Shown here piece after piece: positions 1 through 64,000 of a DNA stretch of 64,000 nt. The stretch lies in contig JAFXAK010000007.1 of the NCBI GenBank assembly GCA_017517135.1, positions 1 to 64,000 of the forward strand, read 5' to 3'. This stretch comes from Clostridia bacterium (lineage in GTDB: Bacteria > Bacillota > Clostridia > Oscillospirales > Acutalibacteraceae). Below the pieces are notes generated by a model. That model was given only the letters and a program-made list of their open reading frames with translations, searched no databases and was not told the origin of the DNA. The position numbers and the translations under genes are program-made. The first letter of the stretch is position 1; each line of letters starts with the position of its first letter.

Positions 1-48
1 CACTTAATACAGAATATGTAAATTCGACTGCCGGAGAAGGGAGGATAA

Positions 49-1725
49 ATGCAGTCAGATAATTTTGGCATAACAGCCATCTATTGCCGTTTGTCCCGTG
101 ACGATGGTAAAGAATGTGAAAGTAACTCGATAGGTAATCAGAAAAAGTTACTCTCACAAAAAGCAAAAGAATTGAAGCTCACCAACACAAAGTATTATGT
201 TGATGACGGTTATACGGGAACGAATTTCAACAGACCGGGCTTTCAGGCAATGCTTGAAGATATTGAAATGGGATATGTAACCACTGTTATGGTAAAAGAC
301 TTATCCCGTCTCGGCAGAGATTATGTTTCTGTCGGTCACTATACGGATAACTTCTTTCCTGAGCATAATATCAGATTCATAGCGGTCAACGACTTAGTTG
401 ACAGTAATGACGGTGATAACGAAATTGCACCGTTCAAAAATATTATGAATGAGATGTATGCAAGAGATATTTCAAGAAAAGTCAGGAGTTCACACCGCAT
501 AAGAGGCAATCTTGGTGAGCCGTTATCTCAACCACCCTATGGGTATATGAAAGACCCGCAGAACAAAAAGAAATGGATTGTCGATACCGAAGCTGCGGAG
601 GTAGTCAAAAGTATCTTTGCAATGTGTATTGAAGGTAAAGGCAATGAAACAATTGCCCGTATCTTACAGGAAAACAAAGTAATGATACCGATGGCATATT
701 GGCAGAGCAAAGGTCTTAACAAGGGCGGCAAGAAAACTCAGCCTGACCCGTATAAATGGTGTAAAACTACTGTACAGAAAATTCTTGCTCAACAGGAATA
801 CTGCGGTGATGTCATCAATTTTAAGACTTACTCAAAGAATTTCAAGAATAAGAAAAGACTTCAGAATCCAGAAGAGAACTGGAAGATTTTCAAAAATGTT
901 CACGAGTCGATTATTGACAGAGATACCTTTGAAACTGTTCAGAAGATGAAAGCCAAAGGAAAACGCAGAGCACCAAATCCCGAACACGCTGAAAAGAATA
1001 TGTTCTGCGGATTGTTGTACTGTGCCGATTGCGGAAGTCCTTTGTGGTTCAATGTCAATCATCCTAATACCGACATCAAGTATTTCATGTGTTCCAATTA
1101 CAAAGGTCGCAGAGGCACTTGCGAAGGTACACATTATGTCAGAGCCGATTCTTTGGAGCAAATAGTGATGCTTGAATTGAGAAGCCTTGCAAGTTTTCTT
1201 GTTGAAGATGAAGAAGCCTTTGCTGATATTCTTGAGGCAAAGACTAATAAAAGCATACTCAATCAGCAGAAGTTTCTTGAAAGCAGTATTGATAAAGCAA
1301 CAGCAAGAACAAAAGAGGTTGCCTTGATGTACGAAAAGCTCTTTGAAAAGCACATCAACGGAATTGTTAATGAAGAAAGCTTTATGCAGTTATCACAGAA
1401 GTATGAAACAGAACGTGATGAGCTGAAGCTGAAAATCAGGCAGTACCAGGAAGAACTTTCAGAGATTGAAAACCAGCGTACAAGCAAAGAGCAGTTTACT
1501 ATGGCAGTCCGTAAGTTTATGCAGATGGAAACACTTACACCTGCACTCTTGAATGAACTCATTGAGAAAATCGAAGTCCATTCTATTGAGGGCAAGGGCA
1601 AGAACAAAACACAGAGGATTGTTATTCACTACCGCTTTATCGGCGTTATTGAAAATCCTGTTAAAGAGGAGAATATAGTCCTTGAAGCAAGACAAGGTGT
1701 AGCCGTAGAATATCTCACGGCATAA
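49..1725 (+). CDS. Large serine recombinase (TnpX/TndX-like)
   Basis: This 558-residue site-specific recombinase would integrate or excise a mobile element through a phosphoserine intermediate. The N-terminal resolvase domain (about residues 8-150) has the catalytic-serine context AIYCRLSRDD and the motif KDLSRLGRDY. A recombinase domain follows (about 160-290), then a zinc ribbon with CADCG and a second cysteine pair around residues 325-360, and a coiled coil (about 390-480). The length fits the large serine recombinases of clostridial transposons and conjugative elements. A strong ribosome site (GGGAGG) lies just before the ATG. Only 48 bases precede it, so the rest of the element lies to the left of the window. 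It is the only clear mobile-element gene at this edge, and whether the element is complete cannot be judged. Confidence 0.93.
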   Translation: MQSDNFGITAIYCRLSRDDGKECESNSIGNQKKLLSQKAKELKLTNTKYYVDDGYTGTNFNRPGFQAMLEDIEMGYVTTVMVKDLSRLGRDYVSVGHYTDNFFPEHNIRFIAVNDLVDSNDGDNEIAPFKNIMNEMYARDISRKVRSSHRIRGNLGEPLSQPPYGYMKDPQNKKKWIVDTEAAEVVKSIFAMCIEGKGNETIARILQENKVMIPMAYWQSKGLNKGGKKTQPDPYKWCKTTVQKILAQQEYCGDVINFKTYSKNFKNKKRLQNPEENWKIFKNVHESIIDRDTFETVQKMKAKGKRRAPNPEHAEKNMFCGLLYCADCGSPLWFNVNHPNTDIKYFMCSNYKGRRGTCEGTHYVRADSLEQIVMLELRSLASFLVEDEEAFADILEAKTNKSILNQQKFLESSIDKATARTKEVALMYEKLFEKHINGIVNEESFMQLSQKYETERDELKLKIRQYQEELSEIENQRTSKEQFTMAVRKFMQMETLTPALLNELIEKIEVHSIEGKGKNKTQRIVIHYRFIGVIENPVKEENIVLEARQGVAVEYLTA

Positions 1726-1726
1726 C

Positions 1727-1752
1727 AAAAAAGAGCAGGTCAAAACCTGCTC
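1727..1752 (-). terminator. Intrinsic terminator facing left
   Basis: An 8-bp perfect stem (GAGCAGGT / ACCTGCTC, loop CAAA) lies directly after the recombinase stop codon. The run of six T residues is on the minus-strand side, so it best terminates leftward transcription coming from the tRNA-Pro side. On the plus strand it lacks a U-tract. Confidence 0.6.
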
Positions 1753-1799
1753 GATACATAACGAACTATATTAAATTAACTATGAGGAAATGTAAAAAA

Positions 1800-1837
1800 A
1801 GAAAAGTGAGTATTCACTTGTGTTATGAATACTCACT
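1800..1837 (-). terminator. Terminator of the tRNA-Pro gene
   Basis: A 12-bp perfect inverted repeat (1805-1816 with 1826-1837, 9-nt loop) begins one base beyond the tRNA 3' end. On the minus strand it is followed by a T-rich tract (TTTTCTTTTTTT), the form of a rho-independent terminator. Confidence 0.8.
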
Positions 1838-1838
1838 A

Positions 1839-1914
1839 TGGTCGGAGTGGCGAGACTCGAACTCACGGCATCCTGCTCCCAAAGCAGGCGCGCTACCAAC
1901 TGCGCTACACCCCG
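1839..1914 (-). tRNA. tRNA-Pro (UGG)
   Basis: The reverse complement folds into a complete 76-nt tRNA including an encoded CCA. The acceptor stem begins CGGGGTG, the D-arm contains AGTTGGTAG, the anticodon stem-loop is CCTGC-TTTGGGA-GCAGG with anticodon TGG, and the T-arm contains GTTCGAGTC. It reads proline codons of the CCN box. It has its own promoter at 2001-2029 and a terminator at 1800-1837. Its 3' end points toward the serine recombinase, so it may mark the edge of the inserted element, although large serine recombinases do not usually target tRNA genes. Confidence 0.95.
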
Positions 1915-2000
1915 CTGTTATTAAAATTTTTAATCAGATATACTTTTCGGTTTAATTCAGGCAGTCCGCTGCGCTTCCTGTTTTCGTAAATGCGCTGATA

Positions 2001-2029
2001 ATTATATCACGCTTTAAAAACAAAGTCAA
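2001..2029 (-). promoter_or_regulatory. Sigma-A type promoter for tRNA-Pro
   Basis: On the minus strand TTGACT (2024-2029) and TATAAT (2001-2006) are separated by exactly 17 bp, about 87 bp upstream of the mature tRNA. No other minus-strand gene is near. Confidence 0.8.
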
Positions 2030-2205
2030 GATTTCAATATTTCAAAATTACAAAAAGACACGGAAAACCGTGTTTTGTGTGAGGAATAAGTATTATTAAA
2101 AAATTAATTATTATTTTGTGTTTTAATACAAAAATCAATCAATTTTATTAATAACAGCTATTCAAAATATTATTAATATATAAAATAAAAACACCCGTAA
2201 AAATA
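2030..2205. other. AT-rich intergenic stretch
   Basis: No gene is seen between the tRNA promoter and the ilv promoter. A small hairpin (CACGG-AAA-CCGTG, about 2058-2072) flanked by A and T runs could act as a weak bidirectional terminator. The remainder is featureless AT-rich sequence. Confidence 0.4.
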
Positions 2206-2234
2206 TTGACACAAAAGGGCTTGAGTGTTATAAT
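2206..2234 (+). promoter_or_regulatory. Promoter of the ilv-leu operon
   Basis: Consensus TTGACA (2206-2211) and TATAAT (2229-2234) lie 17 bp apart, immediately upstream of the T-box leader. This is a perfect sigma-A type promoter and implies that control is mainly through transcript attenuation in the leader. Confidence 0.92.
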
Positions 2235-2241
2235 TCAATGC

Positions 2242-2527
2242 AAGTTAATATAAAGGCAATGACGAAGACGGTCTGATTGAGATATTTCAGAGAGCCGATG
2301 TTTGGTGGGAATCGGTATAGCTCTTTCTTGTGAGCCTATCACTTCCGAGCCGGGTATCTGAACAGCTGGTTTTCAGAAAATAGGGTATCCCGTGAAGGCT
2401 GCGTAAAAGCATTAGGAATTGTTTGATTCCGAAAAGTGGCAGTATTATATACTGCAATTTGAGTGGTACCGCGAGTGTTTTTGGACTACACCCGTCTCAA
2501 AGCAAGAGCTTTGAGGCGGTTTTTGTT
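2242..2527 (+). promoter_or_regulatory. T-box riboswitch (apparent Ile specifier AUC)
   Basis: The leader has the T-box architecture. A Stem I apical segment (GGTGGGAATCGGT near 2302-2316) is followed by the specifier region GAGCCTATCACTT, in which AUC (Ile) sits where the specifier is expected. A stem III region follows, then the T-box sequence TGAGTGGTACCGCG (2460-2473). A terminator stem (CCGTCTCAAAGC / GCTTTGAGGCGG) ends in a T run at about 2520-2524. Uncharged tRNA would pair with the specifier and, through its NCCA end, with the T-box to form the antiterminator. It lies 32 nt before ilvA, which agrees with isoleucine sensing for the whole operon. The specifier call is from reading, not folding. 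Confidence 0.92.
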
Positions 2528-2558
2528 AATATAATATTTTTTATTTGGAGTTGTTTTT

Positions 2559-3755
2559 ATGGCAGTTACTCTTGATAAGGTTTTTCATGCACAAACAATA
2601 CTTAAAAATATAATCCGCGAAACCTCTGTTGTAAGAGCATACGGTATTGCACCTCAGTGTAAGCTGTATCTCAAGCCTGAAAATCTTCAGATTACAGGTT
2701 CTTTCAAGGTCAGAGGCTCGGCATATAAAATTGCGATGCTTTCCGAAGAAGAAAAGGCAAGAGGTGTTATAGCCTGTTCGGCAGGAAATCACGCTCAGGG
2801 TGTGGCATTGGCTGCTTCAAAGAACGGAATAAAATCTCTTATCTGTCTGCCGGATTCTGCTCCTATTTCAAAGGTAGAGGCAACAAAGGGCTTCGGTGCA
2901 GATGTCTGTCTCGTTGAGGGCTGCTATGATGATGCATATAAAAGAGCATTAGAATTGCGTGACAGCGAGGGCTATACCTTCGTTCATCCCTTTGATGATG
3001 AAAATGTTATAGCAGGTCAGGGAACAATAGCACTCGAAATTCTCAATAATCTTGACGATATAGATGCAGTTATCGTACCCATAGGCGGCGGCGGACTTAT
3101 TTCGGGTATTGCGTGTACTCTCAAAGCCATAAGACCTAATATAAAGGTCTACGGTGTTCAGGCGACAGGTGCACCGAGTATGTATAACTCAATAAAGGAC
3201 GGAAAAATAGAGTGTCTTGATTCCGTGCAGACTGTTGCAGACGGTATCGCAGTAAAGCAGCCGGGTGTAAACACTTTTGAAATTATAAGTAAATATGTTG
3301 ACGATATCGCTCTTGTTACAGACGATGAAATTTCATCTGCAATTCTTGCCCTTATTGAAAAGCAGAAAATGATAGCAGAGGGTGCGGGTGCAACAGCGGT
3401 TGCGGCTGCAATGTTCAATAAGTTCCCCATAGAGGGTAAAAAGGTTGTAAGCATTGTTTCGGGCGGTAATATTGATGTAACAAGCCTTTCAAGAGTAATT
3501 GAGAGAGGTCTTATGAAGTCGGGCCGTTCAAGTGCATTGCTTATAGAGCTTATCGACAAGCCCGGACAGCTCAAGGATGTATCAAGAATTATTGCCGATT
3601 GCGGCGGTAATGTAACAAGCGTTCATCACGAGAGAGCAGGTGACACAGAAAGCATCAACGGCTGTTATCTCAGAATTGAAATGGAAACAAGAAATTACGA
3701 ACATGTACAGGAGATTACCAATGCCCTGAAGGCAGAGGGCTTCAAGATTGTTTGA
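2559..3755 (+). CDS. ilvA: Threonine ammonia-lyase (threonine dehydratase)
   Basis: It converts threonine to 2-oxobutanoate and ammonia, the first committed step to isoleucine. The 398-residue protein has the PLP lysine motif SFKVRG at about residue 50, the asparagine loop SAGNHAQG, and the glycine-rich phosphate loop PIGGGGL. A C-terminal ACT-type domain (about 325-398, starting near LIELIDKPGQL) likely binds an amino acid effector. The length matches the short, single-ACT form rather than the about 510-residue E. coli IlvA. It is the first gene after the T-box, with GGAG upstream of the ATG. It could also work catabolically, but its place in the ilv operon supports biosynthesis. Confidence 0.93.
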   Translation: MAVTLDKVFHAQTILKNIIRETSVVRAYGIAPQCKLYLKPENLQITGSFKVRGSAYKIAMLSEEEKARGVIACSAGNHAQGVALAASKNGIKSLICLPDSAPISKVEATKGFGADVCLVEGCYDDAYKRALELRDSEGYTFVHPFDDENVIAGQGTIALEILNNLDDIDAVIVPIGGGGLISGIACTLKAIRPNIKVYGVQATGAPSMYNSIKDGKIECLDSVQTVADGIAVKQPGVNTFEIISKYVDDIALVTDDEISSAILALIEKQKMIAEGAGATAVAAAMFNKFPIEGKKVVSIVSGGNIDVTSLSRVIERGLMKSGRSSALLIELIDKPGQLKDVSRIIADCGGNVTSVHHERAGDTESINGCYLRIEMETRNYEHVQEITNALKAEGFKIV

Positions 3756-3788
3756 TTATTATAAAAGTATTACATAGGAGGTAACTCA

Positions 3789-5462
3789 ATGTTATTATCC
3801 GGTGCAGACATAATCGTAAAAACCCTTATTGAGCAGGGCTGCGATGTTGTTTTCGGTTATCCGGGAGGTCAGATACTCAATGTATATGATTCCCTTTATA
3901 AATATTCGGATGAAATAAATCATATCCTTACCGCACATGAGCAGGGTGCAGCCCACGCGGCAGACGGATATGCAAGAACTACGGGAAAAGCAGGTGTTGT
4001 TATTTCAACCTCGGGCCCCGGCGCTACAAATCTTGTAACAGGTATTGCAACGGCATATCTTGATTCAATTCCGCTTATTGCAATTACGGGAAATGTGCCC
4101 ACAACCCAGATAGGCTCAGATAGCTTTCAGGAAATAGATATCACGGGTGTAACACTCCCCATAACAAAGCACAACTATTTTGTAAGCCGTGTTGAGGAGC
4201 TCGCAGATACTCTCAGAGAGGCATTCAGACTCTCGCTGTCGGGCAGACCGGGACCTGTGCTTATAGATGTTCCCAAGGATGTGCAGATTGCAATATGTGA
4301 ATACACTCCCAAAGAAAAAGTTGCGGCAGACGAAAAACAGCCCGCAAAGGAAATCCGTATACAAGAAGCTGCTGAGTGCATAAACTCTGCAAAAAGACCG
4401 TTCATATATTTCGGCGGCGGACTTATTTCAACCGCAGCACAGGAGGAAATGCTTGAGCTTGCCGAGAAAATTGATGCTCCGATAGGCTGTTCACTTATGG
4501 GTATATCGGGAATCCCCACAGACCATCCGAGATTTTTAGGTATGCAGGGTATGCACGGACATTATGCTTCATCAATGGCAATGCATAATGCAGACTGTAT
4601 TATATCTCTCGGTGTCCGCTTCAATGACAGAGTTACGGGCAACAGAGCAAAATTTGCCACAAAGGCAAAGATAGTACATATTGATATAGACGGCTCGGAA
4701 TTATCCAAAACCGTAAACGCAACACACGGACTCAGGGCAGACATAAAGCTTACCTTACAAAAGCTTCTTCCTCTTATAAACAAGGTTGAGCGCAAGGAAT
4801 GGCAGGAGAAAATCGCATTTTTCAGAAAAGAAGAAAATGATTATCTTGATAACCGTGAATCTCTCACTCCGAGAAAAGCAATTCTCACTCTGAACAAGCA
4901 TTTAGGTGAAAATACAGCCGTTGCAACGGATGTCGGTCAGCATCAGATGTGGTCGGCACAGAATCTCAGCTTTAAGACAACACGCAGATTTGTTTCAAGC
5001 GGCGGGCTTGGCACAATGGGCTTCGGAATAGGTGCTGCAATAGGTGCTGCTTTCGGCACCAAAGAGAGAAGCGTGCTTGTCACAGGTGACGGAAGCTTCG
5101 GTATGTGTCTTCAGGAGCTTGCAACTGCAGTTTCTTATAATGTACCGCTGGTTATTCTTATAATGAACAACGGTGTTCTCGGAATGGTTCGTCAGTGGCA
5201 GACTCTTTTCTTCAATAAGCACTATTCCAACACAGTACTTAACAGAAAAACAAACTTTGTTGATTTGGCAAGAGCCTTCGGTGCAGACGGTGAGAAAGCT
5301 TCAAGTGTGGAAGAGCTTGACAAGGCACTCACCAAGGCATTCAGCACAGACGGTCCCTTTGTTATAGACTGCTCGATTGATAAGGACGAATTCGTGCTTC
5401 CCATGCTTCCCCCCGGCGGCTCAATGGACGATATAATCGTAAAGGTGGGTGACGGAATATGA
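3789..5462 (+). CDS. ilvB: Acetolactate synthase, catalytic subunit
   Basis: This ThDP-dependent enzyme condenses pyruvate with pyruvate or 2-oxobutanoate, giving the precursors of valine/leucine and isoleucine. All three domains are visible in 557 residues: an N-terminal pyrimidine-binding domain with GYPGGQ and the catalytic glutamate in AHEQGAAHAADGYAR, a central FAD/TPP domain, and a C-terminal diphosphate-binding domain with GDGSFGM followed by the MNNGVLGMVRQWQ motif typical of AHAS. It has an AGGAGG ribosome site and overlaps ilvN by 4 bp, implying coupled translation of the large and small subunits. Confidence 0.95.
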   Translation: MLLSGADIIVKTLIEQGCDVVFGYPGGQILNVYDSLYKYSDEINHILTAHEQGAAHAADGYARTTGKAGVVISTSGPGATNLVTGIATAYLDSIPLIAITGNVPTTQIGSDSFQEIDITGVTLPITKHNYFVSRVEELADTLREAFRLSLSGRPGPVLIDVPKDVQIAICEYTPKEKVAADEKQPAKEIRIQEAAECINSAKRPFIYFGGGLISTAAQEEMLELAEKIDAPIGCSLMGISGIPTDHPRFLGMQGMHGHYASSMAMHNADCIISLGVRFNDRVTGNRAKFATKAKIVHIDIDGSELSKTVNATHGLRADIKLTLQKLLPLINKVERKEWQEKIAFFRKEENDYLDNRESLTPRKAILTLNKHLGENTAVATDVGQHQMWSAQNLSFKTTRRFVSSGGLGTMGFGIGAAIGAAFGTKERSVLVTGDGSFGMCLQELATAVSYNVPLVILIMNNGVLGMVRQWQTLFFNKHYSNTVLNRKTNFVDLARAFGADGEKASSVEELDKALTKAFSTDGPFVIDCSIDKDEFVLPMLPPGGSMDDIIVKVGDGI

Positions 5463-5965
5463 AAAGATATACTGTAGCGGTGCTTGTCAGAAATGACTTT
5501 GGTGTACTCAACAGAATAACAAGTATGTTCCGCCGCCGTCAGTTCAATATAACAGCCTTGAATGTAAGCGAAACAGAATCAATTGACCATTCAAGAATAA
5601 CGGTGACCTTTGACGGTGAAGAGAATAACAAGCAGCAGCTTATAAATCAGCTGTATAAGCTTCCCGATGTGTATTCTATAAAGGATCTGACAAATGAAAA
5701 CGCAGTAAAAAGCGAAATGCTTATGATTAAGGTTGGCAATGAGCCTGAAACACGCGCAGATATACGCGCTGCGGCAGATGCCTTTGAAGCAAAAACTATG
5801 GACTATGCAAAGGATTCTATGATTTTCCTTCTTACAGGGGACAGCAGAAAGATAGATGATTTTATAAATCTTATGAGCGACTACACAATACTTGAAATCT
5901 GCCGTACGGGTATTGTTTCCCTTGAAAAAGGCAGTTCAGTAATGAGAAAAATAACAAACTTATAA
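5459..5965 (+). CDS. ilvN: Acetolactate synthase, regulatory subunit
   Basis: This 168-residue small subunit stimulates IlvB and normally confers valine feedback control. The N-terminal ACT domain is recognisable (VLVRNDFGVLNRITSMFRRR then FNITALNV), followed by the C-terminal AHAS small-subunit domain. The length is that of the IlvH/IlvN class. Its ATG overlaps the ilvB stop codon (ATGA). ACT residues for valine binding look intact, but sensitivity cannot be read from sequence. Confidence 0.93.
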   Translation: MKRYTVAVLVRNDFGVLNRITSMFRRRQFNITALNVSETESIDHSRITVTFDGEENNKQQLINQLYKLPDVYSIKDLTNENAVKSEMLMIKVGNEPETRADIRAAADAFEAKTMDYAKDSMIFLLTGDSRKIDDFINLMSDYTILEICRTGIVSLEKGSSVMRKITNL

Positions 5966-5979
5966 TACGAAAGAGGTAA

Positions 5980-7002
<1,023 letters not shown>

Positions 7003-7014
7003 TACAGACAAATA

Positions 7015-7044
7015 AACGGCAGGGGAAATTTTCTTTCTGCCGTT
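7015..7044 (+). other. Hairpin between ilvC and ilvD
   Basis: An 8-bp stem (AACGGCAG / CTGCCGTT) with a 14-nt loop sits in the 100-bp ilvC-ilvD gap. No U-tract follows, so it is more likely an RNA stability or processing element than a terminator. Readthrough to ilvD is expected. Confidence 0.4.
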
Positions 7045-7102
7045 CTATAGGTTTTATAGTATTTATAGTATTTACATTATTTCCCCTTTCAGAGGTGTTT
7101 TT

Positions 7103-8758
7103 ATGAAAAGTGATTCACTCAAATTAGGCTTACAGAATGCTCCTCACAGAGCACTCTATCACGCACTCGGTCTTACAACGGAAGAGATTGAGCGTCCTTT
7201 GGTAGGTATTGTAAGCTCATATAATGAAATTGTCCCCGGACATATGAATATAGACAAAATTGTTGATGCCGTAAAATTAGGTGTTGCAATGGCAGGCGGA
7301 ACGCCTATTGTTTTCCCTGCAATAGCAGTATGTGACGGTATTGCAATGGGACACACGGGAATGAAGTATTCTCTTGTAACAAGAGACCTTATTGCCGATT
7401 CGACTGAGGCTATGACCTTAGCTCACGGCTTTGATGCACTCGTTATGGTTCCCAACTGCGATAAGAATGTTCCGGGACTTCTTATGGCTGCGGCACGACT
7501 TAATGTACCCACCGTTTTTGTCAGCGGCGGACCTATGCTTGCAGGTCATATTGACGGTGCAAAAATAAGCTTTTCCTCTATTTCAGAGGCTGTCGGCGAA
7601 TTCAATGCAGGTAAGATAAACGAAGAAAAGCTTTATGAATATGAATGTAAAACCTGCCCCACCTGCGGCTCATGCTCGGGTATGTACACAGCAAACTCAA
7701 TGAACTGTCTTACAGAGGCACTCGGTATGGGGCTTAAGGGCAACGGAACAATTCCCGCTGTCTATTCTGCAAGAATTGAGCTTGCAAAGAGAGCCGGTAT
7801 GGCTGTTATGGATATGCTTAAAAAGGATATCCGTCCCCGTGACATTATGACAAAGGATGCCATTATGAACGCTCTTACCGTTGATATGGCTCTCGGCTGT
7901 TCAACAAACAGTATGCTTCATCTGCCCGCAATTGCACACGAATGCGGTGTTGAAATAAATCTTGATGTTGCAAACAAAATAAGCGAAAAAACTCCCAACC
8001 TCTGCCACCTGGCTCCCGCAGGCAGAACATACATAGAAGAGCTCGACGAAGCGGGCGGTGTGTATGCCGTTATGAACGAGCTTAACAAAAAAGGTCTTAT
8101 CAATACCGATTGCATTACCGTTACGGGTAAAACAGTCGGTGAGAACATAGAAAACTGCATAAACACAAATCACAATGTTATCCGTCCTATTGAAAATCCC
8201 TACAGCGAAACAGGCGGTATTGCAGTTTTAAGAGGTAATCTCGCTCCCGAGGGCTCGGTTGTAAAGCGTTCCGCAGTTTTACCCGAAATGCTTGTACACG
8301 AAGGTCCTGCAAGAGTTTTTGAATGTGAGGAAGACGCACAGGCTGCAATAAATGCAGGAAAAATTGTTCCCGGTGATGTTGTTGTTATCCGTTACGAGGG
8401 CCCCAAGGGCGGTCCGGGTATGAGAGAAATGCTCAATCCCACCTCTGCTATTATGGGTATGGGACTCGGTAACAGCGTTGCTCTTATCACAGACGGCAGA
8501 TTTTCGGGTGCAACAAGAGGTGCGTGTGTAGGACACATAACTCCCGAGGCTGCAAGCGGCGGTCTTATCGGTATTGTTGAGGAAGGCGATATTATCAGCA
8601 TAAATATCCCCGAAAACAAAATCGAGCTTAAGGTTGCCCGGGAAGAAATAGACAGAAGAATGAAGGATTTTGTTCCGAAGAAGAAAGAGCTTTCAGGCTA
8701 TCTCAAGAGATATGCAGCGTTGGTTTCGGGCGGTGCAAACGGAGCAATACTTAACTGA
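7103..8758 (+). CDS. ilvD: Dihydroxy-acid dehydratase
   Basis: It dehydrates the dihydroxy acids to the 2-oxo acid precursors of isoleucine and valine using an Fe-S cluster. Cluster cysteines are visible in NCDKNVPGL and in the segment [18 protein letters not shown], with [10 protein letters not shown] near the C-terminus. The 551-residue length is typical of the IlvD/Edd family, and the ilv context excludes 6-phosphogluconate dehydratase. GGTG lies upstream of the ATG. The stop is separated by one base from the next start. Confidence 0.95.
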
Positions 8759-8759
8759 T

Positions 8760-9956
8760 ATGAACAAAACTCATTTAACTGAAATTAAATTAAAGCTTAT
8801 GTCTCTCAGCGTTTTCCGACAGCTTTTAGAGGACGGTATTATATGTGCCTTTCTTGAATTTCTGTCTGCAAAGACCGCTCAGGAGCAGATAAGCACATAT
8901 TCAGCCTTTGTGTCCTTGCTTTATTCGGAAAACTCAGGCTCTTTCACAAGACATATAAAGTATATCTGTCTTAACAGCGAAAATGTGTATGTAAAGCTTA
9001 TCGGCAAAAACAAAGAGGTCGCAGAATATATCTCTCAGAGTGTTGAAAATGAGCTGTCGATACTGCAGGAAATATGTGATATTACCTGTGAGGAGCTTAT
9101 ATCCTGTATTGGCTGGAACGGTATTCTGCCTCGTTTTGAAGACCACAAAACAGACCTCAGGGCACATTTTTACCACAGAGCAGAGAATATAGGAAAATAC
9201 GGCTACGGTATGTATGCTAAAAATCCTATGTTCTATATAGACGAAAACAACCGTATTCTCCCCGTAAAGAATCCCGACACAATAAGGCTTTCTGCTTTCA
9301 AGGACTATGAATTGCAGAGAAACAGAGTGCTTGAAAACACAAAGGCACTGCTTAATAAAAAGCCTGCTTCAAATATCCTGCTGACGGGAGATGCGGGCAC
9401 GGGAAAATCCTCTACCGTTAAGGCAGTTGCAAATGAGCTGTTCAGCGAGGGACTTCGTCTTATTGAGGTAAGAAAAGACCAGTTATCTCTTATCCCGAAA
9501 ATACTGGATGAGCTGTCGGAAAATCCGTTGAGATTTGTTTTGTTTATTGACGACCTTTCTTTCCTTAAGGATGATGATAATTTCAACGCCCTTAAAGCAG
9601 TTCTTGAGGGTTCGGTTTCGGCAAAGAGCGAAAATGTGGTTATATATGCAACGAGCAACCGCCGACATATTATAAAAGAAACCTTTTCGGACCGTCAGGG
9701 CGATGAAATACATCTTAACGACACAATCCAGGAGCTTGTGTCACTTTCAGAGCGTTTCGGAATGCACATAAGCTTTTCCAAGCCAAACAAAGAAACATAT
9801 CTTAATATTGTAAAGCATATTGCAAGCGAAAATTCACTCTCAATAAGCGAGGATGAATTAGAGCTTAAGGCGGAACGCTTTGCCCTCCAACGAGGCGGCC
9901 GTTCTGCAAGAATAGCAAAGCAGTTTGTTGATATTCTTTTATCAGAACAACACTAA
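8760..9956 (+). CDS. DUF815-family AAA+ ATPase
   Basis: This is a predicted cytoplasmic ATPase of 398 residues. The C-terminal half has Walker A (GDAGTGKSST, about residues 225-234) and Walker B (VLFIDDLSF), followed by a sensor-like YATSNRRH, as in DUF815 proteins. The N-terminal 200 residues are helical and without recognised motifs. An in-frame ATG at 8670 lies inside ilvD and has no ribosome site. The start at 8760, one base after the ilvD stop, fits operon spacing. Its position between ilvD and ridA means it is co-transcribed with branched-chain synthesis, but no metabolic role is known for the family. Confidence 0.85.
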   Translation: MNKTHLTEIKLKLMSLSVFRQLLEDGIICAFLEFLSAKTAQEQISTYSAFVSLLYSENSGSFTRHIKYICLNSENVYVKLIGKNKEVAEYISQSVENELSILQEICDITCEELISCIGWNGILPRFEDHKTDLRAHFYHRAENIGKYGYGMYAKNPMFYIDENNRILPVKNPDTIRLSAFKDYELQRNRVLENTKALLNKKPASNILLTGDAGTGKSSTVKAVANELFSEGLRLIEVRKDQLSLIPKILDELSENPLRFVLFIDDLSFLKDDDNFNALKAVLEGSVSAKSENVVIYATSNRRHIIKETFSDRQGDEIHLNDTIQELVSLSERFGMHISFSKPNKETYLNIVKHIASENSLSISEDELELKAERFALQRGGRSARIAKQFVDILLSEQH

Positions 9957-9976
9957 AAACCAAAGGAGATTTTGCA

Positions 9977-10351
9977 ATGAGTAATAAAATTCATACAGAT
10001 AATGCCCCTGCGGCAATAGGCCCCTATTCACAGGCCGTTACTTTAGGAAACCTTGTTTTTACATCAGGTCAGATTCCGATAAATCCCGCAACGGGTGCTG
10101 TTGAAGCAACAGATATAAAAGCGCAGGCTGAGCAGGTATGCAAAAATCTCTCTGCCGTGCTTGAAGCAGCAGGCTCTTCCCTTGAGAAAGCAATAAAAAC
10201 AACCTGTTTTCTCCGTAATATGGAGGATTTTGCAGCATTCAACGAGGTGTATGCAAAATACTTTACCGAAAAGCCTGCAAGAAGCTGTGTGGCAGTAAGA
10301 GAGCTTCCCAAGGGTGTTTTAGTTGAAGTTGAAGTTATCGGGGAGATATAA
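9977..10351 (+). CDS. ridA: RidA-family enamine/imine deaminase
   Basis: This 124-residue YjgF/YER057c/UK114 protein hydrolyses reactive 2-aminoacrylate and 2-iminobutanoate released by PLP dehydratases. The family signature is clear (NAPAAIGPYSQAV near the N-terminus, SGQIPINP, and RSCVAVRELPKGVLVEVE with the key arginine). A consensus AAAGGAG precedes the ATG. Placement in the same operon as threonine dehydratase gives a direct metabolic rationale, because IlvA is a main source of its substrates. Confidence 0.93.
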   Translation: MSNKIHTDNAPAAIGPYSQAVTLGNLVFTSGQIPINPATGAVEATDIKAQAEQVCKNLSAVLEAAGSSLEKAIKTTCFLRNMEDFAAFNEVYAKYFTEKPARSCVAVRELPKGVLVEVEVIGEI

Positions 10352-10353
10352 TT

Positions 10354-12012
10354 ATGGATTCAAGCAAATACAGCGTGGGATATTTTCCCGTAGAGAAAAA
10401 ATATAATAAATGGGTAGAAAAGGACCATATTGAAAAGCCGCCCGTATGGTGCAGCGTTGATATGCGTGACGGAAATCAGAGCCTTATCATTCCTATGAGC
10501 CTTGAAGAGAAGCTTGACTATTATCAGACACTTCTCAAAGTAGGCTTCAAGGAAATCGAGGTAGGCTTCCCGGCAGCGAGTGAAACAGAATATGAATTTC
10601 TGCGCACGCTTATAGACAACAATATGATTCCCGAGGATGTTACCGTTCAGGTGCTTACCCAGTGCCGTGAGCACATCATCCGCAGAACCTTTGAGGCCTG
10701 CAAGGGCGCGCCCTCGGCAATTATACATTTCTATAATTCCGTAAGTGTTGCACAGCGTGAGCAGGTTTTCAGAAAATCAAAGGAAGAAATAAAGAAAATT
10801 GCCGTTGACGGTGCAAAGCTTGTAAAGCAGTTGGCACAGGAGTATGAAGGCAATTTCCGTTTTGAATATTCACCCGAGAGCTTTACCGGAACAGAGCCCG
10901 AATATGCTCTGGAGGTCTGCAATGCAGTGCTTGATATCCTTGAGCCCTCGGCAGACAACAATGTTATAATAAATCTTCCTGTTACGGTTGAAATGAGCTT
11001 ACCGCATGTCTATGCAAGTCAGGTTGAATATATGTGTGAAAACCTTAAATACCGTGAGCATGTAACCGTGTCGCTTCATCCTCATAATGACAGAGGTACA
11101 GGTGTTGCCGATGCCGAGCTTGCTTTGCTTGCAGGTGCCGACAGAGTTGAGGGCACACTCTTCGGAAACGGTGAGAGAACAGGTAATGTTGACATCATCA
11201 CACTTGCGATGAATATGTATTCTCATGGCGTAAACCCCGGACTTGATTTTACGGATATGCCCGCTATTGTTGAAAAATACGAAAAATGCACAAGAATGCA
11301 TGTCTATGAACGCTCCCCCTATGCCGGCTCTCTTGTTTTTGCGGCATTCTCGGGAAGTCATCAGGATGCAATAGCAAAGGGTATGAAATACCGCGACGAA
11401 AAGGCACTTCACAACTGGTCAGTTCCCTATATCCCGATCGATCCGCACGACATCAGCCGTACATACGATGCGGATGTTATCCGTGTTAATTCACAGAGCG
11501 GTAAGGGCGGTATAGGATATCTTCTTGAACAGACCTACGGCTATTCTCTTCCGCCTAAAATGCGAGAGCATCTCTCTTATCTTTGTAAGGACATTTCCGA
11601 TAAGGAGCACAGAGAGCTTAAGGTGTCCGAGGTGCTTGACATCTTCAAGAAAAACTATTTCCTTCACGATTCACATATCACTATTTCCGATATACATTTC
11701 TTCCGTACCGAAAACGCTATAAAGACACAGATTGTTTTCAATGAGGACGGCAAGGACACTCTTATTCAGGCAACAGGTAACGGCTCACTTGATGCCGTAA
11801 GCAATGCACTTAAAAAGTATACAGGCTCTGAATATGAATTGCTCGAATACACAGAGCACAGTATGCAGGAGCAGGGCTCAGGCTCCGTTGCGGCAGCGTA
11901 TATCGGTATTCAGGATAAAAACGGTGTTATGCATTGGGGTGCCGGCACGGATACAGACATTATCCACGCGAGTGCAAATGCACTTCTGAGTGCTTATAAC
12001 ACGATGAAATAA
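10354..12012 (+). CDS. leuA: 2-Isopropylmalate synthase (long LeuA2-type)
   Basis: It condenses acetyl-CoA with 3-methyl-2-oxobutanoate, the first step of the leucine branch. The 552 residues begin the TIM barrel at [13 protein letters not shown], with metal-site [11 protein letters not shown] and the loop [14 protein letters not shown]-terminal LeuA dimer/regulatory domain (about 425-552) likely binds leucine. Length and sequence style match the LeuA type found in actinobacteria and yeast, rather than the about 515-residue E. coli type. It starts 2 bp after ridA, so translation is probably coupled. Confidence 0.93.
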
Positions 12013-12025
12013 AGGAGAGATATTT

Positions 12026-13285
12026 ATGGGAATGACAATGACTCAAAAAATCCTTGCTTTCCACGCGGGACTTGACAAGGTTTCTCCCGGTCAGCTTATA
12101 AACGCAAAGCTCGATATTGTTTTAGGTAACGATATCACAACTCCCGTTGCCGTAAACGAATTCAACAAGGCGGGCTTTGATAAGGTTTTCGATAAGGATA
12201 AGGTCGCAATAGTGCTTGACCACTTTGTGCCCAATAAGGATATAAAGGCTGCTCAGCAGTCAAAGCAATGCAGAGAATTTGCGTGCGAGCATTGTGTAAG
12301 TCATTTTTATGATGTAGGCAAGATGGGTATCGAACACGCTCTGCTCCCCGAACAGGGTGTTGTTACAGCAGGTGACTGTATCATCGGTGCAGACTCACAC
12401 ACCTGTACATACGGTGCTTTAGGTGCTTTCTCTACGGGTGTTGGCAGTACCGATATGGCGGCAGGTATGGCAACGGGTATGGCGTGGTTCAAGGTGCCCT
12501 ACGCAATAAAGTTCAATCTTACGGGTAAGCTTCCTGCAAACTGCAGCGGTAAGGATGTAATACTGACAATAATCGGTATGATAGGCGTTGACGGTGCGCT
12601 CTACAGAAGTATGGAATTTACGGGTGAGGGCGTTGCAACTCTTTCAATGGACGACCGTCTTTGTATCTGTAATATGGCTATTGAGGCAGGAGCAAAGAAC
12701 GGCATCTTCCCCGTAGACGAAAAGACAGTTGAATATATGACAGGCAGATGTGAACGCACTCCCAAGGTGTTTGAGGCAGATGCAGATGCCGAATATGACG
12801 AAACATACGAAATCAATCTCTCTGAGATTGTCCCCACGGTAAGCTGTCCTCATCTTCCCGAAAACACACATCCTGCAAAGGAGCTCGGGGATATAAAAAT
12901 CGACCAGGTTGTTATCGGCAGCTGTACTAACGGCAGAATGGAGGATATGGAAGCTGCATACAAAATCCTCAACGGCAAAAAGGTGGCTGACGGTGTTCGT
13001 TGCATAATCATTCCCGCAACAATGCAGATTATGCGTGAATGTGTTGAAAAGGGCTATGTTACCGCATTTATTGATGCGGGTGCAGTTGTGTCAACTCCCA
13101 CCTGCGGACCGTGTCTCGGCGGATATATGGGTATACTTGCCGAGGGTGAGAGATGTATTGCAACAACAAACCGTAACTTCGTAGGCAGAATGGGACATGT
13201 TGAAAGTGAAGTATACTTAGCTTCTCCCTATACCGCTGCCGCAAGTGCACTTACAGGCTATATCTGTGAATATGAGGAGGCATAA
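12026..13285 (+). CDS. leuC: 3-Isopropylmalate dehydratase, large subunit
   Basis: This aconitase-family catalytic subunit (419 residues) isomerises 2- to 3-isopropylmalate with LeuD. Motifs include [23 protein letters not shown] (first cluster cysteine) and [14 protein letters not shown] (the CxxC pair), which together hold the [4Fe-4S] cluster. The length fits the shorter archaeal/clostridial LeuC class rather than the 466-residue E. coli form. It has an AGGAGA ribosome site and is 2 bp from leuD. Confidence 0.94.
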
Positions 13286-13287
13286 GA

Positions 13288-13785
13288 ATGAATACACAAG
13301 GTAAGGTTTTTAAGTATCCCGATAATGTTGATACAGATGTTATCATTCCTGCCCGTTACCTCAATACTGCAAATGCAAAGGAACTCGCTTTGCATTGTAT
13401 GGAGGATATAGACACCGAATTTGTCAAGAATGTAAATGCGGGAGATGTTATGGTTGCGGGCTGGAACTTCGGCTGCGGCTCATCAAGAGAGCACGCTCCG
13501 CTTGTTATAAAGACCTGCGGCACGGGCTGTGTAATAGCAAAGAGCTTTGCAAGAATTTTCTACCGTAATGCAATAAATATCGGTCTTCCCATTCTTGAAT
13601 GTGAAGAGGCAGCAGAGGAAATCAATGCAGGTGATGAGGTTAATGTTGATTTCGATACAGGTGTTATCACAAACATAACAACAGGAAAAACATATAAGGC
13701 TCAGCCCTTCCCCGAATTTATACAGAACATTATTAAATGCGGCGGACTTTTAGCATCTCTGAAAGAAGGTAGCAAGAATGAATAA
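13288..13785 (+). CDS. leuD: 3-Isopropylmalate dehydratase, small subunit
   Basis: This is the 165-residue swivel domain partner of LeuC. It shows the substrate loop with DVIIPARYL and the signature [10 protein letters not shown]. Short LeuD of this size pairs with the short LeuC class. The GAGGAGG ribosome site lies within the end of leuC. Its 3' end overlaps leuB by 8 bp. Confidence 0.94.
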
Positions 13786-14872
13786 GAATATTGCTGTTAT
13801 CCGCGGCGACGGAATAGGCCCCGAAATTGTTGAACAGGCTCTGAAAGTGCTTAATAAGATTTCCGAGCTTTACGGACATACCTTTAACTACACAGATGCT
13901 GATATGGGCGGCTGTGCTATAGATAAGCACGGCGATCCTCTCCCCGAAAGTGAATTAAAGAAATGTCTTGATTCCGACAGCGTGCTTTTAGGTGCCGTAG
14001 GCGGTGACAAATGGAACAATGTACCGGGACATATGCGTCCCGAAAAAGGACTTCTCAGACTCCGTGCAGGAATGGGTGTATACAGCAATAACCGTCCCGC
14101 AAAAATCTGGCCTCAGTTAGCTTCCGCTTCACCTCTTAAAAAGTCCATAGTTGATAAGGGTATTGACTTTATTATAGTAAGAGAGCTTATCGGCGGTATC
14201 TATTTCGGTGAGCATAAAACAGTTGAAGAGAACGGACAGAAGAATGCTATTGATATCCTCGCTTATAATGAAGAGGAAATCGAAAGAATAGGCAGAATAG
14301 GCTTTGAAACAGCAAGAAAAAGAGGCAAAAAGCTCTGCTCGGTTGAAAAGAGCAATGTTTTAGATTCGAGCCGCCTGTGGAAGGCTGTTATGCATAAGTT
14401 AGCAGAGGAATACACGGATGTTGAGCTTTCGGATATGCTTGTTGACAACTGCGCTATGCAGATAGTTAAAAATCCCGCACAGTTCGATGTTGTTGTTACG
14501 GAAAATATGTTCGGTGACATCCTTTCAGACGAGGCCTCAATGATAACAGGCTCAATAGGTATGATTCCCTCATCGAGCCTCGGCAAAACCACCTGCGGAC
14601 TTTATGAGCCCATCCACGGCTCAGCCCCCGATATTGCAGGTAAGGACATCGCAAATCCCATCGGCACAATCCTTTCAGCCGCAATGATGCTCCGCTTCAG
14701 CTTCGATATGCCCGAGGAAGCAGACTGCATAGAAAACGCAGTATCCAAACTCCTCGACGACGGCTACCGCACAGCAGACATTATGCCTTCCGATGAAAAA
14801 GAAGCCGCAAAATGCAAAAAAATCGGCTGCACCGAATGCGGAGAGCTTATTCTTGAGAGAATGGCTAAATAA
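13778..14872 (+). CDS. leuB: 3-Isopropylmalate dehydrogenase
   Basis: It oxidatively decarboxylates 3-isopropylmalate with NAD+ to the leucine 2-oxo acid. The 364 residues contain the N-terminal [20 protein letters not shown], the metal aspartates in [13 protein letters not shown] and the adenosine loop [20 protein letters not shown], all typical of IPMDH. It is the last gene of the operon and is followed by a strong hairpin. No branched-chain aminotransferase (ilvE) is present in the operon. Confidence 0.95.
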
Positions 14873-14892
14873 TTTATATAATAAAACTACAA

Positions 14893-14930
14893 AAGAGCTG
14901 ATTCAGAAAAATCTGAGCCAGCTCTTCATT
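14893..14930 (+). terminator. Terminator of the ilv-leu operon
   Basis: A long hairpin (AAGAGCTG, partly paired interior, CAGCTCTT; 14893-14926) lies 20 bp after leuB and is followed by CATTTTG. The stem is strong but the T-tract is short. Confidence 0.65.
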
Positions 14931-15065
14931 TTGCGTGCCGCTTTGGTTAGGGAAGTATGCAATAACAATACTGTATCGGATATTATATATTGCTTAATAT
15001 AGATAAGTACAAAAATCTGTGATATATAAAGTATCGTTCAGTTCCTTTTTTAGTCAGAGTGATTT

Positions 15066-15102
15066 TCACTTCCCAAAAATGAAAAAATATTGATTTTGGG
15101 AA
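15066..15102. repeat. 37-bp palindromic repeat, copy 1
   Basis: This copy is identical over 37 bp to 16334-16370. It forms a perfect 12-bp stem (CACTTCCCAAAA / TTTTGGGAAGTG, the last three bases of the right arm lying just beyond the identical core) with a 13-nt AT loop. It lies upstream of the ATPase gene, and the right arm overlaps a promoter candidate, so it could be an operator, an RNA hairpin or an element end. Confidence 0.9.
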
Positions 15103-15118
15103 GTGGATGTGTTATGCT
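15090..15118 (+). promoter_or_regulatory. Promoter candidate of the DUF4143 ATPase
   Basis: TTGATT (15090-15095) lies 17 bp from TATGCT (15113-15118), with an extended TGT just before the -10. The -35 is inside the loop and arm of the palindromic repeat. The ATPase ATG follows 21 bp later with a GAGGTG ribosome site. Confidence 0.6.
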
Positions 15119-15139
15119 AATATCAAGAGGTGACTTTTT

Positions 15140-16333
15140 ATGAAGTTGATAGACAGAAGCAATTATCTTAATAAAATGATAAATGTAATCGGCACACCGG
15201 ATATTAAGGTTCTGACGGGGGTAAGGCGTTCGGGAAAATCTAAGCTGTTGGAGGCTTTCAAGGCTTATGTTCAGGAAAATAATCAGAATGCCAATATAAT
15301 TCATATTAATTTTAATTTATCCAGATATGACGGACTTAAGACATATAAAGCACTTAATGAGTATGTTGAAAATAATTATATAAAGGATAAAGACAATTTT
15401 GTTTTAATTGATGAAATTCAGATGTGTGATAACTTTGAATTGTGCATAAACAATCTGCATGCAAGCGAAATGTATGATATATACATCACAGGCTCAAATG
15501 CTTTTCTGCTCAGTTCGGATTTAGCAACCTTGTTTACGGGAAGAACCTTTGCAATTAAGGTATATCCCTTTTCGTTTGCAGAGTATGTTCAGTATTTCGG
15601 TTTGACAGACAAGTATACTGCTTTTGATAACTATATGCTTGATGGCGGTATGGCAGGCTCTTATTTATATAAAGAAAAAGAAGATAAATTCGATTATATC
15701 GAAAATGTTTTTGATACTCTGATTTTAAGGGATATAAGACAAAAGTATAAAATCAAAAATACTGCTCTGATGGACAGAATCTCTCAATTCTTAATGGATA
15801 ATGTATCAAATCTTACCTCAGCAAGAAGTATTGCGGATACTCTCACATCAAACAAGGATAAAATTAATCATAAAACCGTCAGCAATTATCTCAATTTTCT
15901 TTGCAATGCTTTCGCTTTCTATAAAATCCGCAGATATGATATCAACGGAAAAAAATATCTTACAACTAATGACAAGTATTATCTGAGTGACCATACATTC
16001 CGTTATGCAAAGCTCGGCACAAAAAATATGGATAGCGGCAGAGTGATTGAAAATATTGTTGCAATGGAATTGCTCAGGCGAGGCTATGAGGTTTATGTCG
16101 GTGTTTTGTATAAAAAAGAGATAGACTTTGTTGCATTGAAGAGAAATGAAAAGCTTTATATTCAGGTTTCTGACAATATAGCTTTCCCCGAAACATTTAA
16201 ACGGGAAACAGAGCCATTGCTTAAAATAAAAGATGCTTATCCGAAAATGATAATAGCACGGACAAGAAATCCTGAATATCAATATGAGGGAATCAGGATT
16301 GTGGATGTTGCAGACTGGTTGCTTGATAAATAA
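15140..16333 (+). CDS. AAA ATPase with DUF4143 (AAA_14 type)
   Basis: This 397-residue ATPase belongs to the widespread, poorly understood AAA_14/DUF4143 group. Walker A is GVRRSGKSK (about residues 28-36) and Walker B is NFVLIDEIQ (about 92-100), with ITGSNAFLLSSDLATLFTGR as a sensor-like segment. The C-terminal half carries DUF4143, ending in a restriction-endonuclease-like fold pattern (VYVGVLYKKEIDFVALK then LYIQVSD). The gene is alone, has its own ribosome site, and is bracketed by two copies of a 37-bp palindrome. AT content is higher than in the leu genes, consistent with transfer. The biological role is unknown. Confidence 0.85.
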   Translation: MKLIDRSNYLNKMINVIGTPDIKVLTGVRRSGKSKLLEAFKAYVQENNQNANIIHINFNLSRYDGLKTYKALNEYVENNYIKDKDNFVLIDEIQMCDNFELCINNLHASEMYDIYITGSNAFLLSSDLATLFTGRTFAIKVYPFSFAEYVQYFGLTDKYTAFDNYMLDGGMAGSYLYKEKEDKFDYIENVFDTLILRDIRQKYKIKNTALMDRISQFLMDNVSNLTSARSIADTLTSNKDKINHKTVSNYLNFLCNAFAFYKIRRYDINGKKYLTTNDKYYLSDHTFRYAKLGTKNMDSGRVIENIVAMELLRRGYEVYVGVLYKKEIDFVALKRNEKLYIQVSDNIAFPETFKRETEPLLKIKDAYPKMIIARTRNPEYQYEGIRIVDVADWLLDK

Positions 16334-16370
16334 TCACTTCCCAAAAATGAAAAAATATTGATTTTGGGAA
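16334..16370. repeat. 37-bp palindromic repeat, copy 2
   Basis: It begins at the base after the ATPase stop codon and is identical to copy 1 (15066-15102). The next base differs (A instead of G), which breaks one pair of the stem. No T-tract follows, so it is not a classical terminator. Confidence 0.9.
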
Positions 16371-16407
16371 ATGGGAGCTAACGCAACTGCGTATAATTAA
16401 ATAGTGC

Positions 16408-16449
16408 GAGGCTGCATCAGACTGTTTAAATTATGTCTGATGCAGCCTC
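16408..16449. terminator. Bidirectional hairpin terminator
   Basis: A perfect 15-bp stem (GAGGCTGCATCAGAC and its complement, 12-nt loop) lies between the convergent ATPase gene and the dockerin-protein gene. T-rich tracts are weak on both sides, but the stem strength and location fit a shared terminator. Confidence 0.65.
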
Positions 16450-16480
16450 TTGGGCTTATGCAGTTTTAATTGCAGAGGTT

Positions 16481-19150
16481 TTATTTCTTATTTAATGCGG
16501 GAGGCTTTTCGGGGAGGCCGAGGCTTTTTACTGTGTCAAGTCCGACAGCAATTCTGAGAATACTTCTTGCATCGCCCGAATTTATCACATTATCCTTATA
16601 GCTTATGTTTGCCCAATGGAATGCTGCACCCGTAAGTTTTTCAAGACCTACGGCATGTCTCAATGCAAGTCTTGCGTCAGCGGACGATACCTTTCCGTCA
16701 AGATTTGCATCTCCCCACTGATACACAAACCATTTTGCATAAAGCGTGGTGTGGGCTGCTGTGTTTGCGGGTATTTCGGTTACCTGCTTACCCTGGAAAT
16801 TAACATTGTTGTACCATCCTACAAACTCGAAAATTCCGTCGCCCGTATAAGGCTTGGTGAGAGTTACCTTCTGAGTATAAAGTCTGGTGTCGGGATTGGT
16901 ATTTTTGATTTTTGATGCAGGGGGTGCAAGTTCTTCTATGGTATCGTGAACATAGGTAATCTTATATACATTTTCTGTCCATTTCGCATAGAAGGTCTTT
17001 TTGCCCGTATCGGTTGAGCTTATCTTTGAGGCTGCTTTTGTGAATTTTGAATCTGTATACCATCCGCCGAAGGTATAGCCCGTTTCGGAGAGCTTTTTAA
17101 GTGTTACGGTGTCCCCGTATGTATACTGTGTGGGGTTGGGATTGTATACATTCTTCAATGCTTTTGGCTGAACATAAGTTATTGTATATCTTGCCTTTAT
17201 CCATTTAGCGTAAAGAGTAATATCGTGACCGTAGCGGTGCATATTATAGCCGTTATCGGTTTTTGTAAGTGCACCCGTAAAGTCCTCATAATAGTACCAG
17301 CCGTCAAAAATCATTCCTGTTTTTGTCGGAGCCTTTATGTTGATATAGTCGGTTTCGTCTTCTATATCAACCGTAAACTTTGTGGGATTACCCGTGGCAT
17401 TTTTTCCGCCGTTAAGAACATATGTGATTTTATATGTAGGTATATTCCACTTCATATAAAGGGTGATGTCTCCTGTAAGCTTGGAGCATTTTATTGAAGT
17501 AACCTTTGTGCTTTCCTTGAAATCGGGGGAGGTGTACCAGCCGAGGAAGGTAAGTCCCGAGCAGGTGGGGGTGTTCAGTTCCTCATCGTTCATATATGTG
17601 GTAACAACGGAAGGATTGTTGTTATATACATATCTCTTTGTTCCCGCAACATAAGTGACATTATATTCCGTTGCAGACCATTTTGCATATAATGTATGAT
17701 TTTTTTCTGCAGTGGTGTTGATGCTTGTTACCTTTGTGCCCTTTCTGAAATCATTTGTTGAGTACCAGCCGTCAAACTTATATCCGTAACGGGTAGGTAT
17801 ATAGTCCTCTTGAGTAAGGTCAACAACCTGAGTGGAGTCTTCCGTGAACTGTCTTAATATCTCAGCATCATAGTCAAAGCTGCCGGAATTCAGAACATAG
17901 TTGATTCTGTAGTAGCCGTCGAGGGGCAGAACAATGGACTGAGAATATTGAGAAACTAAATATGTTCCGTCGTTAGGAACTATACCGTAATCACCGTAGC
18001 TGTAATTGCCTATGAGTATTCTTGCACGAAGATATACCGTGTCGCCCTGTTCATAGTCGATTCCTTTGTCCTCGAAGAATTCAGTTATATACTCGTTCTC
18101 AAGCTCTCTGTTGTTGTATGCGGGGGAATATCTTGTGTATTCATACCATTTTCCGTTGTTTACCTTAAGCTCAATCTGAAGATTGCTGTAGTAATAATAA
18201 TCGTTGTCGGAAAAGATATCAAAAGTATCGTCCACATTATAATAAGCGGCATCTGCGGCAGCGGCGGCTTTTTTGAGCTTATCGGGATAGTCAATGCTTA
18301 TACGGTAGTCAAAAGAGGTTTCGCTGTTTTTTTGGGTTTCTATGTGCTTGATAACGGGAGCCTCTTCAGAGCTTCCCTTTGCCGGTAAATTATAGGTAAG
18401 TCCCTTTGAGGAGTTGTTATAGGAAACGGTGGATGACCACGGGGAATAGAAAACATTGTATTCACGCTGACTGCCAACCGAGGTATAATACCATACACGG
18501 TATCTTGCCTTTACATAAAGAGTTTTGTTATTGAAATTTATGCTGTAGCCCGTGTCTTCGTCATTTGCATTTGTTCTGAATGCATTTCCCTGTGTCATAT
18601 TACTTGCAATATCGGAATGATAGCCCTCATAATAGAAGTCTGTTAAATAGGTAAGATCAAACAGTCTTACATAGTCATACCATTCGCTTGTTGACGAGGT
18701 GTTCGGCAGCTGCGGATGTATATATTTGCTTGTGTCGTAATCGTAAAGGGATGTGGGGAGCCAGTAGGTGTCATTTTCCTCTTCATAATTACTGTCATTT
18801 ATCCAGTTTACCTTGTCAAAGGAGTAGGCAAACTGAACATAAAACTCAACGGAGGCATAGTCGTAGGAATCCTCCTCGGTGCTTATATCAAAGCCGTGCT
18901 TTTTCAGATATTCTTCTTCTCCGAGAACTGTTATTTCTCTTTGCATTTCAATTATTTCTTCGGAGTTTATGTAATTTACGCGAACATAGTCTCCGTAAGA
19001 GGTAGCATCATTCGCAATGTAATAAATTTCGGGAGCTTGTGTCAGCTTCGGCAGTTTTGTGTCGGTATCAAGGGTGTATGCATTTGCTCCGATTGCCGAT
19101 AAGCACAACAGCAAAAGCATTGTAAATAAAGCCGATAATGTTTTTTTCAT
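16481..19150 (-). CDS. Secreted InlB-repeat protein with C-terminal dockerin
   Basis: This 889-residue exported protein has a signal peptide (MKKTLSALF then a leucine-rich core, cleavage near ANA-YT). Residues about 30-410 form a region with no recognised catalytic motif, rich in Tyr, Asp and Asn. Five InlB/Flg_new-type beta-grasp repeats follow (about 415-815), each ending in a TLYAKW-like motif. The C-terminus is a type I dockerin: the first calcium loop is GDANLDGKVSSADARLALRH and the second, starting around DNVINSGDARSIL, is degenerate at its first positions. Dockerins bind cohesins of scaffoldins, so it may join a cellulosome-like or surface complex. GAAAGGA precedes the ATG. No cohesin gene is in the window. 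Confidence 0.85.
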   Translation of the reverse strand: MKKTLSALFTMLLLLCLSAIGANAYTLDTDTKLPKLTQAPEIYYIANDATSYGDYVRVNYINSEEIIEMQREITVLGEEEYLKKHGFDISTEEDSYDYASVEFYVQFAYSFDKVNWINDSNYEEENDTYWLPTSLYDYDTSKYIHPQLPNTSSTSEWYDYVRLFDLTYLTDFYYEGYHSDIASNMTQGNAFRTNANDEDTGYSINFNNKTLYVKARYRVWYYTSVGSQREYNVFYSPWSSTVSYNNSSKGLTYNLPAKGSSEEAPVIKHIETQKNSETSFDYRISIDYPDKLKKAAAAADAAYYNVDDTFDIFSDNDYYYYSNLQIELKVNNGKWYEYTRYSPAYNNRELENEYITEFFEDKGIDYEQGDTVYLRARILIGNYSYGDYGIVPNDGTYLVSQYSQSIVLPLDGYYRINYVLNSGSFDYDAEILRQFTEDSTQVVDLTQEDYIPTRYGYKFDGWYSTNDFRKGTKVTSINTTAEKNHTLYAKWSATEYNVTYVAGTKRYVYNNNPSVVTTYMNDEELNTPTCSGLTFLGWYTSPDFKESTKVTSIKCSKLTGDITLYMKWNIPTYKITYVLNGGKNATGNPTKFTVDIEDETDYINIKAPTKTGMIFDGWYYYEDFTGALTKTDNGYNMHRYGHDITLYAKWIKARYTITYVQPKALKNVYNPNPTQYTYGDTVTLKKLSETGYTFGGWYTDSKFTKAASKISSTDTGKKTFYAKWTENVYKITYVHDTIEELAPPASKIKNTNPDTRLYTQKVTLTKPYTGDGIFEFVGWYNNVNFQGKQVTEIPANTAAHTTLYAKWFVYQWGDANLDGKVSSADARLALRHAVGLEKLTGAAFHWANISYKDNVINSGDARSILRIAVGLDTVKSLGLPEKPPALNKK

Positions 19151-19192
19151 ATAATCTCTGTCCTTTCATAAATTTTCTGTTTTATCCTGAAA

Positions 19193-20038
19193 TTAAAACT
19201 TAAATATATCCTTTAAGCCGATAGGCTTTTTAGGCTCGGGCTTTACATAATTGAAGCCTCCCGACGGCTCGCCTGTAAGAAATGCAAGTGACACACAGTC
19301 TGCTCCTGCCTCATAGCAATGCTCGAAGTCTATATGATAGCAGATGCCGTCCGACATTTTATACAGATGCTCATCTGACGGATACTGTCCTGCCTCTCTG
19401 AAGCCGTGCTGTTTTGCAAGAGCCTTATACTGTGCAACTGCATTTTGTGCGGCTGCTCTGTTACCGCTGAAGTCTGCACTGAAGGAAAAATAACCGTCAT
19501 ATTCATCAATACAAAGGCTTTCCCCGCCGAAGCTCCATAAGGGGTATTGCGGCAGTTTTTCGGACCATTCATTTAATACTGCGGCAGTTTTACGGGCATT
19601 CTGTTCGTCCTGAGCTATAGCATACGGCAGCTTTGCTCCGCAGTCGGTACAGAAACGAACACCGATATTGTTCTGCTTTCCGCAGGCGGTACATTGTGCT
19701 GACTGTGAAACAGTCTGTTCGGGTAATGCTCCGCCGCAGCCCGGACAGAATTTCTGTTCAGCTGTTGCAGCATCACCGCAGGAAGGGCAGATTTTTAATT
19801 TTCCTGCCTGTTGTGTTGCGAAATTGCGGGCGGCATTTTCCAGCTCGGAGAATGCTGAACCCATTGTGCTGTTTGCTGTTGAGTTGTTGCTGTTGCCTGC
19901 TGCATTATTCAGTTGCTCAGTCGCCTTGTTTACAAGCTGAGTTGCCTTCGGCTCAATTGCCTGATTAATGGCATTGCCAACAGCTTTTCCGATACCATCA
20001 CTTATTCCTTTGCGTATGGCTCTTTCCAAAAAACCCAT
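19193..20038 (-). CDS. Double zinc-ribbon protein of unknown function
   Basis: The 281-residue protein is probably cytoplasmic. Residues 1-80 are Ala/Asn-rich, with alternating small residues and a glycine-rich start. Two treble-clef zinc ribbons follow: CPSCG...CPGCG (about 84-102) and CTACG...CTDCG (about 117-135). The last 140 residues are a separate alpha/beta domain without known motifs. A GAGGAGG ribosome site precedes the ATG. It lies 12 bp downstream of a small LuxR-type HTH gene, so the two are probably co-expressed. I do not recognise a function. Confidence 0.7.
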   Translation of the reverse strand: MGFLERAIRKGISDGIGKAVGNAINQAIEPKATQLVNKATEQLNNAAGNSNNSTANSTMGSAFSELENAARNFATQQAGKLKICPSCGDAATAEQKFCPGCGGALPEQTVSQSAQCTACGKQNNIGVRFCTDCGAKLPYAIAQDEQNARKTAAVLNEWSEKLPQYPLWSFGGESLCIDEYDGYFSFSADFSGNRAAAQNAVAQYKALAKQHGFREAGQYPSDEHLYKMSDGICYHIDFEHCYEAGADCVSLAFLTGEPSGGFNYVKPEPKKPIGLKDIFKF

Positions 20039-20050
20039 AAAAACACCTCC

Positions 20051-20329
20051 TCAGATATCTTTGTATTTGATTAATAATTGCTTTCTGTTGTTAATTTCCA
20101 ATTTTTTGTAAATGTTCTGTGTGTGAAAGTGAACTGCAGATGATGAAATATTAAGCTCTTGTGCTATAAGTGTCTGAGTTTTATCTGTCAGCAGCAACAG
20201 AAAAAGCTCAAATTCTCTGTGTGACAAGCTTGCAAGCTCAGGATATCTTTTTTTTATCAGGATAAATTCTTCCTTGAGCAGATGTACATATTCCAAAAAA
20301 TGTGATTTTTCTTCCTGTTCTGTGCCCAT
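20051..20329 (-). CDS. Small LuxR-type HTH regulator
   Basis: This 92-residue protein is mostly a GerE/LuxR DNA-binding helix-turn-helix (LSHREFELFLLLL, then LIAQELNISSSAVHFHTQNI, KKLEINNRKQLL). There is only a short N-terminal segment and no receiver or ligand domain. AAAGGAG upstream supports this start. It precedes the zinc-ribbon gene. Binding targets are unknown, and autoregulation of its own pair is possible but not shown. Confidence 0.8.
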   Translation of the reverse strand: MGTEQEEKSHFLEYVHLLKEEFILIKKRYPELASLSHREFELFLLLLTDKTQTLIAQELNISSSAVHFHTQNIYKKLEINNRKQLLIKYKDI

Positions 20330-20663
20330 AATTCAGACTCCTTTCATTATAAATATTACGCTTTTGCAAAATCGGAACAATATAATACCGACCGTCACGG
20401 GAAGCTCTGTTTTCTGTTTTGGTGAAAACATTTGTATGCATTTTATCTGAAAAAATACAGCAAAACTGAAAAATTCTGTGTAAATTGTCTTACTATGTCC
20501 TGATTATACGGATTTTTCAGGGGTTTTTCTATCCCTTAATCAAGGGGTTTATAGGTTTTCTGCCTGTTTTTACAGTTTTTTTACAAAAAAACAGCTTCAT
20601 TACGCATCTGAAGACACATAACGAAGACTTTTCTTGTTGAATATCGGATTCGGATATGTAAAG
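20330..20663. other. Intergenic region upstream of the HTH gene
   Basis: No credible gene is seen. The region is T-rich and carries a small hairpin around CCCTTAATCAAGGG (about 20534-20547). It must contain the leftward promoter of the HTH/zinc-ribbon pair, but I see no strong -35/-10 pair. Confidence 0.35.
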
Positions 20664-20698
20664 AGGCTGTAAAAAACTTTTTTTGTTTTTCACAGCCT
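20664..20698 (-). terminator. Terminator of the smsCB operon
   Basis: On the minus strand, AGGCTGT...ACAGCCT with A/T-extended pairing forms a stem 17 bp past the smsB stop and is followed by CTTTACAT. Confidence 0.7.
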
Positions 20699-20714
20699 GA
20701 AAATTATTAAGATT

Positions 20715-21638
20715 TTATTTTAAGAAGCCCTGAATAATAATTTCCTCTGCCTCGGTTTCGTCGAGACCGAAGGTCATAAGCTTTAACAACTGTTCGTTGT
20801 TTATTCTGCCGATTGCTGCTTCGTGGACTATCTGTGCATCGGCATTGTTTGCGGCAATTTCGGGGATGGAACGGATTTTTGCTTCGTCCATAATAATTGA
20901 GTCACACTGAACATGTGCGGCGCATTTTGCATTGCCTACTGCTCTGGGATAGAACACCTGCTCGGAGCTGTCTTTAGCAACGGAGCGGGAGATTATCTGT
21001 GCGGAAGCGTCCTCACCGTTAAGCTCGATTACCATATTTGACACAGCCGACTGGTTGCCGTGTGTCATAAGTCTTTCGGTAACGATATATTTTGCCCCTG
21101 CTTCGAGAACGGCATTTGTTTCTCTCTCGGTGGAGTCAACACCCTTTATCTGTACGCTTTCCATTTCGCATACTGCATTTTCACCGATGAAAACCTCTGT
21201 TACGGGGTTGAGAACTCTCGCACCCGTACCTTCACCGTCGCCGTAATGCTTTTCAACATACTTCACTCTTGCATTCTTGCCGATAAAGAAGCGGTGAATA
21301 CCGTCGTGACGGCTTTCGTTACAGCCCGAGTTGTGTATACCGCAGCCCGCAACTATAGTGACATCTGCATTTTCGCCGACATAGAAATCATTGTAAACCT
21401 TATCATTCACACCCGATTCGGTGATGATTACGGGGATATATATTGTTTCATTCTTTGTGTCGGGCATAATTCGGATATCAATACCGGGCTTGTCCGTCTT
21501 GTTTTCTATTTGTACCTTTTCGTTTGTTTTTCTTTCAACACCGAGACCGTTTTTTCTGAGATTATAAACGCTGTTTTCAGGAAGAAAGGAAACATCCGAT
21601 ATTGCTTTAAGAAGATTTGATTCCTTGATATCAAGCAT
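20715..21638 (-). CDS. SufB/SufD-like Fe-S assembly scaffold (SmsB type)
   Basis: This 307-residue SufBD-family beta-helix protein would form the scaffold for Fe-S cluster assembly together with the adjacent SufC-like ATPase. It lacks the long N-terminal region of classical SufB (about 470 residues), matching the minimal two-gene SmsCB/SufCB systems of anaerobes and archaea. Visible landmarks are the Cys/His-rich GCGIHNSGCNESRHDGIHR (about 108-126), the Sufs core HVQCDSIIMDEAKI, and the C-terminal EAAIGRINNEQLLKLMTFGL. No sufS, sufU or sufD lies nearby. It overlaps smsC by 8 bp. Confidence 0.87.
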   Translation of the reverse strand: MLDIKESNLLKAISDVSFLPENSVYNLRKNGLGVERKTNEKVQIENKTDKPGIDIRIMPDTKNETIYIPVIITESGVNDKVYNDFYVGENADVTIVAGCGIHNSGCNESRHDGIHRFFIGKNARVKYVEKHYGDGEGTGARVLNPVTEVFIGENAVCEMESVQIKGVDSTERETNAVLEAGAKYIVTERLMTHGNQSAVSNMVIELNGEDASAQIISRSVAKDSSEQVFYPRAVGNAKCAAHVQCDSIIMDEAKIRSIPEIAANNADAQIVHEAAIGRINNEQLLKLMTFGLDETEAEEIIIQGFLK

Positions 21639-22380
21639 TTCCCTCTGCCCCCTTTTCTCCTCTCAGATCACATTTACGGTCAAATTCACCTAAAAGAGTG
21701 GGTAAAATTTCGTCCTTTGCACCCTGAGTACGGATTTTGCCGTCTGCGATAACAATAACCTCATCAGCAAGCTGCATAATCCTTTCCTGATGAGAAATGA
21801 TTATAACACTCTCGTTTTTCTCGCTTGAAAGCATCCTGAAGCTCTTGACAAGCATCTGGAAGCTCCACAGGTCTATGCCTGCCTCGGGCTCGTCATATAT
21901 TGCAAGACCTAAATCTCTTGCCATAAGACTTGCGATTTCTATTCTTTTTACCTCGCCGCCCGAAAGGGAAGAGTCAACCTCGCGGTTGAGGTAGTCCATT
22001 GAGCAAAGACCTACTCTTGTGAGATATGAACAGCACTCGTCCTCGGGAAGCTCGCTGCCGTGTGCAAGGCTTAAAAGTCTGCGCACGGTAAGTCCCTTAA
22101 AGCGTGGAGGCTGCTGGAAGGCATAGCCTATGCCCAATTTTGCTCTTTCGTCTATAGACATATTGGTTATGTCTGTGCCGTTGTAGAGAATTTGTCCCTT
22201 GGTGGGCTTTTCGATACCCATAATAAGACGGGCAAGAGTTGATTTGCCGCCGCCGTTGGGACCTGTTATAACAAGGAATTTTCCGTCCTCAAGAGTGAAG
22301 GACACATCCTCGATTATTTCAAGATTTTTTCCGTCAGCCTCGTTTTTTACCGTGAAGCCGACATTTTTAAGTTCTAACAT
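21631..22380 (-). CDS. SufC-like Fe-S assembly ATPase (SmsC type)
   Basis: This 249-residue ABC-type ATPase drives the SmsB scaffold. Walker A is GPNGGGKST, Q-loop region YAFQQPPRF, signature SLSGGEVKR, Walker B LGLAIYDEPEAGID and the switch histidine IIISHQ. The extended DEPEAGIDL Walker B is typical of SufC. A longer upstream reading frame runs into the preceding gene and has no ribosome site; the ATG at 22380 has GGAG at correct spacing. It overlaps both neighbours, suggesting tight translational coupling. Confidence 0.9.
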   Translation of the reverse strand: MLELKNVGFTVKNEADGKNLEIIEDVSFTLEDGKFLVITGPNGGGKSTLARLIMGIEKPTKGQILYNGTDITNMSIDERAKLGIGYAFQQPPRFKGLTVRRLLSLAHGSELPEDECCSYLTRVGLCSMDYLNREVDSSLSGGEVKRIEIASLMARDLGLAIYDEPEAGIDLWSFQMLVKSFRMLSSEKNESVIIISHQERIMQLADEVIVIADGKIRTQGAKDEILPTLLGEFDRKCDLRGEKGAEGNA

Positions 22381-22673
22381 CTGATTTCTCCTGTGAGGTA
22401 TAACAATATTACAATAATAAGTATTGCCTGTAAAACGATAATAACAGGCAGACCTATCATAAATTTTTTGTGCCGTGTTTTGTGGCGGATAAGCTTCATT
22501 GTGATAAGCTCGGCAACTGCACCGCCGGCAATTCCGACACACATAAGAGTTTTTTCCGCTATGCGGTGTTTTTTCAGTTTTTTTGATGCGATTTTGTCAT
22601 ATATGGTCAGCAATACGCTGATGCCTGATATTACTGCAAAATATAATAATGCAATTTTAACAGTATCGGACAT
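22374..22673 (-). CDS. DUF1294 membrane protein
   Basis: This 99-residue protein has three predicted hydrophobic segments and the DUF1294 hallmarks: IYDKIAS near residue 28, a glycine-rich IAGGAVAE, and the basic RHKTRHKKFM. Function is unknown. Its start (MSDTVK) forms a TAATG overlap with the stop of the upstream GH5 gene, and its end overlaps smsC, so it belongs to this operon. Whether it has anything to do with Fe-S assembly is unknown. Confidence 0.82.
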   Translation of the reverse strand: MSDTVKIALLYFAVISGISVLLTIYDKIASKKLKKHRIAEKTLMCVGIAGGAVAELITMKLIRHKTRHKKFMIGLPVIIVLQAILIIVILLYLTGEIRC

Positions 22674-24148
22674 TAAAATTCCACCTTGACAACACATTCA
22701 CCCTTGCCGGCAGAAACCTGCAGAAGGTATGCATTGCCGATTTCTTTGAGGGTGTATTTTTTTGTTGAATATACAGCCTGAGGCTTTTGGGGAAGATAAA
22801 TTACTGTGGGAGACTTTATTGTTGATGAGCCTGTGTATGAAAGCACAAAGGTGTTAGCTTTCTTATCGTGCTCATATTTCTTTATGGTGCCGGCAACTGC
22901 CTGGGGAAGAGGACGGGAGATTATATCCATAATCTTTGAATCCTCAAAGCCGCCGAAATAGTGCCAATAGGTCTGACTCCATCTGTTGCGGTCGAATTTG
23001 TCAACAAGATGCTGTAAAGCGGGGTATCTTTCACCGCCGGGCACCATACCGCCCCATTCACCTACAAGCACGGGACAGTCAAGTCTTGCCTGTGTTCTTT
23101 CGTGCTCATTGAAGATATGGTCAATTCGGTAGGGACTTGCTTCGTTTGTGAGGGGAGTGTCAACAGTAAGGTCATAGCCGTGCGGAGAGAAAACAAGGTC
23201 TGCTTCCTTTGTTCCGTCTTCATATGTAACTCTCGGTGTTGAGCAAGGAATACCCGTGTTTGAATAGTAGCAGTTTTCCATAAATATCAGGCCCTTTTTT
23301 GTAACCTGACGGATTGCTATTGAGCAACGCTTCATAAAGGGATAGAATTTTTCGGTATCAAACTTATAGATATACTTATTACCCTCGTTTATGATGTTCT
23401 TATACACCTTTTCATCGTCAACGCAGGAGAGCATTGCCATAACATCTCTTGAAAGTGCATCGGAAACCAACTTTTTACGGTCAACTCTTTCGTGGAAAAG
23501 AAGAGTTTTGATAACACCGCCTACTATTCTTCTGAAGGTTTTTCCGCCTGAGGAGCCGGGATAAGGCTCATTGAATACATCATAGCCTATAACACATTCA
23601 TAATCTCCCAGATAGGAAATTGTGTATTTGAGCATATCGCAGAATCTGTCCTGAAGACCTCTTCCTCTGTAGGGTTCATTGTCCCAGAATTTGTCAAAGG
23701 AGTGCTGAACACCCTTGTTGAAGAAATAGCCTTCAGCCCAGATAAGTCTGATTTTCTTTACCTTGTGCGCATCCGTACAAGCCCACAACGGTGCACCGTC
23801 ACCGTAATGTGTGTCAAAGGGACTGTATAAGTCCTGATGCCAGTCAAGAAAAACATACATATTATTCTTTTCGCACAAAGCGAGAATTTCTTTCACTCCG
23901 TCAAGGTATGCATTGTTGTACTCGCAGGGGTTAGGCTCAATACCTGCCCAGGTCATACCGAGGCGGATTATGTTTATGCCCTTGGCGGTAAGCTTTTTGA
24001 GAAGCTCATCTGTTATATCGGATTTATAACGGATAACACCGTCTTCATCAGGCTCACAGCCCTTGTATACAAAGTTAAGACCGTTAAAAATTCTTTCTCT
24101 TCCGAAATTATCAATAATTCTTCTGCCGTCAACTGCTAAAGTGTTCAT
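22673..24148 (-). CDS. Glycoside hydrolase family 5, endoglycoceramidase-like
   Basis: This 491-residue hydrolase has no signal peptide, so it is probably cytoplasmic. GH5 landmarks are GMTWAGIEP, FLDWHQDLYS, the acid/base glutamate in DVFNEPYPG and the nucleophile in VLVGEWGGM. The pattern WHQDLY...GAPLWA plus a C-terminal beta-sandwich (last 90 residues) resembles endoglycoceramidase-type GH5 enzymes, which act on glycolipids or glycosides. The start at 24148 (MNTLAVDG) has AGGAGG and is preferred over upstream starts. It is divergent from a GPH sugar symporter, which may import its substrate. Confidence 0.85.
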   Translation of the reverse strand: MNTLAVDGRRIIDNFGRERIFNGLNFVYKGCEPDEDGVIRYKSDITDELLKKLTAKGINIIRLGMTWAGIEPNPCEYNNAYLDGVKEILALCEKNNMYVFLDWHQDLYSPFDTHYGDGAPLWACTDAHKVKKIRLIWAEGYFFNKGVQHSFDKFWDNEPYRGRGLQDRFCDMLKYTISYLGDYECVIGYDVFNEPYPGSSGGKTFRRIVGGVIKTLLFHERVDRKKLVSDALSRDVMAMLSCVDDEKVYKNIINEGNKYIYKFDTEKFYPFMKRCSIAIRQVTKKGLIFMENCYYSNTGIPCSTPRVTYEDGTKEADLVFSPHGYDLTVDTPLTNEASPYRIDHIFNEHERTQARLDCPVLVGEWGGMVPGGERYPALQHLVDKFDRNRWSQTYWHYFGGFEDSKIMDIISRPLPQAVAGTIKKYEHDKKANTFVLSYTGSSTIKSPTVIYLPQKPQAVYSTKKYTLKEIGNAYLLQVSAGKGECVVKVEF

Positions 24149-24180
24149 AAAAATCCTCCTGTCAAAATACATACACAATT

Positions 24181-24209
24181 ATGTTACCATTATATAATAA
24201 AAAAGTCAA
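24181..24209 (-). promoter_or_regulatory. Promoter candidate for the GH5-DUF1294-smsCB operon
   Basis: On the minus strand TTGACT (24204-24209) is 17 bp from TAACAT (24181-24186), 33 bp before the GH5 start codon. Confidence 0.5.
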
Positions 24210-24231
24210 ACATTATTATATATAAATTAAC

Positions 24232-24260
24232 TTTACAAATCGGCTTTATAATGTTAATAT
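24232..24260 (+). promoter_or_regulatory. Promoter candidate for the GPH symporter
   Basis: TTTACA (24232-24237) is 17 bp from TAATAT (24255-24260), 50 bp before the symporter start. It is divergent from the GH5 promoter candidate. Confidence 0.5.
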
Positions 24261-24310
24261 AAGATGACGGATTATTACCGTCACCCTAAAAAACAAACGG
24301 AGACACTTTT

Positions 24311-25762
24311 ATGGGAAAGTTAAAGGATTTTACAGATAAGGTCTGGTACGGCACGGGTGCCATAGGACTTGATTTAAGCTACGGTATGTTCAACGGCAGA
24401 CTTTCAAAATATCTTACCGATGTTTTAGGTCTTAATACCAATTTCCTTTTGGGACTTACTGCGGCTGCGCGTATATGGGACGGAATAAACGATCCTATGA
24501 TGGGAAGCATTGTTGACCACACAAACACAAAGTTCGGCAGATACCGTCCGTGGGTAATGATAGGCTCCTGCCTTAATGCTCTTGTGCTGTTTCTTCTGTT
24601 CTTCAATCCGGGCTTTTCAACAGGCTCAATATGGCTTTATATTTACATAGCTGTGATGTATATTCTCTGGGGTATGTCAAACACCACGGCAGATATTCCG
24701 TACTGGTCGATGGTTCCGTCGTTTACAAGCGATCCGAAAGAAAGAAGCATTATTGCAACTATCGCAAGAACATTTTCAGGCCTCGGTCAGGGCATAGTGC
24801 AGATAGGCTCACCTATGCTTCTCAACGCTTTGGGTACTGTTGTGCAGAATACGGACGGTTCAACCACAACCGTGTGGACACAGAATAGCTACACAATATG
24901 TGCGGTTGTCTGCTCGGTATGTCTTATTCTGTTCTCCGGCATATCAATGTCAAAAGTAAAGGAAACACAGCATGTTGTAAATCAGGAAAAGTTCTCCTTT
25001 AAGCGTATTTTTGATGTTATAAAGAATAACGACCAGCTGAGAGTGTTTATGCTCTTTGCAATGCTCTCAAATGCGGGCTTCTACACCACAAGCGGTGTAC
25101 AGGACTATTTCTTCGGCATAGTTATGGAGGATACCTCCGCACAGTCGCTTTTCAGCACCTTCGGTGCAATAGGCTCAATATTGGGACTTGGTGTTATCCC
25201 CGTTATGATGAAGTTTACCTCGAGAAGAAGAACATATCAGTTCTCTTTGTCACTCGCCCTCTTCGGATATCTCGGAATGTTTGCGGGCGGACAGCTTTTC
25301 GCTTCAAAGATGCTTCTCAATATCTTCAATCTCGTAACACAGATAGGCACGGCTTCAATGTTTGTTTCTCAGACAGTATTCCTTGCGGATGTTGTTGACT
25401 ACGGTGAGGTCACAACAGGTGAGAGAAACGAGTCCGTAACCTTTGCTATGAAGGGCTTTTTGCAGAAGATGGCATATACCGTACAGACGGTTATTCTCTT
25501 TGCAGTCCTCGGTATTGTGGGCTATAACTCCTATAAGCCCGATGCAAACGGTGTTACCGTATATCCCAAGAAGGTCAAGGCGGGCATAAGCTCGGTTATG
25601 TATATAATTCCTCCCGTATTCTTTATTCTGTCAATAATCGTGTTCAGCACGAAGTTTAAGCTTCACGGTGAATATATGGAAAGCATTACCGCTCAGGTAA
25701 CGGCAGCAAGAGAGAAGCGTATGGGACTCAGCGGAGAAAAGGTCAATGAGTGTGCAGAATAA
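24311..25762 (+). CDS. GPH-family sugar:cation symporter
   Basis: This 483-residue, 12-span transporter of the glycoside-pentoside-hexuronide:cation symporter family begins with DKVWYGTGAIGLDLSYGMF. It carries the family loop RIWDGINDPMMGSIVDHTNTKFGRYRPW, followed by a second conserved stretch DIPYWSM. It would bring in a glycoside or uronide with Na+ or H+. It is divergent from the GH5 gene with 160 bp between. The substrate is unknown. It overlaps the next gene by 17 bp. Confidence 0.9.
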   Translation: MGKLKDFTDKVWYGTGAIGLDLSYGMFNGRLSKYLTDVLGLNTNFLLGLTAAARIWDGINDPMMGSIVDHTNTKFGRYRPWVMIGSCLNALVLFLLFFNPGFSTGSIWLYIYIAVMYILWGMSNTTADIPYWSMVPSFTSDPKERSIIATIARTFSGLGQGIVQIGSPMLLNALGTVVQNTDGSTTTVWTQNSYTICAVVCSVCLILFSGISMSKVKETQHVVNQEKFSFKRIFDVIKNNDQLRVFMLFAMLSNAGFYTTSGVQDYFFGIVMEDTSAQSLFSTFGAIGSILGLGVIPVMMKFTSRRRTYQFSLSLALFGYLGMFAGGQLFASKMLLNIFNLVTQIGTASMFVSQTVFLADVVDYGEVTTGERNESVTFAMKGFLQKMAYTVQTVILFAVLGIVGYNSYKPDANGVTVYPKKVKAGISSVMYIIPPVFFILSIIVFSTKFKLHGEYMESITAQVTAAREKRMGLSGEKVNECAE

Positions 25763-26480
25763 ATCCCTTTATTTTAACGGCTTCGGTAAAATTACGGGCA
25801 TAAGCTCGTCCGTACTCAAAATACTTGCGATACTTCTGATGTGCGTTGACCATTTCAGCGTTGCCTTCTTCGGTCAGGGCGTTACCTTTATGAGACTTAT
25901 CGGCAGAATAGCCTTTCCGCTGTTTGCCTTTATGGTGGCAGAGGGTGCAAGACGGACAAAAGGCCGTGAAAAGTATATGCTCCGTCTTCTGGTTTTCGCC
26001 CTTGTTTCGGAAGTACCTTTTGATTACTTTGTAAGCTCCTCGTATTTTGATATGTCCTATCAGAATGTGTTTTTCACTCTGTTTTTCGGCTTGTTTTCCG
26101 TATGGTGCTATGAGCTTCTTAAAAGTAAGAAGCTTACAGCTCTGAGTGCTTTGCCCTTGCTTGTCTCATGTGCGGGAGCCGCTTTGCTCAATACGGACTA
26201 TTCTGCAACGGGAGTTATCTGTATATTTATTTTCTATGTGTCTGCACAGAAAGACTTTCTTATAAAGCTGCTCTTTTACGCTTTAGCCATAGTGACGCTG
26301 AGTATAAATATCACCTCAAGCGGAATAGGCTTTGTTGATGTTGAGCTTTACGCTCTGACAGCTTTGATACCTATATTCTTATACAACGGTAAAAAAGGCT
26401 TTAAGATGAACAAATACTTCTTCTATGCCTTTTACCCTGTGCATATGCTTATCCTTAAATTATTAGCATCTGTTTTCTGA
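25746..26480 (+). CDS. TraX-like integral membrane protein
   Basis: The 244-residue polytopic protein matches the TraX family (VLKILAILLMCVDHF near residue 24, LIGRIAFPLFAFMVAEGARRT, FFYAFYPVHMLIL at the end). F-plasmid TraX acetylates pilin, but chromosomal clostridial homologues have unknown acceptors. It overlaps the symporter gene by 17 bp, so it is translated from the same mRNA. A strong terminator follows. Confidence 0.85.
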   Translation: MSVQNKSLYFNGFGKITGISSSVLKILAILLMCVDHFSVAFFGQGVTFMRLIGRIAFPLFAFMVAEGARRTKGREKYMLRLLVFALVSEVPFDYFVSSSYFDMSYQNVFFTLFFGLFSVWCYELLKSKKLTALSALPLLVSCAGAALLNTDYSATGVICIFIFYVSAQKDFLIKLLFYALAIVTLSINITSSGIGFVDVELYALTALIPIFLYNGKKGFKMNKYFFYAFYPVHMLILKLLASVF

Positions 26481-26491
26481 TATACAAAAAA

Positions 26492-26525
26492 GAAAGACAT
26501 CGGAGCAAAATCCGATGTCTTTTTT
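26492..26525. terminator. Terminator between traX-like and ferredoxin genes
   Basis: A perfect 12-bp stem (AAAGACATCGGA / TCCGATGTCTTT, 6-nt loop) is followed by TTTTT and preceded by a run of A, so it can serve both convergent genes. Confidence 0.9.
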
Positions 26526-26550
26526 CACTTACTGAATAAGTAGTTGTTGA

Positions 26551-26721
26551 TTAGTCAGCAACGGGAGCATCTACGGGGCAGGAATCTGCACAAGCGCCGC
26601 AATCAATGCAAAGATCTTCATTGATTTCGTACTTGCCATCGCCTTCAGAGATAGCTTCAACGGGGCAGTCTGCTGCACAAGCGCCGCAACCGATGCATTC
26701 GTCTGTAATTCTGTATGCCAT
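26551..26721 (-). CDS. 2[4Fe-4S] ferredoxin
   Basis: This 56-residue clostridial-type ferredoxin has two complete cluster motifs, CIGCGACAADCP and CIDCGACADSCP, and an acidic composition. It is a small electron carrier for fermentative redox enzymes. The start MAYRITDE (26721) has AGGAGG upstream, and a longer upstream frame is not supported. It is monocistronic and followed by a hairpin shared with traX. Confidence 0.95.
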   Translation of the reverse strand: MAYRITDECIGCGACAADCPVEAISEGDGKYEINEDLCIDCGACADSCPVDAPVAD

Positions 26722-26824
26722 TAGTGTGACCTCCTTTGTGTCTTTTTCTTCATTGTAGCACAAAAAAATCAAATTTCAATAGGAAATTTATATTTTTTCT
26801 GCTTAATTTTTTTTGTACGAAAAA

Positions 26825-27691
26825 TTATTCTTCAATGCCCTTGAGAGCCTCGATTTCGTCACGGTTTACTCTTATCTGTGAGTCCTTGATAAGCTTGACT
26901 GTCTTTTTGTTATAAGAGCCGGGAGCCGCATCGGGATAGCGGTCAAGACGGACCTTGAGCATACCCGTAAGGAGATTTACATCAACAACCTCGCCTCTGC
27001 CGTCGGGGGTGTCAACAATAGCACCTGTCTTAGGTGTTGAGCGCAGGAGATATTCATAGGAATCCTGCTCGTATTTGAGACAGCACATAAGTCTCCCGCA
27101 GGTACCGCTGATTTTTACGGGATTGAGCGACAGTCCCTGTTCCTTTGCCATTTTTATTGACACGGGCTGGAAATCGTTCAGAAATTCCTTACAGCAGAAA
27201 GGTCTTCCGCACACACCGAGACCGCCGAGCATCTTTGCCTCGTCTCTTACACCTATCTGACGAAGCTCAATTCTTACCTTGAAAACAGCCGCAAGGCTCT
27301 TTACAAGCTCACGGAAATCAACTCTTTCGGGGGCTGTGTAGAAGAAAAGAATTTTTGAGCCGTCAAAGGTATATTCAACCTCAACAAGGCTCATATCGAG
27401 CTTGAAATACTCGATTTTCTCAAGACATATCTGAAATGCCTTTTTTTCCTTTTCCTTGTTGGATATCAGCACCTTTTCGTCCTCGGGTGTTGCAATTCTT
27501 ATTATACTTTTAAGCGGCTTTACAAGGCTTTCCTCGGGAACCTGAGTATTCGCTGCTGCACATTCGCCGCATTCTATTCCTCTTACGGTTTCAACTATTA
27601 CCTTCTGTCCCTTTTTGATTGTATGTCCTGCGGGATCGAAATAGTATATTTTACCGACTTCTTTAAATCTTACTCCTATGACTTCTGCCAT
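26825..27691 (-). CDS. ricT: PSP1-domain protein (RicT/YaaT-like)
   Basis: This 288-residue cytoplasmic protein has the PSP1 C-terminal domain (ELRQIGVRDEAKMLGGLGVCGRPFCCKEF) with conserved cysteines around residues 165-210 (GRPFCC, GTCGRLMCCLKYE). In Bacillus the homologue RicT/YaaT forms a Fe-S containing complex that promotes RNase Y maturation and phosphorelay output. It follows holB by 7 bp. The darA-holB-ricT order is the conserved Firmicutes arrangement. Confidence 0.88.
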   Translation of the reverse strand: MAEVIGVRFKEVGKIYYFDPAGHTIKKGQKVIVETVRGIECGECAAANTQVPEESLVKPLKSIIRIATPEDEKVLISNKEKEKKAFQICLEKIEYFKLDMSLVEVEYTFDGSKILFFYTAPERVDFRELVKSLAAVFKVRIELRQIGVRDEAKMLGGLGVCGRPFCCKEFLNDFQPVSIKMAKEQGLSLNPVKISGTCGRLMCCLKYEQDSYEYLLRSTPKTGAIVDTPDGRGEVVDVNLLTGMLKVRLDRYPDAAPGSYNKKTVKLIKDSQIRVNRDEIEALKGIEE

Positions 27692-27698
27692 CTGATTG

Positions 27699-28607
27699 TC
27701 ATCCTATTCTTTCTTTCATTATAACCGCCAATAAAGACGAAAGGCGGGTTATGAGTAAATTTTCGTTTGCATTCATTGCTGCATCGGATTGTATTATATC
27801 CATAGCATCCTTTATTTTCAACAGGGATTGAGTGCCAAAGCTTCTTGCAAGCGAGTATGCTTCTAATTCGCAGCCCGAAAGCAAGGGAGCATTACTGCCC
27901 TCAGTCAGAGCATCGCGCACAATATTTGTTATTTTTTCTGCACACTGCTTTGTCAGCTGACGGTTTTTCTGCAAGGGTGCGGTTTTGAGGAAGAGTGAAA
28001 ATTCATCCTCCTTGCAAAGTGCATTCACTATGTCCTTTGCCGTGTTCAATACCTTTTCGTTTTCGGTTTTTATCTTTGCCGAAAGGGTGTCTCCCAAGTG
28101 AAATTCAACACATCTTGAAATTATTGTTTCAAGCATTTTTTCTCTCAGCTCGCAAAGAAAAATGAACATCACAAACTCGGGAGGCTCCTCTATGCTTTTG
28201 AGCAGAGCATTCTGTATCACGGGGGAGAGGGAATTTGCATCGGGGAAGATATACACCTTGTTTGCCGCCTCGTTGGGGGATAAATACAGAGAGGACAAAA
28301 CAAGAGAATCTATCTGCTCCTTTGAAACATTCTTTTTGTCTTTTTCGGGAACAATGTTAATTATATCAGGGTGTGAGCCTGCCTTTATCTTGATGCAGTC
28401 GGAGCATGTGCCGCACGGAACACCGTTTTTAAGCTGAGAGCACATCACGGCATTTGCCAGCTCAAGAGCGCATTTTTTCTGCAAAGCATCATTGCCGCCC
28501 GACAGCATAACGGTCTGCGGTATCCTGCCGTTGACCGAAAGCGTATTGACAGCCCTTATGGTATGTTCGGGTATTTCGGGTGAGTTAAAAATCATCAGTC
28601 CGCTCAC
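27699..28607 (-). CDS. holB: DNA polymerase III delta' subunit
   Basis: This clamp-loader subunit of 302 residues contains the degenerate P-loop region MLSGGNDALQKK, a zinc-binding set (CSQL...CGTCSDC about residues 53-67), and the AAA+ segment KVYIFPDANSLSPVIQNALLKSIEEP with SRC downstream (TIISRCVEF). The frame opens at a GTG that overlaps the darA stop codon by 4 bp. An ATG four codons later is an alternative start. Its place between darA and ricT is conserved. Confidence 0.9.
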   Translation of the reverse strand: MSGLMIFNSPEIPEHTIRAVNTLSVNGRIPQTVMLSGGNDALQKKCALELANAVMCSQLKNGVPCGTCSDCIKIKAGSHPDIINIVPEKDKKNVSKEQIDSLVLSSLYLSPNEAANKVYIFPDANSLSPVIQNALLKSIEEPPEFVMFIFLCELREKMLETIISRCVEFHLGDTLSAKIKTENEKVLNTAKDIVNALCKEDEFSLFLKTAPLQKNRQLTKQCAEKITNIVRDALTEGSNAPLLSGCELEAYSLARSFGTQSLLKIKDAMDIIQSDAAMNANENLLITRLSSLLAVIMKERIG

Positions 28608-28930
28608 ATCTTTATGAATTTATCGATATCAACAACGAAAACCGTTGCACCGCCGACGGTTACCTCAACGGGAAGTGTTGTGAAGAACTGGTCTGCATAG
28701 CTGCCTGTTGTTGCATTGACAACCTGTGAACGCTTTGAACAGCACTCACGCATAATTTCAATAATCTCGTCAACCTTTTCATCCTGCGTGCCTATAAGCA
28801 GAGTAACATTTCCTGCCTTGAGAAAGCCGCCTGTTGTTGAAAGCTTTGTTGACATAAAGCCCGCCTTGTTGAGCTTTGAAATGAGGTTGGAAGAATCCTC
28901 CTTGTTGACAACTGCGATTACTAATTTCAT
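28604..28930 (-). CDS. darA: Cyclic di-AMP receptor, PII-like (DarA)
   Basis: This 108-residue PII-like protein of the DarA/PstA family is expected to bind c-di-AMP as a trimer. The family core TKLSTTGGFLKAGN (about 28-41), LLIGTQDEKV and VEVTVGGATVFVV are present. The syntenic holB-ricT context identifies it as the orthologue of Bacillus YaaQ/DarA. A second copy is found at 48542-48868. AGGAGG lies just before the ATG. Confidence 0.92.
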   Translation of the reverse strand: MKLVIAVVNKEDSSNLISKLNKAGFMSTKLSTTGGFLKAGNVTLLIGTQDEKVDEIIEIMRECCSKRSQVVNATTGSYADQFFTTLPVEVTVGGATVFVVDIDKFIKM

Positions 28931-28945
28931 ATTCTTTTCCTCCTG

Positions 28946-29740
28946 TCAGGGATTGTTGTAGTTTATTGCATTTATGTTGCGGTCTATTGTTTTCTGACCT
29001 CTCCAGGCAAAGGCTCTGCCTTCAACCGGATCGCCCGCCTTCACCGTAGGTCTTGCGGTTTCAAAAAATTCTTTTATGGGAGTTACTTTCGCGAGCTTAT
29101 TCATAGGACAGCTTTTCTGACATATATCACAGCCCCACGCACAGTTGTATTGAGCCATTTTCTGTATGACCTCTTCGGATAATTCACCCTTTTTCTGCGA
29201 AAGATGAGAAAGACATAAATCCTTGTTTACTCCGTTTTCGCCCAGCGCCCTTGTGGGACACGCCTCAATGCATTTGTTACAGCCCGAGCAAAGAGAGATT
29301 TCTTTGTTTTGTATGTCAAACTCTCTGTCTGTTACGATTTCACCGAGAAAAACCCAGGAGCCGTATTCTTCGTTTATGAAAAGACGGTTTTTGCCGAACA
29401 CACCAAGCCCCGCATTTACCGCACAGAATACCTCGGGCAGAGGAGAATTGTCAATAAATGCTTCAAAGCTGTTTTCGGGATATAAGCATTTCAATTTCTG
29501 AGTGAATTTGTTTAACATTTCTGATGCTGTTATATGATAGTCGGCACTTACCGCATAACGGGATATGTTGGAATTTTCATAATATTCCTCGCCTAAATAA
29601 TAGGGGAAAAGCACCGTTATTATGCTTTTTGCGTTTTCGGGAAGTCTTTTCTTTGCGGCACACTCAAAGAGCATATGCTTTACTGCCTCAAAGGACGATA
29701 TGCCGAAGGGGAGAGAGCCAAAAATTTCTTTAAGTTCCAT
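28946..29740 (-). CDS. Short QueG-like double [4Fe-4S] protein
   Basis: This 264-residue iron-sulfur protein is related to epoxyqueuosine reductase. It has the ferredoxin-like pair CSGCNKCIEACPTRAL (about 155-170) and CAWGCDICQKSCPMN (about 205-219), plus the N-terminal DUF1730-like segment. It is about 100 residues shorter than typical QueG (about 380) and lacks the C-terminal HEAT-like region. It may be a reductase of another substrate or a compact QueG. The start at 29740 is preferred because the frame upstream overlaps the neighbouring gene. Confidence 0.75.
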   Translation of the reverse strand: MELKEIFGSLPFGISSFEAVKHMLFECAAKKRLPENAKSIITVLFPYYLGEEYYENSNISRYAVSADYHITASEMLNKFTQKLKCLYPENSFEAFIDNSPLPEVFCAVNAGLGVFGKNRLFINEEYGSWVFLGEIVTDREFDIQNKEISLCSGCNKCIEACPTRALGENGVNKDLCLSHLSQKKGELSEEVIQKMAQYNCAWGCDICQKSCPMNKLAKVTPIKEFFETARPTVKAGDPVEGRAFAWRGQKTIDRNINAINYNNP

Positions 29741-29747
29741 ATTTTTC

Positions 29748-30698
29748 TCACATCTGTGCAAGGGCAATCATAACGGGCATAGTGATAATGGATGCAAAGC
29801 TTACGAAGGCAACAGTCTTTGATGCCGTACCCGTGTCCTTGCCGTATTTTGCGGCAAACATAACCGTATTGCTTGCACTCGGTGCACTTGCCTGAATTAT
29901 ACACGCGCACAGTAACGCACCCGACATAAGTCCCGTCAGTTTCATTATAGCAAAAACTACGGCAGGTACAAGTATTATTTTTACGAGAGCAACAATATAC
30001 TGCTCCTTGCACTTGAAAATTGTTCTGAAATCGGCATTTGCCATATAGGTTCCTAACATCAGCATAGCAAGGGGAGTGTTCATTGAGCCTATCAGGGAAA
30101 TGGGACGGATAAGAATATCGGGCTCGTCAACTTTAAGTAAAAAGAAGGGCAGTCCTATGAGAACACCGATAACACCGGGATTGAAAAGCAGCGTTTTAAC
30201 CGTAAATTTTGCACTTTCGGCATTGCCCTTCTGCATAGTGCGAATGCCGTGTGTAAAGGCAAAGACCTGAAAAACAATAATTCCCGCCGAGGTATAGAAA
30301 ACACCCTCGTCACCTAAAACAGCCTTTGCAAGAGGCAGAGCCATATATCCCATATTGCCGTAGATGCAGGCATATTTATACACAGCATTATCGCTGTTTT
30401 CCTTTTTTCTGAAGAGCGGTATCGTGAGCAGTATTCCCGTAAGATGTGTTATAACACCGCCTAAAACGGCAATGAGAAGACTTTTTGTATTTTCGCTTGT
30501 GAATTCGGTTGTCATAAAGGCCTCTATGATAACACAGGGGGTTATAAGCATAAAAAGCAGGTCATTTGAAGCCTTTGCGGTTTTTTGCGTATAAAGCCCT
30601 TTTTTATCCATAAAAAAGCCTGCCGCAACTATAATATAAAGAATGATAACCTGAATTGCCGCTACGGTGAAATTGTTGAAGAATAAAGAAAAATCCAA
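29748..30698 (-). CDS. AEC-family transporter (auxin efflux carrier-like)
   Basis: This 316-residue membrane protein has about ten hydrophobic spans in two halves, with the family elements LFMLITPCVIIEAF near residue 48 and a C-terminal ASAPSASNTVMFAAKYG. Bacterial members export or exchange small organic acids such as malate; the substrate here is unknown. The start is TTG, with GAGG eight bases upstream. It is followed 7 bp later by the QueG-like gene. Confidence 0.88.
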   Translation of the reverse strand: MDFSLFFNNFTVAAIQVIILYIIVAAGFFMDKKGLYTQKTAKASNDLLFMLITPCVIIEAFMTTEFTSENTKSLLIAVLGGVITHLTGILLTIPLFRKKENSDNAVYKYACIYGNMGYMALPLAKAVLGDEGVFYTSAGIIVFQVFAFTHGIRTMQKGNAESAKFTVKTLLFNPGVIGVLIGLPFFLLKVDEPDILIRPISLIGSMNTPLAMLMLGTYMANADFRTIFKCKEQYIVALVKIILVPAVVFAIMKLTGLMSGALLCACIIQASAPSASNTVMFAAKYGKDTGTASKTVAFVSFASIITMPVMIALAQM

Positions 30699-30710
30699 AA
30701 TAAAAACCTC

Positions 30711-31622
30711 TTAATTCTGAGCTTCTTCGGGTGTGTCTGAAAATTCAGATACGGGAACAATATTTTTCTGTTTTATTACAGGAAGAATTGAGCTTATTGC
30801 AAAAAGTCCTGCGAAAACCGAATATGCATAATCGGGAGCAGCTTCAACAACATATTTTCCGTCAAGGAATACGCTGAAAATAAGATTCGGAAGAGCTGCA
30901 CCGAGAAGCAGGAAGGCACTTATAATTGCCGTTGCAAAGAACAGGAAGGACGAAGACTCTGCACCGATACCCGAAATCTGACGGGCATATTCAAAAAGGA
31001 AGAGCATAAAGAATACATTTCCGAAAATTGTGATAAGAAGCTGACCTACCTTAAGATAGCTTGCCGTTATTGAGAAAAAGCCTATTGTCTGCGTGAAAGA
31101 CCACAGAACGGGGATAAGCAGTAAAAGCTTCATTTTTGAAATGAGAGAAGAGCCAGTAAAATAACAGACGGCATTGATAAGAAGCACAACGGCTGCGAGT
31201 ATTGCGAATACGGGAGATGCAACACCGATTGCCCCCTTTTCTTTTATGAATGAAGCGAATGTACCGAAATATTCCGAAAAGGAAGCCGTAATATCCGAAA
31301 TGCTTTCTGCTGCACTCCACACAAGAGAGCCGGCAAGAGCCAGAGCTGTTACTGCACACACCGCACATTTGGACCCCTGTTTTACGCTCTTAATACCCTT
31401 TGAGAGATAAGACAAAATGAGAACACCGAAAACGGCACCTATGGATAAAACATAGAATAAAATCACGCTTATGTCTGATTTGTCCGTAAAAAATCCTGTT
31501 TCGGAATCGGTAATTTTTATAAGCTGGTAAAATCTTAAAATGAGAAACACAACAAAAGCCGCACCCGAAACACCGAGAATGAGTGAGGGTGTTATTTTTT
31601 CTGCAGAAGCCTTCAGTTTCAT
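30711..31622 (-). CDS. Polytopic membrane protein, unknown function
   Basis: This 303-residue protein has about eight hydrophobic segments and no charged catalytic motifs that I recognise. GGTGAC supports the start MKLKASAEK at 31622. It lies 21 bp downstream of citrate synthase and 12 bp upstream of the AEC transporter, so it is probably in the same transcript. The C-terminal 20 residues are cytoplasmic-like and acidic. Confidence 0.7.
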   Translation of the reverse strand: MKLKASAEKITPSLILGVSGAAFVVFLILRFYQLIKITDSETGFFTDKSDISVILFYVLSIGAVFGVLILSYLSKGIKSVKQGSKCAVCAVTALALAGSLVWSAAESISDITASFSEYFGTFASFIKEKGAIGVASPVFAILAAVVLLINAVCYFTGSSLISKMKLLLLIPVLWSFTQTIGFFSITASYLKVGQLLITIFGNVFFMLFLFEYARQISGIGAESSSFLFFATAIISAFLLLGAALPNLIFSVFLDGKYVVEAAPDYAYSVFAGLFAISSILPVIKQKNIVPVSEFSDTPEEAQN

Positions 31623-31643
31623 TATAGTCACCTTTTTTCGCAA

Positions 31644-33008
31644 TTATCTGTCGGAAAGATTTTTGTATTCAAGAGAATGAGAAAGATTTTTATATGCGGG
31701 ACGCATAATTTTTGAGCAGGTTGCAATTTCTTCAAGACGGTGAGCACACCAGCCCGCAACTCTTGCTATTGCAAACATAGGAGTGAAGAGGTCCTCGGGG
31801 ATGCCCAGAGCCTTATAAACAAGACCTGAATACAGGTCAACATTCGCACACATCGTTTTTACATATCCCTTTTCCTCGGCAAAAACCTCGGGGGCTGTTC
31901 TTTCGATTATGTCAAGCAGCGTCCATTGGTCAATAAGTCCTTTTTCTTCGGCAAGCTCTCTTGCATTCTGCTTGAGAAGAACTGCTCTCGGGTCCGAAAG
32001 GGTGTAGATAGCATGTCCCATACCGTAGATAAGACCTGAGCCGTCATTTGCCTGCTTCTTAACGATTTTGTGAAGGTAATCCCTGACCTGAGCTTCGTCT
32101 GTTATGTCGGAAATATTTTGAGTTATATTGTTTACCATTTCGGAAACCTTTATATTCGCACCGCCGTGACGGAAGCCCTTAAGCGAGCCTACACCGGCAC
32201 CTATGGCGGAATATGTGTCCGTTCCCGAAGAGGTTACGCATCTGGTGGTAAAGGTTGAGTTGTTACCGCCGCCGTGGTCTGCGTGTATCATAAGACAGAT
32301 ATCAAGCAGCTTTGCTTCCTTGTCTGTGAATTTCTTGTCTGAACGGATTGAATTGAGAATAACCTCGGCAGTACGCTGCTCGGGCTTGATTGGATGGATA
32401 TACATACTTTTCTTGTAGAAATAGCGTCTTTTTACCTGATATGCATATGCCATAATCGAGGGGAGTCTTGCAATAAGCTGCAAGGACTGACGAAGCACAT
32501 TTTCGATTGAAATATCGTCGGGATTTTCGTCATACGCGTAAAGGGCTGTGATTGACGAGCCTATCTTATTCATAATATTGGGTGAGGGTGCTCTCATAAT
32601 AACATCCTCAATGAAATCAAAGGGCAGCTCGCGGTTTTCGGCAAGCAGGGCACAGAAGCCCTCAAGCTCATCCTTTGTGGGGAGTGTGCCGAAAATAAGA
32701 AGCCATACAAGCTCCTCAAAGCCGAAGCGGTCATCTGCAATACAGCCGTTTACGAAATCGTAAAGGTCAATACCTCTGTAGATAAGTCTGCCGTGACGGG
32801 GCAGTCTTTCGCTGTCGGATATGTAGTAGCCTTCAACATTGCATATTTTTGTAAGTCCGACCATAACACCTGTGTTATCTGCGTTACGAAGGCCTTTTTT
32901 TATAGCATATTTATCGTATTTTGCAGGATCTATTGTATTTGATACAGCAAACTTTTTTGAAAGCTCGCTGAAAATTTCATTGCTGTCACTAAGGAAAACT
33001 TCGTTCAT
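31644..33008 (-). CDS. gltA: Citrate synthase
   Basis: This enzyme condenses oxaloacetate and acetyl-CoA. The 454 residues include an N-terminal extension of about 60 residues and the family motifs RLIYRGIDLYDFV, the catalytic histidine in MIHADHGGGNNSTFTTR, GSLKGFRHGGAN and the aspartate region near the end. The histidine region and length match the clostridial citrate synthase group that often feeds glutamate synthesis. AGGC with weak complementarity precedes the ATG. It opens a leftward transcript from a good promoter. Confidence 0.93.
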   Translation of the reverse strand: MNEVFLSDSNEIFSELSKKFAVSNTIDPAKYDKYAIKKGLRNADNTGVMVGLTKICNVEGYYISDSERLPRHGRLIYRGIDLYDFVNGCIADDRFGFEELVWLLIFGTLPTKDELEGFCALLAENRELPFDFIEDVIMRAPSPNIMNKIGSSITALYAYDENPDDISIENVLRQSLQLIARLPSIMAYAYQVKRRYFYKKSMYIHPIKPEQRTAEVILNSIRSDKKFTDKEAKLLDICLMIHADHGGGNNSTFTTRCVTSSGTDTYSAIGAGVGSLKGFRHGGANIKVSEMVNNITQNISDITDEAQVRDYLHKIVKKQANDGSGLIYGMGHAIYTLSDPRAVLLKQNARELAEEKGLIDQWTLLDIIERTAPEVFAEEKGYVKTMCANVDLYSGLVYKALGIPEDLFTPMFAIARVAGWCAHRLEEIATCSKIMRPAYKNLSHSLEYKNLSDR

Positions 33009-33047
33009 AATTGCCTCCGAATAAAAGGGAAAGTATTTGAATAATTT

Positions 33048-33076
33048 ATTATATAGTAATTTAACAAAATAATCAA
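33048..33076 (-). promoter_or_regulatory. Promoter of the citrate synthase transcript
   Basis: On the minus strand TTGATT (33071-33076) and TATAAT (33048-33053) are 17 bp apart, 40 bp upstream of the start codon. Confidence 0.75.
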
Positions 33077-33116
33077 TACCTCTGACGGAAAATATGCGCA
33101 GAAGAAGAGTGGTTTT

Positions 33117-33635
33117 ATGGGAACGCTGTCACAATATGTTTTCCCCTTGTGTGTTGTTATAATTATACTTTGGGGGAGCTTTAAGAGAGTTAATGTCATA
33201 GATTGTTTTATTGAGGGGGCAAAAACGGGTGTCGGTACAGTGCTCAGTATTCTGCCCGTGCTCACGGCATTGATGGTTGCGGTGAGTATGCTCAGAGCCT
33301 CGGGAGCAATGCAGGCTCTCAGCGATATGCTCGCCCCGCTCGCCTCGGCTGTCGGTATACCTGATGAGGTTGTGCCCCTGTGCCTTATTTCGCCCTTTTC
33401 GGGAAGCGGTGCATATGCTGTTTTACAGGATATACTTAAAAATTACGGGCCTGACAGCTACATAGGACGGGTTGCAAGTGTTATAAGCGGAGCGAGTGAA
33501 ACAACCTTTTATGCAATTTCCGTCTATTTCGGCTCTGCGGGTATTTCCAAAACCTCCTTTACCTTGCCGTGTGCTTTGTGTGCCGATGTGATTTCTTATG
33601 TAACGGCAGCGTTCAGCTGCAAACTGAAAAAATAA
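33117..33635 (+). CDS. spmB: Spore maturation protein B
   Basis: This 172-residue nucleoside-recognition (Gate) domain membrane protein is involved in spore core dehydration in Bacillus. Motifs FIEGAKTGVGTVLSILPVL, MLRASGAMQALSDMLAPL and the turn ISGASETTFYAISVYFGSAGI are those of SpmB. The usual partner spmA is not adjacent; the gene stands alone between divergent citrate synthase and the PurF paralogue. It suggests a sporulating lineage, though such genes persist in some non-sporulators. Confidence 0.88.
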   Translation: MGTLSQYVFPLCVVIIILWGSFKRVNVIDCFIEGAKTGVGTVLSILPVLTALMVAVSMLRASGAMQALSDMLAPLASAVGIPDEVVPLCLISPFSGSGAYAVLQDILKNYGPDSYIGRVASVISGASETTFYAISVYFGSAGISKTSFTLPCALCADVISYVTAAFSCKLKK

Positions 33636-33717
33636 AACAAAAAATTTAATTTAGTACTTTTCAAGTTCTTTTTCTTGTGCTACAATATACTATATTTTTT
33701 CAACGAGGTGATTTGCA

Positions 33718-35127
33718 GTGGGCGGATTTTTTTCGGTAGCATCAAAGGAAGACTGCGTTTTTGATTTATTTTTCGGAACGGATTTCCATTCACATCTCGG
33801 CACACGCCGTGCAGGTCTTGCCGTATACAGTAAAGAGTACGGTTTTGATAAGGCTATTCATAACATTGAAAATGCTCCGTTCAGGACTAAATTTTTCTCG
33901 GAATCCAATTCAATGCACGGAAATATGGGAATCGGCTGTATTTCCGATTTTGAAGCACAGCCCATTCTGATACGCTCGCATCACGGCACATTTGCAATAA
34001 CAACAGTAGGTAAAATCAATAATATAAACGAAATTGTAAGTGAAATTATAAAGGGCTCAACTCACTTTTTTGAGATGCAGAACGGTGAAATCAATCAGAC
34101 TGAGCTTGTTGCCGCAATTATCAATCAGAAAGATAATTTTATAGACGGTATCCGTTATGCGCAGGAAATTATAGACGGCTCCGTAAGTATGCTTATTCTT
34201 ACCCCCAAAGGAATATATGCCGCAAGAGATAAGCTTGGCAGAACCCCCGTTGTTATCGGTGAAAAGGAAGATGGCTACTGTGCTTGCTTTGAAAGCTTTT
34301 CTTATCTCAATCTCGGCTACAGGGATTATAAGGAGTTAGGACCGGGTGAGGTTGTTGTTTTTGATGCAGAGGGTGTAAAAACCCTTGTTGCTCCCGGCAA
34401 GGATATGAAAATCTGTACATTCTTATGGGTTTATTACGGTTATCCGTCTTCTTCCTATGAGGGCTTAAGTGTTGAACATATGAGAAATATATGCGGACAG
34501 CTTCTTGCCCGCCGTGATACCGATGTAAGGCCCGATATAGTTGCAGGTGTTCCCGATTCCGGTATTCCTCACGCAATAGGCTATTCAAACGAATCAAAAA
34601 TTCAGTTCGCAAGACCGTTTGTAAAATATACTCCCACCTGGGCGCGTTCATTTATGCCCACTAATCAGGCAAAGCGTAATCTCATTGCAAAAATGAAGCT
34701 TATTGCCATTCACGAGCTTATTGAGGATAAAAGTCTTCTTCTTATAGATGACTCTATAGTAAGGGGAACACAGCTGCGTGAAACAACCGACTTTCTGTAT
34801 GAGAGCGGTGCTAAGGAGGTTCATATCCGTTTGGGATGTCCTCCCTTGTTCTACAGCTGTAAATATCTCAATTTTTCCCGTTCAACCTCTGAAATGGAGC
34901 TTATAACAAGAAGAACAATAGCAGAGATTGAGGGAAAAGAAGCAACCAATGAGCTTGTTCAGGAATATATTAATCCCGATTCCGAAAAGTATCAGCTTCT
35001 TCTTGATAAAATCTGTAAGCAGCTTCATTTTACATCTCTGAAATATCTGCGTGTTGACGATATGATAAGCGCAACGGGACTTCCCGCTGAAAAGCTTTGC
35101 ACATACTGCTGGACGGGAAAAGAATAA
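33718..35127 (+). CDS. PurF-like amidophosphoribosyltransferase paralogue lacking the N-terminal cysteine
   Basis: This 469-residue protein resembles glutamine PRPP amidotransferase. The N-terminal Ntn-hydrolase domain starts M-G-G-F-F where PurF has the catalytic cysteine (C-G-I/V), so glutaminase activity should be lost. The rest of that domain (FHSHLGTRRAG, MHGNMGIGC) is retained. The PRTase domain is complete, with PRPP loop SLLLIDDSIVRGTQ (about 339-352). The start is GTG with GAGGTG at good spacing, and no upstream in-frame cysteine is available. It is monocistronic with a terminator. It may use free ammonia, partner with another protein, or have a new phosphoribosyl role. Confidence 0.85.
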   Translation: MGGFFSVASKEDCVFDLFFGTDFHSHLGTRRAGLAVYSKEYGFDKAIHNIENAPFRTKFFSESNSMHGNMGIGCISDFEAQPILIRSHHGTFAITTVGKINNINEIVSEIIKGSTHFFEMQNGEINQTELVAAIINQKDNFIDGIRYAQEIIDGSVSMLILTPKGIYAARDKLGRTPVVIGEKEDGYCACFESFSYLNLGYRDYKELGPGEVVVFDAEGVKTLVAPGKDMKICTFLWVYYGYPSSSYEGLSVEHMRNICGQLLARRDTDVRPDIVAGVPDSGIPHAIGYSNESKIQFARPFVKYTPTWARSFMPTNQAKRNLIAKMKLIAIHELIEDKSLLLIDDSIVRGTQLRETTDFLYESGAKEVHIRLGCPPLFYSCKYLNFSRSTSEMELITRRTIAEIEGKEATNELVQEYINPDSEKYQLLLDKICKQLHFTSLKYLRVDDMISATGLPAEKLCTYCWTGKE

Positions 35128-35132
35128 TTCGC

Positions 35133-35185
35133 ACCGACTGTTCACTTTTTGTTGAGCAGTCGGTATAATATTTTCATTTTTTTGA
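35133..35185 (+). terminator. Terminator after the purF-like gene
   Basis: An 11-bp stem (ACCGACTGTTC / GAGCAGTCGGT, one G-U pair; 35133-35164) is followed by an AT-rich stretch ending in seven T residues. Confidence 0.75.
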
Positions 35186-35194
35186 AAAAAAGTG

Positions 35195-35223
35195 TTGACA
35201 AAACAAAAAAACAGGTGTATTAT
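35195..35223 (+). promoter_or_regulatory. Promoter 1 of the ABC importer locus
   Basis: TTGACA (35195-35200) and TATTAT (35218-35223) are 17 bp apart, with GGTG directly before the -10. It is the first of four look-alike promoters in this locus. Confidence 0.82.
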
Positions 35224-35292
35224 CTCCATATCGCTTTGATGATTTAAAGCACACAAGCGGTAAATCGATAAAGAATGCAAAAGGTGAAAAAA

Positions 35293-36291
35293 ATGAAAAA
35301 CACAGTAAAAAAGATTTTATGTCTTGTACTCGCACTCAGCGTTGTAGCTTGCTTTGCTGCATGCACAGGCACTCAGAACAATGAAACAACCGCAGGAAAT
35401 GCAGATGATGTTACATACACAGTAGGTATCTGTCAGCTCGTTCAGCACGTTGCTCTTGATGCTGCAACAGAAGGCTTCCAGGCTGCTCTTAAAGAAAAGC
35501 TCGGCGATAAGGTTACCTTCTCCGTTCAGAACGCTTCAGGTGAAAACACAAACTGCACAACAATCTGCGGTCAGTTTGTTGCAGATAAGGTAGACCTTAT
35601 TATGGCTAACGCAACAGGTGCTCTTGCTGCCGCTGCTGCTGCAACAGAAGAAATCCCCGTTGTTGGTACATCTATCACAGACTACGCTTCAGCTCTCGGT
35701 ATCACAGACTGGACAGGTAAAACAGGCTTCAATGTAACAGGTGCTTCTGACTTAGCTCCCCTTGACCAGCAGGCTGCTATGATCAAAGAGCTTTGCCCCG
35801 ATGCTGAAACAGTAGGTATTCTCTACTGCTCAACAGAAGCTAACTCCAAGTATCAGTCCGATGTTATCACAGAAGACCTTGAAGCACTCGGTCTCACAGT
35901 TAAGGTATTCACTTTCGTTGACTCTAATGACATTATCTCCGTAACAACTCAGGCTGCTGAGGAATGTGATGTTCTCTTCGCTCCCACAGACAATCAGGTT
36001 GCTTCCAATGTTGAAGCTATCAACAATGTTCTTGAGCCTATGAATATTCCCCTCGTTGCCGGTGAAGCAGGTATCTGCGAAGGCTGCGGTATTGCAACTC
36101 TCTCCATCTCCTACTATGATATGGGATATGCTGCAGGTATGATGGCTTACGAAATCCTCGTAAACGATGCTGATCCCGCAACAATGGAAATCCAGTATTC
36201 CACAGAACTCACAAAGCAGTATATGTCTGCTCGCTGCGAGGCTCTCGGTATCACCGTTCCCGATACATACGAAGCTCTCGATGCTGAATAA
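35293..36291 (+). CDS. ABC substrate-binding lipoprotein, copy 1 (TrpX-like)
   Basis: This 332-residue lipoprotein of the ABC_sub_bind (PF04392-type) family would capture the ligand of the downstream importer. It has a signal peptide with lipobox VVACFAAC, a short Thr/Asn linker and a two-lobed binding fold (start VGICQLVQHVALDAATEGF, hinge VGTSITDYASALG, late PTDNQVASNVEAINNV). It starts at MKNTVKK with AAGGTG. Copies 2 and 3 follow, sharing most of the sequence. Family members have been linked to tryptophan or tyrosine uptake, but the ligand is not evident. Confidence 0.88.
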   Translation: MKNTVKKILCLVLALSVVACFAACTGTQNNETTAGNADDVTYTVGICQLVQHVALDAATEGFQAALKEKLGDKVTFSVQNASGENTNCTTICGQFVADKVDLIMANATGALAAAAAATEEIPVVGTSITDYASALGITDWTGKTGFNVTGASDLAPLDQQAAMIKELCPDAETVGILYCSTEANSKYQSDVITEDLEALGLTVKVFTFVDSNDIISVTTQAAEECDVLFAPTDNQVASNVEAINNVLEPMNIPLVAGEAGICEGCGIATLSISYYDMGYAAGMMAYEILVNDADPATMEIQYSTELTKQYMSARCEALGITVPDTYEALDAE

Positions 36292-36308
36292 ATAGCTGAA
36301 TAAATAAC

Positions 36309-36348
36309 CCGCCTTCTGAAAAGATATTCATTCAGAAGGCGGTTTTTT
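36309..36348 (+). terminator. Terminator after binding-protein copy 1
   Basis: A perfect 12-bp stem (CCGCCTTCTGAA / TTCAGAAGGCGG) is followed by TTTTTT. Confidence 0.92.
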
Positions 36349-36358
36349 GAAAAAAATA

Positions 36359-36388
36359 TTGACAAAAAAGCTAAAAGCGGTGTATTAT
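36359..36388 (+). promoter_or_regulatory. Promoter 2 of the ABC importer locus
   Basis: TTGACA (36359-36364) and TATTAT (36383-36388) are 18 bp apart with GGTG before the -10, like promoter 1. It drives binding-protein copy 2. Confidence 0.8.
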
Positions 36389-36422
36389 TATAAACACAAA
36401 AACTAACAGAAGGTGACATTCA

Positions 36423-37418
36423 ATGAAAAAATTGTCAAAAATCCTTTGCCTTGTCCTTGCTTTAAGCTTATGTTTCTGTTTTGCTTCCTGCACAGGCACT
36501 CAGGGCAATGAAACAACCACAGCCGGCAATGCTGATGATGTAACATACACAGTAGGTATCTGTCAGCTCGTTCAGCACGCAGCTCTTGACGAAGCAACTC
36601 AGGGCTTCAAGGATGCTCTCACCGAAAAGCTCGGTGACAAGGTAACATTCGATTATCAGAATGCTTCCGGTGAAAACACAAACTGCACAACTATCTGCAC
36701 AAAATTTGTTTCAGACGGTGTTGATCTTATTATGGCAAACGCAACAGGCGCACTTGCTGCCGCTGCTGCCGCAACAAGTGAAATCCCCGTTGTAGGAACA
36801 TCTATCACAGACTATGCTTCAGCTCTCGGCATCACAGACTGGACAGGTGCAACAGGCTTCAATGTAACAGGTGCATCAGACCTCGCTCCCCTTGATCAGC
36901 AGGCTGCTGTTGTTAAGGAGCTTATCCCCGATGCAAAAACAGTAGGTATTCTTTATTGCTCAACAGAATCCAATTCAAAGTATCAGGCAGACACAATTAC
37001 TCCTCACTTTGAAGCACTCGGACTTGAGGTAAAGCTTTACACATTTGTTGACTCCAACGACATTATCTCCGTTGCAACTCAGGCTTCAACCGAATGTGAT
37101 GTTATCTACACTCCCACAGACAATCAGGTTGCATCCAATGCAGAAGCTATCAACAATGTTCTTGAGCCCGCAGGTATTCCCCTTGTTGCAGGTGATACAG
37201 GCACATGTGAAAAAGCAGGTATTGCTGTTTTAGGTATCGACTACTATGATATAGGTTTCGTTGCAGGTGAAATGGCATACGAAATCCTTGTAAACGGTGC
37301 AGATGCCGCAACAATGGAAATCAAAACAGCTGCTGAGGTTTCAAAGATGTATGTTCCCGAACGCTGTGAGCTTCTCGGAATTGAAGTTCCCGAAGGATAT
37401 GCTTCTATCTCCGAATAA
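36423..37418 (+). CDS. ABC substrate-binding lipoprotein, copy 2 (TrpX-like)
   Basis: This 331-residue paralogue of copy 1 has lipobox CFCFASC. The binding core closely follows copies 1 and 3, with the same hinge (VGTSITDYASALG) and the same ILYCSTESNSKYQ segment. Changes cluster in the second lobe (CEKAGIAVLGIDYYD versus CEGCGIATLSISYYD in copy 1), which may shift ligand preference. It has its own promoter, AAGGTG ribosome site and terminator. Confidence 0.88.
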   Translation: MKKLSKILCLVLALSLCFCFASCTGTQGNETTTAGNADDVTYTVGICQLVQHAALDEATQGFKDALTEKLGDKVTFDYQNASGENTNCTTICTKFVSDGVDLIMANATGALAAAAAATSEIPVVGTSITDYASALGITDWTGATGFNVTGASDLAPLDQQAAVVKELIPDAKTVGILYCSTESNSKYQADTITPHFEALGLEVKLYTFVDSNDIISVATQASTECDVIYTPTDNQVASNAEAINNVLEPAGIPLVAGDTGTCEKAGIAVLGIDYYDIGFVAGEMAYEILVNGADAATMEIKTAAEVSKMYVPERCELLGIEVPEGYASISE

Positions 37419-37440
37419 TTTATAATTTCTGCAATTACTG

Positions 37441-37477
37441 CCCGAAAGAGCCTCTGAGCTTTTTCGGGTTATTTTTT
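37441..37477 (+). terminator. Terminator after binding-protein copy 2
   Basis: An 11-bp stem (CCCGAAAGAGC / GCTTTTTCGGG, one G-U pair) is followed by TTATTTTTT. It is followed by a second structured segment. Confidence 0.82.
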
Positions 37478-37595
37478 GCTTTATAGGAAATTTCTTCCTA
37501 TAAAGCAAAAAAATTATATGTCCCTCCGAACGGGAAGTAAACTTCCCTCGGAGATGGACTATACGAAAACATTCCGCCGTAGGCGTACCCGTTTT
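37473..37595. repeat. Cluster of hairpins between binding-protein copies 2 and 3
   Basis: Three further inverted repeats lie in tandem. An about 17-bp stem (TTGCTTTATAGGAA and its complement, 37475-37509) is followed by a bulged stem (CTCCGA-GGGAAGT / ACTTCCC-TCGGAG, 37524-37553) and a GAAAAC...GTTTTC pair (37564-37597). The equivalent spacers elsewhere in the locus do not have them. They could be a decayed small mobile repeat or RNA structures. Confidence 0.55.
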
Positions 37596-37614
37596 CTTGT
37601 TTTTCAAAAACAGG

Positions 37615-37643
37615 TTGACAAAGAAAATGAAAGTGTGTATCAT
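37615..37643 (+). promoter_or_regulatory. Promoter 3 of the ABC importer locus
   Basis: TTGACA (37615-37620) and TATCAT (37638-37643) are 17 bp apart with GTGTG before the -10. It drives binding-protein copy 3. Confidence 0.78.
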
Positions 37644-37685
37644 TTTTATGTAAGATATTTTATTTGAAATAAAAGGAGACAGCTT

Positions 37686-38678
37686 ATGAAAAAGATATTC
37701 GCAAAAGCTCTTTGCTTCGTTCTCGCTTTCAGCCTAATTTTTTGTTTTGCCGCCTGCACAGGCTCAACAACAGGTGAAAATTCAGCAGATGACGCTGTAT
37801 ACAAAATAGGAATCTGTCAGTTTTCTCAGCATGCCGCACTCGACGAAGCAACTGAGGGCTTCAAGGCAGCACTTAAACAAAAGCTCGGAGACAAGGTTGT
37901 CTTCGATTATCAGAATGCTTCGGGTGAAAACACAAACACCACAACAATCTGCTCCAAGTTTGTTTCGGACGGTGTTGACCTCATTCTTGCAAATTCAACG
38001 GCTTCTCTCACAGCGGCCGCTTCCGCAACAAGCGAAATCCCCGTTGTGGGCACTTCAATCACGGACTATGCCTCGGCGCTCGGCTTTGATGAATGGACCG
38101 GTGTTACGGGTTATAATGTAACGGGTGTTTCCGATATCGCACCTCTTGACAAGCAGGCTCAGGTTGTCAGGGAAATTGTTCCCGATGCAAAAACAGTAGG
38201 TATTCTTTACTGTTCTACCGAATCCAATTCCAAATATCAGGCAGATACAATAATTCCTTACTTTGAAGCAATGGGGCTTACGGTAAAGATATACACCTTT
38301 GTTGATGTGAACGATATTTTCTCTCTTGTAACTACGGCTTCTCAGGAATGTGATGTTATTTACACTCCTACCGATAATCAGGTAGCCGCAATAGCAGGTG
38401 CCGTCAACAATGTTCTCGAAAGCGCAGGTATTCCTCTTGTTGCGGGCGATACGGGTACATGTAAGCTCGCAGGTGTTGCTGTTGCAGGTATTGATTATTA
38501 TGATACAGGCTTCGTTGCAGGCGAGATGGCATACGAAATTCTTGTAAACGGAGCAAATCCCGCCGAGATGGAAATCAGAACAGCAAGTGTAATAACAAAG
38601 ATGTATGTTCCCGAGCGTTGTGAATTCCTCGGTATTACAGCTCCTGAGGATTATGTTGATATAAACGCAGAGAGCTGA
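37686..38678 (+). CDS. ABC substrate-binding lipoprotein, copy 3 (TrpX-like)
   Basis: The third 330-residue paralogue has lipobox FCFAAC. It shares the N-lobe and hinge with copies 1 and 2 but is the most divergent in its termini and in the DVNDIFSLVTT region. CKLAGVAVAGIDYYD resembles copy 2 more than copy 1. It has its own promoter, AAGGAGA ribosome site and terminator. It is closest to the permease and ATPase, so it may be the ancestral partner; this is inference. Confidence 0.88.
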   Translation: MKKIFAKALCFVLAFSLIFCFAACTGSTTGENSADDAVYKIGICQFSQHAALDEATEGFKAALKQKLGDKVVFDYQNASGENTNTTTICSKFVSDGVDLILANSTASLTAAASATSEIPVVGTSITDYASALGFDEWTGVTGYNVTGVSDIAPLDKQAQVVREIVPDAKTVGILYCSTESNSKYQADTIIPYFEAMGLTVKIYTFVDVNDIFSLVTTASQECDVIYTPTDNQVAAIAGAVNNVLESAGIPLVAGDTGTCKLAGVAVAGIDYYDTGFVAGEMAYEILVNGANPAEMEIRTASVITKMYVPERCEFLGITAPEDYVDINAES

Positions 38679-38703
38679 TATATCCGTTTTCTGAAAAATG
38701 CAG

Positions 38704-38735
38704 CTGCGGCACTTTAGCGGAGTGTCGCAGTTTTT
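38704..38735 (+). terminator. Terminator after binding-protein copy 3
   Basis: A 9-bp stem (CTGCGGCAC / GTGTCGCAG) is followed by TTTTT. Confidence 0.82.
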
Positions 38736-38799
38736 CGTTTTTTAATATTATATATTATAATTAATAATTAGAAAACAGGCAAAATATTAGATAAAACGG

Positions 38800-38829
38800 T
38801 TGACAAGCCCTCTGAAGAAAGTGTATTAT
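38800..38829 (+). promoter_or_regulatory. Promoter 4 of the ABC importer locus
   Basis: TTGACA (38800-38805) and TATTAT (38824-38829) are 18 bp apart with AGTG before the -10. It drives the permease-ATPase pair. Confidence 0.78.
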
Positions 38830-38886
38830 ATCACATATGCCTTTTTATATACTAAAATATATAAATATAGAATAAGGAGTAAAAAG

Positions 38887-39807
38887 ATGCTTTCATTTCT
38901 TCAATCTTTACCCTCACCCATAGCCCAGGGTATGATATGGGGTATTATGGCTATAGGTGTTTATATAACCTATAAGGTACTCGATGTTGCTGACCTTACC
39001 GTAGACGGTACTCTTGCAACGGGCGGTGCAGTTTTAGTTGTTCTCACAACAGCAGGTGTCAATATTTATATTGCTATGATCGTGGCATTCCTTGCGGGCT
39101 GTCTTGCAGGCTTTGTAACCGGACTCCTTCACACAAGATTCGGTATACCTGCCATTCTTGCGGGTATTCTCACACAGCTTGCCTTGTATTCTCTGAATCT
39201 TCGCATAATGAGTGCGAGAGCTAATGTGCCTATCAACTGGAGAATGTATGACCTTATCGTTTCCTCAAGAACCGATGTTCTTCCCAAAACAATATTGATA
39301 TGTGCAATCTTTATTGTTGCTATTATCGGTATTCTTTACTGGTTCTTCGGAACAGAGCTTGGTCATTCCGTCCGCGCAACAGGCTGTAATCAGGCAATGG
39401 CAAGAGCAAACGGTATCAACACAGATTCAAGAAAGATAATCGGTCTTATTATTTCCAACGGTATTGTTGCTCTCTCGGGCGGTCTTCTTGCTCAGTTCTC
39501 GGGAGCGGCAGATGTAAATATGGGCAGAGGCGCTATAGTTATCGGTCTTGCCGCTGTTATCATAAGCGAGGTTGTTTTCGGTAAGATATTCAAGAATTTT
39601 GCTTTAAGACTTCTCGGTGTTGTTTTCGGCGGAATTATCTACTATATTGTTATTTCAATTGTTCTTAAGTTAGGACTTAACGCAAACGACTTGAAGCTTC
39701 TTTCCGCTTGTGTTGTGGCACTCTTCCTCGGGCTTCCCTATTGGAAATCAAAGCTCAGTCACAAAAAAGCAAAGAAAGAAAAGAAGGGGGAGAAAGTTAA
39801 TGCTTGA
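38887..39807 (+). CDS. ABC importer permease (BPD_transp_2 type)
   Basis: This 306-residue permease has eight to nine hydrophobic spans and resembles branched-chain or TrpY-like permeases (AIGVYITYKVLDVADLTVDG, GCNQAMARANGINTDSRKIIGL as the cytoplasmic coupling loop). It starts at MLSFLQSL with AAGGAG; the longer upstream frame runs through the promoter and is rejected. It overlaps the ATPase gene by 8 bp. It would form the channel for the ligand delivered by the three lipoproteins. Confidence 0.9.
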   Translation: MLSFLQSLPSPIAQGMIWGIMAIGVYITYKVLDVADLTVDGTLATGGAVLVVLTTAGVNIYIAMIVAFLAGCLAGFVTGLLHTRFGIPAILAGILTQLALYSLNLRIMSARANVPINWRMYDLIVSSRTDVLPKTILICAIFIVAIIGILYWFFGTELGHSVRATGCNQAMARANGINTDSRKIIGLIISNGIVALSGGLLAQFSGAADVNMGRGAIVIGLAAVIISEVVFGKIFKNFALRLLGVVFGGIIYYIVISIVLKLGLNANDLKLLSACVVALFLGLPYWKSKLSHKKAKKEKKGEKVNA

Positions 39808-40594
39808 AATCAAAGGAGTTTATAAAACCTTCAATCCCGGCACAATCAATGAGAAAAAGGCATTGAACGGTATAGACCTCACTCTTAATGACGGTGATTT
39901 TGTTACGGTTATCGGCGGTAACGGTGCAGGTAAATCCACTCTTCTCAATATGGTAACGGGCGTATATCCCGTTGACTGCGGTTCTATTAAGATTGACGGT
40001 ATTGATATCACAAATCTTCCCGAATACAAGCGTGCAAAGTATTTCGGCAGAGTTTTCCAGGATCCTATGACAGGGACTGCCGCAGATATGCAGATAGACG
40101 AAAACCTTGCTCTTGCTGCAAGAAGAGGCAAAATGAGAACTCTTCGCAACGGAGTTTCAAAGAAGGAAAGAGAAGAATTCAAGGAGCTTCTCAAGAAGCT
40201 TGATTTAGGTCTTGAAAACAGACTTACTTCAAAGGTAGGTCTTCTTTCGGGCGGTCAGCGACAGGCTATAACTCTGCTTATGGCAACAATGCAGAATCCG
40301 AAGCTTTTGCTTCTTGACGAGCACACCGCAGCACTTGATCCTCAGACAGCGGCTAAGGTATTAAGCCTTACAGACGAGCTTATCTCTGCAGGAAATATTA
40401 CCACACTTATGATAACACATAATATGAAGGATGCTATCAGACTCGGCAACCGTCTTATTATGATGTATGACGGAAAGATAATCTACGATATTTCAGGTGA
40501 AGATAAGAAAAATCTTCATGTTTCCGATTTGCTTGAGCTTTTCGCAAAGGCAAGCAACGGCGAATTTGCAAACGACAGAATGATGTTGGCATAA
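39800..40594 (+). CDS. ABC importer ATP-binding protein
   Basis: This 264-residue ATPase energises the importer. It has Walker A GGNGAGKST, Q-loop VFQDPMTG, signature LLSGGQRQA, Walker B LLLLDEHTAALDP and switch histidine MITHNM. The Walker B has H after DE (DEHTAALD), seen in this transporter subfamily. The start MLEIKGVYKTF has GGGGGAG. It is coupled to the permease by overlap and ends the transcript at a strong terminator. Confidence 0.92.
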   Translation: MLEIKGVYKTFNPGTINEKKALNGIDLTLNDGDFVTVIGGNGAGKSTLLNMVTGVYPVDCGSIKIDGIDITNLPEYKRAKYFGRVFQDPMTGTAADMQIDENLALAARRGKMRTLRNGVSKKEREEFKELLKKLDLGLENRLTSKVGLLSGGQRQAITLLMATMQNPKLLLLDEHTAALDPQTAAKVLSLTDELISAGNITTLMITHNMKDAIRLGNRLIMMYDGKIIYDISGEDKKNLHVSDLLELFAKASNGEFANDRMMLA

Positions 40595-40604
40595 TTAAAA
40601 AGGC

Positions 40605-40636
40605 TTGGGGATGTAATTTTTTACATCCCCAATTTT
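40605..40636 (+). terminator. Terminator of the ABC importer locus
   Basis: A perfect 12-bp stem (TTGGGGATGTAA / TTACATCCCCAA, TTTT loop) is followed by TTTT. Confidence 0.9.
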
Positions 40637-40655
40637 AACAAGGGAGGATTTTTTT

Positions 40656-41987
40656 ATGTTGTATTTTTATCCCGAGGATTTTGGTGCTGTTGCAGACGGT
40701 AAGCATAATGACTGTGCAGCAATACAAGCAGCCATTGATGCGGCAGAGAAAAACGGCGGCGGTACGGTTGTGCTCACAAGCGGCAAAACATATTTTTCGG
40801 ATTCAATAAGAATGAAGAAAAATGTTGAACTGCATCTGCAAAAGGGATCAAGACTTAAAGCAACGGATGATATAAACGGATATATCCGTCCGTGCAATAT
40901 GATAAATGATCCGAAAACTGCACTTATAGGCAACCCCGTTACGGGTAAGCCGTCCTTTGTGTTTATTTACGGATACGAGGCAGACTCCTGTACAATTTCG
41001 GGTGAGGGCACCATTGATGCCAACGGACACGCCTTTGTTGAACGCAAGGACAGATATTATGTAACAGGTAATTTCTATCCGCGTCCCACCGTAATTTATA
41101 TTGAAAAAAGCAACAATATCACCTTTAAGGATTTTACGGTTGTTGATGCTCCGTTCTGGACGCTTCATCCTGCAGGCTGTGACGATGTGCTTATTTCAAA
41201 AATAAGAATATTAAATGACCTTGATGTTGCAAACTCTGACGGTATTGATCCCGACCATTGCTCGAATGTAAGAATTCTCGGCTGTCATATTGAATGTGCA
41301 GACGATTGTATCTGTCTTAAAGCATCAAAGGGCAATGCCGAATACGGGCCTTGTGAAAATATAATTATTGCAGACTGTACTCTGATTTCAACCTCTGCCG
41401 CAATAAAAATAGGCACAGAGGGAGTAGGGAACTTCCGTAATGTTATTGTTGACAACTGTATTATTTCAAGAAGCAACCGCGGACTTTCAATTCAGATCCG
41501 TGACGGCGGAAATGTTGAAAATGTGTCATATTCAAACTGTATCATAGAAACCCGCCGTTTCTGTCCCGATTGGTGGGGAACAGCCGAGCCTATAGTTATA
41601 ACCTGCTTTAACCGTGACGAGAACACAAAGGCAGGTAAAATCAAAAATATCCGTTTCAGGAATATAAGCTGCAAGGGTGAAAACGGTGTTCTTATTCACT
41701 CAACAAAGGAAAATATGATTGAAAATGTTTCCTTTGAAAATGTTTGGGTGACAATGTCAAAAACATCCAAATGGGATTGCGGACTGTACGATCTTCGTCC
41801 CTGTCTTGACTACGGTGTTGAAAAAATCAAAAACTCAGGCTTCTTCATCCGCAATGCCGAAAATGTGCTGATTGAAAAGTCAAGGGTTGAATGGGGCAAT
41901 GTCTGCGACGAATACAACAAAGCCATTGATGCTGAAAACGCCCCCGGACTTGAAATCATAAGATTTACGGGAAAAGATGCTCACTAA
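40656..41987 (+). CDS. GH28-type right-handed beta-helix hydrolase
   Basis: This 443-residue pectinase-like protein has the N-terminal pectate-lyase/GH28 start (DFGAVADGKHNDCAAIQAAI) and parallel beta-helix repeats. GH28 active-site pieces NSDGIDPDHC and CADDCICLKA supply the usual three aspartates. The expected GHG and RIK segments are replaced (TSAAIKIGTEGVG, LSIQIRDGG), so substrate or activity may be atypical. No signal peptide is seen, suggesting action on imported oligosaccharides. AGGGAGG precedes the ATG. It is followed closely by the restriction-modification island. Confidence 0.85.
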   Translation: MLYFYPEDFGAVADGKHNDCAAIQAAIDAAEKNGGGTVVLTSGKTYFSDSIRMKKNVELHLQKGSRLKATDDINGYIRPCNMINDPKTALIGNPVTGKPSFVFIYGYEADSCTISGEGTIDANGHAFVERKDRYYVTGNFYPRPTVIYIEKSNNITFKDFTVVDAPFWTLHPAGCDDVLISKIRILNDLDVANSDGIDPDHCSNVRILGCHIECADDCICLKASKGNAEYGPCENIIIADCTLISTSAAIKIGTEGVGNFRNVIVDNCIISRSNRGLSIQIRDGGNVENVSYSNCIIETRRFCPDWWGTAEPIVITCFNRDENTKAGKIKNIRFRNISCKGENGVLIHSTKENMIENVSFENVWVTMSKTSKWDCGLYDLRPCLDYGVEKIKNSGFFIRNAENVLIEKSRVEWGNVCDEYNKAIDAENAPGLEIIRFTGKDAH

Positions 41988-42061
41988 TAAAACTATACAA
42001 GGGAGACACTTTGAATTACGAAAGATGTCTTCCTTGAATTTTTATTGCTTTAAAATTGATA

Positions 42062-42090
42062 TTGCTTTTATTCCAATTTTGGAATATAAT
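42062..42090 (+). promoter_or_regulatory. Promoter of the GATC restriction-modification operon
   Basis: TTGCTT (42062-42067) is 17 bp from TATAAT (42085-42090), 24 bp upstream of the methylase start. The spacer contains a palindrome. Confidence 0.65.
42070..42085. promoter_or_regulatory. Palindromic operator candidate in the methylase promoter
   Basis: A perfect palindrome ATTCCAA-TT-TTGGAAT (42070-42085) occupies the space between -35 and -10. This position would let a bound protein block RNA polymerase. The methylase itself has an N-terminal helix-turn-helix domain, making it the obvious candidate repressor. Confidence 0.6.
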
Positions 42091-42114
42091 CATACTATAG
42101 GAGCGTGGTTCAAA

Positions 42115-43188
42115 ATGTTAGCATATATGACAGCGAGTGAAGCAGCAAAAAAATGGAATATATCGCACAGAAGAGTTCTGACTTTATGCAAAGAAAAGCG
42201 TATAAATGATGTTGCAACTCTCGGTAATATGTGGATTATTCCCATTGATGCAAAAAAACCTGAAGATGCGCGTAGTCTTAGATATAATCAGTCAAATGCA
42301 AAGAATGCCAAACCATTTTTGAAATGGGCAGGCGGTAAAGGTCAGCTTCTAAAGGAAATTGAGTGTTATTATCCTTTTGATGATTGTAAAATTACGAAAT
42401 ATGCTGAACCGTTTGTTGGCGGTGGTGCGGTGTTGTTTGATATTCTGAGTAAATATGATTTGAAACAGATTTATATCAGCGATATCAACGCAGAACTTAT
42501 CAATTCTTATTGTGTTGTTCGTGATAATATAGATGATTTAATTAAAATACTTTATACAATGCAAAATGAATTTATTCCGTTAGATACTGATAGCCGAAAG
42601 ATTTATTATAATGAAAAGCGTGAGCGATTCAATGATTTAAAAGTCAATGGAAATGAGAAAATAAATATCGAAAAAGCCGCATTGATGATATTCTTGAATA
42701 AGACATGTTTTAACGGTCTGTTCAGAGTTAACAAGAAAGGTTTGTTTAATGTGCCTATGGGCTCGTATAAGAACCCTATGATATGTGATGAAGCAAACCT
42801 TCGGGCGGTATCAGAAAAACTGAAAAATGTCACAATCGTATGCGGTGATTACAGAGAATCTGCTGACTTTATTGATGAATATACATTTGTTTATTTTGAT
42901 CCGCCTTACAGACCGCTTACTGATACTTCAAGTTTTACTGCTTACACCGAAAACTTATTTAACGATAATGAACAGATTGAACTTGCAAAATTTGTCGACG
43001 AAATGCACAGAAAAGGCGCTAAAATTGTAATCAGTAATTCAGATCCTAAAAACTCAAATACAGAAGATGATTTCTTTGATAATATCTACTCAGCTCATAA
43101 TATCAAAAGAGTTGAAGCAACAAGAATGATTAACAGTAATAGTGAAGCAAGAGGAAAGATAAAAGAACTTCTTATTTCTAATTTTTAA
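42115..43188 (+). CDS. Dam-type GATC adenine methylase with N-terminal HTH
   Basis: This 357-residue alpha-class N6-adenine methyltransferase is the DpnM-like protector. Motif I is FLKWAGGKGQLL (about residue 64), FVGGGAVLFDIL follows, and the catalytic motif IV is FDPPYRPL (about 262). An extra N-terminal 55 residues form an excisionase-like helix-turn-helix (MTASEAAKKWNISHRRVL, with LGNMWIIP as the wing), which ordinary Dam proteins lack. AGGAG 11 bases before the ATG supports the start at 42115 rather than the longer frame. It is followed 13 bp later by the endonuclease. Local AT content is higher than in neighbours. Confidence 0.9.
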   Translation: MLAYMTASEAAKKWNISHRRVLTLCKEKRINDVATLGNMWIIPIDAKKPEDARSLRYNQSNAKNAKPFLKWAGGKGQLLKEIECYYPFDDCKITKYAEPFVGGGAVLFDILSKYDLKQIYISDINAELINSYCVVRDNIDDLIKILYTMQNEFIPLDTDSRKIYYNEKRERFNDLKVNGNEKINIEKAALMIFLNKTCFNGLFRVNKKGLFNVPMGSYKNPMICDEANLRAVSEKLKNVTIVCGDYRESADFIDEYTFVYFDPPYRPLTDTSSFTAYTENLFNDNEQIELAKFVDEMHRKGAKIVISNSDPKNSNTEDDFFDNIYSAHNIKRVEATRMINSNSEARGKIKELLISNF

Positions 43189-43201
43189 GGAGAGAAATAG
43201 T

Positions 43202-44149
43202 ATGCATATAGAAAAAAGAATAGAAAACATTGCAGAATCTTTTGAAAATACTTTGATAGAGACAAACCGAGGGTTCAATTACTATGTCGACTGGAGCAAT
43301 ATTGATGGCTACAAGGATTATGATATAGAAATACATGCAATGGATGTGTTAATAGGAAAGAACGATGATGAATTTTATGAAACATTTAAAACTTTGATTT
43401 CTAAATTACCTACTGTTATAGAGATTTTTCCTCAATTGTTTGCTTTATCAAAAACAGAACAGAATAAAGTTAGAAAAAATAGCGAGCTGAAGATTATTGG
43501 AAACACAATTGATGGTGATGATTTCCAAATATATTCTTTCAATCCTAAAAAATTACCGTCACCACTTACAGAGGAAACTATACAGAAATATTATAATTTT
43601 TTCGAACAGATGGGACTGAAAAATTTATATCAGAATCTTATTGAAAAAAGCACACAAGATTATATTGTGGGAATTTTGGTAGGTAGTGATTCAAACGGAA
43701 GGAAAAACCGTGGTGGTAAAGCGTTTGAACTTGCTTGCGAACCAATCATAAGAAGCGTATGCCAGAAATATAGTGTGGAAGTTATAACTCAAAAGAAATT
43801 TGAGGTATTGAAAAAGTATGGTTTTAATGTAAGTGATGATATAGCAAAAAGAAAAGCAGATTTTATTTTGTTGGATAGAAATACAAAGAAATGTATGAAT
43901 ATAGAGGTTAACTTTTTTAATGGTGGTGGCTCAAAGCCGGAAGAAATTATAGATTCGTACATAAACAGACAAGCAGACCTTGCTGCTAATAGTATAGATT
44001 TTGTTTTAATTACAGACGGTAATTGCTGGAAAGGTACAACTAATCAACTTCAGAAAGGATTTAGACATCTTCGGTATTTGATGAATTTTAATTTGGCAAA
44101 AGCAAGTATATTAGAGGAAATAATTAGTAAAAAGTTTGGTGAAAATTAA
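43202..44149 (+). CDS. DpnII-family type II restriction endonuclease (GATC)
   Basis: This 315-residue nuclease is predicted to cut unmethylated GATC. The DpnII/MboI family hallmarks are in the C-terminal half: GRKNRGGKAFE, then AKRKADFILLD and NIEVNFFNGGGSKPEEIIDSY, which supplies the PD-(D/E)xK-like acidic residues with the family's unusual N after E-V. AAGGAGAG precedes the ATG. It lies between two methylases, as in DpnII-type operons, although the order here is methylase, nuclease, methylase. AT-rich codon use indicates horizontal acquisition. Confidence 0.9.
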   Translation: MHIEKRIENIAESFENTLIETNRGFNYYVDWSNIDGYKDYDIEIHAMDVLIGKNDDEFYETFKTLISKLPTVIEIFPQLFALSKTEQNKVRKNSELKIIGNTIDGDDFQIYSFNPKKLPSPLTEETIQKYYNFFEQMGLKNLYQNLIEKSTQDYIVGILVGSDSNGRKNRGGKAFELACEPIIRSVCQKYSVEVITQKKFEVLKKYGFNVSDDIAKRKADFILLDRNTKKCMNIEVNFFNGGGSKPEEIIDSYINRQADLAANSIDFVLITDGNCWKGTTNQLQKGFRHLRYLMNFNLAKASILEEIISKKFGEN

Positions 44150-44150
44150 A

Positions 44151-44900
44151 ATGGCAAAAAAAATAACCAAATGGCAACCTGATGATTTTGAACTTGAGAT
44201 GACAACTCATTGGACCTTTCCGAAAAGAGGAGATTGGGCAACCCACGATGCAAAGTGGCGAGGAAATTGGTCTCCGTATATACCACGAAATATAATGCTT
44301 CGTTATTCTCAGGAAAACGATTTGGTTCTTGATCAGTTTGCAGGTGGTGGCACCACTCTTGTTGAAGCTAAGCTGCTTAACAGAAACATTATAGGTGTTG
44401 ATGTAAATGATGTTGCTCTTGCCCGTTGTAAAGAAAAAACAGATTTTGAGCACGAAGGTGCAAACGGCAAGATTTATTTACATAAAGGAGATGCCCGCAA
44501 TCTTGATTTTATTCCGGATGGAAGTATTGATTTGATATGTACTCATCCACCTTATGCCGATATTATTCAGTATAGCGAGGATATACCTGAAGATTTATCT
44601 TTGCTGAAAGTAAAAGATTTTCTTGAGGAAATGAAAAAGGTAGCTGCAGAGAGCTACCGTGTTCTGAAAAAAGATAAATATTGTGCTGTTCTTATGGGTG
44701 ACACTCGTCAAAAAGGGCATATGATACCTATGTCTTTTGAAGTTATGCGAATTTTTGAAGACGCAGGATTTAAATTAAAAGAACTTATTATCAAAGAGCA
44801 ACATAATTGCAAGGCTACAGGATATTGGAAAACAAATAGTGTGAAATACAACTTTTTATTAATTGCACACGAGTATTTGTTTGTTTTTAAAAAACATTAA
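44151..44900 (+). CDS. Second DNA methyltransferase of the island (THPPY type)
   Basis: This 249-residue SAM methyltransferase has motif I FAGGGTTLVEAKLL (about residues 64-77), NIIGVDVND, and the catalytic THPPYAD (about 130) where N4/N6 methylases have (D/N/S)PPY. It starts with a conserved WTFPKRGDWATH segment and the SPYIPRN motif seen in a family of small standalone DNA methylases. It is not obviously DpnA, which has a different motif order. It may methylate GATC on single strands or a separate site. The start ATG is one base after the nuclease stop, with GGTGA within the nuclease gene. Confidence 0.82.
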   Translation: MAKKITKWQPDDFELEMTTHWTFPKRGDWATHDAKWRGNWSPYIPRNIMLRYSQENDLVLDQFAGGGTTLVEAKLLNRNIIGVDVNDVALARCKEKTDFEHEGANGKIYLHKGDARNLDFIPDGSIDLICTHPPYADIIQYSEDIPEDLSLLKVKDFLEEMKKVAAESYRVLKKDKYCAVLMGDTRQKGHMIPMSFEVMRIFEDAGFKLKELIIKEQHNCKATGYWKTNSVKYNFLLIAHEYLFVFKKH

Positions 44901-44968
44901 CAGCATATTTACCCGCTATCGGCTTTACTAAGGTATTTGTGAAAGCTTATGGCGGGTTATTCTGTTAA

Positions 44969-45002
44969 TAAAAATACGGCATAACTGAAAGTTACACCGT
45001 AT
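44969..45002 (-). terminator. Terminator of the small membrane-anchored protein gene
   Basis: On the minus strand, ATACGGTGTAACT-TTC-AGTTATGCCGTAT is followed by TTTTATT. A second, bulged inverted repeat at 44910-44957 (ACCCGC / GCGGGT) may terminate the restriction-modification operon. Confidence 0.7.
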
Positions 45003-45047
45003 AAAATCAATATTCGGGTTCGGAAATGAAAGTATAAGTTTTTTAAT

Positions 45048-45596
45048 TTACTTTACAGTTATCTCCGCATTTTCAAAATCAGAGATATAAAAGCCGGGCA
45101 TATCTGTGAAGGGTTCGTATTTGAAGAAGGAGAATTTTTGTGTAAGTCCTCTTGTGCCGAAGCCGCTGTTTTGAACAATGCTTTTTATATATTCAATGCC
45201 TTGACTGCTTTCAACATAAAGAATCAATGTAAAATCGTCTTTTTGTGTGTTGGAAAAGCTTAAGGCCTCGTCAAGATAAAGTTTATATGTCCCGTTTCTT
45301 CTGAAATCGGCAGGGGCTTTGAGGGCAAAGCCTTCAGCTTCATAGGAATACGGTGAAAATTTATAGGAGGCAACACTCATATTGTATGTTACCTTGTACC
45401 AATTTTCACTGTCGGTAGGCTTCAATGTGTCATTGGCTTGAGCCTTTTCTATTGTGATACTGTTGAGTGTAAACTCAGGCTCTGAGTTAAAGGTCAGCGC
45501 AAAGGTTACGAGAATTGATATTACAAGGGATACAGTTCCTATAATTGTTATAATGCTTAATATGTTAAAAAACGAAAGATGTATTTTGTTTTTCAA
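45048..45596 (-). CDS. Membrane-anchored protein, unknown function
   Basis: This 182-residue protein has one N-terminal transmembrane helix (ILSIITIIGTVSLVISILVTF) and an extracellular beta-rich domain with no cysteines. An in-frame GTG at 45605 touches the AAAGGAG ribosome site. The TTG at 45596, eight bases after that site, is therefore the likely start. It is monocistronic and unrelated in sequence to neighbours. I do not recognise the family. Confidence 0.65.
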   Translation of the reverse strand: MKNKIHLSFFNILSIITIIGTVSLVISILVTFALTFNSEPEFTLNSITIEKAQANDTLKPTDSENWYKVTYNMSVASYKFSPYSYEAEGFALKAPADFRRNGTYKLYLDEALSFSNTQKDDFTLILYVESSQGIEYIKSIVQNSGFGTRGLTQKFSFFKYEPFTDMPGFYISDFENAEITVK

Positions 45597-45776
45597 AATT
45601 ATCACTCCTTTGGATTCAATTATATTTTTTATATAAAAAAAGTCAAGGAAAATAAAAATATCTTAAAAATTCTATTGATTTGCGTAAAATATTTACATAT
45701 AATTGTCCGTGAAAAACGATATTTTTGTTTTTCTCAGGCAATAAAATATTGTAACCTACAAAAGCGGGGTGAAAGA

Positions 45777-48023
45777 ATGAAGATTATTTCAAACAGTCCG
45801 TTCCCTGAGTGCTACAGGGAGCAGTACAACAGTCTGTTTGCAAATGAGCAGCCGTTGTTTATGGTTGTGGGCGATTTGTCCTTAAAGCGTAAGTACGGCA
45901 GTTCTGCAATGTGTTTCACAAAAGAGGAGATAATCGCATTTGACGAAGCGTATGACGGCGGATATATCAGAATGAAGTATTCGGATATGCAAAAAGCCAC
46001 AGTCAAGAGAATGTACGGCAATGCGATTTTCAGCGTGATTGACAATGACGGCAGACGGCATAAGCTTATCCGTTTTACCTTTTCGGCGGCAAACATTGCC
46101 GATGCGGGTGCAGATTTTGTCAATGCAATCATTGAAAACGGCTATTCGGATGAGCTTATCTATGCAGTTGAGGCTACCTATTTAAGACAGAGAAGCTTCT
46201 GTCCCACCTGCGGAAGAAAGCTTCCCAATCCCGATGCGGAGTGCTTTAACTGTAAGGGCAGAAGCAAGATGTTTACAAAGTTTGCACAGTATGCCCTGCC
46301 GCATAAGAAAAATCTTATAATCTGTATGCTTTTGTCGCTGTTCACAACTGCGATGTCACTTGTGCCTCCGTACATAACGGGACATATGGTTGATAAGGTT
46401 ATTCCCTCAGGTAATGCTTCATTGCTTATAAAGGTTATATTATTCCTGTTAGGTGTTTATGTTCTGCAGTATTCCGTAACGGCAGTAAGAGCATATCTGC
46501 TGAGAGTTACGGGTGATAAGATAGTTGTGGGACTTAAAAAGGATATCTATGCAAAGGCACAGTATCTTCCGATGAGCTTTTATGACAAAACCTCAACAGG
46601 CTCGGTAATCAACCGTGTCAATTCCGATACCTCAACAATCCAGAACTTTGTGCTTCGTGTTTCTCAGGAAGCCGTTGTTCAGCTTTTCACTCTGATTGGT
46701 ATACTTGTTATAATGATATGTATGAACTGGAAGCTCACACTGTTTTCTCTGCTTCCGATACCCTTGGTTGTTGCAACGGGTAAAATCTTCGGAAAGAAGA
46801 TAGGCCCCCGTTATATGCGAATCTGGCGCAGAGGCTCGGCTATTTCAACACTTCTTGCTGACACTATTCCCGGTGTGCGTGTTATAAAGGCATTTACAAA
46901 CGAAAAATCTGCCGTAGATAAGTTTGATGCTTATTGTGACGAATGGATGAAGGAGGATGATTCCGTTGCAAAAATTGCAGGCTTTTTCCCTGCTTTTATG
47001 ACATTCCTTGTAACCTGCGGCTCACTGATTATATGGTTCTCAGGAGGTCTTTCCGTTATTAACGGAGGTGACTTCAGTATAGGTCTTCTTGTATCCTTCG
47101 TTTCATATGCAAGTATGTTCTATAATCCGGTAAACTTCTTTGCTAATTTCAGCGATACATATCAGAACACACTTGCATCTGCAGAAAAGATACTCGATAT
47201 TCTTGATGCAGAGCCCGAGCACGACTTCGGTAAGGGTAACTGTCTTGAAAGAATGGACGGTAAAATTGAGTTCAGAAATGTCAATTTCTCCTTTGACCGT
47301 TCAAAAAAGGTGCTTTCAAATATAAATGTTGTTATTGAGCCGGGTGATGTTGTAGGTATAGTAGGTACAACAGGCTCAGGTAAATCAACACTCATAAATC
47401 TTCTTATGCGTTACTATGATGATTATGAGGGCGAAATTCTTGTTGACGGTGTTAATATCAAGGATATTGATATGCAGTATTACCGTAATCAGATAGGCTT
47501 TGTTCAGCAAGAACCCTTGATGTTCAAGGACACCATCTGCAACAATATCGCATACGGTGCAGGTCAGGTGCATGTTGAGCAGGTGCTCCGTGCAGCAGAT
47601 ATTGCAAATGCGCACGGCTTTATATCCCGTCTTCCCGATGCGTATGACACGATGCTCGGAGAGAGAGGTATAGGTCTTTCGGGCGGTGAAAAGCAGAGAA
47701 TATCCATTGCAAGAGCCGTTATGAAAAACCCGAGTATTCTTATCTTTGACGAAGCAACCGCTGCGGTTGACTCCGAAACAGAGCATCTGATTCAGGAGGC
47801 TATAGAAAGACTTATCAGAGGCAGAACAACGCTTATGATAGCTCACCGTCTGTCAACACTCAGAAATGCAAACAAGATTATTGTTGTAGACAAGGGTGAG
47901 GTTATAGAATTCGGTCCTCCCGAGGAGCTTATGAAGCTTAAGGGTAAGTATTATAAGCTTATTCAGATTCAGTCTATGGGCGAGCAGCTTCAGAAGCAGA
48001 AGCAAGAAGAAAATTTTGAATGA
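45777..48023 (+). CDS. ABC exporter with N-terminal zinc-ribbon region
   Basis: This 748-residue fused ABC transporter has a soluble N-terminal region of about 170 residues ending in a zinc ribbon (CPTCGRKLPNPDAECFNCKG). An ABC transmembrane domain follows with six helices (about 190-460), then an ATPase domain with GTTGSGKST, signature LSGGEKQRIS, Walker B ILIFDEATAAVDS and IAHRLS. The N-terminal region is not found in ordinary exporters; it starts MKIISNSPFPECYREQY and resembles a PH-like beta domain. GGGGTG precedes the ATG. It is followed by a DUF1854 protein and a c-di-AMP receptor, an arrangement suggesting a regulated exporter of unknown substrate. Confidence 0.88.
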   Translation: MKIISNSPFPECYREQYNSLFANEQPLFMVVGDLSLKRKYGSSAMCFTKEEIIAFDEAYDGGYIRMKYSDMQKATVKRMYGNAIFSVIDNDGRRHKLIRFTFSAANIADAGADFVNAIIENGYSDELIYAVEATYLRQRSFCPTCGRKLPNPDAECFNCKGRSKMFTKFAQYALPHKKNLIICMLLSLFTTAMSLVPPYITGHMVDKVIPSGNASLLIKVILFLLGVYVLQYSVTAVRAYLLRVTGDKIVVGLKKDIYAKAQYLPMSFYDKTSTGSVINRVNSDTSTIQNFVLRVSQEAVVQLFTLIGILVIMICMNWKLTLFSLLPIPLVVATGKIFGKKIGPRYMRIWRRGSAISTLLADTIPGVRVIKAFTNEKSAVDKFDAYCDEWMKEDDSVAKIAGFFPAFMTFLVTCGSLIIWFSGGLSVINGGDFSIGLLVSFVSYASMFYNPVNFFANFSDTYQNTLASAEKILDILDAEPEHDFGKGNCLERMDGKIEFRNVNFSFDRSKKVLSNINVVIEPGDVVGIVGTTGSGKSTLINLLMRYYDDYEGEILVDGVNIKDIDMQYYRNQIGFVQQEPLMFKDTICNNIAYGAGQVHVEQVLRAADIANAHGFISRLPDAYDTMLGERGIGLSGGEKQRISIARAVMKNPSILIFDEATAAVDSETEHLIQEAIERLIRGRTTLMIAHRLSTLRNANKIIVVDKGEVIEFGPPEELMKLKGKYYKLIQIQSMGEQLQKQKQEENFE

Positions 48024-48038
48024 GAGTGAGGGAGGAAT

Positions 48039-48527
48039 ATGATAAACTATATTGACGGGCCCGAAATCCGTGTTACCGAAAATGACGGTATATTCGTAGA
48101 TGTTGAATTCTTCCACACCAAGGAAAAATTCGTGTCCCTTGAGCCGCACCGTCTGTTTCCCCGAAGCGGCGGAAACAAGTATATTGCTCTTATGACTCAG
48201 GACGGTGAGCAGATTGCAATTATCCGTGATGTTGCTTCTCTTCACGAGGATTCCCGCAAGGTCATAGAGAATGCTCTCAATGAATACTATATGATTCCCA
48301 GAATAACAAGATTTATCAAGATGACGGAGAAGTTCCAGATATGGATATGGACTGCCGAGACTGATCAGGGTATAATCTCATTTGAAATCAGAAATCATAT
48401 AGCATCCATAAAGCCGCTTTATGACGGCAGAGTTCTTATAAAAGACGGTAACGATAACCGTTATGAAATTCCCGATTACAGAAAACTTGATAAGAAGAGC
48501 CGGAAGATGCTTCTTCCCAAACTATAA
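48039..48527 (+). CDS. DUF1854 protein
   Basis: This 162-residue protein of the DUF1854 family has no signal or membrane segment. Family landmarks include the early VEFFHTKEKFVSLEPHRLFP, a central YYMIPRITRF and the WIWTAETDQG segment. Family members are commonly encoded beside the same kind of ABC exporter, so it is probably an accessory of that transporter. It is 15 bp from the exporter and 14 bp from darA2. Function is unknown. Confidence 0.85.
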   Translation: MINYIDGPEIRVTENDGIFVDVEFFHTKEKFVSLEPHRLFPRSGGNKYIALMTQDGEQIAIIRDVASLHEDSRKVIENALNEYYMIPRITRFIKMTEKFQIWIWTAETDQGIISFEIRNHIASIKPLYDGRVLIKDGNDNRYEIPDYRKLDKKSRKMLLPKL

Positions 48528-48541
48528 AAGGAGAAAAACCG

Positions 48542-48868
48542 ATGAAATTAATTGTTGCAATAGTAAATAATGATGACTCCAATGTGGTAGCATCCGCACT
48601 TACAAAAGAAAACTTTATGGTAACCAAGCTTTCAACAACAGGCGGCTTCCTTATGGTAGGCAACACCACCTTCCTTATAGGTACAGAGGACGACAAGGTT
48701 GAAAGAGTAAAGGAAGTAATCCGTAAACATTCAATGGTAAGAACACATCAGTCAAAAACTACCGAATCCTTCGGTCAGGGCTTCTCAGAGGGTGCTTTAG
48801 GTAGTGAGGTAACCGTTGGCGGTGCAACAGTATTTGTACTTTCAGTTGATTCAATGAGCAAATATTAA
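48542..48868 (+). CDS. Second PII-like cyclic di-AMP receptor (DarA paralogue)
   Basis: This 108-residue paralogue of the DarA protein at 28604-28930 keeps the ligand core TKLSTTGGFLMVGNT and EVTVGGATVFVL. It differs in the T-loop region (KTTESFGQGFSEG versus ATTGSYADQFFTT) and near the end. It is the last gene of the ABC exporter-DUF1854 operon, so c-di-AMP may control this transporter; this is inference. AAGGAG upstream. Loss of the usual holB synteny shows it is not the orthologue. Confidence 0.87.
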   Translation: MKLIVAIVNNDDSNVVASALTKENFMVTKLSTTGGFLMVGNTTFLIGTEDDKVERVKEVIRKHSMVRTHQSKTTESFGQGFSEGALGSEVTVGGATVFVLSVDSMSKY

Positions 48869-48882
48869 TAAGATAAAATGCA

Positions 48883-48919
48883 AAACCGTCTGTTCCGAAA
48901 ATGGAGCAGACGGTTTTTT
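48883..48919 (+). terminator. Terminator after the second darA
   Basis: A 14-bp stem (AAACCGTCTGTTCC / GGAGCAGACGGTTT, one G-U pair) is followed by TTTTT. It may also serve the convergent feoB-associated gene. Confidence 0.9.
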
Positions 48920-48928
48920 TGTGAAATA

Positions 48929-49114
48929 TCATTTGTTTTTATTGTCTGTACTGTGACAGCTGCCGCTCATAGGACAAGTTCCGCAGGAGCATCCGCAGGA
49001 GGACTTTCCCTGCTTTTTATCTTTTATCATTTTTCTTATTATAAGAACAACTACAGCAATAAGACAAACGCAGATTACTATTGTTGCTATATTTTGTGTA
49101 ATCCAATCAAGCAT
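48929..49114 (-). CDS. FeoB-associated Cys-rich membrane protein
   Basis: This 61-residue protein has one transmembrane helix (IATIVICVCLIAVVVLIIRK) and a cytoplasmic tail with five cysteines (SSCGCSCGTCPMSGSCH). It matches the FeoB-associated family (PF12669-type), which lies next to feoB in many Firmicutes. It is 21 bp downstream of feoB with AAGGAGG, so it is part of the iron operon. It may bind iron or assist FeoB. Confidence 0.88.
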   Translation of the reverse strand: MLDWITQNIATIVICVCLIAVVVLIIRKMIKDKKQGKSSCGCSCGTCPMSGSCHSTDNKNK

Positions 49115-49135
49115 TGGTTTTCCTCCTTATAAGGT

Positions 49136-51559
49136 TTATTTTGTTATTTTTACTTTTTCTGCTGTTTTGCTTTTATTTTTCTTATCGGGATTGTAGGGCT
49201 TTCTTGCAATAAGATAAATAATAGCACAGAGAACTATTAATGCGGCGATAAAGCCGATAATGTTCATATTTCCCGTAGCAGCAGAACCAAACTGGTATAC
49301 TATAAGAGAAATTGCATATGCAAAAACACATTGATAGCCTATTGCAAAAGCAGTCCATTTGGGGGAGTTCATTTCTCTTTTTATAGCACCCATAGCTGCA
49401 AAGCAGGGAGCGCAGAGGAGATTAAATATAAGGAAAGAGTAAGCTGTGATTTTGCTCATATCCATGAAATCGAGAACTCCGAACACTCCGACAATTTCTT
49501 CTTTTGCAACAAGTCCCATTATTGTTGCAACCGTTGCTGTTGAGTTACCAAAGCCCAGAGGAGCAAATATCCAGCAAAGAGCATTGCCGAGTATACCGAG
49601 TATACTGTTATCAAGCGCCATTTCGGTGTCAAATCTGAATGCTCCGTCAACAATGCCGAATACAGAGCCTGACCAGATTATCATTGAAGCAAGAAGAATA
49701 ACTGTACCTGCTTTCTTTACAAAGGAGCTTGAGCGTTCCCACATGCTGAGAAGTATGTTTTTGAGAGTGGGCATATGGTAAGCAGGAAGCTCAAGAACAA
49801 AGGGAGCAGGATCGCCTGCAAAGGGCTTTGTTTTCTTGAGAATAAGTCCTGTGATAACAATTGCGGCAATACCGATAAAGTATGCGCTGGGGCCTACCCA
49901 CCATGCACCGCCGAAGAGTGATGTTGCAATAAGAGCAATAATCGGAAGCTTTGCACCGCAGGGCATAAAGGTTGTTGTGATGATGGTCATTCTGCGGTCA
50001 CGCTGGTTTTCTATTGTTCTTGATGCCATAATACCGGGAACACCGCAGCCGATACCTACAAGCATAGGAATAAACGATTTACCGGAAAGTCCGAATTTAC
50101 AGAAGATTTTATCAAGCACGAATGCAATTCTTGACATATATCCGCACGCTTCAAGGAATGCAAGGAATATGAAAAGCACCATTAACTGAGGAACAAAGCC
50201 GAGAACCGCACCAACACCGCCTATAATACCGTCAAGCAGCAGAGAGTTGAGCCACTCGGGAGTGTTGAGAGATATCAAAGCCTTTTCAACAAGAACGGGC
50301 ACACCGGGTACCCATATTCCGTATTCTGATGTATCGGGCACATTTTCAGCCTCTAAAGCTAAATCTACCGTTTCGGAAATATCAAAGCCGCCTGTAATCA
50401 GAGTGTCTGCATAAGAAGCATATGCTTCATCGAAAGCACCGAAGTCACCGTCTGCAACAGCAGCCTGAAGCTCATCTGCTCCGATAATACCCGCATTAAC
50501 TGCTTTGTCGATTGTTAAAACAACATCTTCGGTAAAAATGTTCTGTGCTGCATACTCGTTCATTTCTTCTTCATACTGCGAGGTACCTATGCCGAAAAGA
50601 TGCCAGCCGTCACCGAAAACACCGTCATTTGCCCAGTCTGTAACAATAGTACCCACAGTTGTTACTGAAATATAATACACAACGAACATAATAACAGCAA
50701 AAATGGGAAGAGCAAGGAAGCGGTTTGTAAGAACTCGGTCAATTTTATCAGAGGTTGAAAGCCCGCCTTTGTTCTTTTTAGTGCAGCACTTTGCCGTTAT
50801 TTTTGTTACATAGTCATATCTTTCGTTTGTGATAATACTTTCAGCATTATCATCAAAAAGCTTTTCGCAGGCAGTTATATCCTTTTCAATATGCTCAAGA
50901 GTATTCTGAGGGATTTTAAGCTCTTCAATTACTTTTTCATCGCGTTCAAAAATCTTTATCGCATACCAACGCTGTTTTTCTGCATCCATACTGTGAATGG
51001 CTGCTTCCTCAATGTGAGCAAGAGTATGTTCAACCTCACCTGAAAAAATATGTAAGGGCTCAGTTGTTCCCGATTTTGCAGCCTCAACAGCCGCTTCTGC
51101 AGCCTCATCAATTCCCGTTCCCTTAAGTGCAGAAATTTCAACCACCTTGCAGCCTATCAGCATTGAAAGCTTTTCAATATCAATATTGTCCCCGTTCTTT
51201 TTTACAACATCCATCATATTAACGGCAACAACAACAGGTATACCGATTTCGGTAAGCTGTGTTGTGAGATAAAGGTTTCTCTCAATATTTGTGCCGTCAA
51301 CTATGTTAAGAATAGCATCGGGACGCTCACCTAAAAGATAATTTCTTGCAACAACCTCTTCGGGTGAATATGGGGACAGTGAATATATGCCGGGCAGGTC
51401 TGTAACTGTTATTTCATTGTCTTTTTTTAGTCTGCCTTCCTTTTTCTCAACCGTAACACCGGGCCAGTTTCCTACAAACTGATTTGATCCCGTGAGGGCA
51501 TTGAAAAGTGTTGTTTTTCCGCTGTTGGGATTGCCTGCAAGAGCAATTCTTAAACCCAT
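49136..51559 (-). CDS. feoB: Ferrous iron transporter B
   Basis: This 807-residue iron permease has an N-terminal GTPase domain with G1 GNPNSGKTTLFN, G3 DLPGIYSLSP and G4 VAVNMMDV. A helical spacer and the polytopic Gate/FeoB domains follow, with conserved IGCGVPGIM and the FMPCGAKLPI loop. An unusual soluble insertion of about 90 residues (about 330-420) between the first transmembrane segments is rich in Asp, Glu and Ala. AGGAG upstream. An 18-bp operator-like palindrome lies 24 bp before the start. It imports Fe2+ under anaerobic conditions. Confidence 0.93.
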   Translation of the reverse strand: MGLRIALAGNPNSGKTTLFNALTGSNQFVGNWPGVTVEKKEGRLKKDNEITVTDLPGIYSLSPYSPEEVVARNYLLGERPDAILNIVDGTNIERNLYLTTQLTEIGIPVVVAVNMMDVVKKNGDNIDIEKLSMLIGCKVVEISALKGTGIDEAAEAAVEAAKSGTTEPLHIFSGEVEHTLAHIEEAAIHSMDAEKQRWYAIKIFERDEKVIEELKIPQNTLEHIEKDITACEKLFDDNAESIITNERYDYVTKITAKCCTKKNKGGLSTSDKIDRVLTNRFLALPIFAVIMFVVYYISVTTVGTIVTDWANDGVFGDGWHLFGIGTSQYEEEMNEYAAQNIFTEDVVLTIDKAVNAGIIGADELQAAVADGDFGAFDEAYASYADTLITGGFDISETVDLALEAENVPDTSEYGIWVPGVPVLVEKALISLNTPEWLNSLLLDGIIGGVGAVLGFVPQLMVLFIFLAFLEACGYMSRIAFVLDKIFCKFGLSGKSFIPMLVGIGCGVPGIMASRTIENQRDRRMTIITTTFMPCGAKLPIIALIATSLFGGAWWVGPSAYFIGIAAIVITGLILKKTKPFAGDPAPFVLELPAYHMPTLKNILLSMWERSSSFVKKAGTVILLASMIIWSGSVFGIVDGAFRFDTEMALDNSILGILGNALCWIFAPLGFGNSTATVATIMGLVAKEEIVGVFGVLDFMDMSKITAYSFLIFNLLCAPCFAAMGAIKREMNSPKWTAFAIGYQCVFAYAISLIVYQFGSAATGNMNIIGFIAALIVLCAIIYLIARKPYNPDKKNKSKTAEKVKITK

Positions 51560-51582
51560 AAACAGTTCTCCTTTCGTATGAG

Positions 51583-51600
51583 GTTAGCGTTTGCTAACCG
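51583..51600. promoter_or_regulatory. DtxR-type operator candidate between feoA and feoB
   Basis: The perfect palindrome GGTTAGCGTTTGCTAACC shares the core TTAGC-N4-GCTAA with the operator at 51931-51948. It lies in the 95-bp feoA-feoB gap and could allow separate iron control of feoB. Confidence 0.7.
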
Positions 51601-51654
51601 TATGCCGTAAAATATGGGGCATTCTGCCCCTTCGGATTGATGGATACCTGAAAA

Positions 51655-51876
51655 TTATTCCACTTCAATCATATCGGCATCTGCTTTTCTTAAAGAAAGC
51701 TCATAGCCTCTGACTGTAACCTCAATAGGATCGCCCAAAGGAGCTACCTTGCGGACAAAAACAGAAGTTCCTTTTGTTATGCCCATATCCATAATTCTGC
51801 GTTTTATCGCACCTTCACCGTGAAGCTTGACTACCTTGAAGGTTTCGCCTATCTTTGCACTTTTGAGTGTTTTCAC
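51655..51876 (-). CDS. feoA: Ferrous iron transport accessory protein A
   Basis: This 73-residue SH3-like protein is required with FeoB for ferrous uptake. The FeoA pattern is clear: GEGAIKRRIMDMGITKGTSV then APLGDPIEVTVRGYELSLR. The correct start is the GTG at 51876, because GGGAGG lies eight bases upstream; a longer frame starting at 51909 overlaps that site. It is transcribed toward feoB from the promoter at 51956-51984, with an operator directly after the -10. Confidence 0.92.
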   Translation of the reverse strand: MKTLKSAKIGETFKVVKLHGEGAIKRRIMDMGITKGTSVFVRKVAPLGDPIEVTVRGYELSLRKADADMIEVE

Positions 51877-51930
51877 AGTTTTTCCTCCCTCAGAAAGTCT
51901 GAAAATCAAGATTTTTTGTGAAGTTCACTT

Positions 51931-51948
51931 AGTTAGCATCTGCTAACT
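51931..51948. promoter_or_regulatory. DtxR-type operator candidate at the feoA promoter
   Basis: The perfect palindrome AGTTAGCATCTGCTAACT lies eight bases beyond the feoA -10 hexamer, over the expected transcription start. The likely binder is the DtxR-family protein encoded divergently at 52092. Confidence 0.78.
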
Positions 51949-51955
51949 GCAATAT

Positions 51956-51984
51956 ATATTACAGCAGAAATTTTATTTTGTCAA
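51956..51984 (-). promoter_or_regulatory. Promoter of the feo operon
   Basis: On the minus strand TTGACA (51979-51984) and TAATAT (51956-51961) are 17 bp apart, 80 bp upstream of feoA. Confidence 0.78.
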
Positions 51985-52030
51985 TACTTTTTTATGAAAA
52001 ATTGCAGGATTTTATGTTTGTGTAAAGAAC

Positions 52031-52059
52031 TTGCAATGCAGTTTTAAATATGGTATAAT
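52031..52059 (+). promoter_or_regulatory. Promoter of the DtxR-family gene
   Basis: TTGCAA (52031-52036) and TATAAT (52054-52059) are 17 bp apart, 33 bp before the TTG start codon. Confidence 0.72.
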
Positions 52060-52091
52060 TATAAAAAAATCTGAAAAAGGAGGCACTCATT

Positions 52092-52454
52092 TTGCATTTA
52101 CAGGAATCTGGTGAAATGTATCTTGAAACCATATATGTGCTTTTGCAGAAAAGCTCTGCCGTGAGAAGCATTGATGTCGGCGAATATATGGGCTTTTCAA
52201 AGCCGAGTGTAAGCCGTGCAATGGGACTTCTTAAGAAGGCAGGATATGTTGAAACAGATGAAAGCGGTTATCTTTCTCTCACAAAAGAGGGAAAAGAGCT
52301 TGCTGAAAAAATATATGAACGGCACACGGTTTTAACACAGTTTTTAGTAAAATTAGGTGTCAGTGAAACAGTTGCAAGTGAAGATGCCTGCAAAATGGAG
52401 CATCATATGAGTGATGAAACCTTTGAGGCTATGAAAAGATTTATTCAGAAATAA
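52092..52454 (+). CDS. DtxR/MntR-family metal-dependent repressor
   Basis: This 120-residue regulator has the N-terminal winged HTH (MYLETIYVLLQKSSAVRSIDVGEYMGFSKPSVSRAMGLL) and the metal-binding dimerisation domain with ERHTVLTQFLVKLGV, EDACKMEHHMSDE. It lacks the C-terminal SH3 domain, as in MntR-size proteins. The start is TTG with AAAGGAGG upstream. Its divergence from feoAB and the matching palindromes indicate it represses iron uptake when Fe2+ is sufficient. A manganese role is possible. Confidence 0.9.
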   Translation: MHLQESGEMYLETIYVLLQKSSAVRSIDVGEYMGFSKPSVSRAMGLLKKAGYVETDESGYLSLTKEGKELAEKIYERHTVLTQFLVKLGVSETVASEDACKMEHHMSDETFEAMKRFIQK

Positions 52455-52463
52455 CAAACAAAG

Positions 52464-52504
52464 ATACCGCAGACAGAACGGAAAATTAACTGTCTGCGGT
52501 ATAA
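52464..52504. terminator. Terminator between the DtxR-like and radical SAM genes
   Basis: A 13-bp stem (ATACCGCAGACAG / CTGTCTGCGGTAT) separates the convergent genes. A/T tracts on both sides make it bidirectional. Confidence 0.75.
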
Positions 52505-53341
52505 TTATTTTTTAAACATTTTTTCTGCATAGCCGCAACGCTTGCATAAATCTTCTGTCGGTCTGCCTTGTGAGAAGCCGTCAAAAAAATTTTTGTAGCG
52601 TTCAGAGGTAAGAATATCGTTCAGGCTTTGGGTGAAGATGTTACCCAGAGGAATATTGCCCTCGCTGTCAAGACAGCAGGGAACGACGGTACCGTCTGCA
52701 AGAACTCCCAACTGATCTCTGCCGCCCATACAGAAGCTGACTTCTCTTAAATTACCGTTAATGTCAGGCCAGTCAAATTTTTCTGCTTTTTCGAGAAATA
52801 CTTTATCTGCAAGGGTAAAGCCTCTGTGATTTTTTTTCCATTCATTGGGGAAATATTTTCTCAGAATATCAAGAATATCTCCGTTTAAGCTGTTAAGACC
52901 GTTTGTGTTCCACAGTCTTAAAGCGCAGATTACATTTTTTTCACTGCATTTCTGAGCAAATTCACAGGCAGAGCTTATATAGCTTTCCAAAGAAAAATCA
53001 ACCTTGTTTGCTTCAAATGAGTGAAGCGAAATGCTGACCTTATAAAGAGAGGGAGAATTCAGGAGAATATCCTTTTGCTTTTCCAGTAAAGTACCGTTTG
53101 TTGTGATGCATACTTTGAATTTAAGCTCGGCACAGATGTCCATAATCCTTTCAAGCTCGGGATGGAGCAAGGGTTCTCCCGAAATATGCAGATATATATA
53201 TTCTGTGATGCTTCTGAGCTTCTCAGCGGCAACACGGAAGCTTTCGGGTGACATAAAAGTCCTTGCCCGTTTTGTTTTCGGACAAAACGAGCAATTCATA
53301 TTACATATATTTGTTATCTCAACGTAGGCCTTTCTGAACAT
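52505..53341 (-). CDS. Radical SAM/SPASM-domain protein
   Basis: This 278-residue radical SAM enzyme has the cluster motif CNMNCSFC (about residues 12-19), the conserved ISGEPLLHPEL and a C-terminal SPASM-like cysteine set (VPCCLDSEGN and EDLCKRCGYAEK). Family members modify peptides, sugars or cofactors. No peptide precursor is visible nearby. The start lies 3 bp after the ThuA-like stop, so the two are coupled; a direct ribosome site is weak. The substrate is unknown. Confidence 0.83.
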   Translation of the reverse strand: MFRKAYVEITNICNMNCSFCPKTKRARTFMSPESFRVAAEKLRSITEYIYLHISGEPLLHPELERIMDICAELKFKVCITTNGTLLEKQKDILLNSPSLYKVSISLHSFEANKVDFSLESYISSACEFAQKCSEKNVICALRLWNTNGLNSLNGDILDILRKYFPNEWKKNHRGFTLADKVFLEKAEKFDWPDINGNLREVSFCMGGRDQLGVLADGTVVPCCLDSEGNIPLGNIFTQSLNDILTSERYKNFFDGFSQGRPTEDLCKRCGYAEKMFKK

Positions 53342-53344
53342 AGC

Positions 53345-54076
53345 TTATTTGTTGAAACTATGAACTCTCGGAAGGCAGGGGCAGTCCATTGCATCGGGAA
53401 TGCGGATTACGGGGTTACACCAGCGAACAGCATTTAATATAATTTTCTGAACATCGGGATTTTTATATGTGGGATAGGTTTCGTGTCCCGGCTGGAAATA
53501 GAAAACTCTGCCGTTATCTCTTGTCCAGGTGCAGCCTGAGCGGAAGACCTCACCGCCCTCAAACCAGCCTGTGAAAATAAGCTCGTCGGGAGTGGGAATT
53601 CCAAAGGGTTCGCCGTAGGTTTCCTCACCGGGAAGCTCAAAATATCTGCCGATGCCCTGTGCTATAGGGTGAGAGGGCACATTTACCCATACTCTTTCAA
53701 GGTCGTCACTCTCTCTCCAGGTGAGAGAACAGCTTGTTCCCATAAGACGCATAAAGGGCTTTGATTTGTGTGCAGAGTGTAAAAAGATTGCTCCCATACC
53801 GTTGAGAACTGCCTCCTGAACGAGGACTGCGACCTCGTCGGGCACCTTGTGATGTCCGCAATGTCCCCACCAGATGATAACATCCGTGTTTTCAAGACGC
53901 TCTTTGGTTATTCCGCAGTTTTCGTCATCAAGTGTTGCGGTGCTTACTTCAATATCCTCTTCTTTTCCTAAAAAGCCGGCAATATAGTTATGTATACCGT
54001 CAGGGTAAATTGATGAAGCTTTGTTGTCTTCATCCTTTTCGTGCATAAATTCATTCCAAACAAGAACTCTTATCAT
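53345..54076 (-). CDS. ThuA-like domain protein
   Basis: This 243-residue protein of the trehalose-utilisation ThuA/glutamine-amidotransferase-like fold starts with RVLVWNEFMHEKDE and contains DVIIWWGHCGHHKVPDE and FYFQPGHETYP. These proteins are linked to sugar metabolism (3-keto disaccharides in the Rhizobium prototype). AAAGGA precedes the ATG. It lies between a LysR regulator and a radical SAM gene in one leftward transcript. The true substrate is unknown. Confidence 0.83.
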   Translation of the reverse strand: MIRVLVWNEFMHEKDEDNKASSIYPDGIHNYIAGFLGKEEDIEVSTATLDDENCGITKERLENTDVIIWWGHCGHHKVPDEVAVLVQEAVLNGMGAIFLHSAHKSKPFMRLMGTSCSLTWRESDDLERVWVNVPSHPIAQGIGRYFELPGEETYGEPFGIPTPDELIFTGWFEGGEVFRSGCTWTRDNGRVFYFQPGHETYPTYKNPDVQKIILNAVRWCNPVIRIPDAMDCPCLPRVHSFNK

Positions 54077-54097
54077 TTTTATTTATCCTTTCGTTTG

Positions 54098-54994
54098 TTA
54101 TTTTTCGATAGGAGGTAATAATTCATCAAGTGTATCTATAAACACCTGCAAGAGAGGAGTTACTGCCTTACCTTTTAAGTATGTAAGCTGTGACCATTGT
54201 GACAGCTCGCAGTCCTCAACATTGATTTTTTTGAGCAGTCCCTTTTTTATGTCGTCTCTTACCATAAAAACGGGCAGCATTGTTACATAATTTGCTTCCT
54301 TTATAAGCTTCAATATTGTTTCCGTATTAGCAATTTCTATTGACGGAGTTGCATACAGATTTCTTGCGGCAAGTTCATCATCAAACAGATATCTGTAGCC
54401 CTCGCCTATGGGCATAAGAATAAGCTTTTCGTTAATGATTTCCTCAAATCTTACAGTCTTTTTGTCTGCAAGTGCATTGTCGGGATTGGTTACGAAGATA
54501 ATCGGCTCATTTTCTTCCCTTACTCTTACCCATTCCTTTCTCGGCACCTTGTAGTCAAGCATATATGCAATGTCAAGGTCATTTGAACGCATTTTTGCTT
54601 CGATTTCTCTTGCAGAGCCGACAGAAATGCTTATGTTGATATTCGGAAATCGGCGGTTGAATTCTGGAAGAATGGAAATGAAAACAGTATTCAGTATTGA
54701 ATCAACAATACCTAAATGTATCGTACCCTTCATCTGCTTGCTTTCTACCGCAAAATTTTCAGCTCTTTCCATAGCCTCAATAACCTTGCTTGCATAGTCA
54801 ACAAAGTTCACTCCGTATTGGGTAAGCTTTATATTTTTTCCTATTCTGTCAAAGAGGGGAAGCCCGAGCTCTGTTTCAAGCTGCTGCATCTGTACTGTTA
54901 CGGCAGATTGCGAATAGCCGAGCATAAGTGCAGCCTTTGTGAAATTGTTAAGCTCCGACACCTTGAGAAAGGTTTTCAGATTTCTTACATCCAT
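54098..54994 (-). CDS. LysR-family transcriptional regulator
   Basis: This 298-residue regulator has the N-terminal winged HTH (RNLKTFLKVSELNNFTKAALMLGYSQSAVTVQMQQLE) and a periplasmic-binding-like effector domain with LGIVDSILNTVF and PIGEGYRYLF. The start at 54994 gives a canonical LysR N-terminus, although the ribosome site (GGATGTG) is weak. It is first in the transcript with the ThuA-like and radical SAM genes and probably regulates them and itself. The effector is unknown. Confidence 0.9.
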   Translation of the reverse strand: MDVRNLKTFLKVSELNNFTKAALMLGYSQSAVTVQMQQLETELGLPLFDRIGKNIKLTQYGVNFVDYASKVIEAMERAENFAVESKQMKGTIHLGIVDSILNTVFISILPEFNRRFPNINISISVGSAREIEAKMRSNDLDIAYMLDYKVPRKEWVRVREENEPIIFVTNPDNALADKKTVRFEEIINEKLILMPIGEGYRYLFDDELAARNLYATPSIEIANTETILKLIKEANYVTMLPVFMVRDDIKKGLLKKINVEDCELSQWSQLTYLKGKAVTPLLQVFIDTLDELLPPIEK

Positions 54995-55062
54995 AATAAC
55001 ACATCCGTTTTTGCTTTGATTAAAAAATATTATCAATTTTATTAAAAGTATTAATCAATCTT

Positions 55063-55090
55063 ATTATACAATAATAACGAAAAATGTCAA
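55063..55090 (-). promoter_or_regulatory. Promoter of the LysR-ThuA-radical SAM transcript
   Basis: On the minus strand TTGACA (55085-55090) and TATAAT (55063-55068) are 16 bp apart. Downstream, repeats of ATTGAT and an ATTAA-N5-TTAAT dyad could be LysR sites. Confidence 0.72.
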
Positions 55091-55091
55091 T

Positions 55092-55134
55092 AACAAAAAA
55101 AAGAGAGGTAACACGGAAATCTCCGTATTACCTC
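55092..55134 (-). terminator. Terminator of the 55151-56230 gene
   Basis: A 13-bp stem (55105-55117 with 55122-55134, one non-Watson-Crick pair) is followed on the minus strand by a run of T residues. It also insulates the next promoter. Confidence 0.85.
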
Positions 55135-55150
55135 TGTGTTAGCTTACAAT

Positions 55151-56230
55151 TTATGCAACAGTAGTAGCTGTGCCGAAGCCGAGCATTGCAAAGAACTCTG
55201 CGAAGAGAGAGGCGAACATTTCAAAAATGTTCTTTATCATTGTCATAACATCGCCGAGCATTGTGATTGTTTCGTTTTCCATAACGCCTACAACATAAAC
55301 TGTTGTGTCGCCTACAACTGCGGGGATGTGATAATAGCCGTATTCATCAGGCTGGGCGGGATCAAGCTTGCCGAGAAGTGTTGATGTGTCAAGACCTGTC
55401 CATCCGTAGCCATTGTAGATATATACCTCATACTGAGACATATCATAGTCTTCGTCGATTTCAACATAGAAGCTGATGGGAGTGCCGTATTTTACTTTTA
55501 CTGTATCCTTTTCGCCTGTTTTGTTGTATACGGTATAGCCTTCACCGGAGGGAAGATATACGGGGAAGGTTGTGAGATAATTGTTATAGCCCTTCCATGT
55601 GTCATAAGTGATGTCAGCAGCTGTTGTGAGCTGAACATAATGATTGCCGTCACCGAAGGTTACAACAGCACCGTTCATATAAACATTGAAAAGAGAATCA
55701 TCATACTTATTATGACCGAGTGTTGCTTCTTCTTCCTTGCCTATTTCAGCCTTAACAAAGAGATAGCTGTTGAGGGGAACATAAACAGCATCTTCTTTTG
55801 AAGCATCCAATGCCTCGTATGGGATTTCTTTGTTTACATCGCCTGATACTGTATCTGCAAAAGCGTAGGAAACGGTTACTGCACCGTCTGTTGTTACATA
55901 TTTGCTGAGCTGGTCAAATCTTACCTGAACAACAACATCACCTGAACCGGAAATGTTTTTTGCACCGACGAGAGTACCTTCAATATAAACATCGGAGCCT
56001 GAATATGTAATAATATCGCCGTTTACAACGAGCTTTCCGCCTTCTTCAACAATAAGGGCACCTTTGTTTGCAACATAAAGAGTGTCGCCTGACTTAACTG
56101 TATAGGTTTCGCCGTTTTTGATTATGAGTTTTTCGTTTTCTTTGATTGTTGTTTCTGCTGCAAAGCTCATAACGGGAATACTTGCAAGCAGCATAACAGC
56201 ACAAAGAATTAATGCTAATACTTTTTTCAT
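55151..56230 (-). CDS. Secreted beta-rich protein, unknown function
   Basis: This 359-residue exported protein has a signal peptide (MKKVLALILCAVMLLASIPVMS, cleavage after FAA). The region after the signal (about 30-110) looks like a short beta-helix of repeating VxxGG/VxVNGDI turns. A Tyr/Asp-rich middle part follows. The last about 40 residues are a hydrophobic, Phe/Met-rich helix (IKNIFEMFASLFAEFFAMLGFG), which may anchor it to the membrane or another protein. There is no sorting signal. AGGAGG precedes the ATG. I do not recognise the family. Confidence 0.72.
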   Translation of the reverse strand: MKKVLALILCAVMLLASIPVMSFAAETTIKENEKLIIKNGETYTVKSGDTLYVANKGALIVEEGGKLVVNGDIITYSGSDVYIEGTLVGAKNISGSGDVVVQVRFDQLSKYVTTDGAVTVSYAFADTVSGDVNKEIPYEALDASKEDAVYVPLNSYLFVKAEIGKEEEATLGHNKYDDSLFNVYMNGAVVTFGDGNHYVQLTTAADITYDTWKGYNNYLTTFPVYLPSGEGYTVYNKTGEKDTVKVKYGTPISFYVEIDEDYDMSQYEVYIYNGYGWTGLDTSTLLGKLDPAQPDEYGYYHIPAVVGDTTVYVVGVMENETITMLGDVMTMIKNIFEMFASLFAEFFAMLGFGTATTVA

Positions 56231-56266
56231 TGGGTTGTCCTCCTGAAGAGATTTTTATACACTATA

Positions 56267-56295
56267 AGTATAAACAAAAACTTGCCAAAAGTCAA
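56267..56295 (-). promoter_or_regulatory. Promoter of the 55151-56230 gene
   Basis: On the minus strand TTGACT (56290-56295) and TATACT (56267-56272) are 17 bp apart, 37 bp upstream of the start codon. Confidence 0.75.
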
Positions 56296-56425
56296 CAGTT
56301 AATAAAATGCTGTTGTAAAAATTTTCAGATTAAAATTGTGCAAGTTTCCGTTTTTTTTATGCGCAGTTGAAAAAATACCGCAATAATGCTAAGATTTCCT
56401 TATAAACAAAATACGAGGTGTTGTT

Positions 56426-58039
56426 ATGGCTGTAAAAATTTCTGTTTTTTCATCTCTCGAAAAGATATTTTCCTGTCTGCCCTGTCCCGAAAAAGAGACA
56501 GACAGTTTGTATCTTATAAACGGTGAAAGAGGTGCGCTGCAGTTTGTTGTTGAAAGCGACGAGGATGTTGAAGCCCGGATAAAGGTAAAGAGCGGCATAC
56601 AGGTGAAGCTTTTCAGAGTAGACGAAATATATTCTTCGTATACCATTGATGACGAAAGAGAGAACTGCACGGTGCTCAATGACGCAAAGCCCGGTTACTA
56701 TCCCGATTTACTTTCGCTTGTTCCCGACAGTATTTCACTCGAAAGGGGCAAAAAAGCAGTTTTCTGGCTTGAGGTTGATTCAACTGATGTTGATAAAAAC
56801 GGATATTCTGTAGAATTTGCTGTTGAATGCAAGGATAACACCGTAAGCCGCACGGTAAATGTATACACCGCAAAGGAAAAGCTTCCCGCACAGCAGTTAA
56901 AGCATATGAACTGGTTTCATGCAGACTGCCTTGCCGATTTCTACAAGGTTGAGGTTTTCAGCGAGGAGTTCTGGAGAATAGTTGAGAATTTTATTAAAAA
57001 TGCGGTATCTCACGGCATAAACTGTCTGCTCACTCCTATTTTTACTCCTCCGCTTGACACAGAGGAGGGCGGCGAGAGAACAACCGTACAGCTTGTCGGT
57101 GTTACAAAAAAAGGCTATAACTATACCTTCGATTTTTCAAAGCTTGACCGTTGGGTAGATATGGCTATGAGAAACGGAGTGCAGTTCTTTGAAATTTCAC
57201 ATCTGTTCACTCAATGGGGTGCTGAATACTGTCCGAAAATTATGGCAACAACCTCCACCGGCTACAGAAAAATCTTCGGCTGGGAAAACAAGGCTGACTC
57301 ACAGGGCTATAAGAGCTTCTTAAGACAGTTTTCCGTTGCCTTCAAGGAATACACGGATAAAAAGGGAATAACAGACATCTGCTTTGTTCACACCTCAGAT
57401 GAGCCGAACGATGACAATATCCGTACATATGCAAAGGCATCAAAGATAACACACGAATATTTTTCGGCTTACAGAGATATAGATGCGCTTTCTCATTTTG
57501 AGATTTTTGAATTAGGACTTGTGGGTACTCCCATTCCGAGTGAGAGAAATATAGAAGAGTTCAAAGGTAAGGTTGAAAACCTGTGGACATATTATTGCTG
57601 CGGACCTATAGACGATAATGCACCGAACAGATTTTTCTGCTTACCGTCAATCCGTAACAGAATTTTAGGTGTTCTTTTGTATAAATATGACTGCGAGGGC
57701 TTTTTGCATTGGGGCTATAATTTCTATAACAGCCAGTATTCCAAGGAGCATATAAACCCCTTTGAGGTTTCCGATGCAGGCGGACATTTTCCCTCGGGCG
57801 ACTCCTACATAGTTTACCCCGGTGAAAACGGACAGCCTTTAAGCTCATTAAGACAAAAGGTTTTTTACGAGGGGATACAGGACATAAGTGCTTTGAGATT
57901 ACTCGAACAGCAGACCTCAAGAGAATATGCACTCGAATTTTTAGAAAAGCATTTAGGCGATATCAATTTCACAAATTATCCGCTTGATAATGAAACATTC
58001 CTGAGCTTCAGAAAAGCATTGGTTGAGGAAATAAAGTAA
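56426..58039 (+). CDS. DUF4091 (GH123-like) hydrolase family protein
   Basis: This 537-residue protein has an N-terminal beta-sandwich (about 1-155) and a TIM-barrel-like domain with the DUF4091 landmarks: LKHMNWFHADCLADFY, GINCLLTPIFTPPL, the acidic pair in VHTSDEPNDDN, and FLHWGYNFYNSQY near the end. The D-E pair corresponds to catalytic residues of GH123-type beta-N-acetylgalactosaminidases, but substrate is not proven. No signal peptide suggests cytoplasmic action on imported sugar. GAGGTG precedes the ATG. It is 42 bp upstream of the giant repeat protein gene. Confidence 0.82.
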   Translation: MAVKISVFSSLEKIFSCLPCPEKETDSLYLINGERGALQFVVESDEDVEARIKVKSGIQVKLFRVDEIYSSYTIDDERENCTVLNDAKPGYYPDLLSLVPDSISLERGKKAVFWLEVDSTDVDKNGYSVEFAVECKDNTVSRTVNVYTAKEKLPAQQLKHMNWFHADCLADFYKVEVFSEEFWRIVENFIKNAVSHGINCLLTPIFTPPLDTEEGGERTTVQLVGVTKKGYNYTFDFSKLDRWVDMAMRNGVQFFEISHLFTQWGAEYCPKIMATTSTGYRKIFGWENKADSQGYKSFLRQFSVAFKEYTDKKGITDICFVHTSDEPNDDNIRTYAKASKITHEYFSAYRDIDALSHFEIFELGLVGTPIPSERNIEEFKGKVENLWTYYCCGPIDDNAPNRFFCLPSIRNRILGVLLYKYDCEGFLHWGYNFYNSQYSKEHINPFEVSDAGGHFPSGDSYIVYPGENGQPLSSLRQKVFYEGIQDISALRLLEQQTSREYALEFLEKHLGDINFTNYPLDNETFLSFRKALVEEIK

Positions 58040-58081
58040 CCCCGGATTATTAAGCAAAACAATTTTTCAGGAGGAACAAAA

Positions 58082-61000
58082 ATGAAGGAATCAAAAATCA
58101 GAAAAAGCATAAGTAAGGGTATTTTGCTTCTTGTGTCAACTCTTATTATGCTCATTGTTTTCGCAGCAGGTGTTTTTGCTGCAACTCCGTATGAGATAAC
58201 AAAATCCGATGGTGCTCTTGTCAGAACATCTTATTCTGAAAAAGCGTCCTCGGTAAGAAGAGAAGCAAAAGGAAATATCATATGGGTTGTATCAAGCACA
58301 AAAAACAGTGCAGGAAACATATGGTATCAGCTTTCTGACGGCAACTGGATTTATTCAGGTAACGTAAAAAGCCATTCCTGTTCCTGGACCTGGACAAGCG
58401 GTGTTAGTCCTACTTGTACAACTTATGGTATTAATTACTACAGATGTAACAAGTGCGGACAGACAACAAGTCAACACGCACTGCCTTACGGACATAAATT
58501 TAGCGGTAATGTCTGTACTGTCTGCGGAGACTGGAACAGCTCAAGCATTAAATCAAAATCAGCTGTAAATAATGTGAAATATTATGTAACTACTGATGGT
58601 GCAAAGGTACATTCAGGGCCTTATGGAGCCTGTGCTACAACGGCAACACTTTCCAGAGGTACTGAAATTTATGTTACAGAAATGCTTGTAAATGCAAGCA
58701 ATAACACATGGTACAGATACAGCGGCGGTTATATTTTTTCAGACTATGTGAAAGCACATAATTCCTGTGCATGGAACAGCGGCACGGTTACAAAGAAAGC
58801 AACCTGTACTGCATCGGGCACAAAGGTGCAATATTGTACTATCTGTGGCAGAAGTCAGACAACAACACTTTCAAAGGTAAGTCACAAATTCAGTGGAAAT
58901 GTATGTACAGTCTGTGGTGACTGGAACAGATCGAGTATTAAGTCAAGCTCATCGGTAAATAATGTCAAATATTATGTAACTACCAACGGAGCAAAGGTAC
59001 ATTCAGGCCCTTACGGTGCATGTGCCACCACAGCAACGCTTTCCAAGGGGAATGAAATTATTGTTACCGGAAAGTTTGTTAATGCAAGTGACAATGTATG
59101 GTATAAATACAGCGGCGGTTATATATTCGCGGATTATGTAAAGGCGCATAATTCTTGTAAGTGGAACAGCGGCACGGTTACAAAGAAAGCAACCTGTACT
59201 GCAACCGGTACAAAGGTATACACATGCACAATATGCTCAAAAACCAGAACAGATACTATTTCCAAGGTAAGTCACAAATATGAAAATAATGTGTGTACTG
59301 TCTGCGGCGGCTGGAATACATCAAGCCTTAAATCAAGTAAAACAGTAAACAATGTAAAATATTATGTAATAAAGGATGCTTCAAAAGTCCGCACAGGTCC
59401 TTATAACAGCTGTAAAATTGTAAACTCACTTTCCAAGGGAACAGAAATTGTTGTTACCCGAAAGGTTGTGAATGCAAGCGGCAATACATGGTATAAATAC
59501 AGCGGCGGCTACATATTTGGTGATTATGTAAAAGAGCATAACTCCTGCAAATGGAACAGCGGTACTGTTACAAAGAAAGCAACCTGCGCTGCAACAGGTA
59601 CAAAGGTATATACTTGCACTATCTGTTCAAAGACAAAAACAGAAGCTATTGCCAAGGTAAGCCACAAATATGAAAAAAATGTGTGTACAGTCTGTGGTGG
59701 CTGGAATACCTCGAGCCTTAAATCAAGCAAAACAGTAAATAATGCAAAATATTGTGTGATTGTTGACGGAGCAAATGTCCGCACAGGACCGTACAATAGT
59801 TGCAAAACCGTAAAAAAACTTTCAAAAGGTACTGTAATTACAGTTACAAAGGAAGTTGTTAATGCAGATAAAAACACATGGTATAAACTTTCAGATGGCA
59901 ATTGGATATACTCAGGAAATGTTACACAGCGTTTTACTATCAAATATAATGTTAATGGTGGTGAATCTTCTAATCCCAAGAGCAAGACATTCCTCATAGG
60001 AAGCAGTTTTACTATTACTACAGATAAGCCGACAAGAGTGGGTTATATATTTAAGGGTTGGGGAACATCCAAAACTACTACAAAAGTTTCCTATAATTCA
60101 GGTTCTTCTTATAAATTTACCAAGAGTATGACTCTTTATGCTGTGTGGGAAAAGTGCAGTCATGCAAAATATTACGGTGGTATCTGCACTACCTGTAAGT
60201 ACGAATATAAATTAAAGGAAACCTCAATGTCTGCCGTTTACCGTGTTACCAACGGTAACGGTGCTACCGCATGGTCAAGACCTTACTCGCAAAACTCAAA
60301 AAAAGTCAAGGTTTACGATAAAGGGGCAGATCTTACAATCGTTGCGAAGGTAACAAATATCAACGAAAAAGGTAAATCTCACAACACTTGGTACAAGCTC
60401 AAGGACGGCTCATGGGTATTCTCAGGCAATGTCACAGAGCGCTTTATGGTCAAATATAACGCAAACGGAGGAAAAAACGCTCCCGACAAGCAGTATTTTC
60501 TTTCAGGTAAATCCGTAAAAATCACTTCTTCCAAGCCCACAAGAGAAAAGTATGTGTTCAAGGGCTGGGCAACAGACAGCGATTCGAAAAAGGTAAAATA
60601 CAAGGCAGGCGACGAATACGATAAGGACAAGAACCTTTATCTTTATGCCGTATGGGAAAAGTGCAATCATAAATATAATGATCTGGGCAAATGTACGGTA
60701 TGTAAATATACCTACACCATAACCGTTACAAAATCATCAGGAACCGTTGTTGTTACCGAAAAAGATGGAGCCGTTATCAGAAACAAGCCCTACAGTGGCG
60801 GTTCAAAGGTCAGAACAGCCAAATATATGGAGCCGCTTACCATTGTAGGATACACAATCAACGCTCACAATAATAAATGGTTTAAGCTTTCCGACGGCAA
60901 CTGGATATTTGCAGGAAATGTTGAAAGCGGTCACAAGGTAACCTATAAAGCCAACGGTGGTAAGAAAGCACCTGCTTCAACGGGCTTTGTATCAGGCAAG

Positions 61001-62404
61001 CTCACAATATCATCTGCTATTCCTACACGCAGCGGATATACTTTTATGGGTTGGTCAACTTCAAATACAGCCAAAACAGCCACCTACAAAACGGGAGATA
61101 CCTACAAGGTAAAGAAAAATATCACTCTTTATGCCGTATGGAAAAGCTGTAACCATAACTACAAAAACAATTACGGTGTATGTAAAAACTGCAAGGCAGA
61201 GTATCCTCTTACAGTAACATCAACAAGCAACACCGTTTATGAAGTGGATAACAGAAACGGCACCTATTCATATAAAAGGCCCTATGCTAAGTCATCTGAA
61301 AAGGTAAAAAAATATTCCGACGAAAGCCTTCTTGTTGTAACAGGCTCTGCAAAGAACCAATACGGTGAAACCTGGTGCAAATTAAAGAACGGCAACTGGA
61401 TTCTAAAAAGCGATCTTGAAAAGAAAACCACCTACAATACTATGTATGATGTTTCCAAAAAGCTCTTTAGCGTTTTGGAAAAAACATCTTCAATATACTC
61501 AAAAAGCATTGACGGCATTTCCTATTATTCCATATCTTCCAAAAACGGCCGTGTATTTATAGCAGAATCTGCTTTTACGGAAAAAAGTAAGAACACCCAG
61601 CTTAAAAACGTAAATAAAAAAATCAATCAGACCCTCAACAGTGCCACAAACATTTCCACAGAGCAGACCTTTGTTTACAACAGGAAAAAGATAGTTGAAG
61701 TTCCGTCGACATCCTCAAACAGTACACCTTGCGCAAACAGCAAAAAAACTCATAACCATGTTCAGTGGGAACTTTATCTGCTTACCGTTGAAGCTGGAAT
61801 TTCAGGCGGAAAGACCATTGTTACAAAATGCACCGTTGACGGTATCAGATGCTATGATTACTGTACTGCCTCCGAAGCCCTTGACACCAATCGCACTAAT
61901 ACCCTTCAAAGCAAAACAAGTATACGGCCTGTGTTCTCCGTAGGAGTAACTCCGATTGCCGATAAAAACGGTAAATCAACCGGCTATTACACAGACTTCC
62001 ACCTCACCGGTAAGGGTAAAGAAGCAAAGAGCCTGACGCTCGATGATTATGTTGATCTGACAACGGGCTTGATTGATGTGTTGGATTCGGCAGGCAAGGT
62101 TGCGATCAGCACCGAACCCGTATCAGCAGCAGTAAATATTTATAAGCTTGCAAAGAGCACATGGAAGTTCTCGACCACCGCTAGCAAGCTTAACGCGTCT
62201 GCTGAATACAAATCAGCTGAGCACATATGGCTCAATAAGCTTTACTATAAGGACGAGCCGTCAAAGCTTCTGCGTATCTATGATATTAACACAAAATCTC
62301 CCATAAAGCTTCAGAATAAAGGCGATTATCTGAACATGGATATCATGACTTATAACTTTAACGACAGCAAACAAAATATCAACTTCAGTCTCTCAATCAA
62401 ATAA
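58082..62404 (+). CDS. Giant secreted SH3b/Cys-ribbon/InlB-repeat protein
   Basis: This 1440-residue exported protein has a signal peptide ending near VFA-AT. After an SH3b-like segment come about four tandem units of 130 residues (about 95-620). Each pairs a Cys/His ribbon (NSC..W.SGTVTKKATC...CTIC...H...NVCTVCG.W) with a bacterial SH3-like domain (KYYVTTDGAKVHSGPYGAC ... TWYKYSGGYIF). Three InlB-type repeats follow, each ending TLYAVW or LYAVW, alternating with further CxxC ribbons and SH3b-like units (about 620-1110). The C-terminal 320 residues are a separate domain with no known motif. SH3b and InlB repeats typically bind cell wall or surface partners. AGGAGG precedes the ATG. Confidence 0.85.
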   Translation: MKESKIRKSISKGILLLVSTLIMLIVFAAGVFAATPYEITKSDGALVRTSYSEKASSVRREAKGNIIWVVSSTKNSAGNIWYQLSDGNWIYSGNVKSHSCSWTWTSGVSPTCTTYGINYYRCNKCGQTTSQHALPYGHKFSGNVCTVCGDWNSSSIKSKSAVNNVKYYVTTDGAKVHSGPYGACATTATLSRGTEIYVTEMLVNASNNTWYRYSGGYIFSDYVKAHNSCAWNSGTVTKKATCTASGTKVQYCTICGRSQTTTLSKVSHKFSGNVCTVCGDWNRSSIKSSSSVNNVKYYVTTNGAKVHSGPYGACATTATLSKGNEIIVTGKFVNASDNVWYKYSGGYIFADYVKAHNSCKWNSGTVTKKATCTATGTKVYTCTICSKTRTDTISKVSHKYENNVCTVCGGWNTSSLKSSKTVNNVKYYVIKDASKVRTGPYNSCKIVNSLSKGTEIVVTRKVVNASGNTWYKYSGGYIFGDYVKEHNSCKWNSGTVTKKATCAATGTKVYTCTICSKTKTEAIAKVSHKYEKNVCTVCGGWNTSSLKSSKTVNNAKYCVIVDGANVRTGPYNSCKTVKKLSKGTVITVTKEVVNADKNTWYKLSDGNWIYSGNVTQRFTIKYNVNGGESSNPKSKTFLIGSSFTITTDKPTRVGYIFKGWGTSKTTTKVSYNSGSSYKFTKSMTLYAVWEKCSHAKYYGGICTTCKYEYKLKETSMSAVYRVTNGNGATAWSRPYSQNSKKVKVYDKGADLTIVAKVTNINEKGKSHNTWYKLKDGSWVFSGNVTERFMVKYNANGGKNAPDKQYFLSGKSVKITSSKPTREKYVFKGWATDSDSKKVKYKAGDEYDKDKNLYLYAVWEKCNHKYNDLGKCTVCKYTYTITVTKSSGTVVVTEKDGAVIRNKPYSGGSKVRTAKYMEPLTIVGYTINAHNNKWFKLSDGNWIFAGNVESGHKVTYKANGGKKAPASTGFVSGKLTISSAIPTRSGYTFMGWSTSNTAKTATYKTGDTYKVKKNITLYAVWKSCNHNYKNNYGVCKNCKAEYPLTVTSTSNTVYEVDNRNGTYSYKRPYAKSSEKVKKYSDESLLVVTGSAKNQYGETWCKLKNGNWILKSDLEKKTTYNTMYDVSKKLFSVLEKTSSIYSKSIDGISYYSISSKNGRVFIAESAFTEKSKNTQLKNVNKKINQTLNSATNISTEQTFVYNRKKIVEVPSTSSNSTPCANSKKTHNHVQWELYLLTVEAGISGGKTIVTKCTVDGIRCYDYCTASEALDTNRTNTLQSKTSIRPVFSVGVTPIADKNGKSTGYYTDFHLTGKGKEAKSLTLDDYVDLTTGLIDVLDSAGKVAISTEPVSAAVNIYKLAKSTWKFSTTASKLNASAEYKSAEHIWLNKLYYKDEPSKLLRIYDINTKSPIKLQNKGDYLNMDIMTYNFNDSKQNINFSLSIK
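58371..59930 (+). repeat. Tandem 390-bp coding repeats
   Basis: The segment beginning TGGAACAGCGG recurs at 58772, 59162 and 59552, exactly 390 bp (130 codons) apart, and a diverged unit lies 390 bp earlier near 58382. Middle units share long identical runs at DNA level, implying recent duplication or gene conversion. Confidence 0.88.
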
Positions 62405-62413
62405 CCAAGAAAA

Positions 62414-62450
62414 AAACAGTCGGGTGTACAAAACACCTGACTGTTTTTGT
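62414..62450 (+). terminator. Terminator of the giant repeat protein gene
   Basis: A 14-bp stem (AAACAGTCGGGTGT / ACACCTGACTGTTT, one G-U pair) is followed by TTG/T-rich sequence. The group II intron remnant begins right after it. Confidence 0.88.
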
Positions 62451-62451
62451 T

Positions 62452-62748
62452 GTGTGCTCGGCACGCGTAATTACTTGGCGGTGGAAGTCCGCTATGCACT
62501 CGGTAGTAGGAAGCATTAGCCGAAGGCAAGGGGGGCCATCGCGAGGTGGAATCTGAAGGGTATAGGTTGAAAAGTGCCTCTGCGAGCAAAGTTCTGGATT
62601 GACGCGCAGAAATCGCATATAAGGCTGATTTGGGACGGACGACTCTGCCAAACAAGAAGTCACAAGCAACAACTTATCGAAACGCCGTGTACGGGTCCGT
62701 ACGCATGGTGTTGTGGGGGCAGTGGTTAGTCACCGCCTCCTATTCGAT
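62452..62748 (+). mobile_element. ORF-less group IIC intron remnant
   Basis: The 5' end GTGTGCTCGGCACG matches the group IIC intron start (GTGTGCCCGGC-type), followed by domain I landmarks GGCGGTGGAAGTCC, AGCCGAAGGCAAGGG, GGAATCTGAAGG and AAGGCTGATTTGGGACGGA. After about 62670 it jumps to a domain V hairpin (GCCGTGTACGGGTCCGTACG, 62684-62703, continuing GCATGGTGTTGTGG) and a domain VI-like stem ending CCTCCTATTCGAT. Domains II-IV and the reverse-transcriptase ORF are missing; total about 297 bp. It sits directly downstream of a terminator hairpin, the hallmark target of class C introns. It is probably immobile on its own and may no longer splice. Confidence 0.82.
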
Positions 62749-62756
62749 TTTGTGAA

Positions 62757-63992
62757 TTATAACACGGGAAGTATTACTCTGAATTCAACAAGTCCGTCAA
62801 AGCAGAGCACCTCTATGTGTCCCTTATGGGAGACGGTTATTGCCTTTGCTATGGCAAGGCCCAGTCCGTAGTGTCCGCTGTCGCTGTTTCGGGCGGTGTC
62901 CATTCGGTAGAAGCGCTCAAAAATTTTATCGCGGTGCTCTGACGGGATTTCGTCACCGCTGTTTATAACAGACAACTTTGCAAGGGAGTGCTCCTTTGTT
63001 AAGGATATGCTTATTTCGCCCGGTTGACTGCTGTGCTGTATTGCATTGTCAAGGAGTATTGAGACGAGCTGCTTGAGCTGTGTGCCGTTGCCCTTAACAT
63101 TGATATTACCTGCGATATCGCTGTTAAGTATAAGTCCTTTTTCAAATGCAACGCTTTCAAAGGGCAGAGCCTCACCCGCAACCAGACGGCTTAAATTTAT
63201 TTCTTCGGTCTCGGGTGTCACATTTTCTGTTCTTGAAAGCTCAAGAAGCTGTCCTACAAGCTTTCCCATCCGCTCGTTTTCATACTGAATATTCTGCAGC
63301 CACGGGTTATCGCCTACTTCTCGGGATAAAAGCTCTGCGTTTGCACTTACAACCGATACGGGAGTTTTTAATTCGTGTCCCGCATCTGAAATAAACTGTC
63401 TTTGCTTGCTGTAGCTTTCCTCAAGAGGATCCACAATTTTTTTTGCAAGAAATACCGACAAAAAGAAGAACAGAACAAGTGCAAGTGAGCCGAAAATAAG
63501 AGTATAGCGGAATAAAGTCATTGCGCTTTCGTTTACTATCGTGTTATCCATAAAGGTAACAAGGATATATCCGTTTTTGTCTGTTGAATAAAATGCAAGA
63601 TTATTTTTTGTTCCGCTGATCTTGTTGTTTTTTATTATGCTAAGTGCCATATCTTTAAGCTCGTCATCGGTATGTACCGTTGGCGGCTCGTTTTGAATTT
63701 CGAGAATACTGCCGTTATAGGAAACTGCAACAGTATAAAATACAGACAGCTGAAACATAGGTGATTCGGAAAAGGTCGGATTTCCGCCCGGAAACGGCAT
63801 AGAGGGCACCATTATACCATCAAAATATCCGGTCAGAGTATACATCTGAGCATGGGTTTTGAGTAATCTTGCGTTCTGATTTGACATTTCAATATAGCTT
63901 GATGCATAAATAATGCTCAGCGTACCTACCCACAGCAGAACAAGAACGGACATAATCGCGGCAACAATTTTTTTTCGTGATTTCTTAAACAT
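62757..63992 (-). CDS. Sensor histidine kinase
   Basis: This 411-residue two-component sensor has a first transmembrane helix (about 10-30), an extracytoplasmic sensor region (about 31-160), a second helix (LIFGSLALVLFFFLSVFLA, about 166-184), and a catalytic core. The H box is DAGHELKTPVSV (His about 208), N box LLDNAIQHSS and G box HYGLGLAIAKAI. No clear HAMP domain separates helix and H box. The start codon lies 8 bp from the window edge, so the partner response regulator is presumably just outside. The signal is unknown. Confidence 0.9.
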   Translation of the reverse strand: MFKKSRKKIVAAIMSVLVLLWVGTLSIIYASSYIEMSNQNARLLKTHAQMYTLTGYFDGIMVPSMPFPGGNPTFSESPMFQLSVFYTVAVSYNGSILEIQNEPPTVHTDDELKDMALSIIKNNKISGTKNNLAFYSTDKNGYILVTFMDNTIVNESAMTLFRYTLIFGSLALVLFFFLSVFLAKKIVDPLEESYSKQRQFISDAGHELKTPVSVVSANAELLSREVGDNPWLQNIQYENERMGKLVGQLLELSRTENVTPETEEINLSRLVAGEALPFESVAFEKGLILNSDIAGNINVKGNGTQLKQLVSILLDNAIQHSSQPGEISISLTKEHSLAKLSVINSGDEIPSEHRDKIFERFYRMDTARNSDSGHYGLGLAIAKAITVSHKGHIEVLCFDGLVEFRVILPVL

Positions 63993-64000
63993 CGTCGCAC

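Follow-up and report, generated by a model that had tools for sequence, protein, structure and literature searches.

A short, internally deleted group IIC intron, probably an inactive remnant, behind a terminator hairpin in a Clostridia bacterium

The 297-nt element at positions 62452–62748 (+ strand) of the window, by which we mean the whole 64,000-nucleotide stretch that was analysed, is confirmed as a group IIC (class C) intron that retains its two ends and has no ORF. It is in all likelihood an ordinary, internally deleted and probably inactive copy standing behind a terminator. The class C 5′ end, the domain I motifs and domains V and VI that the first-pass annotation had recognised within about 297 bp are borne out by the agreement of the Rfam models RF02001 and RF00029 with blastn. 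The element and its surroundings are as follows.

62452–62748, + strand: internally deleted group IIC intron, 297 nt (Rfam, blastn, alignment with relatives)
58082–62404, + strand: upstream gene, 1440 aa (ORF list; Pfam PF09479, PF08239)
62412–62448, + strand: terminator hairpin with T-rich tail (RNA fold, −23.3 kcal/mol)
62444–62451, + strand: presumed IBS1, TTTTTGTT, the final 8 bases of the 5′ exon (pairs with AACAAGAA)
62452–62659, + strand: retained 5′ part of domain I, ending at about the EBS1 hairpin (blastn, RF02001, alignment)
62651–62658, + strand: presumed EBS1, AACAAGAA (pairing with IBS1; loop in relatives)
62659–62678, + strand: deletion junction region (gap between blastn blocks 1–208 and 227–298; alignment)
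62680–62748, + strand: domains V and VI, to the 3′ splice site (RF00029; identity to relatives)
62757–63992, − strand: convergent histidine kinase gene (ORF list; Pfam HisKA, HATPase_c)

The intron begins with GTGTGCTC and ends with CTCCTATTCGAT, both of which match the ends of its relatives, and its 297 nt leave no room for an intron-encoded reverse transcriptase. The 1440-aa protein encoded upstream carries Listeria-Bacteroides repeats and an SH3_3 domain (Pfam), and the stop codon of the kinase gene begins 8 bases beyond the 3′ end of the intron. The window belongs to contig C35 of a 2.27-Mb draft genome in 42 contigs (94% complete), and this contig runs on beyond the window to 84,642 bases. 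Elsewhere in the window we noted a T-box leader at 2250–2502 (96.6 bits in the Rfam scan), a tRNA-Pro (TGG) at 1839–1914 on the − strand and, adjoining the repeat protein gene, a glycoside hydrolase 123 gene at 56426–58039 (Pfam).

Class C identity and the missing block

RF02001, which models part of domain I, scored 34.3 bits on the whole window and 46.2 bits (E 1.3e-8) on 62452–62678 alone, where the match spanned 62535–62678, covered model positions 1–128 of 170 and was cut at the 3′ end; the full-window alignment runs into domain V. RF00029, which models domains V and VI, matched over its full length (1–77 of 77) at 32.5 bits (E 9.8e-5). Thus, of the Rfam evidence by which the first-pass annotation had proposed to judge the element, the domain I model exceeded its gathering score of 32, whereas the domain V/VI model stayed under its gathering score of 40. 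Among 300 genomes of the same family, blastn returned matches in 20, the element's own genome included; two candidate stretches were scored per genome, and copy counts are therefore lower bounds. The 5′ part was 69–87% identical to these sequences over varying lengths, with E values down to 1.4e-41 which, together with the 46.2 bits for RF02001, uphold the proposed resemblance of the 5′ segment to class C introns. The three best family matches were 76–78% identical over intron positions 1–208 (76% to genome G265, 78% to G218), and the 3′ 70-odd nt were 75–84% identical in G111, G265 and G298.

The domain V/VI part was 85% identical to the locus in G111 (L026) and 76% identical to that in G265. 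The contig of L026, the most similar 3′ end, stops 39 bases away from it, and a direct parent is not seen. By eye, the pairing of domains V and VI is retained in the window intron, and the basal C–G pair of L026 is replaced by A–U, a variant at the base of domain V that the 650-nt intron of G265 shares; this single pair change suggests that decay at the ends has been slight. The predicted fold of the 297-nt RNA was not unusual compared to shuffled sequences (z −0.73; 43 of 200 shuffles equal or better) and is uninformative.

Aligned to the 650-nt G265 intron, the element has one gap of 341 columns (~340 nt). The absent block starts near where the EBS1 hairpin ends and stops no more than ~20 nt short of domain V. 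It takes in domains II and III, the greater part of domain IV and also the 3′ part of domain I. By manual count of the alignment marks, 32 model pairs of RF02001 have their 3′ arm past the retained part, and RF01998, which was found in 4 of 5 relatives scanned, had no match in the window intron. The alignment agrees with the earlier reading that domains II–IV and the protein are missing, but that reading had overlooked the loss of the 3′ part of domain I. It is this loss that bears most on function, making splicing or mobilisation in trans unlikely. In the G265 relative, AAGTC and AGGTC lie near the two break points (by eye), which at 76% identity is a weak hint as to how the deletion arose; the deletion junction itself is known from one draft assembly.

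Insertion site, relatives and sources of reverse transcriptase

The hairpin upstream of the intron has a stem of 16 pairs and a tail with 8 T among its final 10 bases. A consensus terminator scan reported none on the + strand and only a 5-pair stem on the − strand (62437–62423); the hairpin is A-rich on its other side and may also serve the opposite strand. We scored 5′ flanks as terminator-like when they folded at −8 kcal/mol or lower and had at least 4 T in the final 10 bases. By this test 30 of 31 flanks passed (that of the window intron, 25 of 26 relatives and all four compact copies described below), the sole failure being L099, compared to 167 of 2000 random 45-mers from the window; the flank sample includes several from one genome and skips three loci and one second piece in which the intron start was not reached. 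Together, the hairpin fold and the flank test support the original placement of the element directly behind the terminator of the giant repeat protein gene. The presumed EBS1 and IBS1 form 8 of 8 pairs, one of them G–T. Because 15 of 63,992 window 8-mers also reach 8 of 8, as does 1 of 14 foreign 5′ exons (L089), this pairing is compatible with insertion but discriminates poorly among T-rich tails. A similar EBS1 loop occurs at the same place in 10 of the 14 relatives examined, the motif being unmatched in the other 4.

The G265 intron (L103; G265:C57:5686-6335) is a 650-nt class C intron without a long ORF that matches RF02001 at 120.2, RF01998 at 40.7 and RF00029 at 51.3 bits and has a terminator upstream. 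A copy in G298, a genome of another genus, is 100% identical to it over 624 nt (L040; G298:C66:10085-10708) and begins at a contig end, without 26 nt; a second identical stretch in G298 also lies at a contig end. Compared to the window copy, this 650-nt intron has similar ends (76% identity over 1–208, 75% over 227–298) but carries the ~340-nt block that the window copy is without. RVT_1 had no match in either the G265 or the G298 genome, and the spread of ORF-less IIC introns where no reverse transcriptase is apparent may merit separate study. In the family blastn list, G265 and G298 were the only genomes besides the element's own with the two ends close together; in a later local blastn, L020 and L089 also paired both ends, at longer distance. 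When five relatives were scanned, L089, L083, L111 and L103 matched RF02001 end to end at 120–150 bits and matched RF01998 as well, and the fifth, L094, was a broken copy (RF02001, 25.7 bits). RF00029 was matched at E ≤0.1 by L103 only of these five; in L089 domain V is visible by eye. L089 is a class C intron of ~620 nt without a long ORF (start 1688, − strand) in G675, a genome of the window's genus with five RVT_1 matches.

In its own genome the intron is single-copy (all 11 blastn candidates scored), no second RF02001 match was found elsewhere, and RVT_1 had no match, although the 6% or so by which the genome falls short of completeness may encode a reverse transcriptase. The full-length relative with a reverse transcriptase that the first-pass annotation had thought of seeking elsewhere in this genome thus did not turn up. 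Of 26 further genomes of the genus, 8 match the 5′ end of the intron, and RVT_1 was matched in all eight, below the cut-off in G666. Four others match in the kinase gene alone; two of these were searched as well, and neither gave an RVT_1 match. The genus thus contains a source of reverse transcriptase, its RVT_1 genes being counted here per genome and not assigned to individual class C introns. Among family genomes with intron matches, RVT_1 was found in 5 of 11.

An exact pattern in which CGCCGT follows the domain I motif at a spacing of 108–138 bases, and which diverged copies escape, detected the compact form in 1 of the order's 394 genomes, namely that of the element itself. The same deleted form was not seen in the other genomes covered by these limited searches (family blastn and order-wide pattern). 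No empty site was found in the genus, a match across the site being confined to the element's own among 27 genomes; the kinase gene of G660 has different neighbouring sequence and its own adjacent hairpin (by eye). An exact search of the genome contig collection with a 25-base stretch of the element returned nothing, the phage collection gave one record covering the 5′ part only, and none of 246 records from the plasmid collection had one place covering 80% of the query. A literature search found no title on this intron copy, a statement that we confine to this copy.

Compact copies elsewhere and competing explanations

A pattern for the compact form retrieved nine stretches from the genome contig collection, four of which are compact IIC copies by reading.

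L048, Lachnospira MAG: 293 nt; RF00029 43.5, RF02001 28.7 (below its gathering score)
L052, Bacteroidaceae MAG: 319 nt; RF00029 44.8, RF02001 81.2 bits
L054, Erysipelotrichaceae MAG: 312 nt; RF00029 46.7, RF02001 41.8 bits
L056, Photobacterium sanguinicancri: 206 nt; RF00029 39.7, RF02001 39.3 bits

The RF00029 match of L048 was not listed in a later scan. Many of the 3′ arms of L052 are mispaired or gapped in the domain I alignment, and this copy, too, seems to be truncated within domain I; L056 satisfies the pattern through a CGCCGT located beyond the intron. By reading, we rejected L053 as a fuller intron with a chance pattern match, L049, L050, L051 and L055 as chance matches, and both stretches from the viral contig collection likewise as chance. 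The collection patterns need an exact domain I motif and one spacing range and so miss diverged copies and copies of other sizes; L111 is an example without the exact motif. As read, the four compact copies (206–319 nt) come from unrelated bacteria, stand behind terminators and differ in their junctions. None of the compact forms was shown at two sites; for three of these four genomes, one of the searches scored 150 candidates.

The 206-nt form from Photobacterium is open to doubt. Two loci of this organism, L112 and L113 on contigs C2 and C67, are identical over 1500 of 1500 upstream bases and then differ inside the intron, C67 departing from the 206-nt copy on C2 after 131 bases. A repeat, a mixed population or a misassembly may account for this difference, and the 206-nt form may be an assembly artefact. 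We also dropped the idea that this form is multi-copy (C67, C250), since the flank of C67 is that of C2.

Several other copies are broken in different ways. In related genomes, L094 and L085 are broken copies, L141 is truncated both within domain I and 3′-terminally (by eye), and L092 passes into an RVT_1 frame after its initial 60-odd bases. In L066 (~567), from the same Erysipelotrichaceae genome as L054, an RVT_1 frame passes straight into domain V, with a match just below the cut-off (E 2.2e-6, 28 bits). L060 and L068 have in common a 70-aa open frame before domain V that matched no Pfam family. One-off junctions together with many broken copies are what would be expected if an intron that seeks out terminators decays or inserts faultily.

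In the history that we consider most probable, a group IIC intron inserted behind the terminator of the upstream gene, presumably by reverse splicing guided by EBS1–IBS1 pairing as in the rest of its family, and lost one internal block of ~340 nt, either through a template jump during target-primed reverse transcription or by a later ordinary deletion; comparison shows both its position behind the terminator and the absence of the block. Having lost the arms that close domain I, the RNA would very probably be incapable of splicing or of movement, whether in cis or in trans. Transcription of its sense strand is probably infrequent, given the strong hairpin terminator upstream, and on the opposite strand the element would now belong to the 3′ portion of the histidine kinase transcript.

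The first-pass annotation had raised another possibility, namely that the copy is a compact, non-autonomous element for which a full-length IIC intron supplies the reverse transcriptase in trans. In its favour, the copy keeps both ends, the presumed EBS1 and domains V and VI, and at least 8 of 26 other genus genomes combine IIC 5′ ends with RVT_1 (under the cut-off in G666), with similar short forms known from four other organisms. However, there is one copy and no RVT_1 match in its own genome, the exact pattern detected the compact form in 1 of 394 order genomes, the deletion reaches into domain I and leaves it incomplete, and the other short forms differ in their junctions, with none at two sites among the candidates scored; we therefore regard mobilisation in trans as distinctly improbable. 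Very improbable, too, is that the deletion is an assembly artefact and that the real genome holds a longer intron. The 42-contig draft and the Photobacterium contigs, which illustrate how doubtful such forms can be in drafts, speak for it, but the intron is single-copy, leaving no repeat to confuse the assembler, and its contig extends past the window to 84,642 bases. Retention of the remnant for a new use, for instance as a stable 3′ structure of the kinase transcript or as a small RNA, could be read into the preserved domain V/VI pairing (by eye) and the kinase stop codon 8 bases away. We consider this exceedingly improbable given that, of 27 genus genomes, only its own matches across the site, that the G660 kinase is differently flanked, and that the fold is ordinary (z −0.73).

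A broader proposal concerns the 200–320-nt copies as a set: they might recur behind terminators in unrelated bacteria because class C reverse transcription frequently switches, at integration, from the side of domain V into domain I, which would create compact copies at the moment of insertion, with some perhaps moving again in trans. We hold this to be unlikely; if true, compact copies that arise at insertion would inform how class C reverse transcription fails.

Comparison with known systems

By itself the window copy is minor, amounting to one intergenic region correctly annotated and a ribozyme core partly lost. Short, internally deleted class C copies nevertheless occur in several unrelated bacteria, and searches based on reverse transcriptase would miss them. 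One published survey accepts RF00029 matches above 24 bits with a domain I–IV match within 1,300 bases (PMC8919778); the window copy might satisfy these rules and would then be within reach of such a survey.

TeI3n, from Thermosynechococcus elongatus, is not known to belong to class C. It is described as a fragment from which a large internal section is deleted, between domain Id on the 5′ side and IVa1, and is to that extent a precedent for an internally deleted group II fragment like the window copy (PMC2882425). The genome of TeI3n, however, has 25 intact relatives (PMC2882425), whereas no other copy was found in the genome of the window intron. Bacterial ORF-less group II introns likewise are without an intron-encoded protein, but the functional ones keep their RNA domains and can splice (PMC4424553), whereas the window copy is without part of domain I and without domains II–IV. 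The group III introns of Euglena chloroplasts are likewise very short relatives of group II introns, and their removal is thought to be aided by other factors (PMC4424553). They differ from the window copy in that many stand in essential genes and they are without domain V (PMC4424553), whereas the window copy is intergenic and keeps domain V.
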